64,000 nt of DNA from positions 2,176,501 to 2,240,500 of the forward strand of contig NZ_CP040517.1 of NCBI RefSeq assembly GCF_005849285.1, in the 5' to 3' direction. Under the pieces are notes generated by a model. The model searched no databases and had not been told where the DNA came from. It saw only the letters and a program-made list of their open reading frames with translations. The stretch comes from Luteithermobacter gelatinilyticus. GTDB taxonomy: Bacteria; Pseudomonadota; Alphaproteobacteria; Sphingomonadales; Emcibacteraceae. Within the stretch, counting starts at the first letter, position 1. Each line of letters opens with the position of its first letter. Both the position numbers and the translations under genes were made by a program. Of the stretch, positions 1 through 64,000 are shown piece after piece.

Positions 1-209
1 CCCTGCCGGTTGCTAAGTATCATCTGTAATTCCGCCACGCTGTCGCCGAACCCGCTGTCCCTGCGGTCGGCTTCCTCGGCGATGGCCAGGCCTTTTTCCT
101 CGGCCGTTTGCGTCATGCCCTGATGGGGCAGAACAAAAAATCCTGCCATCAGCAAAGCTGCCATCCGGCTAACCGTCAGAAAATCAGGCTTTCTGTTCGG
201 AAAGAGCAT
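1..209 (-). CDS. Outer membrane lipoprotein-sorting protein (LolA-like), N-terminal part
   Basis: The gene runs off the left edge of the window, so only about the first 69 residues are present. The start chosen is the ATG at 209, with an AGGGAG ribosome site seven bases upstream. It lies inside the 3' end of the MMPL gene, giving a 26-base overlap and implying translational coupling. A basic start followed by a hydrophobic stretch (MAALLMAGFFVL, about residues 17-28) reads as a signal peptide. The following GLAIAEEADRRDSGFGDSVA is typical of the LolA-like outer-membrane lipoprotein-sorting family that accompanies MMPL exporters. Such proteins are thought to carry a lipid or lipoprotein through the periplasm for the exporter. 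The cargo is unknown. An alternative start is the ATG at 161. Confidence 0.72.
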   Translation of the reverse strand, partial: MLFPNRKPDFLTVSRMAALLMAGFFVLPHQGMTQTAEEKGLAIAEEADRRDSGFGDSVAELQMILSNRQ

Positions 210-2517
210 GTTTTTCTCCCTTTTTCTTATCGACAAAAAGCAGAATTGTCGGCAGCAGCAAAAAGTCCGTCACCATGGCCACTGCGATAATCTGCGCGGT
301 CAATATACCCATTTTGGCATTCATCACATAATCGGACAGGCCCAATGTACAGAAACCGAAAATCAGCACCAGCGACGACACCCAGAGCGGCGCCCCCACC
401 ATGGCAAAGGCATAACGCACTGAATCCCGCGCGCCAAAATTCTTTTCTTCCCGGGCCCGTTTGTATTTACTCAAGAAATGGACCGTGCAATCCACAATCA
501 TGCCCAGCGCCGTAGCCGTCACCCCAGAGGCATACAGGCCAATTTCGCCGACGAAGGCGGCCCACAGACCAAAGGCCACGATGGCCGGAATAATGTTGGG
601 CACCAGGCTGACCAACCCCAGTTTCAGGCTTTTCAAGGCGAAAACCAGACACAGGGAAATCAGCAGAAAGGCAACCCCGGTGCCCCAAAACATGCTGTCA
701 AAAGTGCGCTGGGTCAGAAACGCAAAAATCAGCGCCACACTGGTGCCACCGGCAGATCTCAACTCCTCTTCTGCAACGTTTTCACGAAACCACTGGTCCG
801 TACGCTGCTTCAGGTCGATCATTTCATGGCTGTTGATATTGCCCAGAATGGCCGTGACCCGGGTCGCCGATTTACCCACGTCAATCTGGTTGTTCAGGTC
901 CAGGCCATAAGGCAACGACATTTCATACAGCAGCAGATATTGCGCCGCCAGATCCCGCCTGTCCGGCAACCTGTACCAGCCGGGATCGTCCCCATGCATG
1001 CTTTTGTTCAGGCGTTTCATCACATCCACCATGGAAAACACATGCACCACTTCCGGCTGCACTTTCAACCATTCGGTAAACGCTTGTAGACGGTTCAGAT
1101 AGGCCGGTTCAGCAATGGCACCGTCCTCCCCGGCGGGGACCGAAACCTCCATGGTGTAAGGCCCCGCCAGATGTTTCATCAGAAAATCCGAATCCCGTCG
1201 GAATTCAATGTCGGTATCGAAAAATTCAATGAATTTATCGTTATAGACCAGCCGGGGTATAAACACTGCCGTGCCCACAACCATAAGAATCATCAAAGTC
1301 AGAATGCGGTTTTTGCGGGCAATAACCCATTCCACATAATTTTCCAGCAACACCTGCCCCCGCTGTTTTTCACCCCTTGGCTTCATGGGCAGGATCACCA
1401 TTAAGGCCGGCAACAGGGTCATGGAATAAAACCACGCCGCCCCCACGCCAATTGCAGAAATATTCCCCAGATCCCTAAACGGCGGGCTGTCATTGAAATT
1501 GAGGCTAAGAAACCCGATCGCCGTGGTCAGCGACGTGAGAAACACCGGCTGAAAATTAATGCGCAGGCTTTCAATCGTGGCCGCTTTCCTGTCCATGCCC
1601 CGGTGCATATAGACATAACAGGTCATCAGCAAATGAATGGCGTCCGCCACGGCAATGGTCAGAATGATGATCGGCGCGGAAATTGAGGCACTGTTGAGCT
1701 GAAACCCCAGATGCCCGACTAGGCCAAGCGCGCTCAGCACCGAGAACAACACCACCAGCATACTGGAGATCATGCCGCTGAAAGACCGTAGGAAAAACCA
1801 CATGCCCAGCGCCAGTACCCCGAACATGCCCGGGATCAGGGTGCGGGAGTCATTTTCCGCCGCTTCGGAAAAGGCATTGGAGAGCATGATATTCCCCGAC
1901 AGCGCCACGTCCACATCGGGGTGCTGCGCCTCGATCCGGGCAGCCATCCCGCGCACCGGATCCACGATCCGTTTCAGGGTCTCAGGCGCCGTATCACTGA
2001 TTTCCAGGGTGATCATGACCTGACTGGTGGTCCCATCGGTCGAGATCAGCCGGCCAGCCAGGGACGGTTCGGACAGGGCCACATCCCGGATCTCAGCCAG
2101 TCGGGCCGGCGAAAGATCCGCTGGATCCCGGACCAAGTCATCAACCACCAGGTCATCCCCGTCCGCCACCGTATGCTGGTAATTGGACAGGGAATCGACC
2201 CGGACAACATAGGGAATTTGCCAGGCCTCCTCCGTCAGTTCATACAGGATTTCCAGCATCCGGGGCGTGAACATATCACCCTCGCGCGGACGGACCCCAA
2301 TGGTCACCATATCAACCTTTGTATAGGTCTGTTCCAGATGATCCTGGGCCGCAAGCTGCGGGTTGTCGGGGCCGAAAAATACCCGATAATCAGTCGAAAA
2401 GGTCAGGTTTTTCATACCGACAATCAACGCGACGGCTATGGCCAAGGAGACCACCAGAACCGGCCAGCGCCAGCGGACGACAAATTTTCCGTATGATACT
2501 GTCAGATTTTGACCCAT
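184..2517 (-). CDS. MMPL/RND family transporter
   Basis: The 777-residue protein has the RND layout of the MMPL branch. There is an N-terminal membrane helix (about residues 17-37), a large periplasmic loop, a membrane bundle (about 220-375), a second helix near 405-425, a second periplasmic loop, and a C-terminal bundle (about 610-765). This duplicated plan is that of bacterial lipid exporters and SSD-like proteins. It probably extracts a lipid or hydrophobic molecule from the inner membrane and passes it to the LolA-like partner encoded directly downstream with overlap. The start has a GGGAG site eight bases upstream. The substrate cannot be read from sequence. Hopanoid, polyketide lipid or glycolipid are all possible. 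Confidence 0.85.
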   Translation of the reverse strand: MGQNLTVSYGKFVVRWRWPVLVVSLAIAVALIVGMKNLTFSTDYRVFFGPDNPQLAAQDHLEQTYTKVDMVTIGVRPREGDMFTPRMLEILYELTEEAWQIPYVVRVDSLSNYQHTVADGDDLVVDDLVRDPADLSPARLAEIRDVALSEPSLAGRLISTDGTTSQVMITLEISDTAPETLKRIVDPVRGMAARIEAQHPDVDVALSGNIMLSNAFSEAAENDSRTLIPGMFGVLALGMWFFLRSFSGMISSMLVVLFSVLSALGLVGHLGFQLNSASISAPIIILTIAVADAIHLLMTCYVYMHRGMDRKAATIESLRINFQPVFLTSLTTAIGFLSLNFNDSPPFRDLGNISAIGVGAAWFYSMTLLPALMVILPMKPRGEKQRGQVLLENYVEWVIARKNRILTLMILMVVGTAVFIPRLVYNDKFIEFFDTDIEFRRDSDFLMKHLAGPYTMEVSVPAGEDGAIAEPAYLNRLQAFTEWLKVQPEVVHVFSMVDVMKRLNKSMHGDDPGWYRLPDRRDLAAQYLLLYEMSLPYGLDLNNQIDVGKSATRVTAILGNINSHEMIDLKQRTDQWFRENVAEEELRSAGGTSVALIFAFLTQRTFDSMFWGTGVAFLLISLCLVFALKSLKLGLVSLVPNIIPAIVAFGLWAAFVGEIGLYASGVTATALGMIVDCTVHFLSKYKRAREEKNFGARDSVRYAFAMVGAPLWVSSLVLIFGFCTLGLSDYVMNAKMGILTAQIIAVAMVTDFLLLPTILLFVDKKKGEKHALSEQKA

Positions 2518-2660
2518 ATCTCAGCTCCCTGATCAGCGCGGCTGTATCCCGGACCATTTTCTAATCCGCAGTGCCCGACGCCCTAATCTCACGCCCGAAA
2601 AAGCGCCTCTCAAGGGAGCATATATGAATTTACCGTCTGGTGAAGCCTTAAAACTGGATA

Positions 2661-5600
2661 TCACCACACAATTTTTTCAATACCGTCAAAAGTGATCTCT
2701 CCACCGTCTTCAAAGACAATTGTACCGGAAGAATCTTCACTGAGCAGCATTTCCCCATTCACATTATCGGTAGAAGATATGCTGCTGCCTGCCTCCAGCA
2801 CCAGCGTCCAGCCCTGTTCGGCATCCTGTCCGGCAAAATCGCTGAGCTGGATTGTGTCCGTCCAGCCGGCGCCGCCATGCACCGCGTCATGGCCTTCATT
2901 GACCCCAAAAATAAAGGTATCATCGCCCGCGCCGCCATGCAGGTTGTCGTTACCGGTACCACCATACAGGGTATCGTTGCCAAGCCCGCCTTCCGCGTAA
3001 TCATCACCGTCACCTGCATGCAGGATGTCATCACCGCCGCCACCATAGAGCTGGTCATTGCCCTGATAGGCAGAGATAAATTCATCCGCCTCACCGCCGG
3101 TCAGGGTTTCATTGGCCGATGTGCCATAGATTTCCTCGCGGGCAAAGTCATTGTCCCGCACATCAACAGCCACTGTTCTGGTGACGGTCTGGCTATCGCC
3201 ATTACTGGTTTCGGTACTGGTGACATTCACGGAAAGTTCAAAATCCGGCGTGCCGTCCACTACCGTGATCTGCAACTGGTCCAGATTCCATGCCGTCACA
3301 TCAACCGCCGCCGCATCGGCCGTGGCCGTATAACTGTTCTCTCCGTCACTGATTACGGCGCCCTGCGGAAGGGCTGACAGGCTTACCGACAGGCTTTCGG
3401 AGCCGTCCACATCTCCCAGCACGGCTCTGATCTGCGGCAGGTCCACAGCCACATTTTCCTCGGCCTGAACCACCTCGCCCTGTTGTGGAGCAAAGGATAC
3501 TTCCACCTGGGTATTCACATCCGTGTAATCACCATCACCCCCGCCCCAGAGATCCTCCCAGTTCTGATTGCCATGCGAAGCGGAATCCGAAAAGTGGTCC
3601 TGACCGTCAGGATTGAGGTCCTGATTACTGAAATAAGCCGGAGCATTTTGTCCGCGAAGGGCCACGCCGTCAACAAACGGAGTCCACACGCCGTCCACAT
3701 TCTGGAAGATCACCGGCGTATCGTCCTCCAAGCCGGCATTTTTATTATCCCCATTGGGAATGATAAAAAAGCCCAAGGAAGCGGCCCCATCATACTGGGA
3801 CGTATCCACCGTGACTGTTTTCGATCCACCGTCTTTGACATTATCCTGGATCACAGCCCCCCCGATGGGGTTTCCGTCGGCATCTGCGATATAATAGCCG
3901 TGAGAGTTTTTATATCCCGCATTGACGCTCAGATAACTCACATCAATGGTAATTATGCCGTTTTCGGGAATTTCATAATTGCCATGGCTGGCATCCAGGG
4001 TAAGGGTATGTGATAAATTGACATCCGGCTGATCGGCCACTGCCGTCACCTCCAGGGTGGCGGTGGATTGTACGGTTTGCGTGCCGTCACTGACCGTGAA
4101 ACTGAATGGCACATCCGAACCACTCCAGTTTTCCGCCGGGGTAAAGCTGTAACTGCCCGCGCCATTGTCCACAACTGTGCCATAGGCCGGATCCACAGAA
4201 ACCGCTGTTACACTGAGCGTGTCGCCATCCTCATCCGACGCATGAGCCAGAAGGTCGGCAGCGCTGAATGTAAACGCCGTATCTTCCGCCGTCGCCCCCA
4301 AATCCACAGCCCCCACCACCGGGGCTTCATTGACATCCGTCACCGAGATGCGCAGATCAGCCACATCCGTGCCGCCCTTGCCGTCCTCGACCGTAATGCC
4401 CAGCACCCTTTCGGACACATTTTCATGGTCCAGCCGGGACGGATCGGCAACACTGATTTCACCCGTGGCCGCATTGATCGCAAACGCCCCGTCTTCATTG
4501 CCGCTCGTAATGGCATAGGTCAGGCTGTCGCCATCCACATCCATCGCATCCGCATCCCCGATGACCGTACCCGCAGCGGCATTTTCCGCCACGGCTGCTA
4601 TCAACTCCTCTCCCTCTGGAAGCGGAACCTGGTCCGCTTCATCAAATCGCACTGAATGGATGGCGAAATCACTATCCCGGAAACCGTTATAGTCCTCACC
4701 CGCCGCCTCAATTACTATTTTCGAAATCGGCGCACCAGCATCAATGCCATACCAGAATTCATTGCTGGAAACGGCACCAGCCGCCTGATCCGGATCCAGG
4801 ACACCTTCCGCAAGCAGATTTCCCTCGCCGTCATAGGCTTTCCAGATCCCCACTTCATGTCGGCCTGCCCCACCTTCATTGAGGAACTGACGGTCCGTCA
4901 TAAGCTCAAGATTGGTGACGGGATTGTCAAATTCCAGGACAAGCTGTTCACTGGTGCCGGTGGTACGGTCATAATCAATCTGGGAAGAAATGTCCCCATA
5001 CGCCCGCGAATTGATACCAATGCCATGACGACCCGCCGTAATCTGCGACGGATTACCGTCTTCATCTAGGGCCGATATGGACACATTATCCCCCAACCGG
5101 CCGGTGGACCGTGACGGATCCAGAACCAGATTGGACCGGTCATATTCATAATGCTCCCCGGAACCGCCGACCATAATGACCGGATCATCATTGACCGCCG
5201 TCACCTCCAGGGTGGCGGTGGAGGTCACACTCTCCGTGCCGTCACTGACCGTGAAGCTGAACGGTACATCCGAACCATGCCAGTTCTCCGCCGGGGTAAA
5301 GCTGTAACTGCCCGCGCCATTGTCCACCAGCGTGCCATAGGCCGGATCCACACTGACCGAGGTCACCGTCAACACATCCCCGTCCACATCCGACGCCTGC
5401 GCCAGAAGATCATCGGCACTAAACGTAAAGGTCGTATCCTCCGCCGTCGCCCCCAGATCCACAGTCCCCACCACCGGACCGTCATTCTCCGGACTCACCG
5501 TCAGGGACACCGTGCCCGTGGCCGTGGCGGCGCCATCGGTCACCGTATAGCTGAAACTGTCCTCGCCATGAAAATCAGCCGCCGGAGTATAGGTGAAGCG

Positions 5601-8600
5601 GCCATCCGCCGCCAGCACCACCGTGCCCCCTTCGGCCGTCTCATAGGTGCCCGCCACCACACTTAAACTGTCCCCGTCCACATCCCTGTCATTGTCCAGA
5701 ACAGCGCCGCTCAACGCCCGGTCCTCACCCCCGGCAAACCGGTCCTCAACCGCCACCGGACCATCATTGACCGCCGTCACCTCCAGGGTGGCGGTGGAGG
5801 TCACACTCTCCGTGCCGTCACTGACCGTAAAGCTGAACGGCACATCCGAACCATGCCAGTTCTCCGCCGGGGTAAAGCTGTAACTGCCCGCGCCATTGTC
5901 CACCAGCGTGCCATAGGCCGGATCCACACTGACCGAGGTCACCGTCAACGCATCCCCGTCCACATCCGACGCCTGCGCCAGAAGATCATCGGCACTAAAC
6001 GTAAAGGTCGTATCCTCCGCCGTCGCCCCCAGATCCACAGCTCCCACCACCGGGCCATCATTCTCCGGACTCACCGTCAGGGACACCGTGCCCGTGGCCG
6101 TGGCGGCGCCATCGGTCACCGTATAGCTGAAACTGTCCTCGCCATGAAAATCAGCCGCCGGAGTATAGGTGAAGCGGCCATCCGCCGCCAGCACCACCGT
6201 GCCCCCTTCGGCCGTCTCATAGGTGCCCGCCACCACACTTAAACTGTCCCCGTCCACATCCCTGTCATTGTCCAGAACAGCGCCGCTCAACGCCCGGTCC
6301 TCACCCCCGGCAAACCGGTCCTCAACCGCCACCGGACCATCATTGACCGCCGTCACCTCCAGGGTGGCGGTGGAGGTCACACTCTCCGTGCCGTCACTGA
6401 CCGTAAAGCTGAACGGCACATCCGAACCATGCCAGTTCTCCGCCGGGGTAAAGCTGTAACTGCCCGCGCCATTGTCCACCAGCGTGCCATAGGCCGGATC
6501 CACACTGACCGAGGTCACCGTCAACGCATCCCCGTCCACATCCGACGCCTGCGCCAGAAGATCATCGGCACTAAACGTAAAGGTCGTATCCTCCGCCGTC
6601 GCCCCCAGATCCACAGTCCCCACCACCGGACCGTCATTCTCCGGACTCACCGTCAGGGACACCGTGCCCGTGGCCGTGGCGGCGCCATCGGTCACCGTAT
6701 AGCTGAAACTGTCCTCGCCATGAAAATCAGCCGCCGGAGTATAGGTGAAGCGGCCATCCGCCGCCAGCACCACCGTGCCCCCTTCGGCCGTCTCATAGGT
6801 GCCCGCCACCACACTTAAACTGTCCCCGTCCACATCCCTGTCATTGTCCAGAACAGCGCCGCTCAACGCCCGGTCCTCACCCCCGGCAAACCGGTCCTCA
6901 ACCGCCACCGGACCATCATTGACCGCCGTCACCTCCAGGGTGGCGGTGGAGGTCACACTCTCCGTGCCGTCACTGACCGTAAAGCTGAACGGCACATCCG
7001 AACCATGCCAGTTCTCCGCCGGGGTAAAGCTGTAACTGCCCGCGCCATTGTCCACCAGCGTGCCATAGGCCGGATCCACACTGACCGAGGTCACCGTCAA
7101 CGCATCCCCGTCCACATCCGACGCCTGCGCCAGAAGATCATCGGCACTAAACGTAAAGGTCGTATCCTCCGCCGTCGCCCCCAGATCCACAGCTCCCACC
7201 ACCGGGCCATCATTCTCCGGACTCACCGTCAGGGACACCGTGCCCGTGGCCGTGGCGGCGCCATCGGTCACCGTATAGCTGAAACTGTCCTCGCCATGAA
7301 AATCAGCCGCCGGAGTATAGGTGAAGCGGCCATCCGCCGCCAGCACCACCGTGCCCCCTTCGGCCGTCTCATAGGTGCCCGCCACCACACTTAAACTGTC
7401 CCCGTCCACATCCCTGTCATTGTCCAGAACAGCGCCGCTCAACGCCCGGTCCTCACCCCCGGCAAACCGGTCCTCAACCGCCACCGGACCATCATTGACC
7501 GCCGTCACCTCCAGGGTGGCGGTGGAGGTCACACTCTCCGTGCCGTCACTGACCGTAAAGCTGAACGGCACATCCGAACCATGCCAGTTCTCCGCCGGGG
7601 TAAAGCTGTAACTGCCCGCGCCATTGTCCACCAGCGTGCCATAGGCCGGATCCACACTGACCGAGGTCACCGTCAACGCATCCCCGTCCACATCCGACGC
7701 CTGCGCCAGAAGATCATCGGCACTAAACGTAAAGGTCGTATCCTCCGCCGTCGCCCCCAGATCCACAGTCCCCACCACCGGACCGTCATTCTCCGGACTC
7801 ACCGTCAGGGACACCGTGCCCGTGGCCGTGGCGGCGCCATCGGTCACCGTATAGCTGAAACTGTCCTCGCCATGAAAATCAGCCGCCGGAGTATAGGTGA
7901 AGCGGCCATCCGCCGCCAGCACCACCGTGCCCCCTTCGGCCGTCTCATAGGTGCCCGCCACCACACTTAAACTGTCCCCGTCCACATCCCTGTCATTGTC
8001 CAGAACAGCGCCGCTCAACGCCCGGTCCTCACCCCCGGCAAACCGGTCCTCAACCGCCACCGGACCATCATTGACCGCCGTCACCTCCAGGGTGGCGGTG
8101 GAGGTCACATTCTCCGTGCCGTCACTGACCGTAAAGCTGAACGGCACATCCGAACCATGCCAGTTCTCCGCCGGGGTAAAGCTGTAACTGCCCGCGCCAT
8201 TGTCCACCAGCGTGCCATAGGCCGGATCCACACTGACCGAGGTCACCGTCAACGCATCCCCGTCCACATCCGACGCCTGCGCCAGAAGATCATCGGCACT
8301 AAACGTAAAGGTCGTATCCTCCGCCGTCGCCCCCAGATCCACAGCCCCCACCACCGGGCCATCATTCTCCGGACTCACCGTCAGGGACACCGTGCCCGTG
8401 GCCGTGGCGGCGCCATCGGTCACCGTATAGCTGAAACTGTCCTCGCCATGAAAATCAGCCGCCGGAGTATAGGTGAAGCGGCCATCCGCCGCCAGCACCA
8501 CCGTGCCCCCTTCGGCCGTCTCATAGGTGCCCGCCACCACACTTAAACTGTCCCCGTCCACATCCCTGTCATTGTCCAGAACAGCGCCGCTCAACGCCCG

Positions 8601-11510
8601 GTCCTCACCCCCGGCAAACCGGTCCTCAACCGCCACCGGACCATCATTGACCGCCGTCACCTCCAGGGTGGCGGTGGAGGTCACACTCTCCGTGCCGTCA
8701 CTGACCGTAAAGCTGAACGGCACATCCGAACCATGCCAGTTCTCCGCCGGGGTAAAGCTGTAACTGCCCGCGCCATTGTCCACCAGCGTGCCATAGGCCG
8801 GATCCACACTGACCGAGGTCACCGTCAACGCATCCCCGTCCACATCCGACGCCTGCGCCAGAAGATCATCGGCACTAAACGTAAAGGTCGTATCCTCCGC
8901 CGTCGCCCCCAGATCCACAGCTCCCACCACCGGGCCATCATTCTCCGGACTCACCGTCAGGGACACCGTGCCCGTGGCCGTGGCGGCGCCATCGGTCACC
9001 GTATAGCTGAAACTGTCCTCGCCATGAAAATCAGCCGCCGGAGTATAGGTGAAGCGGCCATCCGCCGCCAGCACCACCGTGCCCCCTTCGGCCGTCTCAT
9101 AGGTGCCCGCCACCACACTTAAACTGTCTCCGTCCACATCCCTGTCATTGTCCAGAACAGCGCCGCTCAACGCCCGGTCCTCACCCCCGGCAAACCGGTC
9201 CTCAACCGCCACCGGACCATCATTGACCGCCGTCACCTCCAGGGTGGCGGTGGAGGTCACATTCTCCGTGCCGTCACTGACCGTAAAGCTGAACGGCACA
9301 TCCGAACCATGCCAGTTCTCCGCCGGGGTAAAGCTGTAACTGCCCGCGCCATTGTCCACCAGCGTGCCATAGGCCGGATCCACACTGACCGAGGTCACCG
9401 TCAACGCATCCCCGTCCACATCCGACGCCTGCGCCAGAAGATCATCGGCACTAAACGTAAAGGTCGTATCCTCCGCCGTCGCCCCCAGATCCACAGCCCC
9501 CACCACCGGACCGTCATTCTCCGGACTCACCGTCAGGGACACCGTGCCCGTGGCCGTGGCGGCGCCATCGGTCACCGTATAGCTGAAACTGTCCTCGCCA
9601 TGAAAATCAGCCGCCGGAGTATAGGTGAAGCGGCCATCCGCCGCCAGCACCACCGTGCCCCCTTCGGCCGTCTCATAGGTGCCCGCCACCACACTTAAAC
9701 TGTCCCCGTCCACATCCCTGTCATTGTCCAGAACAGCGCCGCTCAACGCCCGGTCCTCACCCCCGGCAAACCGGTCCTCAACCGCCACCGGACCATCATT
9801 GACCGCCGTCACCTCCAGGGTGGCGGTGGAGGTCACATTCTCCGTGCCGTCACTGACCGTGAAGCTGAACGGTACATCCGAACCATGCCAGTTCTCCGCC
9901 GGGGTAAAGCTGTAACTGCCCGCGCCATTGTCCACCAGCGTGCCATAGGCCGGATCCACACTGACCGAGGTCACCGTCAACACATCCCCGTCCACATCCG
10001 ACGCCTGCGCCAGAAGATCATCGGCGCTAAACGTAAAGGTCGTATCCTCCGCCGTCGCCCCCAGATCCACAGTCCCCACAACCGGACCGTCATTGCTGCC
10101 CATTACCGTGAGACTCACCGTGGCTGTATCGGTACCGCCAGCCCCGTCTGACACTTCATAAGTGAAGCGGACCGTTTCCTCTTCTCCCGCGGCCAGGCCA
10201 TCAAACCGACGGCCGGGATCAAAACGGAACGACCCGTCAGGATTAATGACAAGGTCTCCCTTTTCAGGACCGGAAAGCAAGTGGTAGCTGAGGCTATCTC
10301 CATCCACATCAGTGGCCGTCAGCTGCCCTTCATACAGGCTGTGTTCCGCCGTCTGGCCAGACAGGTCTGAAGCCTCGGGGGCCTCGTTCACATTTGCCAC
10401 ATCAATAGTGAAGGTTTTGCTGAATTCCGCCCCGGCCTGGTCCCGGGCCGTGACCGTCACGTCGATCGAGGCGGCCTGCTCATAGTCCAAGCTGACCCCG
10501 TCTTTCAGTTTCAGGATACCGTTTTCCACCTCGAAACGGGAATCACTGACGTCATAAGTCACCGTATCATTACGATCTATATCCACACTCTCCAGCGCGC
10601 CGACCGCCGCTCCGGCATGATTTTCCGCAATGCTGTTGCCGGCAAGGGTAATATCCAAAGGACCGTCATTGTTGCCGGTTACCGTCAGGGTTAAGGTTGC
10701 CGTGCTGGTCTCTCCCGCGCTGTCGGCCACTGTATAGATCACGGTGACCGTTTCCTCTTCACCGGGCGAGAGATAATCATAGGCGCTGCCGGGGTTAAAG
10801 GTAATCTGTTGCCCGTCATGACTGATCGCCCCTTGTCCGTCTGACAGGACGGCATCTGTGATGATCAGCCGATCCCCGTTTGCATCACTGTCATTGGCCA
10901 GCACATCAATGATAAAGGCGCTGTCCTCATCTGTGTTGGCAACATCATCCACCGCCACAGGCGGCATATTTGCCTCTTCCGCCTCATTTCCAGCCCCTAA
11001 AGCATTTTCTACCGGCAGAGACCCCGCCGACGGGTCATCGACTTCCGCCTGCCCAGGAGCCGTATTTTCTGATACTCTCGCGGCACCCCCCGTGCGCGAC
11101 TCTTCAAAATTCAGGGGAGTTGTCGCGCGCCCTGAAGAAACTGCCCCCCCCGAAAACGGCTCCTGAGTTTCAGAACGGGGTGTGGAGGCATCCTCCGTTT
11201 CACGCTCCACATCATTTCCGTCAGCGCCGGCCTGAAATGGCGATTCAGAAGCGTCCTGCGGCACATCCTCCGAACGCCATACGGAGGCCCCACCAACACC
11301 GCGAGTACTAGGAAGAGCTGTCCCTTCAGACTGATCACTGCCCTGATGAATATTGGCCCGAGTCTGGGTGTCCTGAACAACATCGTCTTGCTCTGTATTC
11401 AGGCGACTTTCAGGCCGTTCTACCTTTCTGACCCTGTCCGCCCCCTGCAATTTGGGATCCAGGTCAATATTAAAGACAGATGTTGTGGTGTTTCCGGATT
11501 CCTGAGTCAT
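2661..11510 (-). CDS. Giant repeat-containing RTX adhesin secreted by a type I system
   Basis: About 2949 residues. The start chosen is the second of two adjacent ATGs (11508-11510), six bases after GGAG. Layout: a polar, low-complexity N-terminus without signal peptide (1-190), a VCBS-like and a cadherin-like domain (about 190-470), then nine copies of a cadherin-like unit alternating with eight copies of a Big_9/tandem-95 unit (about 470-2110). After these come a roughly 180-residue unknown domain, one more cadherin repeat, a diverged copy of the main unit (about 2400-2500), a DUF4114-like domain (about 2500-2670), RTX nonapeptides of the GGxGxDxLx type (about 2790-2880) and a C-terminal secretion tail. 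RTX repeats bind calcium on export. The divergent genes at 11899-17403 encode the matching secretion machinery. Likely role: surface adhesion or biofilm. No LapG-type N-terminal retention module was recognised. Confidence 0.9.
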   Translation of the reverse strand: MTQESGNTTTSVFNIDLDPKLQGADRVRKVERPESRLNTEQDDVVQDTQTRANIHQGSDQSEGTALPSTRGVGGASVWRSEDVPQDASESPFQAGADGNDVERETEDASTPRSETQEPFSGGAVSSGRATTPLNFEESRTGGAARVSENTAPGQAEVDDPSAGSLPVENALGAGNEAEEANMPPVAVDDVANTDEDSAFIIDVLANDSDANGDRLIITDAVLSDGQGAISHDGQQITFNPGSAYDYLSPGEEETVTVIYTVADSAGETSTATLTLTVTGNNDGPLDITLAGNSIAENHAGAAVGALESVDIDRNDTVTYDVSDSRFEVENGILKLKDGVSLDYEQAASIDVTVTARDQAGAEFSKTFTIDVANVNEAPEASDLSGQTAEHSLYEGQLTATDVDGDSLSYHLLSGPEKGDLVINPDGSFRFDPGRRFDGLAAGEEETVRFTYEVSDGAGGTDTATVSLTVMGSNDGPVVGTVDLGATAEDTTFTFSADDLLAQASDVDGDVLTVTSVSVDPAYGTLVDNGAGSYSFTPAENWHGSDVPFSFTVSDGTENVTSTATLEVTAVNDGPVAVEDRFAGGEDRALSGAVLDNDRDVDGDSLSVVAGTYETAEGGTVVLAADGRFTYTPAADFHGEDSFSYTVTDGAATATGTVSLTVSPENDGPVVGAVDLGATAEDTTFTFSADDLLAQASDVDGDALTVTSVSVDPAYGTLVDNGAGSYSFTPAENWHGSDVPFSFTVSDGTENVTSTATLEVTAVNDGPVAVEDRFAGGEDRALSGAVLDNDRDVDGDSLSVVAGTYETAEGGTVVLAADGRFTYTPAADFHGEDSFSYTVTDGAATATGTVSLTVSPENDGPVVGAVDLGATAEDTTFTFSADDLLAQASDVDGDALTVTSVSVDPAYGTLVDNGAGSYSFTPAENWHGSDVPFSFTVSDGTESVTSTATLEVTAVNDGPVAVEDRFAGGEDRALSGAVLDNDRDVDGDSLSVVAGTYETAEGGTVVLAADGRFTYTPAADFHGEDSFSYTVTDGAATATGTVSLTVSPENDGPVVGAVDLGATAEDTTFTFSADDLLAQASDVDGDALTVTSVSVDPAYGTLVDNGAGSYSFTPAENWHGSDVPFSFTVSDGTENVTSTATLEVTAVNDGPVAVEDRFAGGEDRALSGAVLDNDRDVDGDSLSVVAGTYETAEGGTVVLAADGRFTYTPAADFHGEDSFSYTVTDGAATATGTVSLTVSPENDGPVVGTVDLGATAEDTTFTFSADDLLAQASDVDGDALTVTSVSVDPAYGTLVDNGAGSYSFTPAENWHGSDVPFSFTVSDGTESVTSTATLEVTAVNDGPVAVEDRFAGGEDRALSGAVLDNDRDVDGDSLSVVAGTYETAEGGTVVLAADGRFTYTPAADFHGEDSFSYTVTDGAATATGTVSLTVSPENDGPVVGAVDLGATAEDTTFTFSADDLLAQASDVDGDALTVTSVSVDPAYGTLVDNGAGSYSFTPAENWHGSDVPFSFTVSDGTESVTSTATLEVTAVNDGPVAVEDRFAGGEDRALSGAVLDNDRDVDGDSLSVVAGTYETAEGGTVVLAADGRFTYTPAADFHGEDSFSYTVTDGAATATGTVSLTVSPENDGPVVGTVDLGATAEDTTFTFSADDLLAQASDVDGDALTVTSVSVDPAYGTLVDNGAGSYSFTPAENWHGSDVPFSFTVSDGTESVTSTATLEVTAVNDGPVAVEDRFAGGEDRALSGAVLDNDRDVDGDSLSVVAGTYETAEGGTVVLAADGRFTYTPAADFHGEDSFSYTVTDGAATATGTVSLTVSPENDGPVVGAVDLGATAEDTTFTFSADDLLAQASDVDGDALTVTSVSVDPAYGTLVDNGAGSYSFTPAENWHGSDVPFSFTVSDGTESVTSTATLEVTAVNDGPVAVEDRFAGGEDRALSGAVLDNDRDVDGDSLSVVAGTYETAEGGTVVLAADGRFTYTPAADFHGEDSFSYTVTDGAATATGTVSLTVSPENDGPVVGTVDLGATAEDTTFTFSADDLLAQASDVDGDVLTVTSVSVDPAYGTLVDNGAGSYSFTPAENWHGSDVPFSFTVSDGTESVTSTATLEVTAVNDDPVIMVGGSGEHYEYDRSNLVLDPSRSTGRLGDNVSISALDEDGNPSQITAGRHGIGINSRAYGDISSQIDYDRTTGTSEQLVLEFDNPVTNLELMTDRQFLNEGGAGRHEVGIWKAYDGEGNLLAEGVLDPDQAAGAVSSNEFWYGIDAGAPISKIVIEAAGEDYNGFRDSDFAIHSVRFDEADQVPLPEGEELIAAVAENAAAGTVIGDADAMDVDGDSLTYAITSGNEDGAFAINAATGEISVADPSRLDHENVSERVLGITVEDGKGGTDVADLRISVTDVNEAPVVGAVDLGATAEDTAFTFSAADLLAHASDEDGDTLSVTAVSVDPAYGTVVDNGAGSYSFTPAENWSGSDVPFSFTVSDGTQTVQSTATLEVTAVADQPDVNLSHTLTLDASHGNYEIPENGIITIDVSYLSVNAGYKNSHGYYIADADGNPIGGAVIQDNVKDGGSKTVTVDTSQYDGAASLGFFIIPNGDNKNAGLEDDTPVIFQNVDGVWTPFVDGVALRGQNAPAYFSNQDLNPDGQDHFSDSASHGNQNWEDLWGGGDGDYTDVNTQVEVSFAPQQGEVVQAEENVAVDLPQIRAVLGDVDGSESLSVSLSALPQGAVISDGENSYTATADAAAVDVTAWNLDQLQITVVDGTPDFELSVNVTSTETSNGDSQTVTRTVAVDVRDNDFAREEIYGTSANETLTGGEADEFISAYQGNDQLYGGGGDDILHAGDGDDYAEGGLGNDTLYGGTGNDNLHGGAGDDTFIFGVNEGHDAVHGGAGWTDTIQLSDFAGQDAEQGWTLVLEAGSSISSTDNVNGEMLLSEDSSGTIVFEDGGEITFDGIEKIVW
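5180..10110 (-). repeat. Tandem 576-bp coding repeats, about 8.5 copies
   Basis: Within the adhesin gene a 576-bp unit (192 residues) recurs in register. Equivalent points lie at about 5277, 5853, 6429, 7005, 7581, 8157, 8733, 9309 and 9885. Each unit has a cadherin-like half starting GPVVG(T/A)VDLG and a Big_9 half starting GPVAVEDRF. Copies are nearly identical even at synonymous sites. Diagnostic sites are Thr/Ala after GPVVG, Asn/Ser in TE(N/S)VTST, and Val/Ala in DGD(V/A)LTV. From low to high coordinate the Thr/Ala site reads T,A,T,A,T,A,A,A,T, so part of the array has a two-unit (1152-bp) period. Copy number may vary in the population and could be miscounted by short-read assembly. Confidence 0.95.
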
Positions 11511-11716
11511 CATCAACTCCGCGTGGCGACTTGGGTTTCTTGTACGCAATAATAACAGGTGGCTCCAAAAGGTCGCCGCACCTTTGAGCCCTTTTAGAAA
11601 TTATCAGACAGAGGTGAACAAAACCTTTCCAGTCATGGTTAACAAAATTTAAAGGAATAGATAAAAAACTCTTAAAAAACAAAATATTAGAAGATTCAAT
11701 TGATAAAATTTTCATA

Positions 11717-11759
11717 AAATTGAAACCATCTTTTTAGTTAAATTGAAAATATCTTTTTA
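11717..11759. repeat. 20-bp imperfect direct repeat, 23-bp period
   Basis: AAATTGAAACCATCTTTTTA at 11717-11736 recurs as AAATTGAAAATATCTTTTTA at 11740-11759, 18 of 20 bases identical. The start-to-start distance is 23 bp, about two helical turns. It lies between the adhesin and secretion genes, so it could be a tandem activator or repressor site for biofilm-type control. The binding factor is unknown. Confidence 0.55.
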
Positions 11760-11813
11760 TTCCTTGCGGTCGTTAACCATTATTCAACGCAATATGGGGT
11801 AAGAAAGAGCATC

Positions 11814-11834
11814 AGGGGCTAAAACCCCTTTTGC
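11814..11834 (+). terminator. Short hairpin followed by T-run in the secretion-gene leader
   Basis: AGGGG-CTAAAA-CCCCT forms a five-pair stem directly followed by TTT on the plus strand. It is a minimal intrinsic-terminator shape about 65 bases before the first secretion gene. It could attenuate read-through or be fortuitous. The short stem keeps confidence low. Confidence 0.3.
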
Positions 11835-11898
11835 TGCCAAGATATTGAATATTTTGGAATATGCCCAAAAGGTTAACCGCAAGAAGTAGTAAGCGTTG

Positions 11899-13632
11899 AT
11901 GTTCAAAGACAGCAATATGACAGGAACAGGATTGGAAAACCTTGGGTTTATGCCTATCCTGCGCAAAGATATCCTTCTGGCTTCATTGGTTTTGAATGCC
12001 TTGTCCCTGGCACTGCCCATGGTGCTGTTGCAGGTTTATGACAGGATTATTCCCAACGCTGCGCTGAATACACTGACCCTGCTAATCATCGGTTTGCTTG
12101 GGGTTCTGATCATTGATGTCCTGCTGCGCTCGGCCCGGGCCTATCTTGCCGGCTGGATTGGCGCCAAATTTGAACATGACATGGGCAGCTTCGCCGTCGA
12201 AAAAATTCTCAACGCCGAACTGACCGAACTGGAAAAAACACCCCCTGGTGTTCACCTGGACCGCTTGAGCGCAATTGATTCAGTTCGTGATTTTTACTCA
12301 AGCCAGGCCGGACTCACTCTGGTGGACCTCCCCTTTGTTTTTCTGTTTCTGGCCCTGCTTGGCATTATCGGCGGCAGCCTGCTGGTGGTGCCTGTGCTTT
12401 TACTTCTGCTCCTTGGCGCACTGGCTTTTGTTCTCGGAGTACGACTCAGAGACGCCATTGAAAAAGACGCTATCTGGGAAGACCGGCGTTACAGCTTCAT
12501 CATCGAAGTGCTAAACGGCATTCATTCCATCAAAAGCCTGGCTATGGAACATCTGATGAACCGGCGTTATGAAAAACTGATGGAAAGCTGTTCCGCCGCC
12601 AGTTATTCCGTGATTTACCTCAATGGCCTGGCCCAAAGTCTCGGCAATATCTTTTCCCAGATTACCATGATTGCCGTGGTCAGCATCGGCAGCCTGATGG
12701 TCATTGACAGCCAGATGACCATCGGGGCGCTGGCCGCCAGCACGCTTCTGGCTGGGCGGACCGTCCAGCCCTTGCTCAGGGCATTGGGCATCTGGACCCG
12801 GTTTCAGCATATTCAGATCGCCAAAGACAAACTTGACGCCATCACGCACCTGCCCCAGGAACGCCCGACAAAAACAACGGAACCCGCGAAGGACCTTATC
12901 GAAGTGGACCGGATCGACAGCATTTCCCTGAAAAATCTGTCTTTTCGTTATACGCCGAATGCCCCGCTCATTCTTGAGAATGTCAGCCTGGATATCCGGC
13001 GCGGCGACATCATTGGCATCCGGGGCGGCAACGGGGCGGGTAAATCGACCTTGTTATGGGCTTTGATGGGCGGACTGACACCCCAACAGGGAGAAATCCT
13101 GATCAATGGTCACCCGCCAGAGGCGTTCACGACAGAAAGCCTGCGGCAGAAGATTGCCTATCTGCCCCAGAAACCCGTCATGTTCCGTGGGACGATCCTC
13201 GACAATTTGACCATGTTCCGCGGTGATGAACATATTGACGCGGCTCTGAAAGTAGCCGAAATGCTTAATCTCAACAGCATTTTGGCCCGCTTGCCGGACG
13301 GATATGAAACACAGATCGGAGACGGCGCCGAAAACGAACTTCCCACGGGCATCGCCCAACGCATCGCCATCGCCCGCACTCTGGCCTGGCAACCGGACGT
13401 CATTCTGTTTGACGAAGCCAATTCCGGTCTGGACAACCAGTCCGATGAGGACCTGATCAACGTCATGACGTCTTTGAAAGGGGTAAGCACCATGGTTCTG
13501 GTCAGTTACCGGCCTTCCCTGCTGAAACTCGCGGACAAGCTCTATGACCTTAATAAAGGCCACCTGACCCTGTCGTCCCATAGGGACGAGAAGACATCCG
13601 GCCCGGCCCCCAAAAAGGGAGAACACGTATGA
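11899..13632 (+). CDS. Type I secretion ABC transporter, subunit 1 (degenerate ATPase motifs)
   Basis: About 577 residues: an ABC transmembrane domain (about 20-300) and a nucleotide-binding domain. Walker A is GGNGAGKST (about residue 376) and Walker B is VILFDEANSGLD with its glutamate. The canonical LSGGQ signature is replaced by LPTGI (about 480), and the H-loop histidine is a tyrosine (VSYRP, about 536). No N-terminal peptidase-like domain is present. The 3' end overlaps the next gene by four bases (ATGA), so the two subunits are probably co-translated and form a heterodimer exporting the divergent adhesin. The start is uncertain: a TTG at 11896, this ATG, or the ATG at 11917 (MTGTGLENLGF), and no strong ribosome site distinguishes them. 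Confidence 0.85.
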   Translation: MFKDSNMTGTGLENLGFMPILRKDILLASLVLNALSLALPMVLLQVYDRIIPNAALNTLTLLIIGLLGVLIIDVLLRSARAYLAGWIGAKFEHDMGSFAVEKILNAELTELEKTPPGVHLDRLSAIDSVRDFYSSQAGLTLVDLPFVFLFLALLGIIGGSLLVVPVLLLLLLGALAFVLGVRLRDAIEKDAIWEDRRYSFIIEVLNGIHSIKSLAMEHLMNRRYEKLMESCSAASYSVIYLNGLAQSLGNIFSQITMIAVVSIGSLMVIDSQMTIGALAASTLLAGRTVQPLLRALGIWTRFQHIQIAKDKLDAITHLPQERPTKTTEPAKDLIEVDRIDSISLKNLSFRYTPNAPLILENVSLDIRRGDIIGIRGGNGAGKSTLLWALMGGLTPQQGEILINGHPPEAFTTESLRQKIAYLPQKPVMFRGTILDNLTMFRGDEHIDAALKVAEMLNLNSILARLPDGYETQIGDGAENELPTGIAQRIAIARTLAWQPDVILFDEANSGLDNQSDEDLINVMTSLKGVSTMVLVSYRPSLLKLADKLYDLNKGHLTLSSHRDEKTSGPAPKKGEHV

Positions 13633-15941
13633 ACACGCGCGTCATTTCCCACAAGACGGCCCGGGAAATCCCCGCCAGCGCGCCAGACAAGACAAGCGCC
13701 GCAAAGCAAAAAGGGCCGGCACGGAAGATGATCGAGGACCTGCACGACAAATTCCGGGACAGCGCCCGCCTGACAGTGGCTAAATCAGATCAACTGGCCG
13801 AAGCCCTGCATTCCGGCCAGATCGGGTCGTTTCGCGCCTCTTCGGATTATGCGGCCTGTCTCCTGCCCCTCCTGCAAGCCCTGGGCTGGCGCGGCAATAT
13901 CCGACGGCTGTTTGAAGCCCTGCCGCATTTTGCCGACAGCCTCAACCTGACAGAATTCAGAAACACCCTGGCGCATCTGCATTATATGACAACACCGGCA
14001 GAGGTGGATATGGCCTCTATTGACGCCCGTCTGTTGCCGTGCCTGTTTGTGGAACACGGCAAACCGGTAGTGCTCTTGTCCCGTGATGAAAAGGGCATTC
14101 GTTATTTCGATGGCCAGGATCAGCAGGAAAAATATACAGACGGCCGGAAACGTTTTGGCACAGCGTTTTTCGTTTCCACCCAATATGGCAGCCAGACCAA
14201 CAAAGTGGCCAAGGCGACGACCCCGCAGAACTGGTTCTGGGATCTTTTTTTGCGATTCAAGGGGTCGCTCCGACAGCTTCTGGCCATGACGTTAATGCTG
14301 AATCTGTTTGCCCTGCTTGTACCGCTGTTTGTCATGAGCGTGTATGACAAGGTGATCCCGTCCCAGTCCACCAGTACGCTTGGATATCTGGTGACGGGCA
14401 TCGGCCTTGCCGTACTATGCGAAATCGGCCTCAGGATCCTGCGGGCCCGACAGGTGGCCTATCTTGGCGCCAGAGTGGAAAACATCATCGCCAACGCCAC
14501 CTTCCAGAAACTCTTATCGCTTCCGCCGATGATGACTGAATCGGCCCCCATCGGCAGCCAGGTCTCCCGTCTCAAGGAATTTGACTCCATCAAGGGATTT
14601 TTTTCCAGCACATTGGTCAATGTGATCCTGGAATTACCCTTTGTCTTTCTTTTTGTTGCAGTTATTGCCATCCTCGCCGGCAACCTGGCCTGGATTCCAG
14701 TGGTGATGATGGGGATTTTCGTCTTGGTGGCCGCCATTATTTTACCGGCCATGAAGCGCAATGTGGTGGCCTCCTCCCGGGCCCGGGCCCAGCGCCACAG
14801 TTTTCTGGTGGAAACCCTGTCCAATCTGCGCACCATCAAACAGACGGCAGCCGAAAGACCTTGGATAAAGCGCTATCGTGACTTGTCTGCCGAAAGCGCC
14901 TATACCCATTTCAGAACATCCCAAGTCAGTCTGCTGCTGCAAAGTCTGGCCCAGGCCATTATGATGGGTGCCGGCATTGCTACCGTGGGTTTCGGGGTGC
15001 TCAAGGTTCTGGACGGCAGCATGACCATCGGGGCGCTGATTGCCAGCATGGCGCTGATCTGGCGTGTGCTATCCCCTTTACAGCAACTGTTTTTGACCCT
15101 GAGCCGGGTGGAACAGATTCGCAACAGCATCCGCCAGATCAACCAGTTGATGAAACTGCCCTCCGAATATAATCCGGACCCCAACAGCCTGACCCAGCGT
15201 CGTTTTGCCGGCAATATCATTATGGACCGGACCAGTTTCCGTTATAAGCCGGACTCGGAACCTGCGCTGCTCGGCGCAGGCTTCAAGGTGAATGCAGGCG
15301 AAATGCTGGCCATTATGGGCCCCAATGCTGCCGGCAAATCCACCCTTCTCAAACTGCTTTTGGCCATGCATAAGCCGCAGGCAGGGCAAATCATTCTGGA
15401 CGGCATGGACATCCGACAAATCAACCCGGCTGTCCTGCGCCAATCCATCGCCTATGTGCCCCAGCAGGCCCACTTTTTCCACGGCACCATTGCCCAGAAC
15501 CTGCGCCTCAGCCAACCGACCGCATCTCAAAAGGAGCTTGAGGAGGCCTGCCGTATGGCCAATGTCCTGGACGATATTCAAGCCTTGGAAAACGGGTTTG
15601 ACACACGTATCGGCGATCAGTCTATACAAAGCCTGCCCTCCAGTTTCAAACAGCGCTTGTCGCTGGCCCAGGCCTTTTTGAAACAGGCCCCCATTTTGCT
15701 GCTGGATGAGCCGGCCAAGACGCTGGATTTTGAGGGCGACAGGGCCTTCATGAAAACTCTGGCTACCCTAAAAGGGAAATGCACCATCCTGATGGTCTCC
15801 CACCGGCCCAGCCACATCAAGATGGCCGACAAGGTGCTGGTCCTTCAGGATGGCATGGTCCGCAATTTCGGGCCGCCGGACCAGATCTTCCCAAATCAGG
15901 CCCCGCGCCCTCTCGAAAAAACAGCCGGTGATCAGAAATAA
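13629..15941 (+). CDS. Type I secretion ABC transporter, subunit 2 with C39-like N-terminal domain
   Basis: 770 residues. Residues about 40-190 resemble the C39 peptidase-like domain of RTX exporters such as HlyB, where it holds the unfolded substrate rather than cutting it. The usual catalytic cysteine and histidine context is not apparent. A transmembrane domain follows (about 215-480), then an ATPase domain with Walker A GPNAAGKST (about 564), Walker B ILLLDEPAKTLD and an intact H-loop (VSHRP, about 724). The signature motif is again non-canonical, LPSSF in place of LSGGQ (about 668). It is coupled to subunit 1 by a four-base overlap and followed 13 bases later by the HlyD gene. It is predicted to export the adhesin. 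The outer-membrane TolC partner is not in the window. Confidence 0.88.
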   Translation: MNTRVISHKTAREIPASAPDKTSAAKQKGPARKMIEDLHDKFRDSARLTVAKSDQLAEALHSGQIGSFRASSDYAACLLPLLQALGWRGNIRRLFEALPHFADSLNLTEFRNTLAHLHYMTTPAEVDMASIDARLLPCLFVEHGKPVVLLSRDEKGIRYFDGQDQQEKYTDGRKRFGTAFFVSTQYGSQTNKVAKATTPQNWFWDLFLRFKGSLRQLLAMTLMLNLFALLVPLFVMSVYDKVIPSQSTSTLGYLVTGIGLAVLCEIGLRILRARQVAYLGARVENIIANATFQKLLSLPPMMTESAPIGSQVSRLKEFDSIKGFFSSTLVNVILELPFVFLFVAVIAILAGNLAWIPVVMMGIFVLVAAIILPAMKRNVVASSRARAQRHSFLVETLSNLRTIKQTAAERPWIKRYRDLSAESAYTHFRTSQVSLLLQSLAQAIMMGAGIATVGFGVLKVLDGSMTIGALIASMALIWRVLSPLQQLFLTLSRVEQIRNSIRQINQLMKLPSEYNPDPNSLTQRRFAGNIIMDRTSFRYKPDSEPALLGAGFKVNAGEMLAIMGPNAAGKSTLLKLLLAMHKPQAGQIILDGMDIRQINPAVLRQSIAYVPQQAHFFHGTIAQNLRLSQPTASQKELEEACRMANVLDDIQALENGFDTRIGDQSIQSLPSSFKQRLSLAQAFLKQAPILLLDEPAKTLDFEGDRAFMKTLATLKGKCTILMVSHRPSHIKMADKVLVLQDGMVRNFGPPDQIFPNQAPRPLEKTAGDQK

Positions 15942-15954
15942 CAAGGCACAGATC

Positions 15955-17403
15955 ATGACGAAAAAAGACATACATCCCCAAACCGCCCAGACCGGACCAG
16001 CCGGCGGGCCCGAAATGATCCATAAAAGCCGCAAACTTGCCCGGAACCTGCTGCTGAAAGCCACTGAAGCGGCCCGGGCAAAAAAAGAAAAACCGACCAC
16101 TTATTACACCCGGTTTCTATCCCGCGCCATCCTGTTGGAAGAAGCCGGACCGCCCAAGGCGGTCATCTCCACCATCGGCATTATCAGCTTTTTTGTCTTG
16201 AGCTGCATTCTGTGGGCCGCTGTCACCAAATTAGACGAAGCCAGCATGGCTCAGGGACAGATTGTACCCGCCGCCTCAATCCAGCCGGTGCAGCATCTGG
16301 AAGGCGGCATTGTCGCCGAGGTGCTGGTGGAAGAAGGCGAGATGGTAAAAAAGGGACAGACCCTGCTCAGAATGGCACCCACACAAGCCACTTCCGAACG
16401 GGGCCGAATGCTGGCGCGCCATGCCGCGCTCAGCATGCAGGTAGAGCGCTTGAAAGCCTTTGCCTTGGACAAAACTCCGGACTTTTCCCGTTTCGAGGCC
16501 ACATATCCCACTCTGGTGCGGGACCAGCGGGATATTCTGCAACAACAAATCCGCTCTCGCAAAGCGCAGGAAGACGTTATCCTGGCCCAGATCGCCGAAC
16601 GGCGTAATGAATGGGCCACTCTGCTTGAGCAGGAAAAAAACCAAAGGCAAGCGCTGGAGATCATTGCCGAAGAACTGAAAATGCGTCAGGAACTGACTGA
16701 AAAAGGGCTGGGATCCAGACTCCGCCTTCTCGAAGCCCAGAAAGAATATAATAAAACCGAAGGCAGTCTTCAGGAGACCCTCACCCGCAAGGCCGGAATC
16801 AAGGCCAGTATCACGGAAGCCGAAAGCAACCTTGTCCAGCTCAGGGCCAATCTGCGCAATGACGCCCTGATACAGATGGGCAACCTGTCCAAGGAACTGG
16901 CCGAAGTCACGGCCGATCTTGAGCGTCTGGATGACCGCGTGACACGGCTGAATGTCAAGGCCCCCACGGACGGCATTGTCAAAGGCTTGAAATACCGGTC
17001 TGCCGGCAGTGTTGTACCTCCCGGTGACGTGGTAGCGGAAGTTGTTCCCTATACCGGAAAAATTCAGGCCGAGGTCCGGATCTCCCCCCGGGATATTGGT
17101 CATGTGAAGGTGGGCGACGAGGTATTGGTCAAGGTGGATACCTATAACTACGCCCGGTTTGGCGGCGTGGAAGGTCGACTGGAAAAGGTGTCGGCGTCAT
17201 CCTTCATGGATGAGGAAGGCGTCACCTATTTCAAAGGAATCGTTGAACTGCCCCGTAATTATGTGGGCACAGACCCCTCTTCAAACCGGATCACCCCGGG
17301 AATGACGGTGGTCGCCGACATTAAAACCGGGGAAAAAACCTTGCTACAATATCTGGTTAAACCCATCAATAATGCGCTCAGCACCTCGTTCCGGGAACGG
17401 TGA
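15955..17403 (+). CDS. HlyD family type I secretion membrane fusion protein
   Basis: 482 residues from the ATG at 15955, which has an AAGG site upstream and follows the preceding stop by 13 bases. A longer reading frame back to 15850 would overlap the exporter and is not needed. A single membrane anchor lies at about residues 68-90. It is followed by a lipoyl-like half (IVPAASIQPVQHLEGGIV), a long helical coiled-coil hairpin (about 160-320), the second lipoyl half (VKAPTDGIVKGL) and a beta-barrel region ending in TPGMTVVADI. This is the standard HlyD/PrtE layout. It bridges the inner-membrane ABC dimer to an outer-membrane channel and completes the adhesin export operon. Confidence 0.93.
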   Translation: MTKKDIHPQTAQTGPAGGPEMIHKSRKLARNLLLKATEAARAKKEKPTTYYTRFLSRAILLEEAGPPKAVISTIGIISFFVLSCILWAAVTKLDEASMAQGQIVPAASIQPVQHLEGGIVAEVLVEEGEMVKKGQTLLRMAPTQATSERGRMLARHAALSMQVERLKAFALDKTPDFSRFEATYPTLVRDQRDILQQQIRSRKAQEDVILAQIAERRNEWATLLEQEKNQRQALEIIAEELKMRQELTEKGLGSRLRLLEAQKEYNKTEGSLQETLTRKAGIKASITEAESNLVQLRANLRNDALIQMGNLSKELAEVTADLERLDDRVTRLNVKAPTDGIVKGLKYRSAGSVVPPGDVVAEVVPYTGKIQAEVRISPRDIGHVKVGDEVLVKVDTYNYARFGGVEGRLEKVSASSFMDEEGVTYFKGIVELPRNYVGTDPSSNRITPGMTVVADIKTGEKTLLQYLVKPINNALSTSFRER

Positions 17404-17492
17404 AGAGCCCTGAGAAGGCGTGACGACCCAAGGGAGCGCGGGCCTTAAGTGTACAGAACTGTGTTGATGACAAGGAAGAGAACGCAATGACG

Positions 17493-17512
17493 AAAAAACA
17501 GCCCGCTGTGTC
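17493..17512 (-). terminator. Weak possible terminator downstream of gshB
   Basis: Read on the minus strand, ACAG-CGGG-CTGT is followed by six T. The four-pair stem is marginal, but the position just after the gshB stop and before the convergent HlyD gene fits a terminator. Confidence 0.25.
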
Positions 17513-17518
17513 TCCCCC

Positions 17519-18463
17519 TCAGGAGGCCCGTTTTTCGATGGCGTCCCAGATAATGGCGGCAATATTGGTGCCGTCAAATCGTTCGATTTCCTGAATTCCC
17601 GTGGGCGAGGTGACATTGATTTCTGTCAGATAATCCCCAATCACGTCGATCCCCACAAAAATCAGCCCCTGTTCCCGTAAGGTGGGACCGATAGCTTCGC
17701 AGATTTCCATCTCACGTTGGGTTAGCTCGGTTTTTTCCGCCCGGCCGCCCACATGCATGTTGGAACGGGCTTCGCCTTTGGCCGGCACCCGGTTGATGGC
17801 TCCCACAGCCTCCCCATCCACCAGTATGATCCGCTTGTCGCCCTGACGCACTTCGGGCAGATATTTCTGAACAATGAAGGGTTCCACATAAAAATCCTGA
17901 AACAGCTCAATCAGGCTTTTCATGTTTTCATCATCATCACGGACCCGCACAACACCTTTACCACCATTGCCATAAAGCGGCTTGATCACCACATCCTTGT
18001 ATTCTTCACGAAAGGCTTCCACATCACGGCCGTTGCGGGTGATCAGAGTCGGCGGCATAAGCTCGGGAAACTTGGCAAGGAAGATTTTTTCCGGCGCATT
18101 GCGCACGGAAACGGGATCATTGACCACCAGCGTCTCGTTGCAAATAAGTTCCAACAGATGAGTGGCGGTAATATATCCCATGTGAAAGGGCGGATCCTGA
18201 CGCATCAGGATCACATCGGTCTCGGCCCCTAGATCCAGACGGCGCGGAGTTCCCAGGGAAAAATGGTTGCCGATTTCCCGGCGCAGAGTCAGCGGCCGGA
18301 CATGCGAGAGAACCCGGCCATTCTCATAAGAGAGATCATTGACCAAGTAATGATACAGTCGATGTCCCCGCCGTTCCGCCTCCAGTCCCAAGGCAAAGGT
18401 GCTGTCGGCGTTGATGTCGATGCTTTCGATGGGGTCCATCTGTATCGCTACGGACAAACTCAT
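17519..18463 (-). CDS. gshB: Glutathione synthetase
   Basis: 314 residues, the usual length for prokaryotic GshB. It joins gamma-glutamylcysteine to glycine with ATP, the last step of glutathione synthesis in the cytoplasm. Recognisable parts are the N-terminal substrate domain ([15 protein letters not shown]), the [14 protein letters not shown] segment, and the ATP-grasp region with [15 protein letters not shown] and the C-terminal [14 protein letters not shown]. An AAGGA site stands eight bases before the start. The gene follows the SirB1-like gene by only three bases, so the two are surely co-transcribed. gshB near yraN, rsmI and an LpoA-like gene is a conserved proteobacterial neighbourhood. 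Confidence 0.96.
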
Positions 18464-18466
18464 AAT

Positions 18467-19354
18467 TTATTCCTTTTCATGGTCGTTACTGACTAACGCA
18501 ACAATATCCGGTTTATGGGCGCGGGAAATATCTCGCAAGGTTTCCAGCACATGTTTCTTCATTTTGTCCCCATCAGGCCGGTCCTGTAACCGGTCCAGGC
18601 AGATTCGCAAAATATGCCGGCTTTTCTCAAGCTCGCCCTGATAGGCCTGAAGTATGCCCAGCTCATATGTATGTTCGATTTTCTCAGGATCAATAAGACA
18701 CATCCGTTCCAGGATGTCACAGGCCATTGTCAGGTCACTGATTTGCAGGCATCTGATTTTAATGTTGTTGAGCATTCTGGTAAGAACCCGGCGGTTTTCA
18801 ACGGCGGCATAATAGGCCGGTTCCAATTCCGCTTTCTCCCCGCCAACCGCACGAATCATCGCCCGCAGGTCCCGTGCCGTCAACAACCGCCCCCCATGAA
18901 ACGGATCAAGGATTGCCTGGTCATTCAGACCATAAACGCGCACCAGAAAATGGCCGGGAAAATTAACGCCTTCCGCCTGCCACCCCCGGGAACGGGCCGC
19001 ATGAATATACAGAATGCCAAGTGTCACCGGAATCCCCAACCGGCGGTCGATCACCGACATCAGATTCGCGTTCTGTAAATCATCATAAAATTTTTCGTTG
19101 CCTTCGTAATTATGACGTCGCCACAACACTTCGGATAATGCTTCCGCCCGCTCCCCGGCTGTCTGCGCCGCATGACCATCATTGGCCAGATCCAGGCCCA
19201 GGATTTCCAGGTGATGGTGATATTTCTGCAACGCAACGCCCGGCCGGTCTAGCGCCGCCAGCACAAGAGCCGTATGAGCCAGGTCAACCTCCTCATCCGG
19301 CAGAGTGCCAACTTTCTTCAGATAGGCCATATGATCGCGTTTGTTTCCCGTCAT
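18467..19354 (-). CDS. SirB1/transglutaminase-like family protein with TPR-like tail
   Basis: 295 residues. The central region (LMSVIDRRLGIPVTLGILY and the GVNFPGHFLVRV block, about 90-150) is characteristic of the SirB1 family, which has a transglutaminase-like fold. The C-terminal part looks helical and tetratricopeptide-like. The biochemical role of the family is not established. Some members sit beside prmC/prfA, but here the partner is gshB, three bases downstream. The start is ambiguous: the ATG at 19354 has AAGGG almost touching it, and the ATG at 19330 (MAYLKKVG) has no clear ribosome site. Confidence 0.82.
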   Translation of the reverse strand: MTGNKRDHMAYLKKVGTLPDEEVDLAHTALVLAALDRPGVALQKYHHHLEILGLDLANDGHAAQTAGERAEALSEVLWRRHNYEGNEKFYDDLQNANLMSVIDRRLGIPVTLGILYIHAARSRGWQAEGVNFPGHFLVRVYGLNDQAILDPFHGGRLLTARDLRAMIRAVGGEKAELEPAYYAAVENRRVLTRMLNNIKIRCLQISDLTMACDILERMCLIDPEKIEHTYELGILQAYQGELEKSRHILRICLDRLQDRPDGDKMKKHVLETLRDISRAHKPDIVALVSNDHEKE

Positions 19355-19443
19355 CCCTTGGTGCTGCCTTTCCTGTTTCCTGAACCGTTTTCATCCTGTT
19401 CTGCGGGGCGCCATGCAGTACAATATCCGTGTCATGCTCCGTG

Positions 19444-19836
19444 TCATACCATGTCCTGCTCCATCTGCCAGGCGTTTTTCACATGCACTGGCCAGCGCCA
19501 GGGCGCCATCAGGATGGCATCGAACCGGCAGAAAGCCGCCTCGCGCCGCTCCCTTACCCCGACCCGATGCGCCAGATACCACTCCGCCGCCCGGTTAATG
19601 CGGCGTTGCTGGCGTCCGGTCACGGCCTCAGCGGCCTGGGCAAGTGTAGGCCGGACCTTGACCTCAACAAATACGATCCACCGGCGGCTTTCGGCGATAA
19701 TATCGATTTCACCAACCGGACATTTAAAACGGTGCCCGCGAATTCGGTAGCCTTTAAGTCTGAGAAACAGAATAGCTAGGTTTTCGGCCCATATTCCCCG
19801 CCGATAAGTCCTGTTTCTGTTCGCCTCAGACCTCAT
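19444..19836 (-). CDS. yraN: YraN family (UPF0102) endonuclease-like protein
   Basis: 130 residues, usual for the family. The core GEIDIIAESRRWIVFVEVK carries the D...ExK arrangement of the PD-(D/E)xK nuclease fold, preceded by GxxAE (RRGIWAENLA). Family members resemble Holliday-junction resolvases, but a function is not established. The start lies within the last codons of rsmI (11-base overlap), indicating translational coupling. rsmI-yraN adjacency is conserved across proteobacteria. Confidence 0.92.
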   Translation of the reverse strand: MRSEANRNRTYRRGIWAENLAILFLRLKGYRIRGHRFKCPVGEIDIIAESRRWIVFVEVKVRPTLAQAAEAVTGRQQRRINRAAEWYLAHRVGVRERREAAFCRFDAILMAPWRWPVHVKNAWQMEQDMV

Positions 19837-20731
19837 GCTCCTCAGCCTCCCCCGCCAGCTCCAGAGCCCGGCGGTACACTTCCTTGCGGCGGCGCCCCGT
19901 TATATAGGTAACGGCCGCCACGGCCTCCCTGACACTCAGTTTTTTCAGCGCCGATCTCAGCGCCTCATCCAGATCATCCTCCGTGGCCTGTACCGCCTCT
20001 GGCGGCCCAACCACCAGGACAATTTCCCCTTTCGGTTCCCCTGCCGTGGCATAATGGCACGCCAGATCATAAAGGCCATCCTGGCGGATTTCTTCGTATA
20101 ATTTGGTCAATTCCCGACATACCGCCGCCGGACGATTTCCCAATATGTCGCCAAGATCCCGCAAGCTGTCTGCAAGCCGGTGCGGGGACTCATAAAATAC
20201 TAGCGTGGCCGCCAGCCTTTTCAATTCTTCCACCACTTTGCGCCGCGCCGCGGTTTTCCCCGGCAGAAAACCGGCGAACAAAAAACGGTCTGTCGGCAAG
20301 CCAGCACTGGATAACGCCGCCAGAAGCGCGCTGGCCCCGGGCAGGCTGGTAACATAATAGCCGGAATCCCGGGCCGCTTTCACCAGCCGGTATCCGGGAT
20401 CGGAAATCAGTGGCGTGCCGGCATCACTGACCAGCACCACCTTCTTCCCCCGCGCCAAACGGTCAAGAAGCTGCGGCAACACCCGGTCTGCATTGTGATC
20501 GTGATAGGCCACCAACCGCGCCTCAATCCCGAATCTGGACAACAGCTTCCCCGTTACCCGCGTATCCTCGCAGGCAATGACATCCGCCTGGCGCAACACA
20601 GACAGGGCCCTGAGGGTAATATCTCCTAAATTACCAATCGGCGTGGCCGTGACATACAGCCCCGGCGTAATTTTTTTATCTGTTTTTTCAAATGCTTCCA
20701 TGCAAGGATTCACAACTTTGCCGTAATTCAA
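19826..20731 (-). CDS. rsmI: 16S rRNA (cytidine-1402-2'-O)-methyltransferase
   Basis: 301 residues of the tetrapyrrole-methylase fold. It methylates the ribose of C1402 in the decoding centre using S-adenosylmethionine. The N-terminal LYVTATPIGNLGDITLRAL, the CEDTRVTGKLL motif and VSDAGTPLISDPGYRLV are diagnostic for RsmI. The C-terminal extension ends in a small helical domain typical of the full-length family. The start may instead be the ATG at 20701 (MEAFEKTDKK), and neither has a strong ribosome site. It is divergent from the LpoA-like gene and overlaps yraN. Confidence 0.95.
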   Translation of the reverse strand: MNYGKVVNPCMEAFEKTDKKITPGLYVTATPIGNLGDITLRALSVLRQADVIACEDTRVTGKLLSRFGIEARLVAYHDHNADRVLPQLLDRLARGKKVVLVSDAGTPLISDPGYRLVKAARDSGYYVTSLPGASALLAALSSAGLPTDRFLFAGFLPGKTAARRKVVEELKRLAATLVFYESPHRLADSLRDLGDILGNRPAAVCRELTKLYEEIRQDGLYDLACHYATAGEPKGEIVLVVGPPEAVQATEDDLDEALRSALKKLSVREAVAAVTYITGRRRKEVYRRALELAGEAEEHEV

Positions 20732-20842
20732 GGCTAGCCTAGCCCACTCATACAGGCTATTAAAGTATTTATTGGCAGGTTATGAAAGTCTTTACTGCAC
20801 AAAACAGAAAATTCGGAATCTATACAGAGCCCTACCGCCAAC

Positions 20843-22285
20843 ATGATCTCTATAAGGAAGCTACCAAATATCATCCTGTTTCTCTTCGTAGGCCTGTTGG
20901 GCCTGCAGGGATGCGGTCCCAAACCGACCCCTCTTGTGCGGGATGAAGCGCCGCCGCGGCAGAAGGACACGAAGCAAGAGACCCCGGACAGGGACCAGAT
21001 TCGCCAGGAAATCCGGATTGGCATGCTGGTGCCGCTCAGCGGCCCCAATTCAGTTGTCGGCGAAGCCCTGTTTAACGCCGCAACAATGGCGCTGTTTGAT
21101 TCCCGCGATAAACGATTACGGCTCATTCCCGCAGACACCCGGGGCACCCAACCGGGGGCACGGGGGGCCTTCGTATCCCTGCTGGAGCAAAAGGTGGACA
21201 TCATTCTGGGCCCGTTATTTGCCGACAACATTCGCGCCATAAAGGACGACGCCCGAAAGGCGGGGGTGAAAATCATCGGGTTTTCCACTGACCATACTGT
21301 GGCCGGGAACGGTGTATATCTGCTGAGTTTCCGTCCCGAGGAACAGGTCCGGCGCATTCTCCACTTTGCAGCGCTGTCAGGACATGAGCGTTTCGCCGCC
21401 CTGATCCCAGAAACCAGCTATGGCCGTCGCGTGCTGGAAGTGTTCGGCCAGACAGTTGCCCAGCTGGGCAAGGAAATGACAGCGGTGGAATTCTACAAAC
21501 CGATCGCCAGCGAATTGTTTGAGCCCGTCAAAAAAATTGCCAATTATCAGCAGCGCCGCCGGGAATATCTTGACGAAGTGGAATTTCTGGAATCCCTGGG
21601 AGAGGATGACTTTGCCCGGGACCTTCTGGACGAAATCAAACATCTGGAAACCCTAGGGGATGTGGATTATGACGCGATTCTGATTCCAGAAGGCGGTGCG
21701 CTACTGCGCACTCTGGCGCCACTTCTGCCCTATTACGAGGTGGACCCGGCAAAGGTAAAATTCCTGGGAACTGGCCTGTGGGATGATGAAACCCTGCGCC
21801 ATGAACCGCCTCTCCGGGGAGGCTGGTACGCTGCCCCTGCCCGTGAGCAGGCCAATCGGTTTCTGGAACGCTATGAAAAAACTTTTGGCAAAACAGCTCC
21901 GCGTCTGGCCACGCTCGGCTATGATGCCCTGGCTCTGGTCGCAACCCTGGTTCGTCCCCGTCCCATCCCGGATTTTTCCGATCACCTCCTGACAGATCCG
22001 GCTGGCTTTATGGGTATAGACGGACTATTCCGCTTTAGCGAAGACGGGCTGTGTCACAGGGGGCTGGCGGTCTATGAAATTTCCGCTGAGGGCTTTACCA
22101 TGGTCAGCCCCGCCCCACAGACATTTATGCGTCCTCGGGAAGATGATCTTATGCCAGAATCTGCCTCAGAAGAGCATTCAGAAGCGGACGGCCCCGACGC
22201 GTCGTTCGAAGAGTTCCGTCCCGCCAGTCCAGAAGGCCCTGATCCACAAGATTTTCCAGCCGGGTCTGATCCAGAAAATCGCTGA
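20843..22285 (+). CDS. Penicillin-binding protein activator LpoA-like lipoprotein
   Basis: 480 residues. A lipoprotein signal ends in LQGC with Cys24 as the lipidation site. The body has the periplasmic type I binding-protein fold (IGMLVPLSGPNSVVGEA at about 55-72), as in LpoA/YraM, which activates the class A penicillin-binding protein from the outer membrane. Its place next to rsmI and yraN is the standard LpoA neighbourhood, which is the main support. The acidic C-terminal tail (about residues 434-480) is encoded antisense to the 3' end of hemW, a 137-base convergent overlap. That tail looks low-complexity and may be a late extension of the reading frame. Confidence 0.85.
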   Translation: MISIRKLPNIILFLFVGLLGLQGCGPKPTPLVRDEAPPRQKDTKQETPDRDQIRQEIRIGMLVPLSGPNSVVGEALFNAATMALFDSRDKRLRLIPADTRGTQPGARGAFVSLLEQKVDIILGPLFADNIRAIKDDARKAGVKIIGFSTDHTVAGNGVYLLSFRPEEQVRRILHFAALSGHERFAALIPETSYGRRVLEVFGQTVAQLGKEMTAVEFYKPIASELFEPVKKIANYQQRRREYLDEVEFLESLGEDDFARDLLDEIKHLETLGDVDYDAILIPEGGALLRTLAPLLPYYEVDPAKVKFLGTGLWDDETLRHEPPLRGGWYAAPAREQANRFLERYEKTFGKTAPRLATLGYDALALVATLVRPRPIPDFSDHLLTDPAGFMGIDGLFRFSEDGLCHRGLAVYEISAEGFTMVSPAPQTFMRPREDDLMPESASEEHSEADGPDASFEEFRPASPEGPDPQDFPAGSDPENR

Positions 22286-23297
22286 TCGAGCGTCCTATAC
22301 GCTTTTCCACGGCTTTCAGGGATACGCCTTCCCTGAGCCGCAACCCCATCATCACCATTTCTTCCGCCATCATCAGCGCGGATAAGGGCTCCAAAAATTC
22401 TGTGGCGTGCCCATCGGCTTCTACCTGCCTCAGCCAGTCTTCCGGTTTGCGTTTCTGAGACAAGGCATACACCTTTTCTCCCATGGACAGCCGGCCATGC
22501 GCGCCGGGACCTATGCCCAGATATTCCTCGTACCGCCAATAGGCGAGATTATGCCGGCTTTCCTCGCCGGGTCTGGCATGGTTGGAAATCTCATAAGCCG
22601 GGAGTCCTGCTGCTGCGCAGATATCCTGGGTAATGTCATACATGTCCGCCGCCACCTCTTCCTCCGGCAGGCGCAACCTGCCCCGGTGATAGGCATTGTA
22701 AAAAGCGGTGCCCTGTTCAATGGTAAGCTGATACAGCGACAAATGGTCCACCGCCAGCTCCAGAGCCTCCTGCAATTCCTGTTCCCAGTCGGACAGGCTT
22801 TGTCCCATGCGGGCATAAATCAGATCAAAACTGTGACGCCGGAAATATTTTTGTGCCAAGTCGATGGCCGTCCTGGCCTCGGCAACGTCATGTTCCCGGC
22901 CCAGCGCCTTGAGATCCGCATCTCTGAGGGATTGAACACCAAGAGACACCCGGTTAATCCCGGCAGCCGCAAAATCCCGGAATTTGCCCGCTTCCACGCT
23001 GGTGGGATTGGCTTCCAGAGTAATTTCTACTGTCTCCTCCAATTGCCAGTGATTCCCAACACGCTCCAGAATCCGCCCGACAGTGGTCGGCGACATCAGG
23101 GACGGTGTACCGCCTCCAAAAAAAATACTGGTGACCCGGCGCGGCCCGGCAAAAGTGGCAAAATAATCAAGTTCCCGGCACAACGCCTCGGCCCAGGCTG
23201 TTTCGTCAATGCGGGCGCGCACATGACTGTTAAAATCACAATAAGGACATTTGGACCGGCAAAACGGCCAATGCACATACACCGCAAGAGGCGGCAT
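22149..23297 (-). CDS. hemW: Radical SAM heme chaperone HemW
   Basis: 382 residues from the ATG at 23297 (MPPLAVYVHWPFC). A TTG at 23318 with AGGG upstream would add seven residues and overlap rdgB. The radical SAM cluster motif CRSKCPYC is followed by DFNSH, as in the HemW branch rather than the true coproporphyrinogen dehydrogenase HemN. HemW binds heme and is thought to deliver it to target proteins. The FFGGGTPS and SLGVQSLRD motifs and a C-terminal HemN_C-like domain are present. It lies directly after rdgB and rph, the usual order, and its 3' end overlaps the lpoA-like gene on the other strand. Confidence 0.94.
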   Translation of the reverse strand: MPPLAVYVHWPFCRSKCPYCDFNSHVRARIDETAWAEALCRELDYFATFAGPRRVTSIFFGGGTPSLMSPTTVGRILERVGNHWQLEETVEITLEANPTSVEAGKFRDFAAAGINRVSLGVQSLRDADLKALGREHDVAEARTAIDLAQKYFRRHSFDLIYARMGQSLSDWEQELQEALELAVDHLSLYQLTIEQGTAFYNAYHRGRLRLPEEEVAADMYDITQDICAAAGLPAYEISNHARPGEESRHNLAYWRYEEYLGIGPGAHGRLSMGEKVYALSQKRKPEDWLRQVEADGHATEFLEPLSALMMAEEMVMMGLRLREGVSLKAVEKRIGRSISDFLDQTRLENLVDQGLLDWRDGTLRTTRRGRPLLNALLRQILA

Positions 23298-23304
23298 CTG
23301 GGTT

Positions 23305-23943
23305 TTATGCGTTTTCAAAGCAGGCCCTGATCAGTTTGCGAAAGGCATCCGCCCGGTGGCTGATGTCATGTTTTTCCGCGGGCTCCATTTCTCCAAAGGT
23401 AATCTCATACCCGTCCGGCCGGAATATAGGGTCATAGCCAAACCCCCTTTCTCCACGCGGCGGCCAGACCAGCACACCGAACACCCGCCCTTCAAAGGTT
23501 TCCACATGCCCTTCCGGCTCCTCCCGGCTTGGCGGCCAAGCGAGGCTCAACGCACAACTGAAATGGGCATGGCGCTTATCCACGCCTTTTTCCTCAAGGC
23601 ACTGGTGCAACTTTTCCATACCATAGGCAAAATCCCGCTTGCCAGTATCCGGGCGCACCGCCCACCGGGCCGAATGCACGCCCGGCTGACCGTCAAGTGC
23701 ACGCACCACAAGCCCGGAATCATCCGCCAGCGCCACCAGACCCGACGCCTTGGCCGCAGCCCGGGCCTTGAGTTCGGCATTTTCCATAAAGGTGGTGCCG
23801 GTTTCTTCCGGTTCGGGCAGGTCCAGTTCCGCCGCAGAATAGATGTCCACCCCGTAAGGTCTCAGAAGGTCGGAAATTTCCCGCACCTTCCCGGGATTAT
23901 GGCTGGCCACTACAAGCTTGTCCTGAGTAAACTTTCTAGCCAT
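23305..23943 (-). CDS. rdgB: XTP/dITP diphosphatase (RdgB/HAM1)
   Basis: 212 residues. It hydrolyses non-canonical purine triphosphates (dITP, XTP) to keep them out of DNA and RNA. The motifs [10 protein letters not shown] near the N-terminus, [15 protein letters not shown], and ADDSGLVV (metal-binding acidic residues) identify the family, and the C-terminal [11 protein letters not shown] is also typical. The gene begins 17 bases after the rph stop and is followed closely by hemW, giving the common rph-rdgB-hemW operon. Confidence 0.96.
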
Positions 23944-23960
23944 GACATCTTTACCAGAGC

Positions 23961-24677
23961 TTATTTTTGCACTGCGGCCCGCTGCAAACTCACCAATTGC
24001 CCGACCCCGATTTTCGCCAGACGCAGCAACCGCAACAGTTCTTCTTCACTGAACGGGTCTTCCTCGGCAGTGCCCTGAATTTCCACAATACGTCCATCGC
24101 CGGTAAGCACAAAATTGGCATCGGTTGCCGCGGCACTATCTTCCTCATAATCCAGATCCAGCACCGGCACCCCATTGTAAATGCCACAGGATATGGCGGC
24201 AACCTCGGTCTTCAGGGGAATGGTTTCAAGTTGCCCCTGCTCCACCATATTTTCAAAACATTCATAAAGCGCCACATAAGCCCCGGTAATGGCCGCCGTA
24301 CGAGTACCGCCATCTGCCTGGATCACATCACAATCGATGCGGACCTGGCGTTCACCAAGGGCCTCAAGATCACAAACCGCGCGCAAGGCCCGGCCAATCA
24401 GCCGCTGAATCTCCTGGGTGCGGCCGGTCTGCTTGCCCCGGGCGGCTTCCCGGCCCATACGCTGATGTGTGGACCGAGGCAACATGCCATATTCCGCCGT
24501 TACCCATCCCCGGCCCGTATCCTTGAGAAAAGGCGGGGCTTTGTCTTCCAGGGTCGCTGTGCACAGCACATGAGTATTTCCGAAACGGGCCATGCAGGAC
24601 CCTTCCGCATATCTGGAAAATCCTTTTTCCAGTTTGACGTCGCGTAATTGATCGGGGGTACGGCCGGAGGGACGCAT
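23961..24677 (-). CDS. rph: Ribonuclease PH
   Basis: 238 residues, exactly the family length, from the ATG at 24677 with AGGAG about ten bases upstream. The longer open frame to 24923 has no family similarity. RNase PH trims the 3' ends of tRNA precursors by phosphorolysis. Diagnostic stretches are [59 protein letters not shown] and [16 protein letters not shown]. It is divergent from hrcA with a 187-base gap. Confidence 0.97.
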
Positions 24678-24864
24678 AATTATATGTCTCCTGAATATTT
24701 CGGTGAAAAGGTCATTAATGCTGTCAAGCTGTTCGGTTCCTGCCTGTTCTTCTAACGTGAACTGTTCCCATCGTCCAGACCTAACGCAGAAAAACCACAG
24801 GTAAAACGCATTTTTCACCGGGAGTGACATTGAAATTCTCCGAGGGAAGAATAAATTCAGGAAC

Positions 24865-25905
24865 ATGCTACTGGAAAAACTGAATGACAGATCGCGGGAT
24901 ATTTTCCGTCGTATTGTGGACACCTATCTGTTGACGGGTGACCCGGTGGGCTCGCGCACCCTGTCGAAACAGATTAACCCGCCGCTTTCCCCGGCCTCCA
25001 TCCGCAATGTCATGGCGGACCTGGAGGAAAGCGGCCTGATTTATTCTCCGCACACTTCCGCCGGACGCATTCCTACGGAAGCGGGATTGAGACTGTTTGT
25101 GGACGGCCTTCTTGAAGTGGGCAACCTGTCCGAGGAGGAACGCACCACCATTCGCATCAAATGCCATGAAAGCGGCACCCGGCTGGAAGACGTTCTGGAC
25201 AAGGCCACCGGATTGTTGTCCGGCCTGTCCCATTGTGCCAGCGTTGTCGTGGCCCCCAAGGCGGAACGCCCCCTGAAACATATTGAGTTTGTCAATCTGG
25301 GATCGGGGCGGGCCCTTGTGGTGCTGGTCAGTGAAGGCGATGACGTGGAAAACCGGATTATCGAGATTCCCGCAGGCCTGACGCCATCCGCCCTGATCCA
25401 GGCCGGCAATTATCTCAGCACTCGGATGGTGGGGCGCACCTTCAGCGAAGCCCGCAAAATCATTGAGGAGGAACTGAAACAACACAAAGCCGAGCTGGAC
25501 GCCCTCACCCAGCAGGTGGTAGAACAGGGACTAGCGGTACGCACGAGCACAGATGCTCATGACGAAGGCACGCTGATTGTCCGTGGCCAGGCCAATCTGC
25601 TGGAGAATCTGGAGGCCATGGAGGATCTGGAAAAAATCCGGCTTCTGTTTGAAGATCTGGAAACCAAAAAGGATCTGGTCAACCTTCTGGATCTGGCCAG
25701 GGAAGCCGAAGGCGTGCGGATTTTTATCGGTTCTGAAAATAAACTCTTTTCCCTGTCGGGTTCATCTGTTATCGCTTCGCCCTATATGGATGCCAACAAC
25801 AATATTCTGGGCGTTATTGGCGTGATTGGACCGACCCGACTGAACTATGCCCGTATCATTCCGATGGTGGATTATACGGCCAAGGTTATCGGTAACATTC
25901 TTTAG
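24865..25905 (+). CDS. hrcA: Heat-inducible transcription repressor HrcA
   Basis: 346 residues. HrcA represses chaperone genes by binding the CIRCE inverted repeat and is kept active by GroEL. The N-terminal winged helix shows [11 protein letters not shown] and [18 protein letters not shown] (about 25-60), followed by the HrcA core with SCAS-type and [17 protein letters not shown] segments at the C-terminus. No CIRCE element is visible near hrcA, grpE or dnaK, so its target (probably groESL) is likely elsewhere. It is followed by grpE after 13 bases, a typical alphaproteobacterial pair. Confidence 0.96.
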
Positions 25906-25918
25906 GAAACTGACTGGT

Positions 25919-26593
25919 ATGGATATGAACGAGACGACAAATCACACCCCGGAAAAACCGGAGGCCGAAACGGAAAAACAGAGTCAGGCAGAAGGAAAAC
26001 AGATGTCAGAAGAACAAACGTCTGCGAAAGCTTCCTCTGATGCTGCAAATCCGGAGGCGCCGGCACAGAAAACAACGCCTGAAAAAGACCCTCTGGAAGC
26101 GGCACAGGCGGAGATCGCCGAGCTCAAGGACAAGCTGCTCAGGGCCGTGGCGGAAACGGAGAACCTGCGGCGTCGCGCCGAACGGGAACGTCAGGATGCG
26201 GCCAATTTTGCGATTACCAATTTCGCCCGTGATCTGCTTTCCGTCGGCGACAATCTGCGCCGGGCTCTTGAAAGCCTGCCCGAGGGTGCCGAAAAGGATG
26301 AAACCATGAAAACCCTTCTGGACGGGGTGGAGATGACCGAACGGGAGCTGCTCAACAGTTTTGAAAAACACGGCATCCGTAAGATTGACCCCAAAGGGGA
26401 AAAATTTGACCACAATTATCATCAGGCCATGTTTGAAGTGCCAAACAGCGGCGAGCCGGACGGCACTGTAGTTCAGGTCATGCAGGTGGGCTATGTCCTG
26501 AAAGACCGGTTGTTGCGACCGGCCCTGGTGGGGGTTGCCAAAGGCGGCGACAAGGCGCAGCCGTCCCAGGAGCATGTGGACACCACCGCCTGA
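25919..26593 (+). CDS. grpE: Nucleotide exchange factor GrpE
   Basis: 224 residues. GrpE releases ADP from DnaK. The N-terminus (about 1-75) is charged and disordered, then comes a long coiled coil ([20 protein letters not shown]), and the C-terminal beta-wing has [12 protein letters not shown] and [18 protein letters not shown], all typical. The start is set at 25919 because the open frame upstream lies inside hrcA. A second ATG two codons later is also possible. It is co-transcribed with hrcA and ends at a strong terminator. Confidence 0.95.
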
Positions 26594-26618
26594 TCCCCTC
26601 AGACACATGATATTCACC

Positions 26619-26657
26619 CAAAAGGCCGGCTCGAAACCTCGCGACCGGCCTTTTTCT
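26619..26657 (+). terminator. Intrinsic terminator after grpE
   Basis: AAAGGCCGG at 26621-26629 pairs with CCGGCCTTT at 26645-26653 around a 15-base loop, followed by a T-rich tail. It lies 27 bases after the grpE stop and closes the hrcA-grpE unit. The stem could also act on the minus strand. Confidence 0.85.
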
Positions 26658-26776
26658 CTGCTGGAGTGAATTGCAATCGGATAGAATCGTCATTACATGG
26701 CGCGCCATGACGCAGGCTCTCCGGAATAAAAACCTAAAACAGGATAGATGCCTCGGTCCCCCATTCGCCAAACACT

Positions 26777-27283
26777 CTAATGGTGTTTATGGTGTCCATC
26801 CTGGTGAGGGAGGGGGGTGATGCCCTGCGCCTCGGAAGCGGCCGGCGGGTTCATCATCACTTCCGCCTCTAGTGTCACTTGAGCGTGCTTTTCAAAAGTC
26901 AACGTCAGGGGAAATTTCTGACCAGGCAACAGCTTGTCCTTCACGTCAAATATCATGACGTGGTATCCGCCAGGCTGGAAGGTCAGCCTGCCGCCGGCCG
27001 GAATTTCCACCGCAGTCACCTGACGCATTTTCATCACCCCGTTTTCCATTTTATGCACATGCAGTTCCGCACGCCCTGCCAGTGGGGTTGAGACGGCCAG
27101 AAGCTGCTCTGGCATATTTGTCTGATTATGCAGATCAAAATAGACGGCACCCGGACGCCCCGCCACCAGCACAGGTCGCGCCCAAGCCCCTGAAACGACA
27201 ATATTTTCCCCTTCGGCATGGACCCCAAAAGGCATCAGCAACCCTCCCACGACCATAAGCAGTAATAACCGTATTTTTTGCAT
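26777..27283 (-). CDS. Periplasmic copper chaperone PCu(A)C
   Basis: 168 residues from the ATG at 27283, which has a near-perfect AGGAGG four to five bases upstream. An N-terminal signal peptide (MQKIRLLLLMVVGGLLMPFG, cleavage after VHA) directs it to the periplasm. The copper site pattern of the family is visible: HVHKM, then MKMRQV, then HVM near the end of the domain. The C-terminus is histidine-rich (HQDGHHKHH), a common accessory metal-binding tail. Such proteins hand Cu(I) to cytochrome oxidase, usually with Sco, but no Sco or oxidase gene is nearby. It is divergent from dnaK. Confidence 0.92.
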   Translation of the reverse strand: MQKIRLLLLMVVGGLLMPFGVHAEGENIVVSGAWARPVLVAGRPGAVYFDLHNQTNMPEQLLAVSTPLAGRAELHVHKMENGVMKMRQVTAVEIPAGGRLTFQPGGYHVMIFDVKDKLLPGQKFPLTLTFEKHAQVTLEAEVMMNPPAASEAQGITPLPHQDGHHKHH

Positions 27284-27406
27284 AAAACCTCCTATTTGAC
27301 CTGAAATACCCGCGCGGGCAGAAATATCTGATCTTTCTATAGCAGGTTCCTGCCCTCTGAAACATACAGTTTTCTGCCGTAAAAAGCATTTTTTCTGCTC
27401 TGGTGA

Positions 27407-27437
27407 CTTGCAGCCTTCAAAAAGCAACTTATATAAG
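27407..27437 (+). promoter_or_regulatory. Sigma-32 (RpoH) type promoter of dnaK
   Basis: CTTG at 27407-27410 is followed after exactly 17 bases by CTTATATAAG at 27428-27437. This matches every fixed position of the published alphaproteobacterial heat-shock pattern CTTG-N17-CYTATNTNNG. It lies 120 bases before the dnaK start and reads toward it, leaving a roughly 110-base leader. Confidence 0.8.
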
Positions 27438-27557
27438 CTGCATACAACGCGATCGGCCTGTAAAGGCGGCTAGAGTTTTATTACAGATGGTAAATATGGT
27501 GTTCCGTCAGGTGCTTTTATATGGTCTTTCGGAACAGCCGAATAAAAGAGGATTAAA

Positions 27558-29471
27558 ATGGGTAAGGTAATTGGAATTGACTTAGGGACCACAAACTCCT
27601 GCGTGGCCATTATGGATGGCGCCAAACCGAAAGTCATTGAAAATGCCGAAGGCGGCCGCACCACACCGTCAATGGTAGCCTTCACGGAAGATGGTGAAAG
27701 ACTTGTCGGGCAACCCGCCAAACGGCAGGCCGTCACCAACTCCGAAAATACGTTTTTTGCAATTAAACGGCTGATTGGCCGCCCCTATGATGACCCTGCC
27801 ACCAGAAAAGATATGGAAATGGTGCCTTACAAGATCATCAAGGCAGACAATGGGGATGCCTGGGTGGAAGCCCGTGGCAAGGAATACAGCCCGAGTCAGA
27901 TTTCCGCCTTCATTCTTCAGAAAATGAAGGAAACCGCGGAAAACTATCTGGGCGAAAAAGTGGAACAGGCCGTCATCACGGTTCCGGCCTATTTCAATGA
28001 CGCCCAGCGCCAAGCCACCAAGGACGCCGGGCGGATTGCCGGACTTGAAGTTCTGCGTATCATCAACGAACCCACAGCCGCGGCTCTGGCCTATGGTCTG
28101 GATAAGGAAGACGGCAAGACCATCGCCGTTTATGACCTGGGCGGGGGGACCTTTGACATCTCCATTCTGGAAATCGGCGACGGTGTGTTCGAAGTGAAAT
28201 CCACCAACGGGGATACGTTCCTCGGCGGGGAAGACTTTGACATGCGGCTGGTGGAATATCTGGCTGAAGAGTTCAAGAAAGAAAACGGTATTGATCTGCG
28301 CAATGATAAAATGGCGCTGCAGCGTTTGAAGGAAGCTGCGGAAAAGGCGAAGATCGAACTGTCCAGCTCTCAGCAGACCGAAATCAACCTGCCCTTCATC
28401 ACTGCGGATCAGTCTGGTCCGAAACACCTGACCATGAAACTGACCCGGGCCAAACTGGAAACCCTGGTGAAGGATCTGGTGGACCGGACCATCGCCCCTT
28501 GTAAAGCCGCGCTCAAAGACGCCGGCATCACCGCTGGCGAAGTTGACGAAGTGGTTCTTGTGGGGGGGATGACCCGCATGCCGAAGATCATCGAAACGGT
28601 GAAGGAATTCTTCGGCAAGGAACCCCATAAAGGCGTTAACCCGGATGAAGTGGTGGCCATGGGCGCCGCTATCCAGGCCGGGGTGCTGCAAGGGGACGTG
28701 AAAGATGTGCTGCTGCTGGATGTGACACCGCTGTCTCTGGGGATTGAAACCCTGGGTGGGGTGTTCACCCGTCTGATCGACCGCAACACAACGATCCCAA
28801 CCAAGAAATCCCAGGTCTTTTCTACGGCCGAAGACAACCAGACGGCCGTGACCATCCGGGTGTTCCAGGGGGAACGCGAAATGGCGGCCGATAACAAACT
28901 TCTTGGCCAGTTCGATCTGGTTGGCATTCCGCCCGCCCCGCGTGGCGTACCGCAGATCGAAGTGACCTTTGACATTGACGCCAACGGTATCGTGAACGTC
29001 TCAGCCAAAGACAAAGGTACCGGCAAGGAGCAGCAGATCCGCATTCAGGCCTCTGGCGGTCTCAGTGAAGAAGAAATTGAGAAAATGGTTAAAGACGCCG
29101 AAGCCCATGCGGAAGAAGACAAGAAACGCAAGGAACTGGTAGAAGCCCGGAACCAGGCGGAAAGCCTTGCCCATTCCGTCGAGAACCAGCTGACGGAGCA
29201 TGGCGACAAGATTTCCGCCGAGGAGAAAACCGCCATCGAGGACGCCGTCAAGGCGGCCAAGGATGCTGCTGCGGGTGATGACAAAGAGGCCATCGACCAG
29301 GCCGTGCAGAATCTGCAGCAGGTGGCCATGAAACTGGGTGAAGCTGTTTATAAGGCCCAGGGTGAGGACGCCGGTGCTGGCGCCGGAGCCGAAGGCACCG
29401 GGACTACGGACGGTTCCGATGATGATGTTGTGGATGTCGATTTCGAAGAAGTCGACGACGACAAGAAATAA
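27558..29471 (+). CDS. dnaK: Molecular chaperone DnaK (Hsp70)
   Basis: 637 residues, standard length. The ATPase domain begins [17 protein letters not shown] and contains the phosphate motifs [15 protein letters not shown] and [11 protein letters not shown]. The linker [19 protein letters not shown] leads into the substrate-binding domain and a helical lid. The acidic tail ends in [13 protein letters not shown], close to the common EEVxD ending. A GAGG site precedes the ATG. Expression is expected to be heat-induced from the sigma-32 type promoter at 27407. dnaJ follows 123 bases downstream. Confidence 0.98.
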
Positions 29472-29525
29472 CAGCTCATCATGCGTGAACGCGTCTTCGC
29501 GTATATGTTCGATCTGATTTGACCG

Positions 29526-29547
29526 GCCGCCCCGTTTTCGGGGCGGC
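29526..29547 (+). terminator. GC-rich hairpin between dnaK and dnaJ
   Basis: GCCGCCCCG and CGGGGCGGC form a nine-pair stem with a TTTT loop. There is no T-run after it, so it is more likely a partial terminator or RNA-stabilising stem that sets the dnaK to dnaJ expression ratio than a full stop. Confidence 0.5.
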
Positions 29548-29594
29548 ACGGCCGTAATTGGTGAACGGGACAAGGGGTAGTCATCGGGGTAGTC

Positions 29595-30728
29595 ATGGCG
29601 AAACAGTGTTATTATGAAATTCTTGGAGTGGATCGCACGGTTTCTTCGGCAGAGCTGAAAAAAGCCTTTCGGAAGAAAGCCATGCAATTTCATCCGGACC
29701 GTAATCCCGGTGATTGCGAAGCTGAAGCCAGATTCAAGGAAATCAACGAAGCCTACGACATACTCAAAGACGAGCAAAAACGGGCCGCTTATGACCGTTA
29801 TGGTCATGCCGCCTTTGAAAATGGCGGGATGGGCAATCATGGTGGCGGTGGATTTGGCGGCTTTGAATCGGCATTTTCCGATATTTTTGAAGACCTGTTC
29901 GGGATGGGAAGCTCCCGCGGGCGTCGCGGCAACCGGGGGCGACGCGGGGCAGACCTACGCTATAATCTGACCATTACTTTAGAAGACGCCTTTACCGGCA
30001 AAGAGGAAAAAATCACCATTCCGCGGGCCGAACTCTGCGGCGAGTGTCAGGGCAGCGGTGCAGAAGCCGGCAGCTCCCCCGAAGTCTGCATGACCTGTAA
30101 TGGCATCGGCAAGGTTCGCACTCAACAGGGTTTTTTCATGGTCGAACGAACCTGTCCCGCCTGTCAGGGTCGGGGGCAGGTGATCACCAGCCCCTGTAAA
30201 AATTGTCACGGCGCCGGCAAAGTCGAAAAACGCAAAACCCTGTCCGTCAAGATTCCCGCTGGTGTCGAAGACGGCACCCGGATCCGGCTTCAGGGAGAAG
30301 GCGAATGCGGCAGCCGGGGGGCCCCGAACGGCGATCTTTATATTTTTATTCATATGGAATATCACCCGATTTTCCAGCGGGACGGTTCGACAATTTTCTG
30401 TGAAGTTCCCATCCCCATGACCGTGGCGGCGCTGGGCGGGGAAATCGAAGTGCCGACCGTTGACGGTCAAAAAACTGCGTTGAAGATCAGCCCCGGCACC
30501 CAGACCGGCAAGCAATATCGACTGCGCGGTAAAGGCATGCCGATCCTGCATTCCTCCCAATATGGCGACATGGTCATCCAGACCCGGGTGGAAACTCCGG
30601 TCAACATGACCAAAAAGCAAAAACAGCTGCTCCGGGAATTCGCTAATGAATGCGGCGATGATGTGAGTCCCGAATCCTCAGGATTTCTGAACAAAGTCAA
30701 GGAGTTGTGGGACGACCTGACAGACTAG
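29595..30728 (+). CDS. dnaJ: Chaperone protein DnaJ (Hsp40)
   Basis: 377 residues. The J domain carries the HPD motif (FHPDRNPGD, about residue 35), followed by a glycine-rich linker and four zinc-binding CxxCxGxG repeats: [24 protein letters not shown] and CKNCHGAG. It stimulates DnaK ATPase and delivers substrates. The ribosome-site region is a 12-base duplication (GGGGTAGTCAT at 29574-29584 and 29586-29596), and the second copy leads into the ATG. The TAG stop is part of a 40-bp CTAG-bounded repeat element. Confidence 0.98.
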
Positions 30729-30764
30729 AGTGAATTGAGCCACCCTATGCCCCATTCATTCTAG
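30725..30764. repeat. 40-bp CTAG-bounded palindromic repeat, copy A
   Basis: It begins CTAGAGTGAATTG and ends in a diverged complementary arm, CCATTCATTCTAG, around the loop AGCCACCCTATGCC. It is homologous over its full length, including the loop, to copies at 44891 and 54131. Its first CTAG contributes the TAG stop codon of dnaJ. It lies between convergent genes. Confidence 0.8.
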
Positions 30765-30788
30765 CCCCATAAGATCTCGCTAAGCAGC

Positions 30789-31337
30789 TCAGAAAATCCA
30801 GACCGATTCGTCTTCCCCGGTGTCGGGATTAAGTTCAGGGCCGAGTTCAGGATCAGCCCCCTGTCCCTTAACCTCCCCTTCTCCCAAAGCCATTTTTTCA
30901 ACAATCGGAACATACCGCCCATCCAACAGGCGATACTGAAACTGTTGTTCAATGGTCCACATGATCCGACGGTATAACGATTCCGCAGAAATCGGTTTGA
31001 CCAGAAACTGATTCACCCCGGCGGCACGTGCTTCTTGCACCCGGGTCAATTCACTATAGGCACTGACGGCGATTACCGGAATAAAACAGGTTGGGTAGTT
31101 TTTTTCGGCCCTGAGCACCTTGACGAATTGCTCACCATTCATGGGGGACATCCGCCAATCGGTCAAGATCATATCCGGCGTATGGGTTTTCAGTATTTCG
31201 AGCGCTTCTTCCCCGCCTTGTGCCACGACAAGCTGCCTTACCCCGAACGCCTTCAGCATAACCTGCAACAGGCTGATCATGTTCTGATTGTCATCAATCA
31301 CCATCAATGACAGAGTGGAGAGATCATATGTTTTCAT
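30789..31337 (-). CDS. CheY-like response regulator receiver protein
   Basis: About 182 residues: one receiver domain and a short acidic tail, with no DNA-binding output domain. The acidic pair is D15-D16 (MVIDDNQN), the phosphorylated aspartate is D60 (ILTDWRM), and the conserved threonine/serine and lysine positions read VSAYSE and FLVKPIS. It therefore signals by protein contact, as in CheY-type regulators. No kinase gene is adjacent. The start is taken at the ATG 31337, because a GTG just before it gains nothing. The C-terminal tail (about 145-182) is rich in E, G and P, and its role is unknown. Confidence 0.88.
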   Translation of the reverse strand: MKTYDLSTLSLMVIDDNQNMISLLQVMLKAFGVRQLVVAQGGEEALEILKTHTPDMILTDWRMSPMNGEQFVKVLRAEKNYPTCFIPVIAVSAYSELTRVQEARAAGVNQFLVKPISAESLYRRIMWTIEQQFQYRLLDGRYVPIVEKMALGEGEVKGQGADPELGPELNPDTGEDESVWIF

Positions 31338-31501
31338 CACAGAGTTTTATGTTTTTATCATCTTTGTCTCGTTTACAGGGGACAACCAGCAGGCCTAACC
31401 GCGCTTTGCCCATCTGCGGCCTGAGCGGGAAACTTTATAGATCCGGTTAACGGCACAGATTCAGTTAGCAGGACCGACTCCTACAAAATCGCGGCCCTGT
31501 T

Positions 31502-31939
31502 TCACAAATCTTTTCGAAGCTTGTCCATCAACCGAATCGCCAGATCAGCCTCCTCTTCTGACAATATGTCAAAAATTTCATCCACCCAGATTTTGTGATA
31601 CCCAATGGCCTCATGGAGGATGTCGCGCCCTTTGGAGCTGAGGGTTACCGTCTGCACCCGGCGATCCTTGCGGGAAGTCTTTTTCACCACCCAGCCTTTT
31701 TCAGCAAGACGTCCAACCATACCGGTGCTGTTGGCATTGGAGACCAACAGCGACCGCGACAGGTCCGTCATGGTCAGACCTTCCGCCCCAGCACGATCAA
31801 TAGCCACCAAGGCGTCAAACTGTGCCAACGTCAATGGCGTCTGTTTGGACATCCGTTGATTCAAATCTTGTTCAATAAGTTTCGTGGTGCTCAGCATCCT
31901 GATCCAGAGCTGCAAATATTTTGGATCTTGCGTTTCCAT
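31502..31939 (-). CDS. MarR family transcriptional regulator
   Basis: 145 residues. The winged-helix core shows LTLAQFDALVAI, TMTDLSRSLLVSNANSTGMVGRL (recognition region, about 55-80) and KKTSRKDRRVQTVTLSSKGRDIL (wing, about 85-110), typical of MarR. These dimeric repressors usually respond to small aromatic or oxidative ligands. It is divergent from the flavin oxidoreductase, with an AT-rich gap carrying a 12-bp palindrome, so it probably controls that gene and itself. Confidence 0.92.
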   Translation of the reverse strand: METQDPKYLQLWIRMLSTTKLIEQDLNQRMSKQTPLTLAQFDALVAIDRAGAEGLTMTDLSRSLLVSNANSTGMVGRLAEKGWVVKKTSRKDRRVQTVTLSSKGRDILHEAIGYHKIWVDEIFDILSEEEADLAIRLMDKLRKDL

Positions 31940-32144
31940 TTATTGTCGTTTTCCCTTGGTCCGCTGATCAGGGCCGGAACTCTGTTGCCAAATCCCTTCA
32001 TATCCCCTTCTTGGTATCCACAGATTACCGCCGCAAAGAAATAACTGCAAGCCCGGCTGCCCGTTTCCCTAGAGATAAATACAAAAATCGTCAAAGAAAC
32101 CGCTTCATCAGACAACATGACAGGACGATCAGGGAAATAATTAA

Positions 32145-32156
32145 TTAATATATTAA
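32145..32156. promoter_or_regulatory. Candidate MarR operator palindrome
   Basis: TTAATATATTAA is a perfect 12-bp palindrome in the gap between the MarR gene and the flavin oxidoreductase gene, 59 bases before the latter's start. MarR sites are commonly AT-rich palindromes, but AT-rich palindromes also arise by chance. Confidence 0.35.
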
Positions 32157-32215
32157 ATATTTCTTTGCGAATGCCGCCTCTCATGTTATTTTAGCGCATA
32201 ATGGAGGATCAAAAC

Positions 32216-33658
32216 ATGCAGCCAAATATTCTCAGCCCGCTGACCATCAATGGCATGACATTACCCAACCGGACCGTTGTTCCAGCTATGGTTACACGGC
32301 TTTCCGGTGAGGACGGTTATGTCAATCAGGACATTATTGACCGCTATGTGCGATTTGCTGAGGGGCGCGTCGGCCTGATCGTGGTTGAGGCCATGGCGAT
32401 CCACCACTCCAAATCCGGCCCGCTATTGCGGCTCTCCGATGACAAATTTATCCCCGGCCATCGTGATCTGGTGCAACAAGTCCATGACACCAGCGACTCC
32501 AAAATCGTACCGCAAATCATTCATTTTATGAAAGTGGCCCGGTCCGGCTGGCGGCAAACCATTGACATGCTGGAAGAAGATGACATCAAAAAAATCATCG
32601 CGGATTTCGGGGCAGCAGCAGCCCGGGCGCGCGAGGCCGGTTATGATGGCATCGAGCTGCATTCCGCCCATGCCTATACCCTGTCTTCCTTCCTGTCGCG
32701 TCATAACAAACGCCGCGACCGGTATGACGGACGCACACTGGAAGGGCGCCTGCGCATGATCGGGGATGTGGTGGCCGAAGTGCGCCGCCAAGTGGGACAT
32801 GATTATCCGGTGGGCGTGCGGTTCCTGGCTGATGAAATGATCAAGGACGGCTACACGCTGGAAGATTCCCGTCTCATTGCCCTGCGCATGGCCCAGCTGG
32901 GTCTGGATTATATCTCGCTCTCTGTCGGTGGCAAATTCGAGGATGCCATCAAAAAAGAAGGCCAGCCCCCCTACCCCTATACCGGATATTCCGGGGAACG
33001 CTGTATGCCGGGGGCCACCTTTCCCAAACTGCCGCATTATCAATATGCCTCCAGCATCAAAAAGTTCATTAATGAAAAAGGCTATAACGTACCGATCATC
33101 TCCGTCGGAAAAATCAATGATCCCGCCGACGCCAACTGGTTGTTGCGCGAAGGCCATGCGGATCTGATCGGTATGGCGCGGCAGCTTCTTGCGGATCCGG
33201 ACTGGCCCAAAAAAGTGACCGAGAACCGCCAGGACGATATCGTCAAATGCGTCTATTGCAATGTTTGCAAACAGCTGGATGAAAATTTCAAGGAAGTCAC
33301 CTGCTTCCTGTGGCCGAAACACCACAAACAGGCTCCGGCCGATGATCCGGCAGCGCAGGCGCCAGCCTGGACCGGCGAAGCCCCGGTTCTTGAAGCCAGC
33401 TATGACAACGGGACCGTCCATCTGAAATGGCGTCGGCCCGATACGGGTCAGGCCGCCGGGTATGATGTCTATCGTTCCGAAGGCGGCGAAGTCAAGATCA
33501 TCGAAGCCATGAAAGGCCACAAATACGCCGACAAACTGGTGCTGGAAGGCCTGGAATACCAGTACTTCATCCGCGCCTATGACAGCAGCGGCAAGGCCAG
33601 CAAACCGTCCAATACGGTTACAATCAGACCCGGCGCGGCCCTCGCCGCCGCAGAATAG
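32216..33658 (+). CDS. Old-Yellow-Enzyme-type NADH:flavin oxidoreductase with Fe-S motif and C-terminal FN3-like domain
   Basis: 480 residues from the ATG at 32216, eight bases after GGAGG. The FMN barrel (about 1-330) has the family landmarks PNILSPLTINGMTLPNR, GYDGIELHSAHAYTLSSFLS with the R-N-x-R-x-D-x-Y-G pattern, and LIGMARQLLADP. A cysteine set CVYCNVC followed 11 residues later by a fourth Cys (about 345-365) fits a 4Fe-4S cluster, as in 2,4-dienoyl-CoA reductases. The usual C-terminal FAD/NAD domain is missing. Instead, about 90 residues (385-475) look like a fibronectin type III module (VHLKWRRPDTGQAAGYDVYR). The substrate is unknown, but an unsaturated acyl-CoA or enone is likely. 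It is probably regulated by the divergent MarR protein. Confidence 0.85.
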   Translation: MQPNILSPLTINGMTLPNRTVVPAMVTRLSGEDGYVNQDIIDRYVRFAEGRVGLIVVEAMAIHHSKSGPLLRLSDDKFIPGHRDLVQQVHDTSDSKIVPQIIHFMKVARSGWRQTIDMLEEDDIKKIIADFGAAAARAREAGYDGIELHSAHAYTLSSFLSRHNKRRDRYDGRTLEGRLRMIGDVVAEVRRQVGHDYPVGVRFLADEMIKDGYTLEDSRLIALRMAQLGLDYISLSVGGKFEDAIKKEGQPPYPYTGYSGERCMPGATFPKLPHYQYASSIKKFINEKGYNVPIISVGKINDPADANWLLREGHADLIGMARQLLADPDWPKKVTENRQDDIVKCVYCNVCKQLDENFKEVTCFLWPKHHKQAPADDPAAQAPAWTGEAPVLEASYDNGTVHLKWRRPDTGQAAGYDVYRSEGGEVKIIEAMKGHKYADKLVLEGLEYQYFIRAYDSSGKASKPSNTVTIRPGAALAAAE

Positions 33659-33729
33659 TCTTGCGCCGCCTTGCCTTGAGGCAAAAAAGCCCGTATTCCT
33701 CGTCAAGAACACAAAAACGAGGATATACC

Positions 33730-35166
33730 GTGAGCACTCCCTATGCCGGTTTTACCGAAGATGCAAATATCGTAGTCCGGGAACTGACCCGGTTTCTGGA
33801 ACAATCCAGGAGCCGGGCGTATCCGGCCATTCATCAGAAACCGCTGGGCGACATTGTCGATGCCCTGAAGCTGGAAGATCTGCTCAGCCAGGGCGGCCTG
33901 GCTGGCGAGACCCTGGAACACTTTCTCAAAACCTATCTGATCAACACCACCCGGCTGCATCATCCGGGGTATCTGGCGCATCAGGTCACGGCTCCCCATC
34001 CCACCGGGGCCCTTGGTTCGCTGATTGACGGTTTCAGCAACAATCCCGGCACGATCTATGAAATGGGGCCGGCCGCTACCGCCATTGAAATCTTCATGAC
34101 CAACTGGATGCTAAAAAGGATCGGCTGGACGCCCGCGCCTTATGACAGTGCGCAAAGCGCCGCACAGGAGCATGGCGGCGGGGTGCTGACCCATGGTGGG
34201 TCCCTGGCCAACCTCACAGCCCTATTGGCGGCGCGCAGCCATATGGTTCCCGACTTCTGGAAAAAGGGAAACCCCGGCAACCTGGTGCTGCTGGTACCGG
34301 AACAATCCCATTATTCCCTGAAACGCAGCGCCGCCATTCTGGGTTATGGCGAGGACAACTGTCTTGCCCTGCCAGCCGACAAAGAAGGCCGGGTCGATGC
34401 CGAACGTTTGCCTGAAATTCACGATCAGCTCAGTGCAGAAGGCAAAAAAGTCGTAACCTTAGTCGCCAATGCCTGTGGCACAGCGGCCGGATTGTATGAT
34501 CCGCTGGAGGAAATCGCCCGCTTCTGCCGGGACAAAGGGATCTGGCTACATGTGGATGCGGCCCATGGCGGCGGGGCACTGCTGTGCGAGGAGTTGCGCC
34601 CTCTCACCCGCGGTATTCATTTGGCCGATTCCGTAATCTGGGATGCGCATAAAATGCTGCGCACCCCGGCGGTCTGTGCCGCTGTTCTGGTGCGCGATCA
34701 CCGCACCCTTGACCGGGCATTTATGCAAGACGCCAGCTATCTGATCCATGAGAAGGATCAGCCAGGTTATGACTTGCTGCATCGCCATGTGGAATGCACC
34801 AAGGCGGCATTGGGGCTACGGTTTTTCATGGCCTTCGCGGCAATGGGAGAGAAGGCCATGGCGGACTATATTCTGGATCGGGTACGCCTTGCCCAGGATG
34901 CGGCACGGCTGATTGCAGAAGATGCGGCGCTTGAACTTGCCGTCATGCCGGAAACCAACATTGTCTGTTTCCGCCTGCCAGGGGATGACGAGCTGCAACT
35001 CACGCTGCGCAAGCGGCTTCTGGAACGGGGTGATTATTATATTTCCTCTACCATGTACAAGGGAAAGCGCTGGCTCCGGCTTGTGTTTATGACACCTGAA
35101 ACCACGTTGGAGGACGTGCGGAACATGCTGGAAACGATCAAGGCGCTTCGCGCGGAACTGCCCTGA
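33730..35166 (+). CDS. PLP-dependent decarboxylase (group II amino acid decarboxylase family)
   Basis: 478 residues from a GTG start at 33730, seven bases after GAGG. The open frame continues upstream without a ribosome site. The fold-type I PLP motifs are HVDAAHGGGALL (cofactor aspartate) and DAHKMLRTP, with the Schiff-base lysine at about 308. A C-terminal segment (STMYKGKRWLRLVFMTPETT) closes the domain. The family covers glutamate, diaminobutyrate, aromatic amino acid and cysteine-sulfinate decarboxylases. The substrate is not clear from the sequence. It begins 71 bases after the flavin oxidoreductase and may share its transcript. Confidence 0.85.
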   Translation: MSTPYAGFTEDANIVVRELTRFLEQSRSRAYPAIHQKPLGDIVDALKLEDLLSQGGLAGETLEHFLKTYLINTTRLHHPGYLAHQVTAPHPTGALGSLIDGFSNNPGTIYEMGPAATAIEIFMTNWMLKRIGWTPAPYDSAQSAAQEHGGGVLTHGGSLANLTALLAARSHMVPDFWKKGNPGNLVLLVPEQSHYSLKRSAAILGYGEDNCLALPADKEGRVDAERLPEIHDQLSAEGKKVVTLVANACGTAAGLYDPLEEIARFCRDKGIWLHVDAAHGGGALLCEELRPLTRGIHLADSVIWDAHKMLRTPAVCAAVLVRDHRTLDRAFMQDASYLIHEKDQPGYDLLHRHVECTKAALGLRFFMAFAAMGEKAMADYILDRVRLAQDAARLIAEDAALELAVMPETNIVCFRLPGDDELQLTLRKRLLERGDYYISSTMYKGKRWLRLVFMTPETTLEDVRNMLETIKALRAELP

Positions 35167-35189
35167 CCCTTGCCGGGAACCTGCAAGGG
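35167..35189. terminator. Hairpin after the PLP decarboxylase gene
   Basis: CCCTTGC and GCAAGGG pair over seven bases around a nine-base loop immediately after the stop codon. There is no T-run. A second imperfect stem (35222-35246, AGGAGxCGG with CCGxCTCCT) follows. Together they probably separate the convergent decarboxylase and cytochrome genes. Confidence 0.45.
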
Positions 35190-35272
35190 ACAATGCACAA
35201 TACCTACCAGAAATATCAAAAAGGAGCCGGCAGAAAACCGACTCCTACGATAGTTTCGTCTGCTCCTATCCC

Positions 35273-35851
35273 TTATGGCCCGACTTTTTCCCCCCGCGGG
35301 GACATGCGGATGAGGACATTGTCCTTTTTGATAAAGTGATGATACAGGGCCGCGAAAACGTGCAGAACAAAAGCCAGCAACAAAAGCTTGGCGGAAATTT
35401 CATGCAGCTCTTCAAAAAATTCATGCATCTCATGATCCTTACCAAGCAGGACGGGCATCTGGAACAGCCCGAAGACGTCCACCGGCTGGCCATTATAGGT
35501 GGTGCTCATGAACCAGCCGGACAACGGCATCGCCAGCATCAGCACATAAAGCAATAGATGCACCCCATGGGCCAGATATTTTTCCCAGACCCGCATGCTT
35601 TCCGGCAGACGCGGAACCGGATTGCTCAACCGCCAATACATTCTGAACAGAATAAATAACAGCGCGATGACGCCTAAGGATTTGTGCAAGGCATAAATCC
35701 CGAACTTATAATCCCGCTCTTCCGGGGTCGTGGCCGGAAGGCCATGCATGTAATCCCCTGCAAGCCATAACCCCACAATCAGCAGGGCCATGATCCAATG
35801 CACCCAGATGGCCATACGGCCGTAATGTGTTTCAGTATTCCGGATGGTCAT
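35273..35851 (-). CDS. Cytochrome b561 family protein
   Basis: 192 residues with four predicted membrane helices. Candidate heme ligands are paired histidines: WVHWIM in the first helix, LHKSLGVI in the second, HGVHLLLY in the third and LHVFAALYHH in the fourth, as in bacterial CybB-type proteins. It likely moves electrons between the quinone pool and a periplasmic acceptor. No catalytic partner is adjacent. The tail HHFIKKDNVLIRMSP is typical of the family. Confidence 0.93.
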   Translation of the reverse strand: MTIRNTETHYGRMAIWVHWIMALLIVGLWLAGDYMHGLPATTPEERDYKFGIYALHKSLGVIALLFILFRMYWRLSNPVPRLPESMRVWEKYLAHGVHLLLYVLMLAMPLSGWFMSTTYNGQPVDVFGLFQMPVLLGKDHEMHEFFEELHEISAKLLLLAFVLHVFAALYHHFIKKDNVLIRMSPRGEKVGP

Positions 35852-35965
35852 TTTCTTATCCCTTTCTACTCATACCCCATACATGATAAGGGGATAACCT
35901 GAAGTGAAACTGAAAAATACAAACATATTTCGGTATTTGATCCCACAATTTTAGTTTTCGCGATT

Positions 35966-36232
35966 TCATTTTCGACGCCGGAATTTTTCCAAAACCCCCG
36001 GCAGGTTCAGCAAAAGCCAGACCGGCACCACAATCACGGCCCCCAGTAAAATGTAATCTATGGCCCAACGCAACCCGTTCCAGAGCAGCTCAAAAATATG
36101 ACCAATGGTTTCCGGAACTTCGCGGATCAGCTCCGCAGGGGTAATATCAAAATAGCTGAGCACCAGCCCCATGATCAACGAGGCCAGAAGCAGTTTCCAG
36201 ATCAGTCCCACTGTGGTTTTGGTCAAAGGCAA
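35966..36232 (-). CDS. Small two-helix membrane protein (DUF6460-like)
   Basis: 88 residues with two hydrophobic helices (about 8-27 and 58-77) and a short basic C-terminus (LEKFRRRK). The stretch LSYFDITPAELIREVPET between the helices resembles alphaproteobacterial DUF6460 proteins. No function is known. It lies 21 bases downstream of the lipoprotein gene on the same strand and is probably co-transcribed with it. Confidence 0.7.
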   Translation of the reverse strand: MPLTKTTVGLIWKLLLASLIMGLVLSYFDITPAELIREVPETIGHIFELLWNGLRWAIDYILLGAVIVVPVWLLLNLPGVLEKFRRRK

Positions 36233-36253
36233 TCCCCTGGTGGTTTCAGCGTC

Positions 36254-36592
36254 TCAAGACCCGTTGCTTTGCTGGCGGGCAAGTTCTTTTTCTTCCATGT
36301 CATAGCGTAATTGACGCATTAAATCATCTACGGCGCGTTTTTGCGCCGCAGTCAGGCGAGTGGTATGGGAAATCAGCGCCAGTTCATTGAGGGCCTGCTG
36401 ATAGGCCTTGGCGTCACTGTCAGCCACAACCTGATCAATACGCTGGCGCATCTCATCGGGCATGGTCGCAAAGGCGTCCACCAATCTTTCCTCCACCGTT
36501 TTTTTATGTTTGGTTTCAAAATTATCGCAACCCGTTAGGCTAAACGTCACCGCCAAAGCCAGAAACGCCATCACCAAACCCAAGATACGCAT
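36254..36592 (-). CDS. Small putative lipoprotein
   Basis: 112 residues. The N-terminus is a lipoprotein signal with lipobox LTGC (Cys22), followed by Asp, a residue that favours inner-membrane retention in enterics. The mature part is highly charged and helical (EERLVDAFATMPDEMRQRID). No family was recognised. It is upstream of the two-helix membrane protein, with 21 bases between them. Confidence 0.72.
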   Translation of the reverse strand: MRILGLVMAFLALAVTFSLTGCDNFETKHKKTVEERLVDAFATMPDEMRQRIDQVVADSDAKAYQQALNELALISHTTRLTAAQKRAVDDLMRQLRYDMEEKELARQQSNGS

Positions 36593-36668
36593 TTTCGTGA
36601 TCCCTCATTGCCACCGGCGCAAGATATTAAAATATTATTGTCTGTGAACAGACTATCGACAGAGCCCG

Positions 36669-36708
36669 CAAAAAACAATCCCCGACAGATTTCTTTATGC
36701 TGTCGGGG
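36669..36708 (-). terminator. Intrinsic terminator (minus strand)
   Basis: CCCCGACAG at 36680-36688 pairs perfectly with CTGTCGGGG at 36700-36708 around an 11-base loop. On the minus strand it is followed by ATTGTTTTTTG. It sits 50 bases downstream of the secreted-protein gene at 36759 and terminates it. Confidence 0.88.
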
Positions 36709-36758
36709 ACTGTAGGATTGAGTGTTTCGGGAAAGACCGAAAAAAAACTGAAAAAGGT

Positions 36759-37199
36759 CTATTTAAAGACGATCTCCTCGGCAATGCGCTCTCCCAGAAT
36801 GGTGCGCAAGGCGCCCCGGTCAATGGTGGCTTGTTGGGCCTTGTCCATGGACCCCATGACTTTTTCAATCAACTTGTCCCAGTCATCATAGGACCGGTCA
36901 AAAACCGCCCAGTTCTTGTATTCCACCATCAGGACAAGATTGGCCCGTCCTTTGTCCGTTCCAATCATGTTGAACATTTTATAGGACAGGACATTGCCGG
37001 CTTTCTTCTCTTCTTCCATGAATTTGCGCCAGACGTTTTTCAGATCCGCCAGATAATCATCATACATTCCGGGTTTGGTTTCCACCAATGTGATATGCCA
37101 GGGATGTTTTTTGTCATATGCCCGGTCTGCGGCTATGGCCGCCGTGGAAAACGTGCTTGCAATTATGATCAGCAATACTGTTTTGAAAATTCTAGACAT
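36759..37199 (-). CDS. Secreted protein of unknown function
   Basis: 146 residues from the ATG at 37199 with GGAGG six bases upstream. A signal peptide (MSRIFKTVLLIIIASTFSTA, cleavage near AIAA) is clear. The mature protein is about 120 residues, alpha/beta in appearance, with HPWHITLVETKPGMYDDYL and a helical end. The spacing of strand and helix suggests a ferredoxin-like dimeric alpha-beta barrel fold, but this is inference. The gene stands alone, with its own leader hairpin (37239) and terminator (36669). Confidence 0.75.
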   Translation of the reverse strand: MSRIFKTVLLIIIASTFSTAAIAADRAYDKKHPWHITLVETKPGMYDDYLADLKNVWRKFMEEEKKAGNVLSYKMFNMIGTDKGRANLVLMVEYKNWAVFDRSYDDWDKLIEKVMGSMDKAQQATIDRGALRTILGERIAEEIVFK

Positions 37200-37238
37200 T
37201 TGTACCCTCCTTTTTCCCATAGGTCGATAATAAGAGGC

Positions 37239-37260
37239 CATCGGAACTGGCGTTCCGATG
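37239..37260. promoter_or_regulatory. Perfect inverted repeat upstream of secreted-protein gene
   Basis: CATCGGAAC-TGGC-GTTCCGATG is a perfect nine-pair inverted repeat 40 bases before the start codon of the gene ending at 36759. It could be a repressor site or a leader hairpin. There is no T-run on the minus side to make a terminator. Confidence 0.5.
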
Positions 37261-37362
37261 TGCCCCAGCCATGCTTGTGCAAAATGGCTCAAATAAAGAT
37301 TACGGGTACAGATAAAAGGTACGTATACAATGAATATGTTCTTAGCATACCCCAAAGCGTAT

Positions 37363-37402
37363 AAAAAAAGAAGCATTGTATGACAATTACAACGCTTCTT
37401 TA
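37363..37402 (-). terminator. Intrinsic terminator of paaN
   Basis: On the minus strand AAGAAGCGTTGTA pairs with TACAATGCTTCTT (13 pairs including one G-U) around a seven-base loop, followed by an uninterrupted T-run. It lies about 37 bases after the paaN stop. Confidence 0.88.
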
Positions 37403-37438
37403 GTTTATTCATTTTAATAGTCTGTCTTCTAAGACAGC

Positions 37439-39106
37439 TCAGCCCTTAGGATGCCAACGGCTCTGCACAACCCGGTAGCGGTTGGACACATAGGCCGTAT
37501 CGCTGAGCGCCGCATTGGCCGCCGGATTGGCGCCGGTGGCATGAAAATCACTAAAGGCCGCCGTCTGGTTGACAAAAACTCCGCCGGTGAGGTTGAAAGA
37601 CACGGCCACACCAGCCTCGCAGGCCACCTCTTCCGCCTTGGCCAGCACCTCGTCAGAGGTGGAATAAATACCAAAGCTGATGGCGCCATGATTTTTAACA
37701 CTGGCTTCAACCGTTTTCAGGCTATCATCGGTATCCTTTGTGGACACCACAAAGGAAATCGGCCCAAACAGCTCTTCCGTATAAGAGCTGTCATCGGTCG
37801 CCCGCAAAATCAGGGGGGTGCGGATCCGGGCATTGTCAAAGCCCTTCATGGGCACCGCACGGGGCGCCAGCAGCACATTGTCGCCAGCGGCATATTTTTC
37901 CAAGCGCTGCATCGTCGCGTCACTCTGAATGGCCCCCAGTACGGCAGCGGCCCGTTCATCGTCGCTGTTGAATTTTTCCACCCCCTTGGCGATGGCCTCA
38001 GCCACTTCATCAAAACTCTTGTGGCCTTCGTCGGTCTCGATGCCACCTTCGGGAATAAAGATATTCTGCGGTGTGGTGCACATCTGGCCGCTATATAGCG
38101 ACAGGGTGAAGGCAATGTTGCCAATCATGCCGCGGAAATTATCAGTGCTGTCAATGACGATGCAATTGACACCAGCTTTCTCCGTATAAACCTGGGCCTG
38201 TTTGGCGTTTTCCTCAAGCCAGTTGCCGAATGCACTGCTGCCGGTGAAGTCGATCAGTTTCACCTCCGGCCTGAGCGCCAGCTCCTTGGTGATCGGCGCC
38301 GCGGCATCATCCACGGCCAAGGTAATTACATTGGGATCGAACCCTTCTTCTTTTAACACCTCACGGGCAATCTTGACCGTAATCGCCAGCGGCAATACCG
38401 CGCCGGGGTGCGGTTTCACAATCACCCCATTACCGGTCACCAGATCGGCAAACAGTCCCGGATAGCTGTTCCAGGTGGGGAAAGTGGAACACCCGATTAC
38501 AAGACCGATGCCGCGCGGCACGATGGTGAATTTCTTGTCCATGACCAGCGGATCCCGCTTGCCCTGGGGCTTCACCCAGTGGGCCATGGCCGGGGTCCGT
38601 TTCATATCCTCATAAGCATAAGCGATCGCCTCAAGACCGCGATCCTGGGCATGCGGGCCGCCGGCCTGAAACGCCATCATGAACCCCTGACCGGTGGTGT
38701 GCATCACGGCATAGGCCATCTCAAAACTGCGTTTATTGACACGATCCAGAATTTCCAGACAGATTCCGGCGCGGGTGTCCACATCAGCCCGGCCCCAGTC
38801 TTTACGCGCTGCCTCAACCGCGCTGACAAGCTGATCCACATCCACCTTGGGATAGGTCACGCCCAGATCAAAACCGTAAGGTGATTTTTCCCCACCAACC
38901 GTACCGGATGCCCCGGGCAGGTCAAGGTCGAAAGCCTTGTTAAGATATCCCTTAAAGGCGACTTCCCCGTTCTTGTTGGCATCTTCGCCATACACTTTCG
39001 GGCTCGGCATTTCCGGATAGGCCGTCCAGTATTCCCGGCTGCGGCTGGCCGCAATGGCTTTTTCCAGGGTGTCCTTGTGTTTTTCGAAAAGGGGTGAAGC
39101 TGACAT
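37439..39106 (-). CDS. paaN: Phenylacetic acid degradation protein PaaN (aldehyde dehydrogenase family)
   Basis: 555 residues from an ATG with AGGAG eight bases upstream. It belongs to the stand-alone PaaN type of aldehyde dehydrogenase, lacking the C-terminal MaoC hydratase domain of PaaZ. The catalytic cysteine region is SGQMCTTPQNIF and the fold landmarks include IDFTGSSAFGNWL and VIKPHPGAVLPLAI. It is expected to oxidise the semialdehyde formed after ring opening of oxepin-CoA to 3-oxo-5,6-dehydrosuberyl-CoA. The ring-opening hydrolase must come from another gene. It is divergent from paaG, with a candidate TetR operator between them, and is followed by a strong terminator. Confidence 0.9.
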   Translation of the reverse strand: MSASPLFEKHKDTLEKAIAASRSREYWTAYPEMPSPKVYGEDANKNGEVAFKGYLNKAFDLDLPGASGTVGGEKSPYGFDLGVTYPKVDVDQLVSAVEAARKDWGRADVDTRAGICLEILDRVNKRSFEMAYAVMHTTGQGFMMAFQAGGPHAQDRGLEAIAYAYEDMKRTPAMAHWVKPQGKRDPLVMDKKFTIVPRGIGLVIGCSTFPTWNSYPGLFADLVTGNGVIVKPHPGAVLPLAITVKIAREVLKEEGFDPNVITLAVDDAAAPITKELALRPEVKLIDFTGSSAFGNWLEENAKQAQVYTEKAGVNCIVIDSTDNFRGMIGNIAFTLSLYSGQMCTTPQNIFIPEGGIETDEGHKSFDEVAEAIAKGVEKFNSDDERAAAVLGAIQSDATMQRLEKYAAGDNVLLAPRAVPMKGFDNARIRTPLILRATDDSSYTEELFGPISFVVSTKDTDDSLKTVEASVKNHGAISFGIYSTSDEVLAKAEEVACEAGVAVSFNLTGGVFVNQTAAFSDFHATGANPAANAALSDTAYVSNRYRVVQSRWHPKG

Positions 39107-39249
39107 ATTCTTATCTCCTGAGCATGTAACTAGAGCCTGTGATCGGTCCGATCGTCCCGATCTGATCCTTAATACCGTGCGCCTGCGCTCTCGGCCCGGG
39201 CCGCATATCTTTTTTATTGACCGATATCATTAAATATGTAAATTAATAA

Positions 39250-39264
39250 ACCGAACGGTTGGTC
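39250..39264. promoter_or_regulatory. Candidate PaaR-type operator between paaN and paaG
   Basis: ACCG-AACGGT-TGGTC fits ACCG-N6-YGGTC, the arrangement of the perfect palindrome upstream of the TetR gene at 46471-46485. It also contains the inverted repeat AACCG-AA-CGGTT (39249-39260). Lying in the divergent paaN/paaG promoter gap, it is a likely binding site for the clustered TetR regulator. Confidence 0.55.
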
Positions 39265-39372
39265 AATTCAAGAAAATAAAAATTCCAAACCTGAAACAGG
39301 CCGTCATTTTAGGCTATACTATCAGGACGACCAATCCAAGCATTCAAGTGACAAAACAGGGTGGCCCTCCTC

Positions 39373-40164
39373 ATGACTTATGACACCATTGAATTCGGGA
39401 TCTCCGACGGCCTGGCCGTTTTGACTCTCAACCGGCCGGACTCTCTCAACAGTTTCAATACCCAGATGCACGAAGAAGTTCGTGATGCCCTCACCAGGGT
39501 GGAACAGGACGGCACTGTGCGCTGTCTGCTGCTGACCGGCAACGGCCGTGGCTTTTGCGCCGGACAGGACCTGTCGGACCGTTCCGTGGCGCCGGGCGAT
39601 ACCCCACGGGATCTTGGCGAATCCATTGAAACCAATTACAATCCCCTTCTGCGCCGGCTGATGGCCCTGCCCATGCCGGTCCTGTGCGCCGTGAATGGGG
39701 TCGCTGCCGGCGCCGGCGCTAATATTGCCCTGGCTTGCGATATTGTATTGGCCGCCCGATCCGCCAAATTCATTCAGGCCTTCTGCAAAATCGGCCTGAT
39801 TCCGGACAGTGGCGGAACCTATACCCTGCCGCGTCTCGTAGGACAGGCCCGCGCCATGGGGCTAGCGATGCTGGGGGACGCTATTACGGCAGAGCAAGCC
39901 GAAAGCTGGGGCATGATCTGGAAAGCGGTGGACGATGATAAGCTTAAGGATGAGGCTCTGGCGCTAGGCCGACATTTCACGACCCAGCCCACCAAGGGAC
40001 TGGCACTCATCAAAAAAGCCATCCGCGCCAGCTTTGATAACGATCTGGACACCCAGCTTGACCTGGAACGTGACTTGCAGCGAGAAGCCGGTTTTACTAA
40101 GGACTATCAGGAAGGCGTGGCTGCTTTTCTGGAAAAACGCAAACCGGTCTTCAAGGGGGAATAG
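39373..40164 (+). CDS. paaG: 1,2-epoxyphenylacetyl-CoA isomerase
   Basis: 263 residues of the crotonase fold from the ATG at 39373, eight bases after AGGGTGG. PaaG converts ring-1,2-epoxyphenylacetyl-CoA to the seven-membered oxepin-CoA and also shifts a double bond later in the pathway. The oxyanion-hole segments are GFCAGQDLSD and NGVAAGAGANIALACD. The SGGTYTLPRLVG stretch, with aspartate in place of the hydratase glutamate (LIPDSGGT), is characteristic of PaaG. It is the first gene of the plus-strand paaGHIJK row. Confidence 0.92.
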   Translation: MTYDTIEFGISDGLAVLTLNRPDSLNSFNTQMHEEVRDALTRVEQDGTVRCLLLTGNGRGFCAGQDLSDRSVAPGDTPRDLGESIETNYNPLLRRLMALPMPVLCAVNGVAAGAGANIALACDIVLAARSAKFIQAFCKIGLIPDSGGTYTLPRLVGQARAMGLAMLGDAITAEQAESWGMIWKAVDDDKLKDEALALGRHFTTQPTKGLALIKKAIRASFDNDLDTQLDLERDLQREAGFTKDYQEGVAAFLEKRKPVFKGE

Positions 40165-40291
40165 GTCATCTCAGCACCGGCTTTGCCGCCTAACCAGAAG
40201 TCCATGAAATTGTTGCAGTGCGACAAATATTCGGGCAGACTATTATTTTATATCTAAAATAAATCTGTTGAAAAATGAGGTTCACTCGACC

Positions 40292-41809
40292 ATGACTGCT
40301 TTGACGACGACTTCCCCCATCGCTGTAATCGGCGCCGGCACCATGGGTGCGGGCATTGTTCAGGTGGCGGCCACTGCCGGCCATGACGTTTATATTTACG
40401 ACACGTCGCAGGAGGCCATCGAACGCGGTCTGGCGCAGATCGAAAAATTCCTGGCCCGCTCCGTGGAAAAAGGCAAACTGGAGGCGGGCGAAAAGGCGGC
40501 CATACTGGGCCGGATCAAAAAAGCCGACACGCTGCAAGACCTGGCCCCAGCCAAACTGGTGATTGAGGCCATTGTTGAAAATCTCGATATAAAACGCAAG
40601 GTATTCGGGGAACTGGAGGATATTCTGGCTGAAGACGCCATCCTCGCTTCCAACACGTCCTCTATTTCCATTACGGAAATCGGCGCTACACTGAAACGCC
40701 CCGAAAATCTGGTGGGCATGCATTTTTTCAACCCTGCCCCGCTGATGAAACTGGTGGAAGTGGTCCATGGTCTCGCGACCGACGCCAAGGTGGCGGAAAC
40801 CGTGTTTGATACTGCCACGGCCTGGGGCAAAAAAGCCGTCCACGCCAAATCCACGCCTGGATTTATTGTCAACCGGGTGGCCCGGCCTTTCTATGGCGAA
40901 GCGCTGCGTATTCTCCAGGAAGGCGGTGCCGACATCCCGACCATCGATGCCTGCATCAAAGAAGCCGGAGGATTCCGCATGGGGCCGTTTGAACTGATGG
41001 ATCTGATCGGCAATGATGTAAATTTTGCGGTCTCCAACTCTGTCTATAACGCCTATTTCCAGGATCCGCGGTTCAAACCTTCCCTGATCCAGCAGGAACA
41101 AGTGGCCGCTGGCCGGCTGGGCCGGAAAAGCGGTCAGGGCTATTATGATTACCGCGAAGGGGCGAAAAAGGCCGAACCGCACACCGCGCCTTCTTATCCC
41201 GCGCCCGAAAAAGTCACCGTGCTGGGTGAAAACCCGATCCTCGATCCTCTTATCGACCTGGCCCGGGAGGCCGGCATCAAACTGACGCACGAAGAAGACA
41301 GTCCCGAAACCGGCTTCCGCATTGGCGACCTGTTGGTCGTCCTGACCAATGGTGCCACGGCGACCGAAATGACCGTGTTGACCGAGGAACCCACTGTAGT
41401 CTTCGACCTGGCATTGGATTACAAAGCCGCGAGCCGCATTGCCATTGCCAAGGCCGACCAGCTGACCGATACGGCCTATGAAGCCGCCGCCGGTTTTTTC
41501 CAGGCGCTCGGCAAACAAGTCAGCATCGTGGATGACTGCCCGGGTCTGATTGTGATGCGCACTCTGGCCATGCTCGCCAATGAAGGAGCAGACGCCGTTC
41601 ATCAAGGCGTCGCCACGCCTGAAGCCGTTGACATCGCCATGGAAAACGGTGTCAACTATCCTAAAGGCCCCATGGCCTGGGCACAGCAGGTGGGACTTTC
41701 CCACATTGCCGAAGTGATCGACAGTCTTGCAGTCTTTTACGGGGAAGACCGCTATCGTCTGTCCCCCTTCCTGCGCCGGGCGGTGATTGCCCAGAGGGAC
41801 ATCGTATGA
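40292..41809 (+). CDS. paaH: 3-hydroxyadipyl-CoA dehydrogenase
   Basis: 505 residues from the ATG at 40292. The NAD-binding motif AVIGAGTMGAGIVQ lies at about 11-24, followed by the NTSSISITEIG and GMHFFNPAPLMKLVEV signatures and two C-terminal 3HCDH domains, the length typical of PaaH/PaaC. It oxidises 3-hydroxyadipyl-CoA to 3-oxoadipyl-CoA in the lower phenylacetate pathway. A 127-base gap separates it from paaG. Its stop overlaps the paaI start by four bases (ATGA). Confidence 0.93.
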   Translation: MTALTTTSPIAVIGAGTMGAGIVQVAATAGHDVYIYDTSQEAIERGLAQIEKFLARSVEKGKLEAGEKAAILGRIKKADTLQDLAPAKLVIEAIVENLDIKRKVFGELEDILAEDAILASNTSSISITEIGATLKRPENLVGMHFFNPAPLMKLVEVVHGLATDAKVAETVFDTATAWGKKAVHAKSTPGFIVNRVARPFYGEALRILQEGGADIPTIDACIKEAGGFRMGPFELMDLIGNDVNFAVSNSVYNAYFQDPRFKPSLIQQEQVAAGRLGRKSGQGYYDYREGAKKAEPHTAPSYPAPEKVTVLGENPILDPLIDLAREAGIKLTHEEDSPETGFRIGDLLVVLTNGATATEMTVLTEEPTVVFDLALDYKAASRIAIAKADQLTDTAYEAAAGFFQALGKQVSIVDDCPGLIVMRTLAMLANEGADAVHQGVATPEAVDIAMENGVNYPKGPMAWAQQVGLSHIAEVIDSLAVFYGEDRYRLSPFLRRAVIAQRDIV

Positions 41810-42306
41810 GCGGTCCCGTCACCTCAAATACCGGCGCTGTAGATACTGGCGCTGTCCCGGCCGAAAAGGATCTGGTAGAGGCTATTGCCCGGGAGTTATC
41901 AGCCCGCAAGACCCTGGATGATCTTTTGGGCGTGAAACTGCTGGAAATGGCGGCAGGATATGTAAAAATGCGCATGACGGTTACCGACCGCATGACCAAT
42001 TTTTACGGTTCTGCCCATGGCGGTGCCATTTTTGCGCTTGCCGACAGCGCCTTTGCTTATGCCTGCAACAGTGGCAACCGCATCACGGTTGCCGCCGGCT
42101 GCTCCATCGAGTATCTGGCCCCGGCCCATCCCGGCGATGTGCTGACGGCCACAGCCCGGTATCGGGGCGGCGTCGGTCGTCAGGGCATATATGACATTGA
42201 CATACATAATCAGGAAGGCCGGCTGATTGCCACATTCCGGGGCAAATCCCATTCCACCAAAGACAGCATTCTGCCTGAGGCACAGGCCCTCCCCCCTTCC
42301 GAATAA
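41806..42306 (+). CDS. paaI: Phenylacetyl-CoA-pathway thioesterase PaaI
   Basis: 166 residues of the hotdog fold. The segment FYGSAHGGAIFALADSAFAYACNS holds the conserved HGG and aspartate of PaaI thioesterases. PaaI hydrolyses dead-end ring-hydroxylated CoA esters, freeing trapped CoA. The N-terminal 25 residues are low in conservation (SGPVTSNTGAVDTGAV). It is translationally coupled to paaH by ATGA. Confidence 0.92.
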   Translation: MSGPVTSNTGAVDTGAVPAEKDLVEAIARELSARKTLDDLLGVKLLEMAAGYVKMRMTVTDRMTNFYGSAHGGAIFALADSAFAYACNSGNRITVAAGCSIEYLAPAHPGDVLTATARYRGGVGRQGIYDIDIHNQEGRLIATFRGKSHSTKDSILPEAQALPPSE

Positions 42307-42328
42307 GCGCAGTTTAAGGAGAATTAAC

Positions 42329-43534
42329 ATGACCGAAGCTTTTATCTGTGACGCCATCCGCACCCCCATCGGCCGCTATGGCGGCGCGCTTTCATCTGTG
42401 CGGGCAGATGATCTGGGCACCATTCCCTTGAAGGCGCTTATGGAACGCAATCCCGATGTGGACTGGTCACAAGTGGATGATGTGATTTTCGGCAATGCCA
42501 ACGGCGCTGGCGAAGACAACCGCAATGTGGCCCGCATGTGCGCCCTGCTGGCCGGTCTGCCCGTGACCGTGCCCGGCAGCACCATCAACCGACTGTGCGG
42601 GTCCGGCATGGACGCCGTGGGCACTGCGGCCCGGGCCATCAAGGCCGGGGAGACCGATTTGATGATTGCCGGCGGCGTGGAAAGCATGTCCCGCGCCCCC
42701 TTTGTTCTGGCCAAAGCGGAAACCGCCTTTTCCCGCAATGCAGAAATTTATGACACCACCATTGGCTGGCGTTTTGTTAATAAACTGATGAAACAACAAT
42801 ATGGCATCGACAGCATGCCGGAGACGGCCGAAAACGTGGCCGAGGATTTTAACATCAGCCGCGAGGACCAGGACAAGTTCGCCTATAATTCCCAAATGCG
42901 CGCCGTTGCCGCTCAGGAATCCGGCCGACTGGCTGAGGAAATCGTGCCTGTCACCATTCCCCAACGCAAAGGTGATCCCCTCATTGTGGACAAGGACGAA
43001 CATCCGCGCGCAAATACCACGCTTGAAGGACTGGCCAAATTGCCGACCCCTTTCCGCGAAGGCGGCACTGTTACCGCCGGCAACGCCTCCGGCGTCAATG
43101 ACGGGGCCTGTGCTCTGATCCTCGCATCCGAGAAAGCCGCAGCGGCCAATGGCCTCACACCGAAGGCCCGCGTTGTCGCCATGACCACCGTGGGGCTCGA
43201 ACCCCGTATCATGGGTTTCGGACCGGCCCCCGCCAGCAAAAAACTTCTGGAAATGACCGGCCTCAGCCTGGACCAGATAGACGTGATCGAACTTAATGAA
43301 GCCTTTGCCTCCCAAGGGCTAGCCGTGCTCAGGGATCTGGGCCTGCCGGACGATGCGGAACACGTCAACCCCAATGGCGGGGCCATTGCCTTGGGCCATC
43401 CGCTAGGAATGAGCGGGGCGAGGCTGGTCACCACCGCCATGTATGAACTGCATCGCCGGGGAGGCCGTTATGCCCTGTGTACCATGTGTATCGGCGTTGG
43501 TCAGGGCATTGCCATGATTATCGAAAAAGTCTGA
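42329..43534 (+). CDS. paaJ: 3-oxoadipyl-CoA/3-oxo-5,6-dehydrosuberyl-CoA thiolase
   Basis: 401 residues from the ATG at 42329 with AAGGAG about seven bases upstream. The thiolase catalytic residues are the nucleophilic cysteine in NRLCGSGMDAVG (about 90), the histidine in NPNGGAIALGHPLGMSGAR and the C-terminal cysteine in LCTMCIGVGQG. It acts twice in the pathway, releasing acetyl-CoA and finally succinyl-CoA. In-cluster position after paaI and before paaK distinguishes it from general thiolases. Confidence 0.93.
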   Translation: MTEAFICDAIRTPIGRYGGALSSVRADDLGTIPLKALMERNPDVDWSQVDDVIFGNANGAGEDNRNVARMCALLAGLPVTVPGSTINRLCGSGMDAVGTAARAIKAGETDLMIAGGVESMSRAPFVLAKAETAFSRNAEIYDTTIGWRFVNKLMKQQYGIDSMPETAENVAEDFNISREDQDKFAYNSQMRAVAAQESGRLAEEIVPVTIPQRKGDPLIVDKDEHPRANTTLEGLAKLPTPFREGGTVTAGNASGVNDGACALILASEKAAAANGLTPKARVVAMTTVGLEPRIMGFGPAPASKKLLEMTGLSLDQIDVIELNEAFASQGLAVLRDLGLPDDAEHVNPNGGAIALGHPLGMSGARLVTTAMYELHRRGGRYALCTMCIGVGQGIAMIIEKV

Positions 43535-43577
43535 GCCACCACAAGAAACAAACCATCGGAAAATACAGGGGTATATC

Positions 43578-44885
43578 ATGTCTGACAAAGCCAAAACCCT
43601 GGGCCCCTATGAGCCCATCGAAGTTGCCAGCCGGGATGAAATCAGTGCGCTTCAGCTTGAGCGTCTGAAGTGGTCCGTGCGTCATGCCTATGAGAATGTC
43701 GCCCATTACCGTAAGGCATTCGACGAGGCAGGCATTCATCCGGATGACCTTAAGGACTTGTCAGACCTGGCCAAGTTCCCCTTCACCACCAAAAACACGC
43801 TGAGGGACAACTATCCTTTCGATATGTTTGCCGTGCCCATGGAGCAAGTGGTGCGCATCCACGCCTCCAGCGGCACCACCGGCAAACCCACCGTGGTTGG
43901 CTATACCCGCAAAGACATCGACACCTGGGCCACACTGGTCGCCCGCTCCATCCACGCGGCTGGCGGCCGACCCAGTGACAAGGTTCATGTGGCCTATGGC
44001 TACGGGCTGTTTACCGGCGGGCTCGGCGCTCACTATGGGGCCGAAAAACTGGGCTGCGCCGTGATCCCCATGTCCGGCGGCAGTTCGGAGAAACAGGTCC
44101 AGTTGATCGGCGATTTCAAGCCGGACATCATCATGGTCACGCCCAGCTACATGCTGGCGCTGGCCGATGAATTCCGCCGTCAAGGGCTGGACCCGCGGAA
44201 AAGTTCTCTCAGGATCGGCATTTTCGGTGCCGAGCCCTGGACCCGGGCCATGCGGGATGAAATCGAGGAAATTTTCGACATTGATGCCGTGGACATTTAT
44301 GGCCTGTCGGAAATGATGGGACCGGGCGTGGCCAATGAATGTGTGGAAACCAAAGATGGCCCGACCATCTGGGAAGATCATTTTTATCCGGAAATCATCA
44401 ATCCGGAAACCGGCGAAGTGCTGCCCGACGGTGAGGAAGGCGAACTGGTTTTCACTTCACTGACCAAGGAGGCCATGCCCATCATTCGCTACCGGACCCG
44501 TGATCTCACCCGGCTTTTGCCCGGCACCGCCCGCAGCATGCGGCGTATGGACAAGATCACCGGCCGCAGCGATGATATGATGATCATTCGCGGAGTAAAC
44601 GTCTTCCCCAGCCAGATCGAGGAAATCATCCTGGAAGATCCGCGGCTTAGCCCCCATTACCAGTTGGTGATCGACAAAAAGGGGCCGATGGACATCCTTA
44701 CGGTTAATATGGAAGCCGCCGATGCATCCATCAGCCTGGAAGACCGCGAGGCCGCCGGCAAGCTGGTGGCCAAACATGTCAAGAATCGTATAGGCATCTC
44801 CGTCATCACCAATGTCAACAGTCCCTGGGCCGTTGAACGCTCGGAAGGTAAGGCCAAACGGATTGTGGACCTGCGCAAGAAATAG
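43578..44885 (+). CDS. paaK: Phenylacetate-CoA ligase
   Basis: 435 residues, the family length. It activates phenylacetate to phenylacetyl-CoA with ATP, the entry step. The AMP-binding motif SSGTTGKPTVVGYT is at about 95-108, and the later motifs IYGLSEMMGPGVANEC and GRSDDMMIIRGVNVFPSQIE match PaaK. An AGGGG site precedes the ATG. A 40-bp palindromic repeat element follows six bases after the stop and may act as terminator. Confidence 0.95.
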   Translation: MSDKAKTLGPYEPIEVASRDEISALQLERLKWSVRHAYENVAHYRKAFDEAGIHPDDLKDLSDLAKFPFTTKNTLRDNYPFDMFAVPMEQVVRIHASSGTTGKPTVVGYTRKDIDTWATLVARSIHAAGGRPSDKVHVAYGYGLFTGGLGAHYGAEKLGCAVIPMSGGSSEKQVQLIGDFKPDIIMVTPSYMLALADEFRRQGLDPRKSSLRIGIFGAEPWTRAMRDEIEEIFDIDAVDIYGLSEMMGPGVANECVETKDGPTIWEDHFYPEIINPETGEVLPDGEEGELVFTSLTKEAMPIIRYRTRDLTRLLPGTARSMRRMDKITGRSDDMMIIRGVNVFPSQIEEIILEDPRLSPHYQLVIDKKGPMDILTVNMEAADASISLEDREAAGKLVAKHVKNRIGISVITNVNSPWAVERSEGKAKRIVDLRKK

Positions 44886-44890
44886 GTTCA

Positions 44891-44930
44891 CTAGAGTGAA
44901 TTGAGCCAATCTATGCACAATTCACTCTAG
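44891..44930. repeat. 40-bp CTAG-bounded palindromic repeat, copy B
   Basis: The arms CTAGAGTGAATTG (44891-44903) and CAATTCACTCTAG (44918-44930) are perfectly complementary over 13 bases, with loop AGCCAATCTATGCA. It is the best-preserved of the three copies. It lies between the convergent paaK and paaF-like genes, where its hairpin could also stop transcription. Confidence 0.85.
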
Positions 44931-44998
44931 AGTGACCAGTCATTACGGTCGCCGGCGGGACAATCCATGCCTGCCGCCTGCGGACCGCCGCGCTCCTC

Positions 44999-45775
44999 CT
45001 ACCGGCCGGTGAATTCAGGGCGGCGTTTTTCGAGAAAGGCGCTCACGCCCTCTTTTTTGTCCTCACTGGAAAACAGGACACAAAAGGCGCGACGCTCAAA
45101 GGCCAGCGCGTCTTTGAGCGGCATATCCTCGGCTGCAAGCACGCTTTCCTTGATATAACGGAGCGCCAGTGGGGACTTGCGGCTAATCTTGGTGGCCAGT
45201 TTTTCCGCCCGGGCCATAACCTCATCGGACGGTACCACCTCGCTGACCAGGCCGCAGGCAAACGCGGTCCGGGCATCAATAAACTCCCCGGTCATGGCAA
45301 TTTTCATGGCCACCGCCTTGCCGGCCATACGGGTCAACATCTGCGTGCCGCCCGCTCCCGGCATAATACCCACATTGATTTCCGGCTGGCCAAACTGGGC
45401 ATCCTCACCAGCGATGATGATATCCGCCCGCATGGCCAGTTCATTACCCGCCCCCAGGCAAAAACCATTCACGGCCGCGATCAGAGGTTTGCGGAAACTG
45501 CGGATCATTTCCCAGTAATCGACCCGCGGATCATAGGTCGCATCCACCGCCGTGGCGTCTTTCATTTCATTAAGGTCTGCCCCGGCCGCAAAAATTTCCT
45601 TGCCGCCCGTGACAATCACACAGCGCAGTTCGGGGTCCTTGTCCGCATCGATCAGCGTATCGGCAATGGCCTTCAGCAACGAGGTCCTCAGCGCATTGCG
45701 GGCCTCGGGACGGTTCAGGGTCAGAATCCAGATGGCCGGGTTATCTTTGTTAACCAATAATTCTTGTTCACTCAT
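44999..45775 (-). CDS. paaF: Enoyl-CoA hydratase, probably 2,3-dehydroadipyl-CoA hydratase
   Basis: 258 residues of the crotonase family. Both catalytic glutamates are in place: GAGNELAMRADI and the QPEINVGIMPGAGGTQ segment. The oxyanion loop is FAAGADLNEM. In the paa pathway this reaction hydrates 2,3-dehydroadipyl-CoA before PaaH. It starts two bases after the stop of the TetR gene, so it shares that regulator's transcript and is probably under the same control. A general beta-oxidation hydratase is the alternative. Confidence 0.82.
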   Translation of the reverse strand: MSEQELLVNKDNPAIWILTLNRPEARNALRTSLLKAIADTLIDADKDPELRCVIVTGGKEIFAAGADLNEMKDATAVDATYDPRVDYWEMIRSFRKPLIAAVNGFCLGAGNELAMRADIIIAGEDAQFGQPEINVGIMPGAGGTQMLTRMAGKAVAMKIAMTGEFIDARTAFACGLVSEVVPSDEVMARAEKLATKISRKSPLALRYIKESVLAAEDMPLKDALAFERRAFCVLFSSEDKKEGVSAFLEKRRPEFTGR

Positions 45776-45777
45776 TG

Positions 45778-46389
45778 TTACACCTGTTGTTCAAATTTTT
45801 CAGACATTAAACCGTTCAAAAAAAGATCCACAGCCAGATCGGCAAACTGCCGCACGCTCAGCGGGCCATTTTCATCAAACCAGGTATAGGTCCAGTTGAT
45901 CATCCCCATAAACGCCATGGTCACCGGCTTGCGGTAGTGAGGGGTGTCCTTGAGCCGGGGGTTGATATCCTGAATAAGCTCCAGCACAATATTCACCACA
46001 TCATCCTGCATTTTACGGATTTCCCGCTGTTTATCTTCCGGCAAACAACCGATGTCATTCAACAGAATGACATGCTGCGAGCCCGCATTGATGTAAATCG
46101 ACATAAAATTCTGTACCAGTTGCCGGAAACGCTCTTCCAGGGGGCCCGGCGCGTCCCGATATTTCCGGGCACAGTCCAGCAGCTCCTCCACATGATAGGA
46201 CATGATATCAAAAAGGATCGCTTCCTTGGACGGATAATAATGATACAGCCAGGATTTTGACGCATTGCAGGCTGCCGCAAGTTCGGATATGCTGGTTCGG
46301 GCATAGCCCTTTTCCGCAAAAAGATTGGCGGCCTGCTCCAGAATATTACGCCGCCTGTCATCATAATCCGCTGCCTGAGTTCTTGCCAT
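45778..46389 (-). CDS. TetR family transcriptional regulator, probable PaaR
   Basis: 203 residues from the ATG at 46389. The N-terminal helix-turn-helix reads RRRNILEQAANLFAEKGYARTSISELAAACNASKSWLYHYYPSKEAIL across about residues 14-61. The C-terminal ligand domain (FRQLVQNFMSIYINAG and WTYTWFDENGPLSVRQFADLAVDLFL) matches regulators of CoA-ester pathways. The likely ligand is phenylacetyl-CoA or another acyl-CoA. A 20-bp perfect palindrome 79 bases upstream and a similar site at the paaN/paaG promoter suggest autoregulation and control of paa. It is co-transcribed with the paaF-like gene. Confidence 0.88.
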   Translation of the reverse strand: MARTQAADYDDRRRNILEQAANLFAEKGYARTSISELAAACNASKSWLYHYYPSKEAILFDIMSYHVEELLDCARKYRDAPGPLEERFRQLVQNFMSIYINAGSQHVILLNDIGCLPEDKQREIRKMQDDVVNIVLELIQDINPRLKDTPHYRKPVTMAFMGMINWTYTWFDENGPLSVRQFADLAVDLFLNGLMSEKFEQQV

Positions 46390-46467
46390 CTGGTCTCTCA
46401 ATTTTTTTGTTATGTTACGTAGTCCCCTGCGCCTACTTTGGCAGAATTCGGGACAAAAATCAAAACT

Positions 46468-46487
46468 TAGACCGGATATCCGGTCTA
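46468..46487. promoter_or_regulatory. 20-bp perfect palindrome upstream of the TetR gene
   Basis: TAGACCGGATATCCGGTCTA reads the same on both strands. It lies 79 bases before the TetR start and directly after the qhpE stop. It is a likely TetR operator (ACCG-N6-CGGT core). On the minus strand it can also fold as an eight-pair stem followed by a T-rich stretch, so it may double as the qhpGFE terminator. Confidence 0.65.
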
Positions 46488-47213
46488 TTATTTTTCATAT
46501 GTTCCGTCATCCTGCGCCGTTTCCCGGACAGAAGGCCAAGCTTTTCGTTCAGGTCCGAAATATGTTGCTGTCTGTTGTAGCGCCTCAAGGCAGTCCTCTC
46601 GCCTCCAGTTCGCCTTCAGCCGGGCGGCGATGATCCCTGTCATATGGGCGGTGCCCAGACTCGCCCCGGCAGCCTCAGGGGTATCCGGCGCAGAAGGCAC
46701 AATTCCCCGGGGGCAGGCCCCAAAGTCCGCCTGGGCCGAATTGAGATAGGAATATTCATGGGGAGCGCAGCGGGCATCCCCGGTGGTGCGGATCACCCCC
46801 GCATATGCCGCCGGATAGACTGCCGCACCCCGCGCCGGTGATGCGGCACAGATCACAACCCCCGCCGCCACCGCCCGGGCACAGGCTTCCGAAAGAACCT
46901 GCCGGTCATGGCGCAGGCCAAAGCTCATATTGATGACCTGAACCCCACGGCTGACCAGCCAGTCAAGCGCCGCAGCAACCACCACCGGAGCCGTGACTGC
47001 GCGGCCGTGAAATACCTGGGCGCTCAGGATTTCCACATCGGGCGCATGAAACGCAATGACCCGACTGATGGCTGTGCCATGCCCGAGACGGTCTGGACGT
47101 ACGGCCATATCCTCCACCCGACCCGCCTCATCGAGCATAAAAGCCCGGCTGTCCACGACCCGGGACGACAGTTCAGGGGCCACGCCGCTGTCGATCAGGC
47201 CGACCTTAACCAT
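46488..47213 (-). CDS. qhpE: Subtilisin-like serine protease of quinohemoprotein amine dehydrogenase maturation
   Basis: 241 residues from the ATG at 47213, six bases after GGAGG, overlapping the end of qhpF by eight bases. The S8 catalytic triad is Asp8 (GLIDSG), His45 (GHGTA) and Ser184 (GASLGTAHMTG). The usual oxyanion asparagine region is CAASPARG. There is no signal peptide, so it acts in the cytoplasm. In known systems QhpE removes the leader peptide of the QhpC subunit after crosslinking. The assignment rests on the triad, the small size and the qhpF-qhpG neighbours. Confidence 0.85.
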   Translation of the reverse strand: MVKVGLIDSGVAPELSSRVVDSRAFMLDEAGRVEDMAVRPDRLGHGTAISRVIAFHAPDVEILSAQVFHGRAVTAPVVVAAALDWLVSRGVQVINMSFGLRHDRQVLSEACARAVAAGVVICAASPARGAAVYPAAYAGVIRTTGDARCAPHEYSYLNSAQADFGACPRGIVPSAPDTPEAAGASLGTAHMTGIIAARLKANWRREDCLEALQQTATYFGPERKAWPSVRETAQDDGTYEK

Positions 47214-48924
47214 GCCCGTCCTCCGCCACGAGTTTCTCCCGTAGCCCTCCCCGCTCCATGATATAGGTTCGGTCCGGACAGAAGGCGGCAAGGGGTCGGT
47301 GACTGATGACAATCAGGGTCACCCCCGGCATGGCACCTTCGATGGCGCGAAGCAGATCGGCTTCCGTGTCCCGGTCAATGGCGGACGTGGCCTCATCCAG
47401 AATAACCACTCTGGGCTGACGCAGCAGCGTCCGCGCCAGCGCCAGGCGTTGTTGCTGCCCACCGGACAACATGGCGCCCTTTTCCCCAACCAGCGTGTCA
47501 TACCCGTCCGGTAGTTCGTCGATGAAGGTATCGAGACGCGCCAGGCGGGCCGCCGCCTTCACCTGTTCCAGGGAGGCGTCGCGCCGGCCAAAGCGAATAT
47601 TGTCGGCGATGGTTCCCCTGAACAACTGCACATCCTGGCTTACCAGGCCGATCAACTGTCGGATTTCTTCCGCCTTCAGGCGGCGCAGGTCCACCCCATC
47701 CAGATAAATGGCGCCCTGATCCGGGACATAATGCCGGCATAACAGGTCCATCAGTGTGGTCTTCCCCGCCCCGGACGGTCCGGTAATCAACACCTTTTCC
47801 CCACGGCGAATGCCGAGATTGATATCTTTAACCCCCTGCCCGTCCCGGCCAGGATGGGTAAAGGAGACCCCTTCAAGCCGCAGTTCTCCCAAGGCCGTTT
47901 CCCCCAGATGCTCTGGCGCCTCCGGGTCACGCACCTTCACCGGTTCGGCGCGAACTTCTCTCACCCTTTTGAGACTTACCATCATACGTTGCCAGCCCAC
48001 ATAGAGACCGAGAAAAGTCTGCACCGGCCCCGTCGCCCGGGCCATATAGGCGGAAAAGGCCACCAAGGTGCCGACTGTCGCCTCACCTTGAATCAGCAGA
48101 TAAGCCCCAGCGACAAAGACCGCCGCCGTCGCCACTGTGGTCAAAAGCCCCGGCACCCCGGACGTGACGTGATTAAGGATCTGCAACTTGAGAAGGCGAT
48201 CCAGATATCCGCTGTTCAGTTGGTGCAGACGACGTCGTTCTGCCTCTTCCACGCTCATGGTCTGAATCAGCTTGACGCCCATAAGGCTTTCCATGAGATA
48301 ACTGACAATGTCAGAAGATTTTTCGCGCACCTCACGGGTCTGTCGTTCCACCCGCGGCCTCAGACGTTTCAAGAACCAGACCTGCACCGGCAACAGCACA
48401 AACACCACCAATGTCAGTTTCCAACTCAAATACAACATCACCAGAAGACTGCCCAAAAGGGCCAGCAGGCCATTGACCACTGCCAGCAGGCTGTCGGTGG
48501 CAAACCGCTGCACTTCGGCCACATCGCCATCCAGCCGGTTCAGAATATCCCCCCGTCGCCATCGGGCAAAAAAATCCGGCGCCAGACGCAACAAATGGGC
48601 ATAGACATCTTCGCGCAGGCGAAACAGGATACGCCCCGACAACGCCACATAAAGCCAACGATTAATGCCGCCCAGCACAAACACCACCACCGCCATCAGG
48701 ACAATTAGCCCGGCAAAGGTAATCACCCGGTTAAGGTTTCCGGCGATCAGGCCCTCATCAATCAGGAGTTTGGTAAAATAGGGCTGCGCGAGGGCAAACA
48801 GGGTCATGATGGCGGCCATCAGCATCACCATCAATAAGTGCCCTGCCTCCGGCCGGATAAAGGACATCACCCAGCGGCGAATCTGTTTTTTATCCTGATC
48901 ATTCAGGTCCTGGAAACGGGTCAT
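47206..48924 (-). CDS. qhpF: ABC transporter of quinohemoprotein amine dehydrogenase maturation
   Basis: 572 residues: a six-helix ABC exporter domain (about 20-310) and an ATPase domain with Walker A GPSGAGKTTLMDLL (about 380), a canonical signature LSGGQQQRLALARTLL and Walker B VVILDEATSAID. As a full-length half-transporter it should work as a homodimer. In studied qhp clusters QhpF is needed to export the processed QhpC subunit to the periplasm. The start overlaps the qhpG stop by four bases. Confidence 0.86.
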   Translation of the reverse strand: MTRFQDLNDQDKKQIRRWVMSFIRPEAGHLLMVMLMAAIMTLFALAQPYFTKLLIDEGLIAGNLNRVITFAGLIVLMAVVVFVLGGINRWLYVALSGRILFRLREDVYAHLLRLAPDFFARWRRGDILNRLDGDVAEVQRFATDSLLAVVNGLLALLGSLLVMLYLSWKLTLVVFVLLPVQVWFLKRLRPRVERQTREVREKSSDIVSYLMESLMGVKLIQTMSVEEAERRRLHQLNSGYLDRLLKLQILNHVTSGVPGLLTTVATAAVFVAGAYLLIQGEATVGTLVAFSAYMARATGPVQTFLGLYVGWQRMMVSLKRVREVRAEPVKVRDPEAPEHLGETALGELRLEGVSFTHPGRDGQGVKDINLGIRRGEKVLITGPSGAGKTTLMDLLCRHYVPDQGAIYLDGVDLRRLKAEEIRQLIGLVSQDVQLFRGTIADNIRFGRRDASLEQVKAAARLARLDTFIDELPDGYDTLVGEKGAMLSGGQQQRLALARTLLRQPRVVILDEATSAIDRDTEADLLRAIEGAMPGVTLIVISHRPLAAFCPDRTYIMERGGLREKLVAEDGHG

Positions 48925-50276
48925 GACAGCTCCAGCAAGTTGCGATACGCCAGCCAGTTCAGCGCCGTACCGATATGTTCCGGCGCCTGGTCAAGCTGTT
49001 GCGCGAGCGTAGAAATATCCTGACATCCCTGTTGGTAGAGGTCCAGCAACGTCACCAGTTCCACCCCAGCAACCTGCCATACCCCGCGCGGATGATCGGG
49101 GGTCACCACCACCTGCGCCGCCTCAACGATCCCGTTGCACACGACCGGTTTTGTCTCGATCTGTGCCGGCGCGGACAATGGCGGTGGATGTGATGCTGCC
49201 CGGAGGGGCAGATCATGGCGTTTTTTCCAGAAATGACCCTTGGACCAGCGCTGTTCCTGACGATAAAATTCCTGTTGACTGCCCAGCAGCCGGACAAAGG
49301 ATTGTTCCATACGGCTTTCATAATACGCCTGCGCCAGCGCCCGGTTTTCTGGTTTGCGAAGCCAGGTATTGACCACCGGTACAGCGGCAAGTCCGCCCCC
49401 CAGCGCCTCGAAAATACCGTGACCGGACAACGGATCCATCGCTACGGCCGCATCCCCCACCCGCAGGCTGCCCAGCCCAATCAGTGGGCGACTGATGCGG
49501 CTTGCGGCATGACGCACCTTAACCTCTCCTCTGGCTTCGGCATCTTTCAGGAACGGCCATATCGCCTTCAAGCCTTCGGCAAGGCCTGTAAAATATTCCC
49601 CCAGCCGTGCCCGGGGCGGCAGATCTCCCCGCTCGCTATCGACAAAAATTTGCAAAACAGCTTTGCTTTTTTCGCCCGACACAAACCAGGCCCAACCGTG
49701 TTCAAAACTGGCCACTGCCGTCATCGGCCGAACGTGACGCGGCAGGACGTAAGGCCGATATAGCGCCGAAAGCGGCAGAGTGATCTCGCGCCCCCTATTT
49801 TGGGACAACCCCAGGGCAAGACCCGATTTTTGGCCCTGACCGGCCTCCCGTCCGCGCGCTTCCACCAGGTAATCTGCCTCATACACATATCCCCCAGCAG
49901 AAACCTGCCAACTTTTGTCTTTCAGAGACACCCCGCCCGCGCTGGCTTCCACCACATTCACATGACGCCGGGCCGCATCCCACAGAAGCGCCTGATCAAA
50001 CAAACGGCGGTTCAGGATATATTCGTGATTGACACGGCGCCGCGCGCCACCCCAGGAGACTTGCCTAGGCACCCGCGGCCCCACACTGTCCAGTGCGGCG
50101 TCCAGCCGGTGGGCTTTCAGGGTTTCATATCCCCGCTCAGACAGCCCTTCCCAGGCATCAAAGGGCCGCATGCGGGTAATCAGCGTGACATGATGCCCAA
50201 GATCTGCAAGCCCCACCGCCGTCATCACCCCGGCCGGGCCACCCCCCATCACAATGATGACCTTGTCTTCCGCCAC
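48921..50276 (-). CDS. qhpG: FAD-dependent monooxygenase of CTQ cofactor formation
   Basis: 451 residues. The N-terminal FAD motif is VIIVMGGGPAGVMTA (GxGxxG-like, about residues 6-20), and a second FAD motif, SLRVGDAAVAMDPLSGHGIF, lies near 280, as in tryptophan-halogenase-like monooxygenases. The C-terminal 90 residues form a small helical domain (LVTLLDLYQQGCQDISTLAQ). QhpG hydroxylates the tryptophan of QhpC that becomes cysteine tryptophylquinone. The gene is first in the minus-strand qhpG-F-E row and divergent from qhpD. Confidence 0.85.
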   Translation of the reverse strand: MAEDKVIIVMGGGPAGVMTAVGLADLGHHVTLITRMRPFDAWEGLSERGYETLKAHRLDAALDSVGPRVPRQVSWGGARRRVNHEYILNRRLFDQALLWDAARRHVNVVEASAGGVSLKDKSWQVSAGGYVYEADYLVEARGREAGQGQKSGLALGLSQNRGREITLPLSALYRPYVLPRHVRPMTAVASFEHGWAWFVSGEKSKAVLQIFVDSERGDLPPRARLGEYFTGLAEGLKAIWPFLKDAEARGEVKVRHAASRISRPLIGLGSLRVGDAAVAMDPLSGHGIFEALGGGLAAVPVVNTWLRKPENRALAQAYYESRMEQSFVRLLGSQQEFYRQEQRWSKGHFWKKRHDLPLRAASHPPPLSAPAQIETKPVVCNGIVEAAQVVVTPDHPRGVWQVAGVELVTLLDLYQQGCQDISTLAQQLDQAPEHIGTALNWLAYRNLLELS

Positions 50277-50612
50277 GCGTTCTGTGCCTCCTGTCCCTGT
50301 TCATCTTATCGGGACATAGCACAGATTGAGGTTGTGATAAACAGCGGGATCACCCGAGCGCCCCTGTACCGCTCAACACATTTCCGGCAAACACATTTTA
50401 TGTCACTTTGAGACAAGCTTTGTGCCATGGTCACGATATAGTAGACTGCGAGTCTATGGATGCGGGCATAAAAAACACCGTCACCGCGAGTCCCGAAAGG
50501 GGCGCGATGATCCATAAGCGGTAAGATGCAGGATAGCCTGGATCGCATCGCGGTGTGTGCCATGACGATGCCAAGAACGGCAAGGAAAAAGGAACTGGGT
50601 CAGGAGCAATAA
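50277..50612. other. Divergent qhpG/qhpD intergenic region
   Basis: A 336-base gap with no credible gene. No open frame here resembles a QhpC subunit or other small cysteine-rich protein. It must hold both promoters. Its right half carries several inverted repeats that can fold in the qhpD transcript, described as a separate entry. No sigma-54 (GG-N10-GC) promoter was convincing. Confidence 0.6.
50442..50580 (+). ncRNA. Candidate structured 5' leader of qhpD
   Basis: Several inverted repeats stack here. TAGACT-GCG-AGTCTA (50442-50456) is a perfect hairpin. CACCGCGA (50482-50489) pairs with TCGCGGTG (50548-50555). GCGATGATCCA (50504-50514) pairs with TGGATCGCATCGC (50539-50551) apart from a two-base bulge. 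GCG-AG-TCCC-GAAA-GGGG-CGC (50486-50505) can form a GNRA-capped stem. Some of these pairings exclude one another, as in a switching leader. It ends about 20 bases before the qhpD ribosome site. It matches no riboswitch class recognised by eye. Confidence 0.4.
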
Positions 50613-52109
50613 ATGTCAGGGTTGGTCACGGAAAATCAGAAAACTCAGGGACTGAAATTTCTGTCGCATAACGCCCATGAAGTCCGGGTCGGAAACCGCA
50701 GGATTCTGTTCCATATTCCCACCTCTTCCCTGTTTGACCTGGATGAGGTCACCGGCGATGTGCTCGACCTGTTTCGGGAAAAGGGGGACGTTACGCTTGA
50801 GGACCTCAAAGGCCGTTTTGCCGGGCGTTATAGTCCGGAACAGATTCTTGACGTGCTCAACGACTTTCAGGACATGCAGATCATTTCCGGCAAAGGAGCG
50901 TCCCGCCCTGATTATCCAGCCATCAAGATCGAAAACTACCCGCTCAGCACCATCATCCTGAATGTGAATACCGGCTGTAACCTGGGCTGTAGCTATTGTT
51001 ACAAGGAAGACCTCACCACGCCTGCCAGAGGCGAACGCATGGATCTGGACACCGCCAAAAAATCCATTGACCTGCTGTTTAAGGAAGGCCAGAACCGTGA
51101 CCGCGTCAATGTGGTGTTTTTTGGAGGCGAACCGTTAAGTAATATGCCCCTCATCCGCGGCGCCGTGGAATACGCAGAGGATCGGGCCCGAAAAGAGGGC
51201 AAGAAGGTAGATTTTTCACTCACCACCAACGCCACACTTTTAACCGAGGATATTGTTGATTACCTCAACGCCCATAACTTCGGCATCGCCATCAGCATGG
51301 ATGGCCCCAAAGCCATTCATGACAAGAACCGTAAGACCGTTGGCGGCAAAGGAACCTATGACGTGGTGGCGCAGAAGGCAAGAATGTTGCTGAACAGATA
51401 TACGGCGCGGCCGGTGGGCGCACGGGTGACCCTGACGGCCGGGGTTACCGACGTGATCGGCATCCATCATCACCTGAAAAACGACCTGGGTTTCGCCGAG
51501 GTGGGCTTTGCCCCGGTGACCAGCGGCGAGATCGCCATTTTCAACCTGAACGGCCCGGAACTGGCGGAGGTATTCGCCAATATGAAACAACTGGGCCGTC
51601 AATATCTGGATCATGCCCTCGAAGACCGCAATAACGGTTTTTCCAATATGCATCAATTGATGACCGATCTGTATGAGGGCACTAAAAAGGCCCTGCCCTG
51701 CGGCGCAGGGATCGGGCTTCTGGCCGTGGACCATGAAGGTGAACTGAATCTGTGTCATCGCTTCACCGGATCCGATGTACCCACCTATGGCAATGTGGAG
51801 ACCGGCATCAACAAACCGGAACTGGGCGCCTTTCTGGAAGCCCGGGCGGAACGGGATGGCACCTGGTGTGATACCTGCCGTATCCGCAATCTGTGTTCCG
51901 GAGGCTGTTACCATGAATCCTACGCCATGTATGAAGATCCGCAGCACCCCACCTATCACTATTGCGACCTGATGCGCGACTGGGTAGATTTCGGCATTGA
52001 GGTCTATGCCACCATTCTGGACAAGAATCCGGGATTCTTCGAGCGGCATGTAAGCCCCAGAGTGGTGCTCAACACCGAACGCAGCTACAGCGTCCTCCCT
52101 GCGAATTAA
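50613..52109 (+). CDS. qhpD: Radical SAM/SPASM maturase of quinohemoprotein amine dehydrogenase
   Basis: 498 residues with AGGAG six bases before the ATG. The radical SAM motif is CNLGCSYC (Cys122, 126, 129), followed by FFGGEPL. An N-terminal peptide-binding region (about 1-100) resembles a RiPP recognition element. C-terminal cysteines from about residue 363 to 460 (LPCGAG, NLCHRF, WCDTCRIRNLCSGGC, YHYCDL) form the SPASM domain for auxiliary Fe-S clusters. QhpD makes the intrapeptide Cys-to-Asp/Glu thioether bonds in the QhpC subunit. The usual partner genes qhpA, qhpB and qhpC are not next to it here, which is unusual. Confidence 0.9.
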   Translation: MSGLVTENQKTQGLKFLSHNAHEVRVGNRRILFHIPTSSLFDLDEVTGDVLDLFREKGDVTLEDLKGRFAGRYSPEQILDVLNDFQDMQIISGKGASRPDYPAIKIENYPLSTIILNVNTGCNLGCSYCYKEDLTTPARGERMDLDTAKKSIDLLFKEGQNRDRVNVVFFGGEPLSNMPLIRGAVEYAEDRARKEGKKVDFSLTTNATLLTEDIVDYLNAHNFGIAISMDGPKAIHDKNRKTVGGKGTYDVVAQKARMLLNRYTARPVGARVTLTAGVTDVIGIHHHLKNDLGFAEVGFAPVTSGEIAIFNLNGPELAEVFANMKQLGRQYLDHALEDRNNGFSNMHQLMTDLYEGTKKALPCGAGIGLLAVDHEGELNLCHRFTGSDVPTYGNVETGINKPELGAFLEARAERDGTWCDTCRIRNLCSGGCYHESYAMYEDPQHPTYHYCDLMRDWVDFGIEVYATILDKNPGFFERHVSPRVVLNTERSYSVLPAN

Positions 52110-52142
52110 AAAGGGAGCAGGCTTTAAAAAGAGGCCTAAACT

Positions 52143-52174
52143 GGGCGATAAAAATTTGTGATATTTTTATGCCC
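52143..52174. terminator. Hairpin downstream of qhpD
   Basis: GGGC-G-ATAAAAAT and ATTTTTAT-GCCC form a 12-pair stem with one bulged G, 33 bases after the qhpD stop. There is no T-run, so it may be a Rho-type or processing hairpin, or an operator for the downstream peptidase gene. The rest of 52110-52326 is AT-rich and holds no gene. Confidence 0.45.
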
Positions 52175-52326
52175 CCTGGCAAAATAATATGCTGCCTGTA
52201 TGTTTCTTTACAGAAATAAAAACCAAAATTATTTCTGATCTGCGTTATGTCTTGCCCCCTTCTGCTGATATTGCCATATATATTTTATACAAAATATCAT
52301 TCCACCATAAAAACAGGACAGGCATC

Positions 52327-53544
52327 ATGACAATAGGCGTAGGCGGTTCCACCATCGAAGCAGAACTGGACAAACTTTCCGACATGACGGCGGATATTGT
52401 GCCTATTGATATAGCAGAGTTTCAGGCCCGTCTGGACAAAGCCCGTACCCTGATGAAAAGGCAGGGACTGGACGCCATTTATCTCAATGCCGGCACCAAC
52501 ATGACCTATTTCACCGGCACCAAATGGTATGCCAGCGAACGCATGGTCGGGGCAATCCTGACGGCCGACGGATCGCTTACCTATATTGCGCCGGTCTTTG
52601 AGATCGGCACGCTCAAGGACTTCATGGTGATCGACGGGCCAATCGCTGGTTGGCAGGAACATGAAAGCCCCTATGCCCTGTTTGCCAGTCGGCTCAAGAA
52701 CATGGGACTTCAAGGCGGGCGCATCGGTCTTGACGAGGCGACGCCCTTTTTTATTGTTGATGGTCTGCGTCAAGCCGCCCCGGCCTGTGACTTTGTCAAT
52801 GCGACCCCCGTCACCGCCGGCTGCCGGATGATCAAAAGCCCCGCCGAAATTGCTCTGATGCAGCGGGCCAAAAACATGACGCTGGAAGTACACAAGGCCG
52901 CCGCCCGTATCCTTCGCCCTGGCATTTCCACCACGGAAGTGACGGCCTTTATTCATGAAGCCCATAAAAAGGTGGGGGCTCCCGGCGGCTCCAGCTTCTG
53001 TATCGTGCTGTTTGGCGAACCCACCGCCTACCCACATGGGGTTAAGGATCCCCAGATCCTCAGGGATGGCGATATGGTACTGATCGACACCGGATGTCTG
53101 TTGCATGGGTATAATTCCGATATCACCCGCACCTATGTCTATGGCCCGCCAACCGACCGTCAGCGCGAGGTGTGGAATATCGAAAAAGCGGCGCAGGCAG
53201 CAGCCTTCGAAGCGGCACAGATCGGTGTGCGCTGTGGCGATGTGGACCGGGCCGCCCGCACCTATCTGGAACAGCAGGGATTCGGTCCCGGCTATGACCT
53301 ACCCGGCCTGCCGCACCGGACCGGCCACGGCATCGGCCTGGATATCCACGAATGGCCCTATCTGGTCCTGAGCGATGACACCCCGTTGGCCCCCGGCATG
53401 TGTTTTTCCAACGAACCCATGATCTGTATCCCCGGGGAATTCGGGGTCCGGCTCGAAGATCATTTTTACATGACCGAGGACGGGCCGCGCTGGTTCACAA
53501 CCCCCAGCCCCAGCATTGATGACCCCTTCGGGCTTGGGCAATAG
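52327..53544 (+). CDS. M24 family metallopeptidase (Xaa-Pro aminopeptidase/prolidase-like)
   Basis: 405 residues from the ATG at 52327 (MTIGVGGSTIEAEL). The frame remains open upstream but that part is AT-rich and unlike the family. The N-terminal creatinase-like domain (about 30-160) precedes a pita-bread catalytic domain with all five metal ligands visible: Asp in VLIDTGCLL, Asp in NSDITRTY, His in RTGHGIGLD, Glu in FSNEPMI and Glu in RLEDHFYMTEDG. It cleaves peptides next to proline. No link to the qhp genes is evident beyond position. Confidence 0.9.
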   Translation: MTIGVGGSTIEAELDKLSDMTADIVPIDIAEFQARLDKARTLMKRQGLDAIYLNAGTNMTYFTGTKWYASERMVGAILTADGSLTYIAPVFEIGTLKDFMVIDGPIAGWQEHESPYALFASRLKNMGLQGGRIGLDEATPFFIVDGLRQAAPACDFVNATPVTAGCRMIKSPAEIALMQRAKNMTLEVHKAAARILRPGISTTEVTAFIHEAHKKVGAPGGSSFCIVLFGEPTAYPHGVKDPQILRDGDMVLIDTGCLLHGYNSDITRTYVYGPPTDRQREVWNIEKAAQAAAFEAAQIGVRCGDVDRAARTYLEQQGFGPGYDLPGLPHRTGHGIGLDIHEWPYLVLSDDTPLAPGMCFSNEPMICIPGEFGVRLEDHFYMTEDGPRWFTTPSPSIDDPFGLGQ

Positions 53545-53629
53545 GCTTTTTCCAGAACAACACCCCCGTCATCTACCATGTTTTTTATTGGCGGGACGTT
53601 TTATTTATGGGCTGGATTGCCGCCTTCTC

Positions 53630-53694
53630 GGCAAAGACGTAGGAAGGGGCGGCAAAGACGTAGGAAGGGGAGGCAAGGACGGTGACGAAGGGGA
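53630..53694. repeat. 21-bp tandem repeat, about three copies
   Basis: GGCAAAGACGTAGGAAGGGG plus one base occurs at 53630-53650 and 53651-53671, followed by a diverged third copy (53672-53694). It lies between the M24 peptidase and chorismate mutase genes, just downstream of both. It is probably a slippage-prone minisatellite. Confidence 0.75.
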
Positions 53695-53711
53695 GACAAT
53701 AAAGACGCTCC

Positions 53712-54032
53712 CTACTCTCCTTCCGCCTCGCGGATCTGTTCATGATGGCGGATGACTTCCCGGATGATAAAATTGAGGAATTTTTCGGAGAAATCAGGAT
53801 CCAGATGCGCCTCTTCCGCAAGCCGGCGCAACCGTTCGATCTGGCGCTTTTCACGTTCCTTATCGGCGGGCGGCAGATTATATTTCGCTTTGTATTCCCC
53901 GACTTTTTTGGTGATCTTGAAACGTTCCGCCAACATATAAACCAGGGCGGCATCAATATTGTCGATACTTTGCCGATAAGCCGTCAGCTGGGCTTTAAGC
54001 TGTTGCTGGTCCGGCATGTCCCTGTCATTCAT
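53712..54032 (-). CDS. Chorismate mutase (AroQ class)
   Basis: 106 residues, all helical, from the ATG at 54032 with GGAG seven bases upstream. AroQ landmarks are YRQSIDNIDAALVYMLAERF (about 19-38, with the substrate-binding arginine), KKVGEYKAKYNLP and the C-terminal FLNFIIREVIRHHE. It converts chorismate to prephenate for phenylalanine and tyrosine synthesis. It lies apart from other aromatic biosynthesis genes. Confidence 0.92.
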   Translation of the reverse strand: MNDRDMPDQQQLKAQLTAYRQSIDNIDAALVYMLAERFKITKKVGEYKAKYNLPPADKEREKRQIERLRRLAEEAHLDPDFSEKFLNFIIREVIRHHEQIREAEGE

Positions 54033-54130
54033 ATGGCGTCTCCTCTGCTGTGGGTGGTGGCAAACTGTTGTTCTGTTGAAGCAAAATTTACCCCTTCGCG
54101 CAAGTTTTTTGACGCGGCCACCTCTGACCC

Positions 54131-54170
54131 CTAGTGTGAATTGTGCATAGGTTAGCCCAATTCACTCTAG
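54131..54170. repeat. 40-bp CTAG-bounded palindromic repeat, copy C (inverted)
   Basis: The arms CTAGTGTGAATTG and CAATTCACTCTAG pair with one mismatch. The reverse complement aligns with copy B throughout, including the loop ending CCTATGCA, so this copy is inserted in the opposite orientation. Its terminal CTAG supplies the TAG stop codon of the flippase gene. Confidence 0.82.
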
Positions 54171-55768
54171 CCGGCCTGCTGCGCCGCCCGTTTGCCGCCC
54201 AGCCGGGCCCGCAATTTTTCCTTATCTTCCGGTTCCAAGCCAATCAGAATAAGGCTTGCGCCATACAGAAAAATCAAAAGAGGAATACCCAGGAAAACGC
54301 CCCACCCATGTATCAAATCCAGCGGAATGAAATTCAGGGCCTGATAAAAAATGCCGCTGCAGATCAGCGCCGCAAACGGCACTTTGAACAGTTTGGCGCT
54401 GAACATCCGAATTCCGAACAGGCGACGGATGAGATAAAGCCGAATGGCATTCATGGTCATATAGGTCAACATCAACGCCAGCGCCACACCGCTTGCATCC
54501 ATGCCAAATAATTGCGTGAAAATCCAGGCCATAAGCACATAAAGCGGGATCATCATCAGGGAAATCGCCGGATTATACAGTGGGTTACGATAAATCAGCG
54601 GCAGATCCGATGTGCCAAACCCGCCATTAATGGTCTCCCCGATCATCAGCATCAGGAGAATGGTTCCCCCCATGGCCAGAATGCCCGTTTGCGTATCGCC
54701 ATTGGCCACGGCGGCAATCACCGCCTCGCCATAAAAACCGGACCAGACCACTATCAGACACTGCACCATCAAAATCCAGCGCGACACCATAACCATATGC
54801 CGCTCGACCCGGGGATAATCCCGGCGCACCAGGCTGCTGGACATCACCGGCGCAAGGATCGGATAAAAGCTCTGATAGATTTTTTCCACGCTGGTGGCAA
54901 ATTGCTGGGCGATGGTATAGACACCAAGCACCGCTTCGGAAAAAAAGAATTTTACGGTGAAAATATCCATTCGCATGAAAATCAGCAGGGCCATGTCATG
55001 AAAGGCGGTCGGGGCGGAAAAATTGGCGATTTTCAGGATCAGGCGGGGACAGGGGCGGGCAGAAAGGAAACTTTTCAGAGAATACAGATTAAACAACCCC
55101 CACAAAGCCACCGCCAGCGCCGAGAATAGCGCCACGGCATAAGCCATGAGCAATCCGTATTCATGATAGCCCAGCGCATAAAACAGCAACATGCTGCCCA
55201 AAAGGACATAAGGCTCCACAATGCTGCGGGACCAGACCTCATAACGCATCTTGCGGGTCGCCCGGGTCCCCGACAGCAGAACATCAACCGATGTGATCAC
55301 CAACAAAATGGGCGCCAGGGTCTTGAGACCGGTTACCATTTGCGGATAATCAAAAATCTCTGCCAGAAAATCCGCCGAAAAAATCAGCAGCGCCGTCAGA
55401 ATTCCCCCCACAGTCAACGACCAGCACAGGGCCGTAAGGATGACCTGCTCCGGACAATACAGCTTGGCATAGGCCCGGTCATGAATAAATTTAAATAAGG
55501 AGCGCTTCAGTCCGAACGTGGCGAACGCCGCGGCGATTTCAATGGTGGTAATGGTATAATTGTAACGGCCATAAAGTTCATTGCCGAACAGGGCCACAGC
55601 CAGAAACAGAAATGGCAGACGCGACCCCAGCCGGACCAGGAACCCGGCAAAATTGGCCCCGGCGCCACGGGCAATATCCTTTTTGTCCTTTTCCTCGCCG
55701 GGCTCTTTCCCTGCCTCCCCGCCCATCGCTGCGGACAAGGCCTGTTCGTGATTATCACTCGGGGTCAT
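54167..55768 (-). CDS. Oligosaccharide/lipid flippase family protein (MOP superfamily)
   Basis: 533 residues with about 12-14 membrane helices after a charged 30-residue cytoplasmic start. The ARGAGANFAGFLVRLGSRLPF segment at about 34-54 is the usual first-helix entry of Wzx-like flippases. Such proteins flip lipid-linked sugars or lipids across the inner membrane. It follows the secreted protein gene by 23 bases and ends in a repeat element that provides its stop codon. The neighbouring phosphatidyltransferases suggest a phospholipid-like or lipid-linked cargo rather than a standard O-antigen, because no glycosyltransferase is near. Confidence 0.85.
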   Translation of the reverse strand: MTPSDNHEQALSAAMGGEAGKEPGEEKDKKDIARGAGANFAGFLVRLGSRLPFLFLAVALFGNELYGRYNYTITTIEIAAAFATFGLKRSLFKFIHDRAYAKLYCPEQVILTALCWSLTVGGILTALLIFSADFLAEIFDYPQMVTGLKTLAPILLVITSVDVLLSGTRATRKMRYEVWSRSIVEPYVLLGSMLLFYALGYHEYGLLMAYAVALFSALAVALWGLFNLYSLKSFLSARPCPRLILKIANFSAPTAFHDMALLIFMRMDIFTVKFFFSEAVLGVYTIAQQFATSVEKIYQSFYPILAPVMSSSLVRRDYPRVERHMVMVSRWILMVQCLIVVWSGFYGEAVIAAVANGDTQTGILAMGGTILLMLMIGETINGGFGTSDLPLIYRNPLYNPAISLMMIPLYVLMAWIFTQLFGMDASGVALALMLTYMTMNAIRLYLIRRLFGIRMFSAKLFKVPFAALICSGIFYQALNFIPLDLIHGWGVFLGIPLLIFLYGASLILIGLEPEDKEKLRARLGGKRAAQQAG

Positions 55769-55791
55769 GATTTATCCTTATCCCCTTATCT

Positions 55792-56949
55792 TTATCTTTT
55801 TTTTCTGACCCTTTTCTTTTTTTCCACGGTCGGGGAAAGGATATCGACAAACTCGCTCAGCGCCTTGCCGGTTACCTTTTTCGTTCCCACCCCGGTTTTG
55901 TATACCAGATCATATTCGGCAATGTAACGATATCTGTTCAGCGAGGGATATGCTTTTGCCAGCATGCGTTCCAGGCTGCCCATATGGTCGTTCAGCCGGA
56001 AATGTTCTAATTTTTTGGTCAGAGTCAGGGTCCCTTCCAGCATACTATCGCCATTCCTGGCGGACAGGTGAAGTTTCACGGGATATTGACCAAGTTCTTT
56101 ATCTTCCCCATAAACCAGGGGCGTCACCCTGATGTCCCTGAACCCGTCAATGATATCCTGGGCCCCGCGCAAATACAGCATATTTTCCTGCGCGCCTTTC
56201 GGCAAGGTAATGGAAGACAGGATCAATTCCGGGCCGGCCCCATTGTCCAGAGAAAACACCCGGAGCCAAGTATCCATTAGCTTATCCAGGTTGTCATTCA
56301 CCAAGACGCGCATGCCAAACCCTGCCCCCTGCCCCAGGGAAATCCACGGGCCATGTTCTTCGCCGCCCACTTCCGGTCCGATCCGGAAACGCCCCGTCGC
56401 CGTAAAGTAAGGAGCATAGGCCATCATCTGAATCTTGTCAGCTTTAAGATTTTTGCTGTTCTCCGGCAGCAAAGGCAAGGCCACAGGAAGATGGGACGTC
56501 AGGTCAAGCTCGACTTCCGCCGTCGTATTATGCAGTTTCAGCTGATAATCGGGATAGGCGCCGCGAATATAATGATCAACTTCGTCGCCGAAACGGATGT
56601 CGAATTTGTCTTCCGCATAGACCCAGTCCCCAAATGCCCGGCCGTTCTTAATAATATACGTGGCCCCATCCGGACGCACCAACGTTGCCAGCACGATTCC
56701 CCGGTGTTTGTTAAACGGCAGGTTGAGCACGGAAAACTGGGTCGTCAGCAGTGTGCCGTCCTCAAAAACAAAATACTGATCCCAGTATTCCTTGTATTCC
56801 TGGGCATCTCGCAATTCCGGTTTATGCCGGTCGGGGTGACGCGACTGTGTGTTCAGCCCATCGGCGAAACCGGACTGAACAGAGAGGGACGAGGCAAAAA
56901 ACAGAAACAATAAGGCCACCGCCTGCCGCTTCAGAATACATATCTTCAT
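55792..56949 (-). CDS. Secreted protein of unknown function in the lipid locus
   Basis: 385 residues. An N-terminal signal peptide (RQAVALLFLFFASSLSVQSG, cleavage near GFADG) is followed by an apparently beta-rich protein without membrane segments. Repeated aromatic and Gly-Asp turns (WDQYFVFEDGTLLTTQFSVL; GRAFGDWVYAEDKFDIRFGD) suggest one or two lipocalin-like barrels, a fold also found in AttH/CrtC-type proteins, but that is inference from pattern only. The C-terminus is very basic (KKKRVRKKR). It sits seven bases from the phosphatidyltransferase stop and is probably co-transcribed with it and the flippase. It may bind or modify the exported lipid. Confidence 0.7.
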   Translation of the reverse strand: MKICILKRQAVALLFLFFASSLSVQSGFADGLNTQSRHPDRHKPELRDAQEYKEYWDQYFVFEDGTLLTTQFSVLNLPFNKHRGIVLATLVRPDGATYIIKNGRAFGDWVYAEDKFDIRFGDEVDHYIRGAYPDYQLKLHNTTAEVELDLTSHLPVALPLLPENSKNLKADKIQMMAYAPYFTATGRFRIGPEVGGEEHGPWISLGQGAGFGMRVLVNDNLDKLMDTWLRVFSLDNGAGPELILSSITLPKGAQENMLYLRGAQDIIDGFRDIRVTPLVYGEDKELGQYPVKLHLSARNGDSMLEGTLTLTKKLEHFRLNDHMGSLERMLAKAYPSLNRYRYIAEYDLVYKTGVGTKKVTGKALSEFVDILSPTVEKKKRVRKKR

Positions 56950-56956
56950 TCAGGAA

Positions 56957-57847
56957 TTACTCCGCAAGTGCGTCTCTCAGCCGGCTTGTATAGAGTGTAT
57001 TATATCTTTTCTGTTTCTGGACAAGCGCGAAAAGCACAAGGTTCAAGACCGCAATTTCAAACCAGAAATACCATAAAGGTTCTTTGAAAATACAGGCAAT
57101 AAATATGGCAAAAGTGCGGTAGTTGGCGCACATCACAGACCATACTTTCACCGACCGGGCAAACGTTTCCCGATACAGCCGGCGCATTTCGGCATGTCGG
57201 TCGGGATGTTTGAGAAAAATTTCATGAATATGCCGCCGCTGTTCACAGGTCACCCCGGAAAAGGCATATTGCATTTTTACATACCCGCAATTGAGCCAGA
57301 AGGAGAGTCCCTGCACCCCCCCATTAGTGGGTTTTTTCAGGTCGTGAGGGTCCGGCAGGCGCGCAGAAGCCTTGCCATGCCCCCAATAATCATATTCCTG
57401 ACGCTGAACTTCATAAGCGCCCGATTGAATGGCGTGGGATGCGCCGGCGCCCAGCACCACGATCCAGACCCAAAGACCCAGTTCCGCGGACAAGGCCAAA
57501 GCCAGCCCCACATAAACGGAAATGAACACGACATAATCACAAATCCCGTCGATCACCTTGCCGAATTCCGACTGGGTCTGTGTCAGTCGCGCCAGCTGCC
57601 CGTCCGCACCGTCCATGATATGCCAGATCAACATGAACGCAAAACCGGCCAGGGCAAAAGCGGTGTTCTGATATTGTGAATAGGCCACCCCTGCCAGAAC
57701 CCCCGAAAACATACCACTAAGAGAGACCGCATTCGGGCTGACCCGCAAACTGGCCAGCCGGGGAACCAGCCAACTGCTGATGGGGTGAATGAGATAAAGA
57801 TTCGTAAACTCCTCTATCTCACTGGTGCGTTTTACTGTTTCTGACAT
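56957..57847 (-). CDS. CDP-alcohol phosphatidyltransferase family protein
   Basis: 296 residues with about six membrane helices. The complete family signature is present: D79-x2-D82-G-x2-A-R-x8-G-x3-D100-x3-D104, the metal-binding and catalytic aspartates. It transfers a phospho-head group between a CDP-alcohol and another alcohol in the inner membrane. A charged soluble insertion (about 150-215, including GHGKASARLPDPHDLKKPTN) distinguishes it from PgsA and PssA. Substrates are unknown. It begins 17 bases after the fused enzyme upstream, so the two act in one pathway. Confidence 0.88.
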   Translation of the reverse strand: MSETVKRTSEIEEFTNLYLIHPISSWLVPRLASLRVSPNAVSLSGMFSGVLAGVAYSQYQNTAFALAGFAFMLIWHIMDGADGQLARLTQTQSEFGKVIDGICDYVVFISVYVGLALALSAELGLWVWIVVLGAGASHAIQSGAYEVQRQEYDYWGHGKASARLPDPHDLKKPTNGGVQGLSFWLNCGYVKMQYAFSGVTCEQRRHIHEIFLKHPDRHAEMRRLYRETFARSVKVWSVMCANYRTFAIFIACIFKEPLWYFWFEIAVLNLVLFALVQKQKRYNTLYTSRLRDALAE

Positions 57848-57864
57848 GATACCTGATTATATTA

Positions 57865-59223
57865 TTAGAAAATCTTGGTTTTTTGGAAGGTTTTGACAAA
57901 CTCCTCGCTGGTCGCCTCCATCAGATTTTTCGCATGGTATATGATTCTGATCTGATGAACAAAGAAAGTAATGATGCCGTAAGCACAAATAAAAATGAAC
58001 CCGGCATACCAGGCCCCGAACAGGCCAAAGGGGATGAGCGCCCACATCTGGGTATTGCGTCGCCCGCCAATTAGACGAAACTTACGATCAAACGCCCCAG
58101 CATCACAGATCTGCCGATCTGACATGCGGCGGAAAAATTCGGCCTGAATTTCATCGGCCAGATGGAACAGCACCAAAGCCCCGGCAAAAACCCACGGCGC
58201 AAAGCCGTAAAGCGTGGACAAATAGCCGCCAATAGCAAAATACCAGCCATACTCCACAACCTTGTCCACCACATGTTCGATTTCCCCGATCTTGGTCTGC
58301 ATCAACTTGGTACGGGCCAGTTTACCGTCAACCCCGTCCAGAACCCCGACGACCAGAGCCCCGGCCAGGGCAATCCCCATCTGCCCCGTGGCAAACAGAT
58401 ACATGATATAAAATCCCAGAATACCGGTCGCCACCGTAACCTGGTTTGGGGTGATAGGCAGATTGCAGATGTTTTTGACAATCCAGTTTTCTATGGGGCG
58501 ATGAATAAACCAGGCCGGCCAGTCCAGGGTTCCTTTCTGGGCATTTTGCAACAACGCCTCAGTACCTTTTTCCCCGTCACGTTTGTTTAAAATCGGCAAC
58601 CAGAGAATTTCCACATCCCGACGGCGGTTGGCGAGATACAGCGGGAGGCTGGAAATATTGAAAATTTCGCAGTCATTGGACACAGCGATATGCTCCAACG
58701 CGTCTTTCAGCGTTTCCAGACTGTTCAGTTTGTCCGCATGGGTCTGCATGGTCTGGCCTGAAATCAGCGCCACCGAAGCAAAAATTGTCTCTTCACCCCG
58801 CAAGGACAACGGAATACCGTAACTGGCTTTTTCTTCGGGCATATAGTTCCGGTCCATTACCGCAATCACAGACCCCGACTCATGACCGGCCACAGCTCCT
58901 AAAATCCGATCGTCCACCAGCACCCCTTCTTCCAGCAGAAGCCATCTGTCCAGCTCATGATTGCTTTCCAGCAGTTTGACCGGGGCTTCCTTGGTACGAT
59001 GGATAAAAACCTTTTCAGGTTTGTTACGATAAGACAGAACGGCCTTTTCGAACTCGCTCACAAACCAGTCGGTAATCAAATGCACTTCCTCAACGCCATA
59101 TCGCTTGAGAAGCTTAAGCTGGCGTTCCAACAGCGTAATCCCTCCAACGGGGATCAGGTTGCGCGCGAGTGTGCTCTCTGTTTCGGATTCCTGCCCTGTA
59201 ATCAGGATTGCCTTATTCGCCAT
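57865..59223 (-). CDS. Fusion of nucleotidyltransferase-like and CDP-alcohol phosphatidyltransferase domains
   Basis: 452 residues from the ATG at 59223, five to six bases after GAGGA. The N-terminal 220 residues have a nucleotidyltransferase outline (NLIPVGGITLLERQLKLLKRYGV), but the usual GxGxR loop is replaced by GQESETESTLAR. The C-terminal half (about 240-450) is a membrane phosphatidyltransferase with D296-x2-D299-G-x2-A-R-x8-G, after which the signature reads G-x2-E-H-x2-D instead of G-x3-D-x3-D. The domain order recalls the bifunctional CTP:inositol-1-phosphate cytidylyltransferase/di-myo-inositol-phosphate-phosphate synthase of thermophiles. Here it more likely makes and uses a CDP-activated polar head group. 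It is first in a run of four same-strand genes. Confidence 0.82.
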   Translation of the reverse strand: MANKAILITGQESETESTLARNLIPVGGITLLERQLKLLKRYGVEEVHLITDWFVSEFEKAVLSYRNKPEKVFIHRTKEAPVKLLESNHELDRWLLLEEGVLVDDRILGAVAGHESGSVIAVMDRNYMPEEKASYGIPLSLRGEETIFASVALISGQTMQTHADKLNSLETLKDALEHIAVSNDCEIFNISSLPLYLANRRRDVEILWLPILNKRDGEKGTEALLQNAQKGTLDWPAWFIHRPIENWIVKNICNLPITPNQVTVATGILGFYIMYLFATGQMGIALAGALVVGVLDGVDGKLARTKLMQTKIGEIEHVVDKVVEYGWYFAIGGYLSTLYGFAPWVFAGALVLFHLADEIQAEFFRRMSDRQICDAGAFDRKFRLIGGRRNTQMWALIPFGLFGAWYAGFIFICAYGIITFFVHQIRIIYHAKNLMEATSEEFVKTFQKTKIF

Positions 59224-59256
59224 ATTTTCCTCGCCTGTTTGCCCCAATCATGCCTG

Positions 59257-59286
59257 TTATGTTGCAAAAAATTATGTTGCAAAAAA
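59257..59286. repeat. 15-bp perfect tandem repeat upstream of the fused enzyme gene
   Basis: TTATGTTGCAAAAAA occurs twice in tandem at 59257-59271 and 59272-59286, followed by CCAACATTATGG, which can pair with the TTATGTTG halves. It lies 35-65 bases before the start of the phosphatidyltransferase fusion gene, in its promoter region, and may bind a regulator. Confidence 0.6.
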
Positions 59287-59356
59287 TTTCCAACATTATG
59301 GCCGCATATATGGGGCTAAAATGGGACAAGAAAAGGGGTGCTGGCAAGAATTTATT

Positions 59357-60790
59357 TCACATTTTTGAGAGAAAACGGGCTTTTTCCTGAATAAGTCGCC
59401 ATGAGTCGTCGATATGACGCTGTTCCGTATAGGGGGACCCCGACACAAAACGCAGAACATACCGCCCCTGAACCCGGGTCTGTGTCAGATACAACTGCCC
59501 GCTGTCATTAATATCTTCCAGCAGTTGGGCATTCAAACGATCCAGCGCCTCGTCGGTCAGACCGCCCGGATTATACCGGAAACACAACAGCGCCAAAGGA
59601 TGCGGCGCGACAATTTCAAAATCCTTTTCCTGTTTCATCTTCTGGGCCAGCTGCTGACAAAAGTCTATATGCCGGCGAATATGTGCCTGAAGCCCCTCGA
59701 CCCCATAGGCACGCAGCACAAACCACAGTTTCAGTGCCCGAAACCGCCGCCCCAGCGGCACCCCCCAGTCGCGATAATTAATCACTTGGTCCCCTTCACG
59801 GGTCTTGAGATATTCTGGCAGGATTTCGAAAGTACGGACCAGAGTCTCCCGATCCCGCACATAAAAGGCGGAACAGTCAAACTGGGTCAGAAGCCATTTA
59901 TGAGGATTGAAAACAAAACTGTCTACAAATTCGATGCCATCAATCATCCAGCGATATTCCGGCAGCACCAGAGCGCTTCCCGCCCAGGCGGCATCCACAT
60001 GCAACCAAATCCCGTATTTGTGGCAGATTTCGCCGATGGGCCGCAAGGGATCAATGGCGGAAACGGACGTGCTGCCCAATGTCGCCACCACGCAGGTGGG
60101 CAGGCAGCCGGCGTTCAGATCGCTTTCAATGGCATGTTCCAGTTCCTCAGGGATCATGGCAAATGTTTCATCCACCGAAATCTTGCGCAGATTTCCGCTG
60201 CCAAGCCCCGCGATGCGAATGCCTTTATCCGTCGAACTGTGCACCTCTGCCGAGGCATAACAGGTATGCTGCCCGGTCACACTGAGCCCCGTATGATTGG
60301 TGGTGAAATTGTGCAAGCGTTCGCGGGCACATAAAAACGCGGAAAGCATGGCCGACGATGCAGTGTCCTGAATGCTGCCGTGAAACCCATCGGGCAGTCC
60401 GGTGATTTGTCTGAGCCAGTCCAGCATACGGGTTTCAAGTTCGGTGGCCGCCGGCGACGTCTGCCAGCTCATACATTGCGCTGCAAGCGTCGCGGTCAAC
60501 ATTTCCGCCAGCACAGACGGCGGGCTGGCATTGGCCGGGAAATAAGCCATAAATCCGGGATGTTGCCAATGTGTCATCCCCGGCAGAATGATGTCCTGGA
60601 AGTCCCTGAAAATATCTTCCATCGCTTCCCCCGTTTCAGGGGCGGCCGACGGCAGTTTGGCGGCAATTTCTCCCGGTTTCACCGGCGCCTTGACCGGATA
60701 TGCTTCAATATTTTCCAGATAATCAGCCATCCAGTCGACAAATTTGTGAGCCTGGGCACGAAAATCTTTTCTGAAATCCTTGAAGGCCAT
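59357..60790 (-). CDS. PLP-dependent decarboxylase (aromatic-L-amino-acid decarboxylase family)
   Basis: 477 residues, the length of DDC-type enzymes. It contains FMAYFPANASPPSVLAEML, HVDAAWAGSALVLPEYR and FNPHKWLLTQFDCSAFYVRD, with the PLP lysine at about 298. The F-N-P-H-K-W motif and the arrangement of the first 100 residues place it with aromatic amino acid (tyrosine, tryptophan, phenylalanine) decarboxylases, although some relatives use serine or other substrates. Its product could be an aromatic amine. A 133-base gap separates it from the lipid-locus genes downstream on the same strand. Confidence 0.87.
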   Translation of the reverse strand: MAFKDFRKDFRAQAHKFVDWMADYLENIEAYPVKAPVKPGEIAAKLPSAAPETGEAMEDIFRDFQDIILPGMTHWQHPGFMAYFPANASPPSVLAEMLTATLAAQCMSWQTSPAATELETRMLDWLRQITGLPDGFHGSIQDTASSAMLSAFLCARERLHNFTTNHTGLSVTGQHTCYASAEVHSSTDKGIRIAGLGSGNLRKISVDETFAMIPEELEHAIESDLNAGCLPTCVVATLGSTSVSAIDPLRPIGEICHKYGIWLHVDAAWAGSALVLPEYRWMIDGIEFVDSFVFNPHKWLLTQFDCSAFYVRDRETLVRTFEILPEYLKTREGDQVINYRDWGVPLGRRFRALKLWFVLRAYGVEGLQAHIRRHIDFCQQLAQKMKQEKDFEIVAPHPLALLCFRYNPGGLTDEALDRLNAQLLEDINDSGQLYLTQTRVQGRYVLRFVSGSPYTEQRHIDDSWRLIQEKARFLSKM

Positions 60791-60905
60791 GACCTTCCCC
60801 TATCGTATGCCTGCGTACAAAATATAGAGGCGTATAAAATATTATAAACTATTATAAACTATGTAGAACAGTCTGCGCTGACGCGGCAGGCAGCCCCTTT
60901 TCAGA

Positions 60906-62510
60906 TTAACGCAACAACCCTGCTTTTTTTAGGCCCACCAGATATTTTTGCAGATCTTCTTCCCGGCGAAACCATTTCCGGCATTCCAGCTCGGCCTTGT
61001 CAGGAAACTCCGGATACAACCGCAAGACATTATCGGCGGCACGTTCACTTTCCTGGGGTTTGTCCAGCATGGCGTAATTGATCGCTTGCAGGGCATGCGG
61101 CCAGAACCAGTCAGGCATATCCACCACCCGCACGTGATCCATGGCCTCTTCATATTCGCCCTGTACAAAATGGTTATGAAACAGGGCGAAGCGGCACCAA
61201 CCGGGATGTTGGGGATTAAGCGCCATCGCCTTTTGCACCAGCGACAGCCCTTTTTCCATTTCCCCACATAGACACAGATAAACCCCGCTGTCCGCCAGCA
61301 GTGCAGGACTATTGGGGGCAATGCTGAGCCCCATACGGACATTATTTTCAAACTTGTCCAGCTCCCACGCATGATAATGGATAATGGTCAGCGCATACCA
61401 AGCGATGCTGTAGGTGGAACTCATGCCGATGGCTTTTTCCGCATACTGGCGGGCCCGTTCCAGCGGGTCGCCCTTGTCATGCTGCACGTTGAAACTGAAA
61501 CGGTATTCATCCAGGGCCATATAGGCCATGCCTGCCCAAGCATCGGGATAGTTAGGATCTATTTCAATCGCTTTTTCCAGGCTCTGGCGGGCTTTCAGGT
61601 GAGTTTCAGGACTCAGTTCAAACAGATAATCATGCAGCAGCAACATGCTTTCATAAGCTTCCAGATATTCGGTGCTGCTGCGTTTCATGGCCACGGCGCT
61701 GGTGCGCATAATGGCGCCGTAGGTATCCCCTATGGTGGCGGCCACCTGGGTAGCGATTTCATCCTGAACAGAAATCAGGTTATCCGGGGTCAGCTGGCGG
61801 TCATAGCTGTTGGCCCAAACCACCGCATCATTGGTGGCATCCAATAGCTGGGCTGTTACCCGCACGGTGCTGCCGGCGCGGCGAATACTGCCTTCCAGCA
61901 CATAATGAACTTCCAGTTCTTCACATAATTTGCGGATGTCCACCGGCTGGCCTTTGTAACGCAATGTGGATTTTCGGGATACTACATAAAGGGTCGGGCT
62001 TAACGACAGCTGGGTGATGATTTCTTCGGAAATGCCATCACAAAACAGATCCGTTTCCTGATCCCCACTGAGATTGTCAAACGGTAAAACCGCAATGGCC
62101 GGCCCCGTAGGTGGTGCAGCAGCGGCAGAAATCAGCGGATCGCGTGCCGGACTGACACCCGCCGGAGCGCGTTTTTCGATTTCCGGGATATAGGTTCCTT
62201 TGGGCAGGGAAATGTGGATGGGATCATGCGTGCCCTCTTCCAAATAATAATGCTCCAAAAGCCGGCGCAGGCGGCCCGCCTCCACCCGCACGATGGCGTC
62301 GGTTTGCGGATCGAAATCCTCATCCTTGTCAAATACTTCGATCCCCAGCGTATACCCCTTGAGAAGCTCCGCGCGCCCCTTAAGCGTTTCCTCCACCACA
62401 TAGGTAAGAAAACGTTTCGGTCGGTTTTTGTTTTCAAAGAGCCGGCTGTTCAGGATACGGTCCAACTGGTCCTTGACCTGCTCAGGCGACAATGGGGAAG
62501 CCGCTGACAT
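60906..62510 (-). CDS. TolB-like/TPR protein with N-terminal regulatory domain
   Basis: 534 residues from the ATG at 62510 (MSAASPLSPEQVKDQL). The N-terminal 100 residues (RFLTYVVEETLKGR, GIEVFDKDEDFDPQTDAIVRVE, ISLPKGTYIPEIEKR) form a module common in front of adenylate-cyclase-type and TPR proteins and may be a DNA- or signal-binding domain. A TolB-N-like domain follows (AIAVLPFDNLSGD to TAQLLDATNDAVVWANSYDR, about 135-240). The last 280 residues are tetratricopeptide-like helices (KAIEIDPNYPDAWAGMAYMAL, KAMALNPQHPGWCRFALFHN). There is no cyclase domain and no membrane helix. The function is unknown. Confidence 0.75.
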   Translation of the reverse strand: MSAASPLSPEQVKDQLDRILNSRLFENKNRPKRFLTYVVEETLKGRAELLKGYTLGIEVFDKDEDFDPQTDAIVRVEAGRLRRLLEHYYLEEGTHDPIHISLPKGTYIPEIEKRAPAGVSPARDPLISAAAAPPTGPAIAVLPFDNLSGDQETDLFCDGISEEIITQLSLSPTLYVVSRKSTLRYKGQPVDIRKLCEELEVHYVLEGSIRRAGSTVRVTAQLLDATNDAVVWANSYDRQLTPDNLISVQDEIATQVAATIGDTYGAIMRTSAVAMKRSSTEYLEAYESMLLLHDYLFELSPETHLKARQSLEKAIEIDPNYPDAWAGMAYMALDEYRFSFNVQHDKGDPLERARQYAEKAIGMSSTYSIAWYALTIIHYHAWELDKFENNVRMGLSIAPNSPALLADSGVYLCLCGEMEKGLSLVQKAMALNPQHPGWCRFALFHNHFVQGEYEEAMDHVRVVDMPDWFWPHALQAINYAMLDKPQESERAADNVLRLYPEFPDKAELECRKWFRREEDLQKYLVGLKKAGLLR

Positions 62511-62576
62511 ACTTATTTTAATCCCTGCCTTCCGGGTCGTGGATGATCCCCCAAGATTATTACAGCTTAACGGTGA

Positions 62577-62609
62577 AGGCAACACGCCCTCACCGTTAAT
62601 ATAACCTAT
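62577..62609. promoter_or_regulatory. 10-bp perfect inverted repeat between thiolase and TPR genes
   Basis: TTAACGGTGA (62577-62586) and TCACCGTTAA (62600-62609) are perfect complements around 13 bases, with GGC/GCC adding inner pairs. It lies 38 bases after the thiolase stop and 67 before the TPR gene start. With no T-run on the minus side it could be an operator for the TPR gene or a factor-dependent terminator. Confidence 0.5.
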
Positions 62610-62646
62610 ACAAAGGCCTGTGCAAGAAATGGAAGGATGTCACCGC

Positions 62647-63855
62647 TCAACACAGTTCCACGGCCACGGCTGTGGCCTCGCCCCCGCCAATGCAGAGGCT
62701 GGCGATACCGCGCGTTCCCCCATGGGTTTTCAGCGCGGAAATAAGCGTGACAATCAACCGTGCTCCGGTAGCCCCGATGGGATGCCCCAACGCACAGGCT
62801 CCGCCATGTACATTCACCCGGTCATGGTCAAGCCCCAAATCCCGCATCGCCGCCATGGCGACCACGGCGAAGGCCTCGTTGATCTCATACAAATCCACAT
62901 CCGCATCGTTCCAGCCGACTTTTTCATACAGCTTTTTAATAGACCCGATCGGCGCCGTGGTGAACCAGGCCGGTTCCTGGGCATGGGTGCTGTGACCGCG
63001 GATAATGGCCAACGGCGCAAGCCCCCGTTTTTCCGCTTCGGACCGGCGCATCATGACAAGCGCCGCCGCCCCGTCGGAAATGGAACTGGAATTGGCGGCG
63101 GTCACCGTGCCATCCTTGGCAAAGGCCGGGCGTAGAGTGGGGATTTTTTCAGGATTGGCCTTGCCCGGCTGTTCATCCGTATCTACCACCACGTCCCCCT
63201 TGCGGCTTTTGACCGTGACCGGGCTGATTTCATCCTTGAACCAGCCTTTTTCAATCGCTGTTTTGGCCCGGGTCAGCGAGGTAATCGCGTAATTGTCCTG
63301 ATCCTCGCGGGTAAACTGATAATGACTCGCGCATTGTTCCGCAAAAGTCCCCATCAGGCGGCCGGGTTCGTAGGCGTCTTCCAGCCCGTCAAGAAACATA
63401 TGGTCGTAGACTTTTTCATGGCCGATACGGGCGCCAGCACGCATTTTCGGCAGAATATAGGGGGCATTGGTCATGCTCTCCATACCGCCGGCCACCAGAA
63501 TATCGGCACTGCCTGCCAGCAAATGATCATGGGCCAGCATCACGGCTTCCATCGCGGACCCGCACATTTTATTCACTGTGGTACAAGCGCTCGCATAGGG
63601 CAACCCGGCCCCCACAGCCGCCTGACGCGCCGGCGCCTGGCCCAGGCCCGCCGGCAACACACACCCCATAAGCACTTCGTCAATGTCTTCCGGTTTGACA
63701 CCACTTTGGTCCAGCGCTCCCTTGATGGCCACGCTGCCCAGTTCAGGCGAACGGACGCCGGCAAAATCCCCCTGGAAGCCCCCCATGGGGGTTCGGCTCA
63801 TGCCGACGATGACTACCGGGTCCTTGTCCTGTTGATGTGTCTGTGACTCTGTCAT
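62647..63855 (-). CDS. Acetyl-CoA C-acyltransferase (thiolase)
   Basis: 402 residues with GAGGA eight bases before the ATG. Catalytic residues: cysteine in VNKMCGSAMEAV (about 99), histidine in HGGACALGHPIGATGAR and cysteine in IASLCIGGGEA. The sequence resembles biosynthetic acetoacetyl-CoA thiolases of the AtoB/PhbA type, which condense two acetyl-CoA, but degradative use is equally possible. It is separate from the paa cluster and distinct from paaJ. Its promoter region carries an inverted repeat (63911-63926). Confidence 0.92.
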   Translation of the reverse strand: MTESQTHQQDKDPVVIVGMSRTPMGGFQGDFAGVRSPELGSVAIKGALDQSGVKPEDIDEVLMGCVLPAGLGQAPARQAAVGAGLPYASACTTVNKMCGSAMEAVMLAHDHLLAGSADILVAGGMESMTNAPYILPKMRAGARIGHEKVYDHMFLDGLEDAYEPGRLMGTFAEQCASHYQFTREDQDNYAITSLTRAKTAIEKGWFKDEISPVTVKSRKGDVVVDTDEQPGKANPEKIPTLRPAFAKDGTVTAANSSSISDGAAALVMMRRSEAEKRGLAPLAIIRGHSTHAQEPAWFTTAPIGSIKKLYEKVGWNDADVDLYEINEAFAVVAMAAMRDLGLDHDRVNVHGGACALGHPIGATGARLIVTLISALKTHGGTRGIASLCIGGGEATAVAVELC

Positions 63856-63905
63856 AATGATTTTTCCTCATGGTTTAGCTGGCATTGTTTTCGCCGGAAC
63901 AATAT

Positions 63906-63967
63906 GATACGTTACTGGCTGGTAACATATATTAGGTGATCTGGTCAAACTTGGCAAGATACGTTAC
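63906..63967. promoter_or_regulatory. Inverted and direct repeats upstream of the thiolase gene
   Basis: GTTAC-TGGCTG-GTAAC (63911-63926) is a perfect five-base inverted repeat 56 bases before the thiolase start, flanked by AT-rich sequence. GATACGTTAC occurs at 63906-63915 and again at 63958-63967. These look like operator half-sites for a fatty-acid-type TetR or similar regulator. The rest of 63856-64000 shows no gene. Confidence 0.4.
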
Positions 63968-64000
63968 ATACAGCTACAAAGCATCATGATCGCAAAAACG

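Follow-up and report, generated by a model that had tools for sequence, protein, structure and literature searches.

The four-gene locus between positions 54167 and 59223 of the window, which is the whole 64,000-nucleotide stretch of the Luteithermobacter gelatinilyticus genome analyzed here, probably encodes the membrane side of a pathway for inositol lipids in marine alphaproteobacteria, with ceramide, a eukaryote-type membrane lipid, as the most likely acceptor and with a fusion protein that is non-catalytic (a probability of roughly two in three). The head group of the lipid is predicted to be inositol. It would be activated by a separate CDP-inositol synthase-like protein (IPCT) encoded outside the window, not by the fusion protein. 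The locus consists of four minus-strand ORFs, FUS, PT2, SEC, and FLIP, with intergenic gaps of 17, 7, and 23 bp in that order. The original prediction of closely spaced, same-strand genes for transfer, flipping and periplasmic handling of an envelope lipid agrees with these results.

The genes for inositol activation start 1.4 kb beyond the end of the window, 6 kb upstream of FUS and on the same strand. The ORFs for myo-inositol-phosphate synthase (MIPS; 2242638–2243744 of the genome) and IPCT (2241913–2242623) overlap by 4 bp, and their products are 86% and 78% identical, respectively, to the proteins of a sister genus. MIPS scores 429 bits against the closest NCBIfam equivalog, below its 638-bit cut-off. 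The best NCBIfam model for IPCT is NF041135, the bifunctional IPCT/DIPPS of hyperthermophiles, and the match runs across the N-terminal half of the model. The signature GxGxR...KP and the conserved Asp are seen in all 28 IPCT homologues. The use of inositol phosphate by IPCT is predicted by homology, and members of this family, such as CpgD, also take phosphoglycerate (PMC12275187).

PT2 (56957..57847, minus strand, 296 aa) is a CDP-alcohol phosphotransferase that keeps all eight motif residues. The motif D-x2-D-G-x2-A-R-x8-G-x3-D-x3-D is complete at every position in 40 of 40 aligned homologues. Both PT2 (57.2 bits) and FUS (37.8 bits) exceed the 22-bit cut-off of Pfam CDP-OH_P_transf. About 95 polar residues lie between the CDP-alcohol domain of PT2 and its last hydrophobic stretch, corresponding to the extra soluble insert described originally. 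PT2 is predicted to be a CDP-inositol:ceramide (or diacylglycerol) inositolphosphotransferase.

Among 99 genomes of the order, PT2 and MIPS are both present in 38 and both absent in 55, with 6 discordant genomes (38/1/5/55; p ~1e-20, a value that ignores shared ancestry). The corresponding numbers for PT2 and IPCT are 37, 57, and 5 (37/2/3/57), and none of the phyletic p-values takes account of shared ancestry. The distribution of SEC matches that of PT2; among 26 genomes of one family, 8 carry PT2, and exactly these 8 carry MIPS and SEC. MIPS, IPCT, PT2, and FLIP of relatives are often located within ~10 kb. Eilatimonas milleporae DSM 25217 and Kordiimonas gwangyangensis DSM 19435 each have all of MIPS, IPCT, PT2, SEC, and FLIP. 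PT2-SEC-FLIP is syntenic in one sister genus and FUS-PT2 in another, which is more than chance. FUS is missing from one sister genus that retains the pathway. The co-occurrence of all four genes, on which the original prediction was staked, thus holds for PT2-SEC-FLIP and fails in part for FUS.

In the proposed pathway, MIPS would convert glucose-6-phosphate to myo-inositol phosphate, and IPCT would convert the latter to CDP-inositol. PT2 would then use CDP-inositol as donor and place phosphoinositol on a lipid alcohol. This alcohol is most likely ceramide from the serine palmitoyltransferase (SPT) operon of the same genome. This CDP-inositol route could yield inositol phosphorylceramide, the product expected on ceramide, or phosphatidylinositol. 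FLIP (54167..55768, minus strand, 533 aa) is a MOP-superfamily (Wzx-like) protein (Pfam Polysacc_synt, 56.1 bits) and is the predicted flippase, which would move the inositol lipid to the periplasmic leaflet. There, SEC may carry or present the lipid.

SEC (55792..56949, minus strand, 385 aa) starts with an N-terminal hydrophobic segment. Sequence searches gave no Pfam family above its cut-off and no match to a solved structure. An initial model built in the absence of an alignment was of poor quality (pLDDT 33) and was discarded. The structure model adopted here (pLDDT 86.5) has a two-lobed, lipocalin-like beta fold at residues 36–372 (Z 24.8–26.2, rmsd 3.3–3.7, 293–307 aligned residues). Its matches are AttH NE1406 (Z 24.8) and Phm7/Fsa2-type pericyclases (Z 25–26). 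The earlier guess of a lipid-binding barrel is consistent with this model. The fold is presumably akin to those of Svf1 and CrtC. SEC would share it with the two-lobed AttH/CrtC/Svf1-type proteins, but its identity is ~10%, and it differs from them in lacking a Pfam family and in carrying a signal peptide and a conserved basic C-terminal tail. Yeast Svf1 is a ceramide-binding protein with two lipocalin domains (PMC10583516). SEC is predicted to be a periplasmic carrier of the lipid.

Three neighbors of the locus were considered. A PLP-dependent decarboxylase gene (59357..60790, minus strand) is directly upstream of FUS and is found beside FUS in most sister-genus loci, although its membership is uncertain. 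It is absent from the genus of L049–L053, L057, and L060, which also lacks FUS. The decarboxylase was rejected as the maker of an amine head group and is not needed, because it is missing where PT2-SEC-FLIP stands without FUS. The gene for monofunctional chorismate mutase (53712..54032, minus strand; NF006691, 164.7 bits, cut-off 120) is downstream, is kept by synteny in relatives, and probably belongs to unrelated metabolism. The adjacent QHNDH genes were also rejected; they are partly on the other strand, have their own known function, and do not recur with the locus in the relatives examined.

In FUS (57865..59223, minus strand, 452 aa), an IPCT-like nucleotidyltransferase domain is fused to a CDP-alcohol phosphotransferase domain, and both are degenerate. 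An alternative upstream start, TTG at 59247, is possible. The domain order is the same as in the bifunctional IPCT/DIPPS of hyperthermophiles, while both catalytic residue sets are lost. The N-terminal half is aligned to IPCT by hhalign. FUS is under purifying selection (dN 0.165 / dS 1.78 versus G336). It is also remotely related to intact transferases that adjoin other nucleotidyltransferases. Judging from its residues, FUS is predicted to be a catalytically dead partner protein. It might have arisen by decay of a bifunctional IPCT/DIPPS-like protein and persist in a role other than catalysis, perhaps by partnering PT2 or IPCT. No FUS relatives are present in viral contigs, and no published report of a catalytically dead CDP-alcohol phosphotransferase turned up in the literature search.

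The original prediction assigned activation and transfer of one head group to FUS and the addition of a second to PT2. FUS does have both domains and matches NF041135 over two stretches (63.9 bits, under the cut-off of 580). Seven of 23 homologues keep D1, D2, G, A, and R, and the conserved H and K that replace D3 and D4 (12 of 23 homologues each) could form a new active site. Nevertheless, GxGxR...KP and a complete CDP-alcohol phosphotransferase motif are each found in 0 of 23; D3 is absent from 23, D4 from 22, and D1 from 16. Two active head-group transfers are unlikely because the catalytic residues of FUS are lost and activation is attributed to the separate, intact IPCT. With the pathway also retained in a sister genus without FUS, an active FUS is very improbable. 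Very improbable, too, is a product of the soluble-osmolyte type, for example di-myo-inositol phosphate, which is made in hyperthermophiles by enzymes related to FUS and IPCT; within the order, a different genome (L130) carries an intact fusion beside MIPS. A cytosolic solute needs neither a MOP flippase nor a secreted lipocalin-like protein, FUS has a degenerate DIPPS-like domain, and PT2 is found in lipid clusters elsewhere. It is likewise quite improbable that phosphoinositol is added to an undecaprenyl-linked glycan or surface polymer with FLIP as a Wzx-type translocase. FLIP matches polysaccharide-export families, and a nucleotide-sugar epimerase gene is upstream of PT2 in one sister genus. 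Against this, no glycosyltransferase, initiating transferase, or polymerase is seen in the locus in the window, and a plasmid of Sphingomonas parapaucimobilis carries a three-gene PT2-MIPS-IPCT run without FLIP.

The remaining alternative concerns the acceptor: the same CDP-inositol pathway could act on diacylglycerol and produce phosphatidylinositol, a glycerophospholipid. The evidence from MIPS, IPCT, and PT2 fits this equally. Among named families, PT2 is closest to the archaetidylinositol-phosphate and phosphatidylinositol-phosphate synthases. For its Bacteroidetes homologue, Heaver et al. (2022, PMC9246714) suggested that diacylglycerol is the first acceptor and that a HAD enzyme acts next. 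No HAD gene is recognized among the annotated genes around the locus, however, and no AUR1-type enzyme for later transfer to ceramide is seen in the locus. The genome encodes its own SPT (NF047599, 627.7 bits, cut-off 500) in a cluster with ACP, SDR reductase, acyl-AMP ligase, GNAT, hydroxylase, and LptF/LptG. This operon is ~850 kb from the locus, which counts against the link to ceramide. In the class-wide sample of 385 genomes, PT2 is seen in only two others, both remote and outside the order, and both genes are inside clusters for ceramide synthesis and Lpt-type export. The orders are SPT-ACP-SDR-ligase / PT2 / LptG-LptF in L126 and SPT-ACP / LptF-LptG / PT2-IPCT-MIPS / ligase-SDR / GNAT-hydroxylase in L127. 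Ceramide is favored as the acceptor because of these two clusters and the SPT cluster of the genome itself; it is the most likely acceptor of PT2, and diacylglycerol is rather unlikely. A ceramide-synthase-like gene cannot separate the acceptors within the order, because 96 of 99 genomes carry one. For Emcibacter and Kordiimonas, the papers searched contained no polar-lipid analyses that could be used.

The closest known system is the "alternative inositol lipid cluster" of Bacteroidetes, which is unconfirmed (PMC9246714). There, too, MIPS occurs together with an NTP transferase, which has been suggested to form CDP-inositol, and with a CDP-alcohol transferase that is a homologue of PT2 (E 1e-55 between the PT2 profile and a Bacteroides finegoldii protein, whose gene is between MIPS/NTP transferase and HAD). 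Unlike that cluster, the locus here shows neither the HAD hydrolase nor a lysyl-PG-synthase-like gene. FLIP, SEC, and the degenerate FUS are additional here, and the locus is alphaproteobacterial and linked to ceramide clusters in relatives. The BT_1522-1526 pathway of Bacteroides thetaiotaomicron (PMC9246714, PMC8791184) also starts with MIPS and likely ends with the same product, but it does not use CDP-inositol; its intermediate is a phosphatidylinositol phosphate, and its enzymes include a phosphatase and an AUR1-like transferase. The Caulobacter pathway for ceramide diphosphoglycerate (CPG2) resembles the present one in its CDP-activated head group made by the IPCT-related CpgD, CDP-alcohol transferase, ceramide, and Lpt-type transport, and differs in its phosphoglycerate head group and ceramide kinase step (PMC11324152, PMC12275187). 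Searching the present genome with FUS recovers no FUS-like CDP-alcohol transferase with a complete motif, as that pathway would require; the matches are limited to FUS itself, PT2, and a 276-aa protein. Twelve genomes of the order contain an intact FUS-related transferase and do not overlap with the 39 containing PT2; these 12 may represent CPG2 clusters.

Inositol phospholipids are rare in bacteria. An inositol-ceramide-like lipid was reported in Novosphingobium acidiphilum, for which no genes were found (PMC9246714). The alphaproteobacterial MIPS-IPCT-PT2 module is a short candidate gene list for an inositol lipid and would give the Bacteroidetes alternative pathway independent support from genomic context. 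It can be speculated, tentatively, that Alphaproteobacteria have a third route to inositol phosphorylceramide, in which a PT2-type enzyme moves phosphoinositol from CDP-inositol to ceramide in one step, with no need for an AUR1-type enzyme or for phosphatidylinositol as intermediate; in several lineages this reaction would be regulated or scaffolded by a dead descendant of a bifunctional CDP-inositol enzyme. The conserved, putatively dead FUS would represent a pseudoenzyme involved in the synthesis of lipid head groups.

The four genes of the locus lie on the minus strand at intervals of 17, 7 and 23 bp, closely spaced as originally predicted. They encode a fusion of an IPCT-like (CDP-inositol synthase-like) nucleotidyltransferase and a CDP-alcohol phosphotransferase (FUS, 57865–59223), a second CDP-alcohol phosphotransferase (PT2, 56957–57847), a secreted protein (SEC, 55792–56949) and a MOP-superfamily flippase (FLIP, 54167–55768). 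Pfam finds CDP-alcohol phosphotransferase domains in FUS and PT2 and a polysaccharide-type flippase in FLIP; the Pfam search gave no family for SEC. In our judgement this is likely an inositol-lipid locus (probability about 0.85).

Two more genes recur beside the locus genes in relatives. Both Pfam (PF01658, 120 bits, cut-off 27) and the best-scoring NCBIfam model identify the first as myo-inositol-1-phosphate synthase (MIPS). The second encodes an IPCT-like nucleotidyltransferase of MobA fold, with the signature GxGxR...KP kept in 28/28 aligned homologues. In the genome itself, IPCT (2241913–2242623) and MIPS (2242638–2243744) lie on the same strand as the locus, just past the window end at 2240500, and therefore could not have been seen in the original prediction.

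Across the order, 99 genomes were searched for FUS homologues, and the regions flanking the matches were inspected. The grouping of four genes held in part: FUS-PT2 recurs, usually as decarboxylase-FUS-PT2-chorismate mutase in one sister genus, and G336 has the full order decarboxylase-FUS-PT2-SEC-FLIP-chorismate mutase, but another sister genus keeps PT2-SEC-FLIP without FUS. In most loci of the FUS-less genus (L049, L050, L052, L053, L057), the position immediately upstream of PT2 is occupied by a nucleotide-sugar C4-epimerase-like gene. FUS-bearing sister genera (L056, L070–L072) carry, elsewhere in the genome, a second flippase paired with an intact CDP-alcohol transferase of 380–400 aa. 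An in-frame TGA interrupts PT2 in G380 (L031:1930-2820), reflecting either a sequencing error or recent decay. The window also contains another homologue of the PLP decarboxylase (33661–35166), an MMPL-type RND protein (184–2517) related to RND proteins inside relatives' inositol clusters and, adjoining the locus (47206–53544), quinohemoprotein amine dehydrogenase maturation genes: the radical SAM QhpD (TIGR03906, 772 bits, cut-off 453), QhpG (NF049967, 441 bits, cut-off 240), an ABC exporter and an M24 peptidase.

In the same 99 genomes, PT2 and MIPS are both present in 38 (PT2 only, 1; MIPS only, 5; neither, 55), PT2 and IPCT in 37 (2, 3 and 57, likewise), and PT2 and SEC in 29 (10, 1 and 59). 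SEC accompanies PT2 even where it is unlinked. The p-values of co-occurrence are inflated by shared ancestry, but the patchy spread within one family is informative despite this: PT2, MIPS and SEC mark the same 8 of 26 genomes (apparently Kordiimonadaceae). A search with the SEC alignment gave 24 loci, with titles including Emcibacteraceae, Kordiimonadaceae, Emcibacter, Eilatimonas milleporae and Kordiimonas gwangyangensis; the latter two species each have SEC, MIPS, PT2, FLIP and IPCT. In three Kordiimonadaceae loci (L063, L092, L095), TonB-dependent-receptor-like and FecR-like genes lie between SEC and MIPS-PT2-FLIP, joined in L095 by a sigma-factor-like gene.

All eight CDP-alcohol motif positions of PT2 are kept in 40/40 homologues. 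Homologues of PT2 turned up in a plasmid collection, from Sphingomonas parapaucimobilis, Bacteroides finegoldii and Parabacteroides distasonis; profile searches confirmed the homology. The Sphingomonas locus is PT2-MIPS-IPCT and nothing else. The Bacteroides locus (MIPS, NTP transferase, hypothetical, PT2 homologue, lysyl-PG-synthase-like, HAD) has the same make-up as the alternative inositol lipid cluster described by Heaver et al. (PMC9246714); its transferase departs from the strict motif, the fourth Asp being displaced by one residue.

Among curated models, FUS comes closest to that of the bifunctional Thermococcales enzyme inositol-phosphate cytidylyltransferase/di-inositol-phosphate synthase, with a score far below the cut-off (63.9 bits against 580). 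In an alignment of 23 homologues, GxGxR...KP and the third Asp of the CDP-alcohol motif are seen in 0/23, the fourth Asp in 1/23, the first in 7/23 and the second in 12/23. Judged from these residues, FUS has very probably been left without its ancestral activities, and the activation and transfer of the head group once ascribed to it are not supported. By profile comparison, its N-terminal half is still alignable with IPCT (94.7% probability) and its C-terminal half with PT2 (97.7%). FUS is more similar to its G336 orthologue (78% identity) than are PT2 (67%) and SEC (54%), and its dN of 0.165 against a dS of 1.78 indicates purifying selection. It is retained in four genomes (G295, G289, G313, G317) in which searches for PT2, MIPS and IPCT found none. 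A conserved H/K pair replaces the third and fourth Asp in 12/23 homologues, so FUS may have a changed activity. G307 carries an IPCT/CDP-alcohol fusion whose nucleotidyltransferase signature is intact (L130:5857-7242; NF041135, 270.8 bits, cut-off 580); a second MIPS (L130:8073-9218) lies next to it. The fusion could be a di-inositol-phosphate enzyme in an alphaproteobacterium, and could serve to model the ancestor of FUS.

The SEC model, built from 23 sequences (pLDDT 86.5, pTM 0.82), groups with two-lobed lipocalin-like proteins (Foldseek, VIA-align 2). Its matches are the pericyclases Phm7/Fsa2/CghA (Z 25–26), AttH NE1406 (Z 24.8), kievitone hydratase (Z 22) and 25-phosphosteroid lyase (Z 21). 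The lipid-binding barrel proposed earlier thus agrees with the modelled fold, and SEC may bind a lipid. These matches act on hydrophobic ligands, mostly as catalysts, so SEC could also be an enzyme. Yeast Svf1 binds ceramide and has two lipocalin domains (PMC10583516); the fold suggests it as a putative functional analogue. A basic C-terminal tail is conserved across the SEC family. In G202, a distant relative (26–27% identity over part of the protein) adjoins a ceramide-synthase-like gene.

The acceptor could be ceramide or diacylglycerol. A ceramide cluster lies at about 1.38–1.39 Mb in the genome. It comprises serine palmitoyltransferase (SPT, over cut-off), ACP, an SDR reductase, a fatty acyl-AMP ligase, a fatty acid hydroxylase, an LptF/LptG pair and a GNAT protein that occupies the place of the reported ceramide synthase. 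A sample of 385 genomes from across the class yielded only two further PT2 genes, both inside ceramide clusters. In G246 (L126), PT2 has SPT-ACP-SDR-ligase on one side and LptG-LptF on the other. In G449 (L127), PT2-IPCT-MIPS is flanked by SPT-ACP and LptF-LptG and by ligase-SDR-GNAT-hydroxylase. Mainly for this reason, diacylglycerol is less preferred and ceramide is the probable acceptor. The 12 genomes with an intact FUS-like transferase, which we infer to be of the ceramide-phosphoglycerate type, show zero overlap with the 39 PT2 genomes (p 0.003, uncorrected for ancestry), as would be expected if the two transferases provide alternative head groups on the same lipid.
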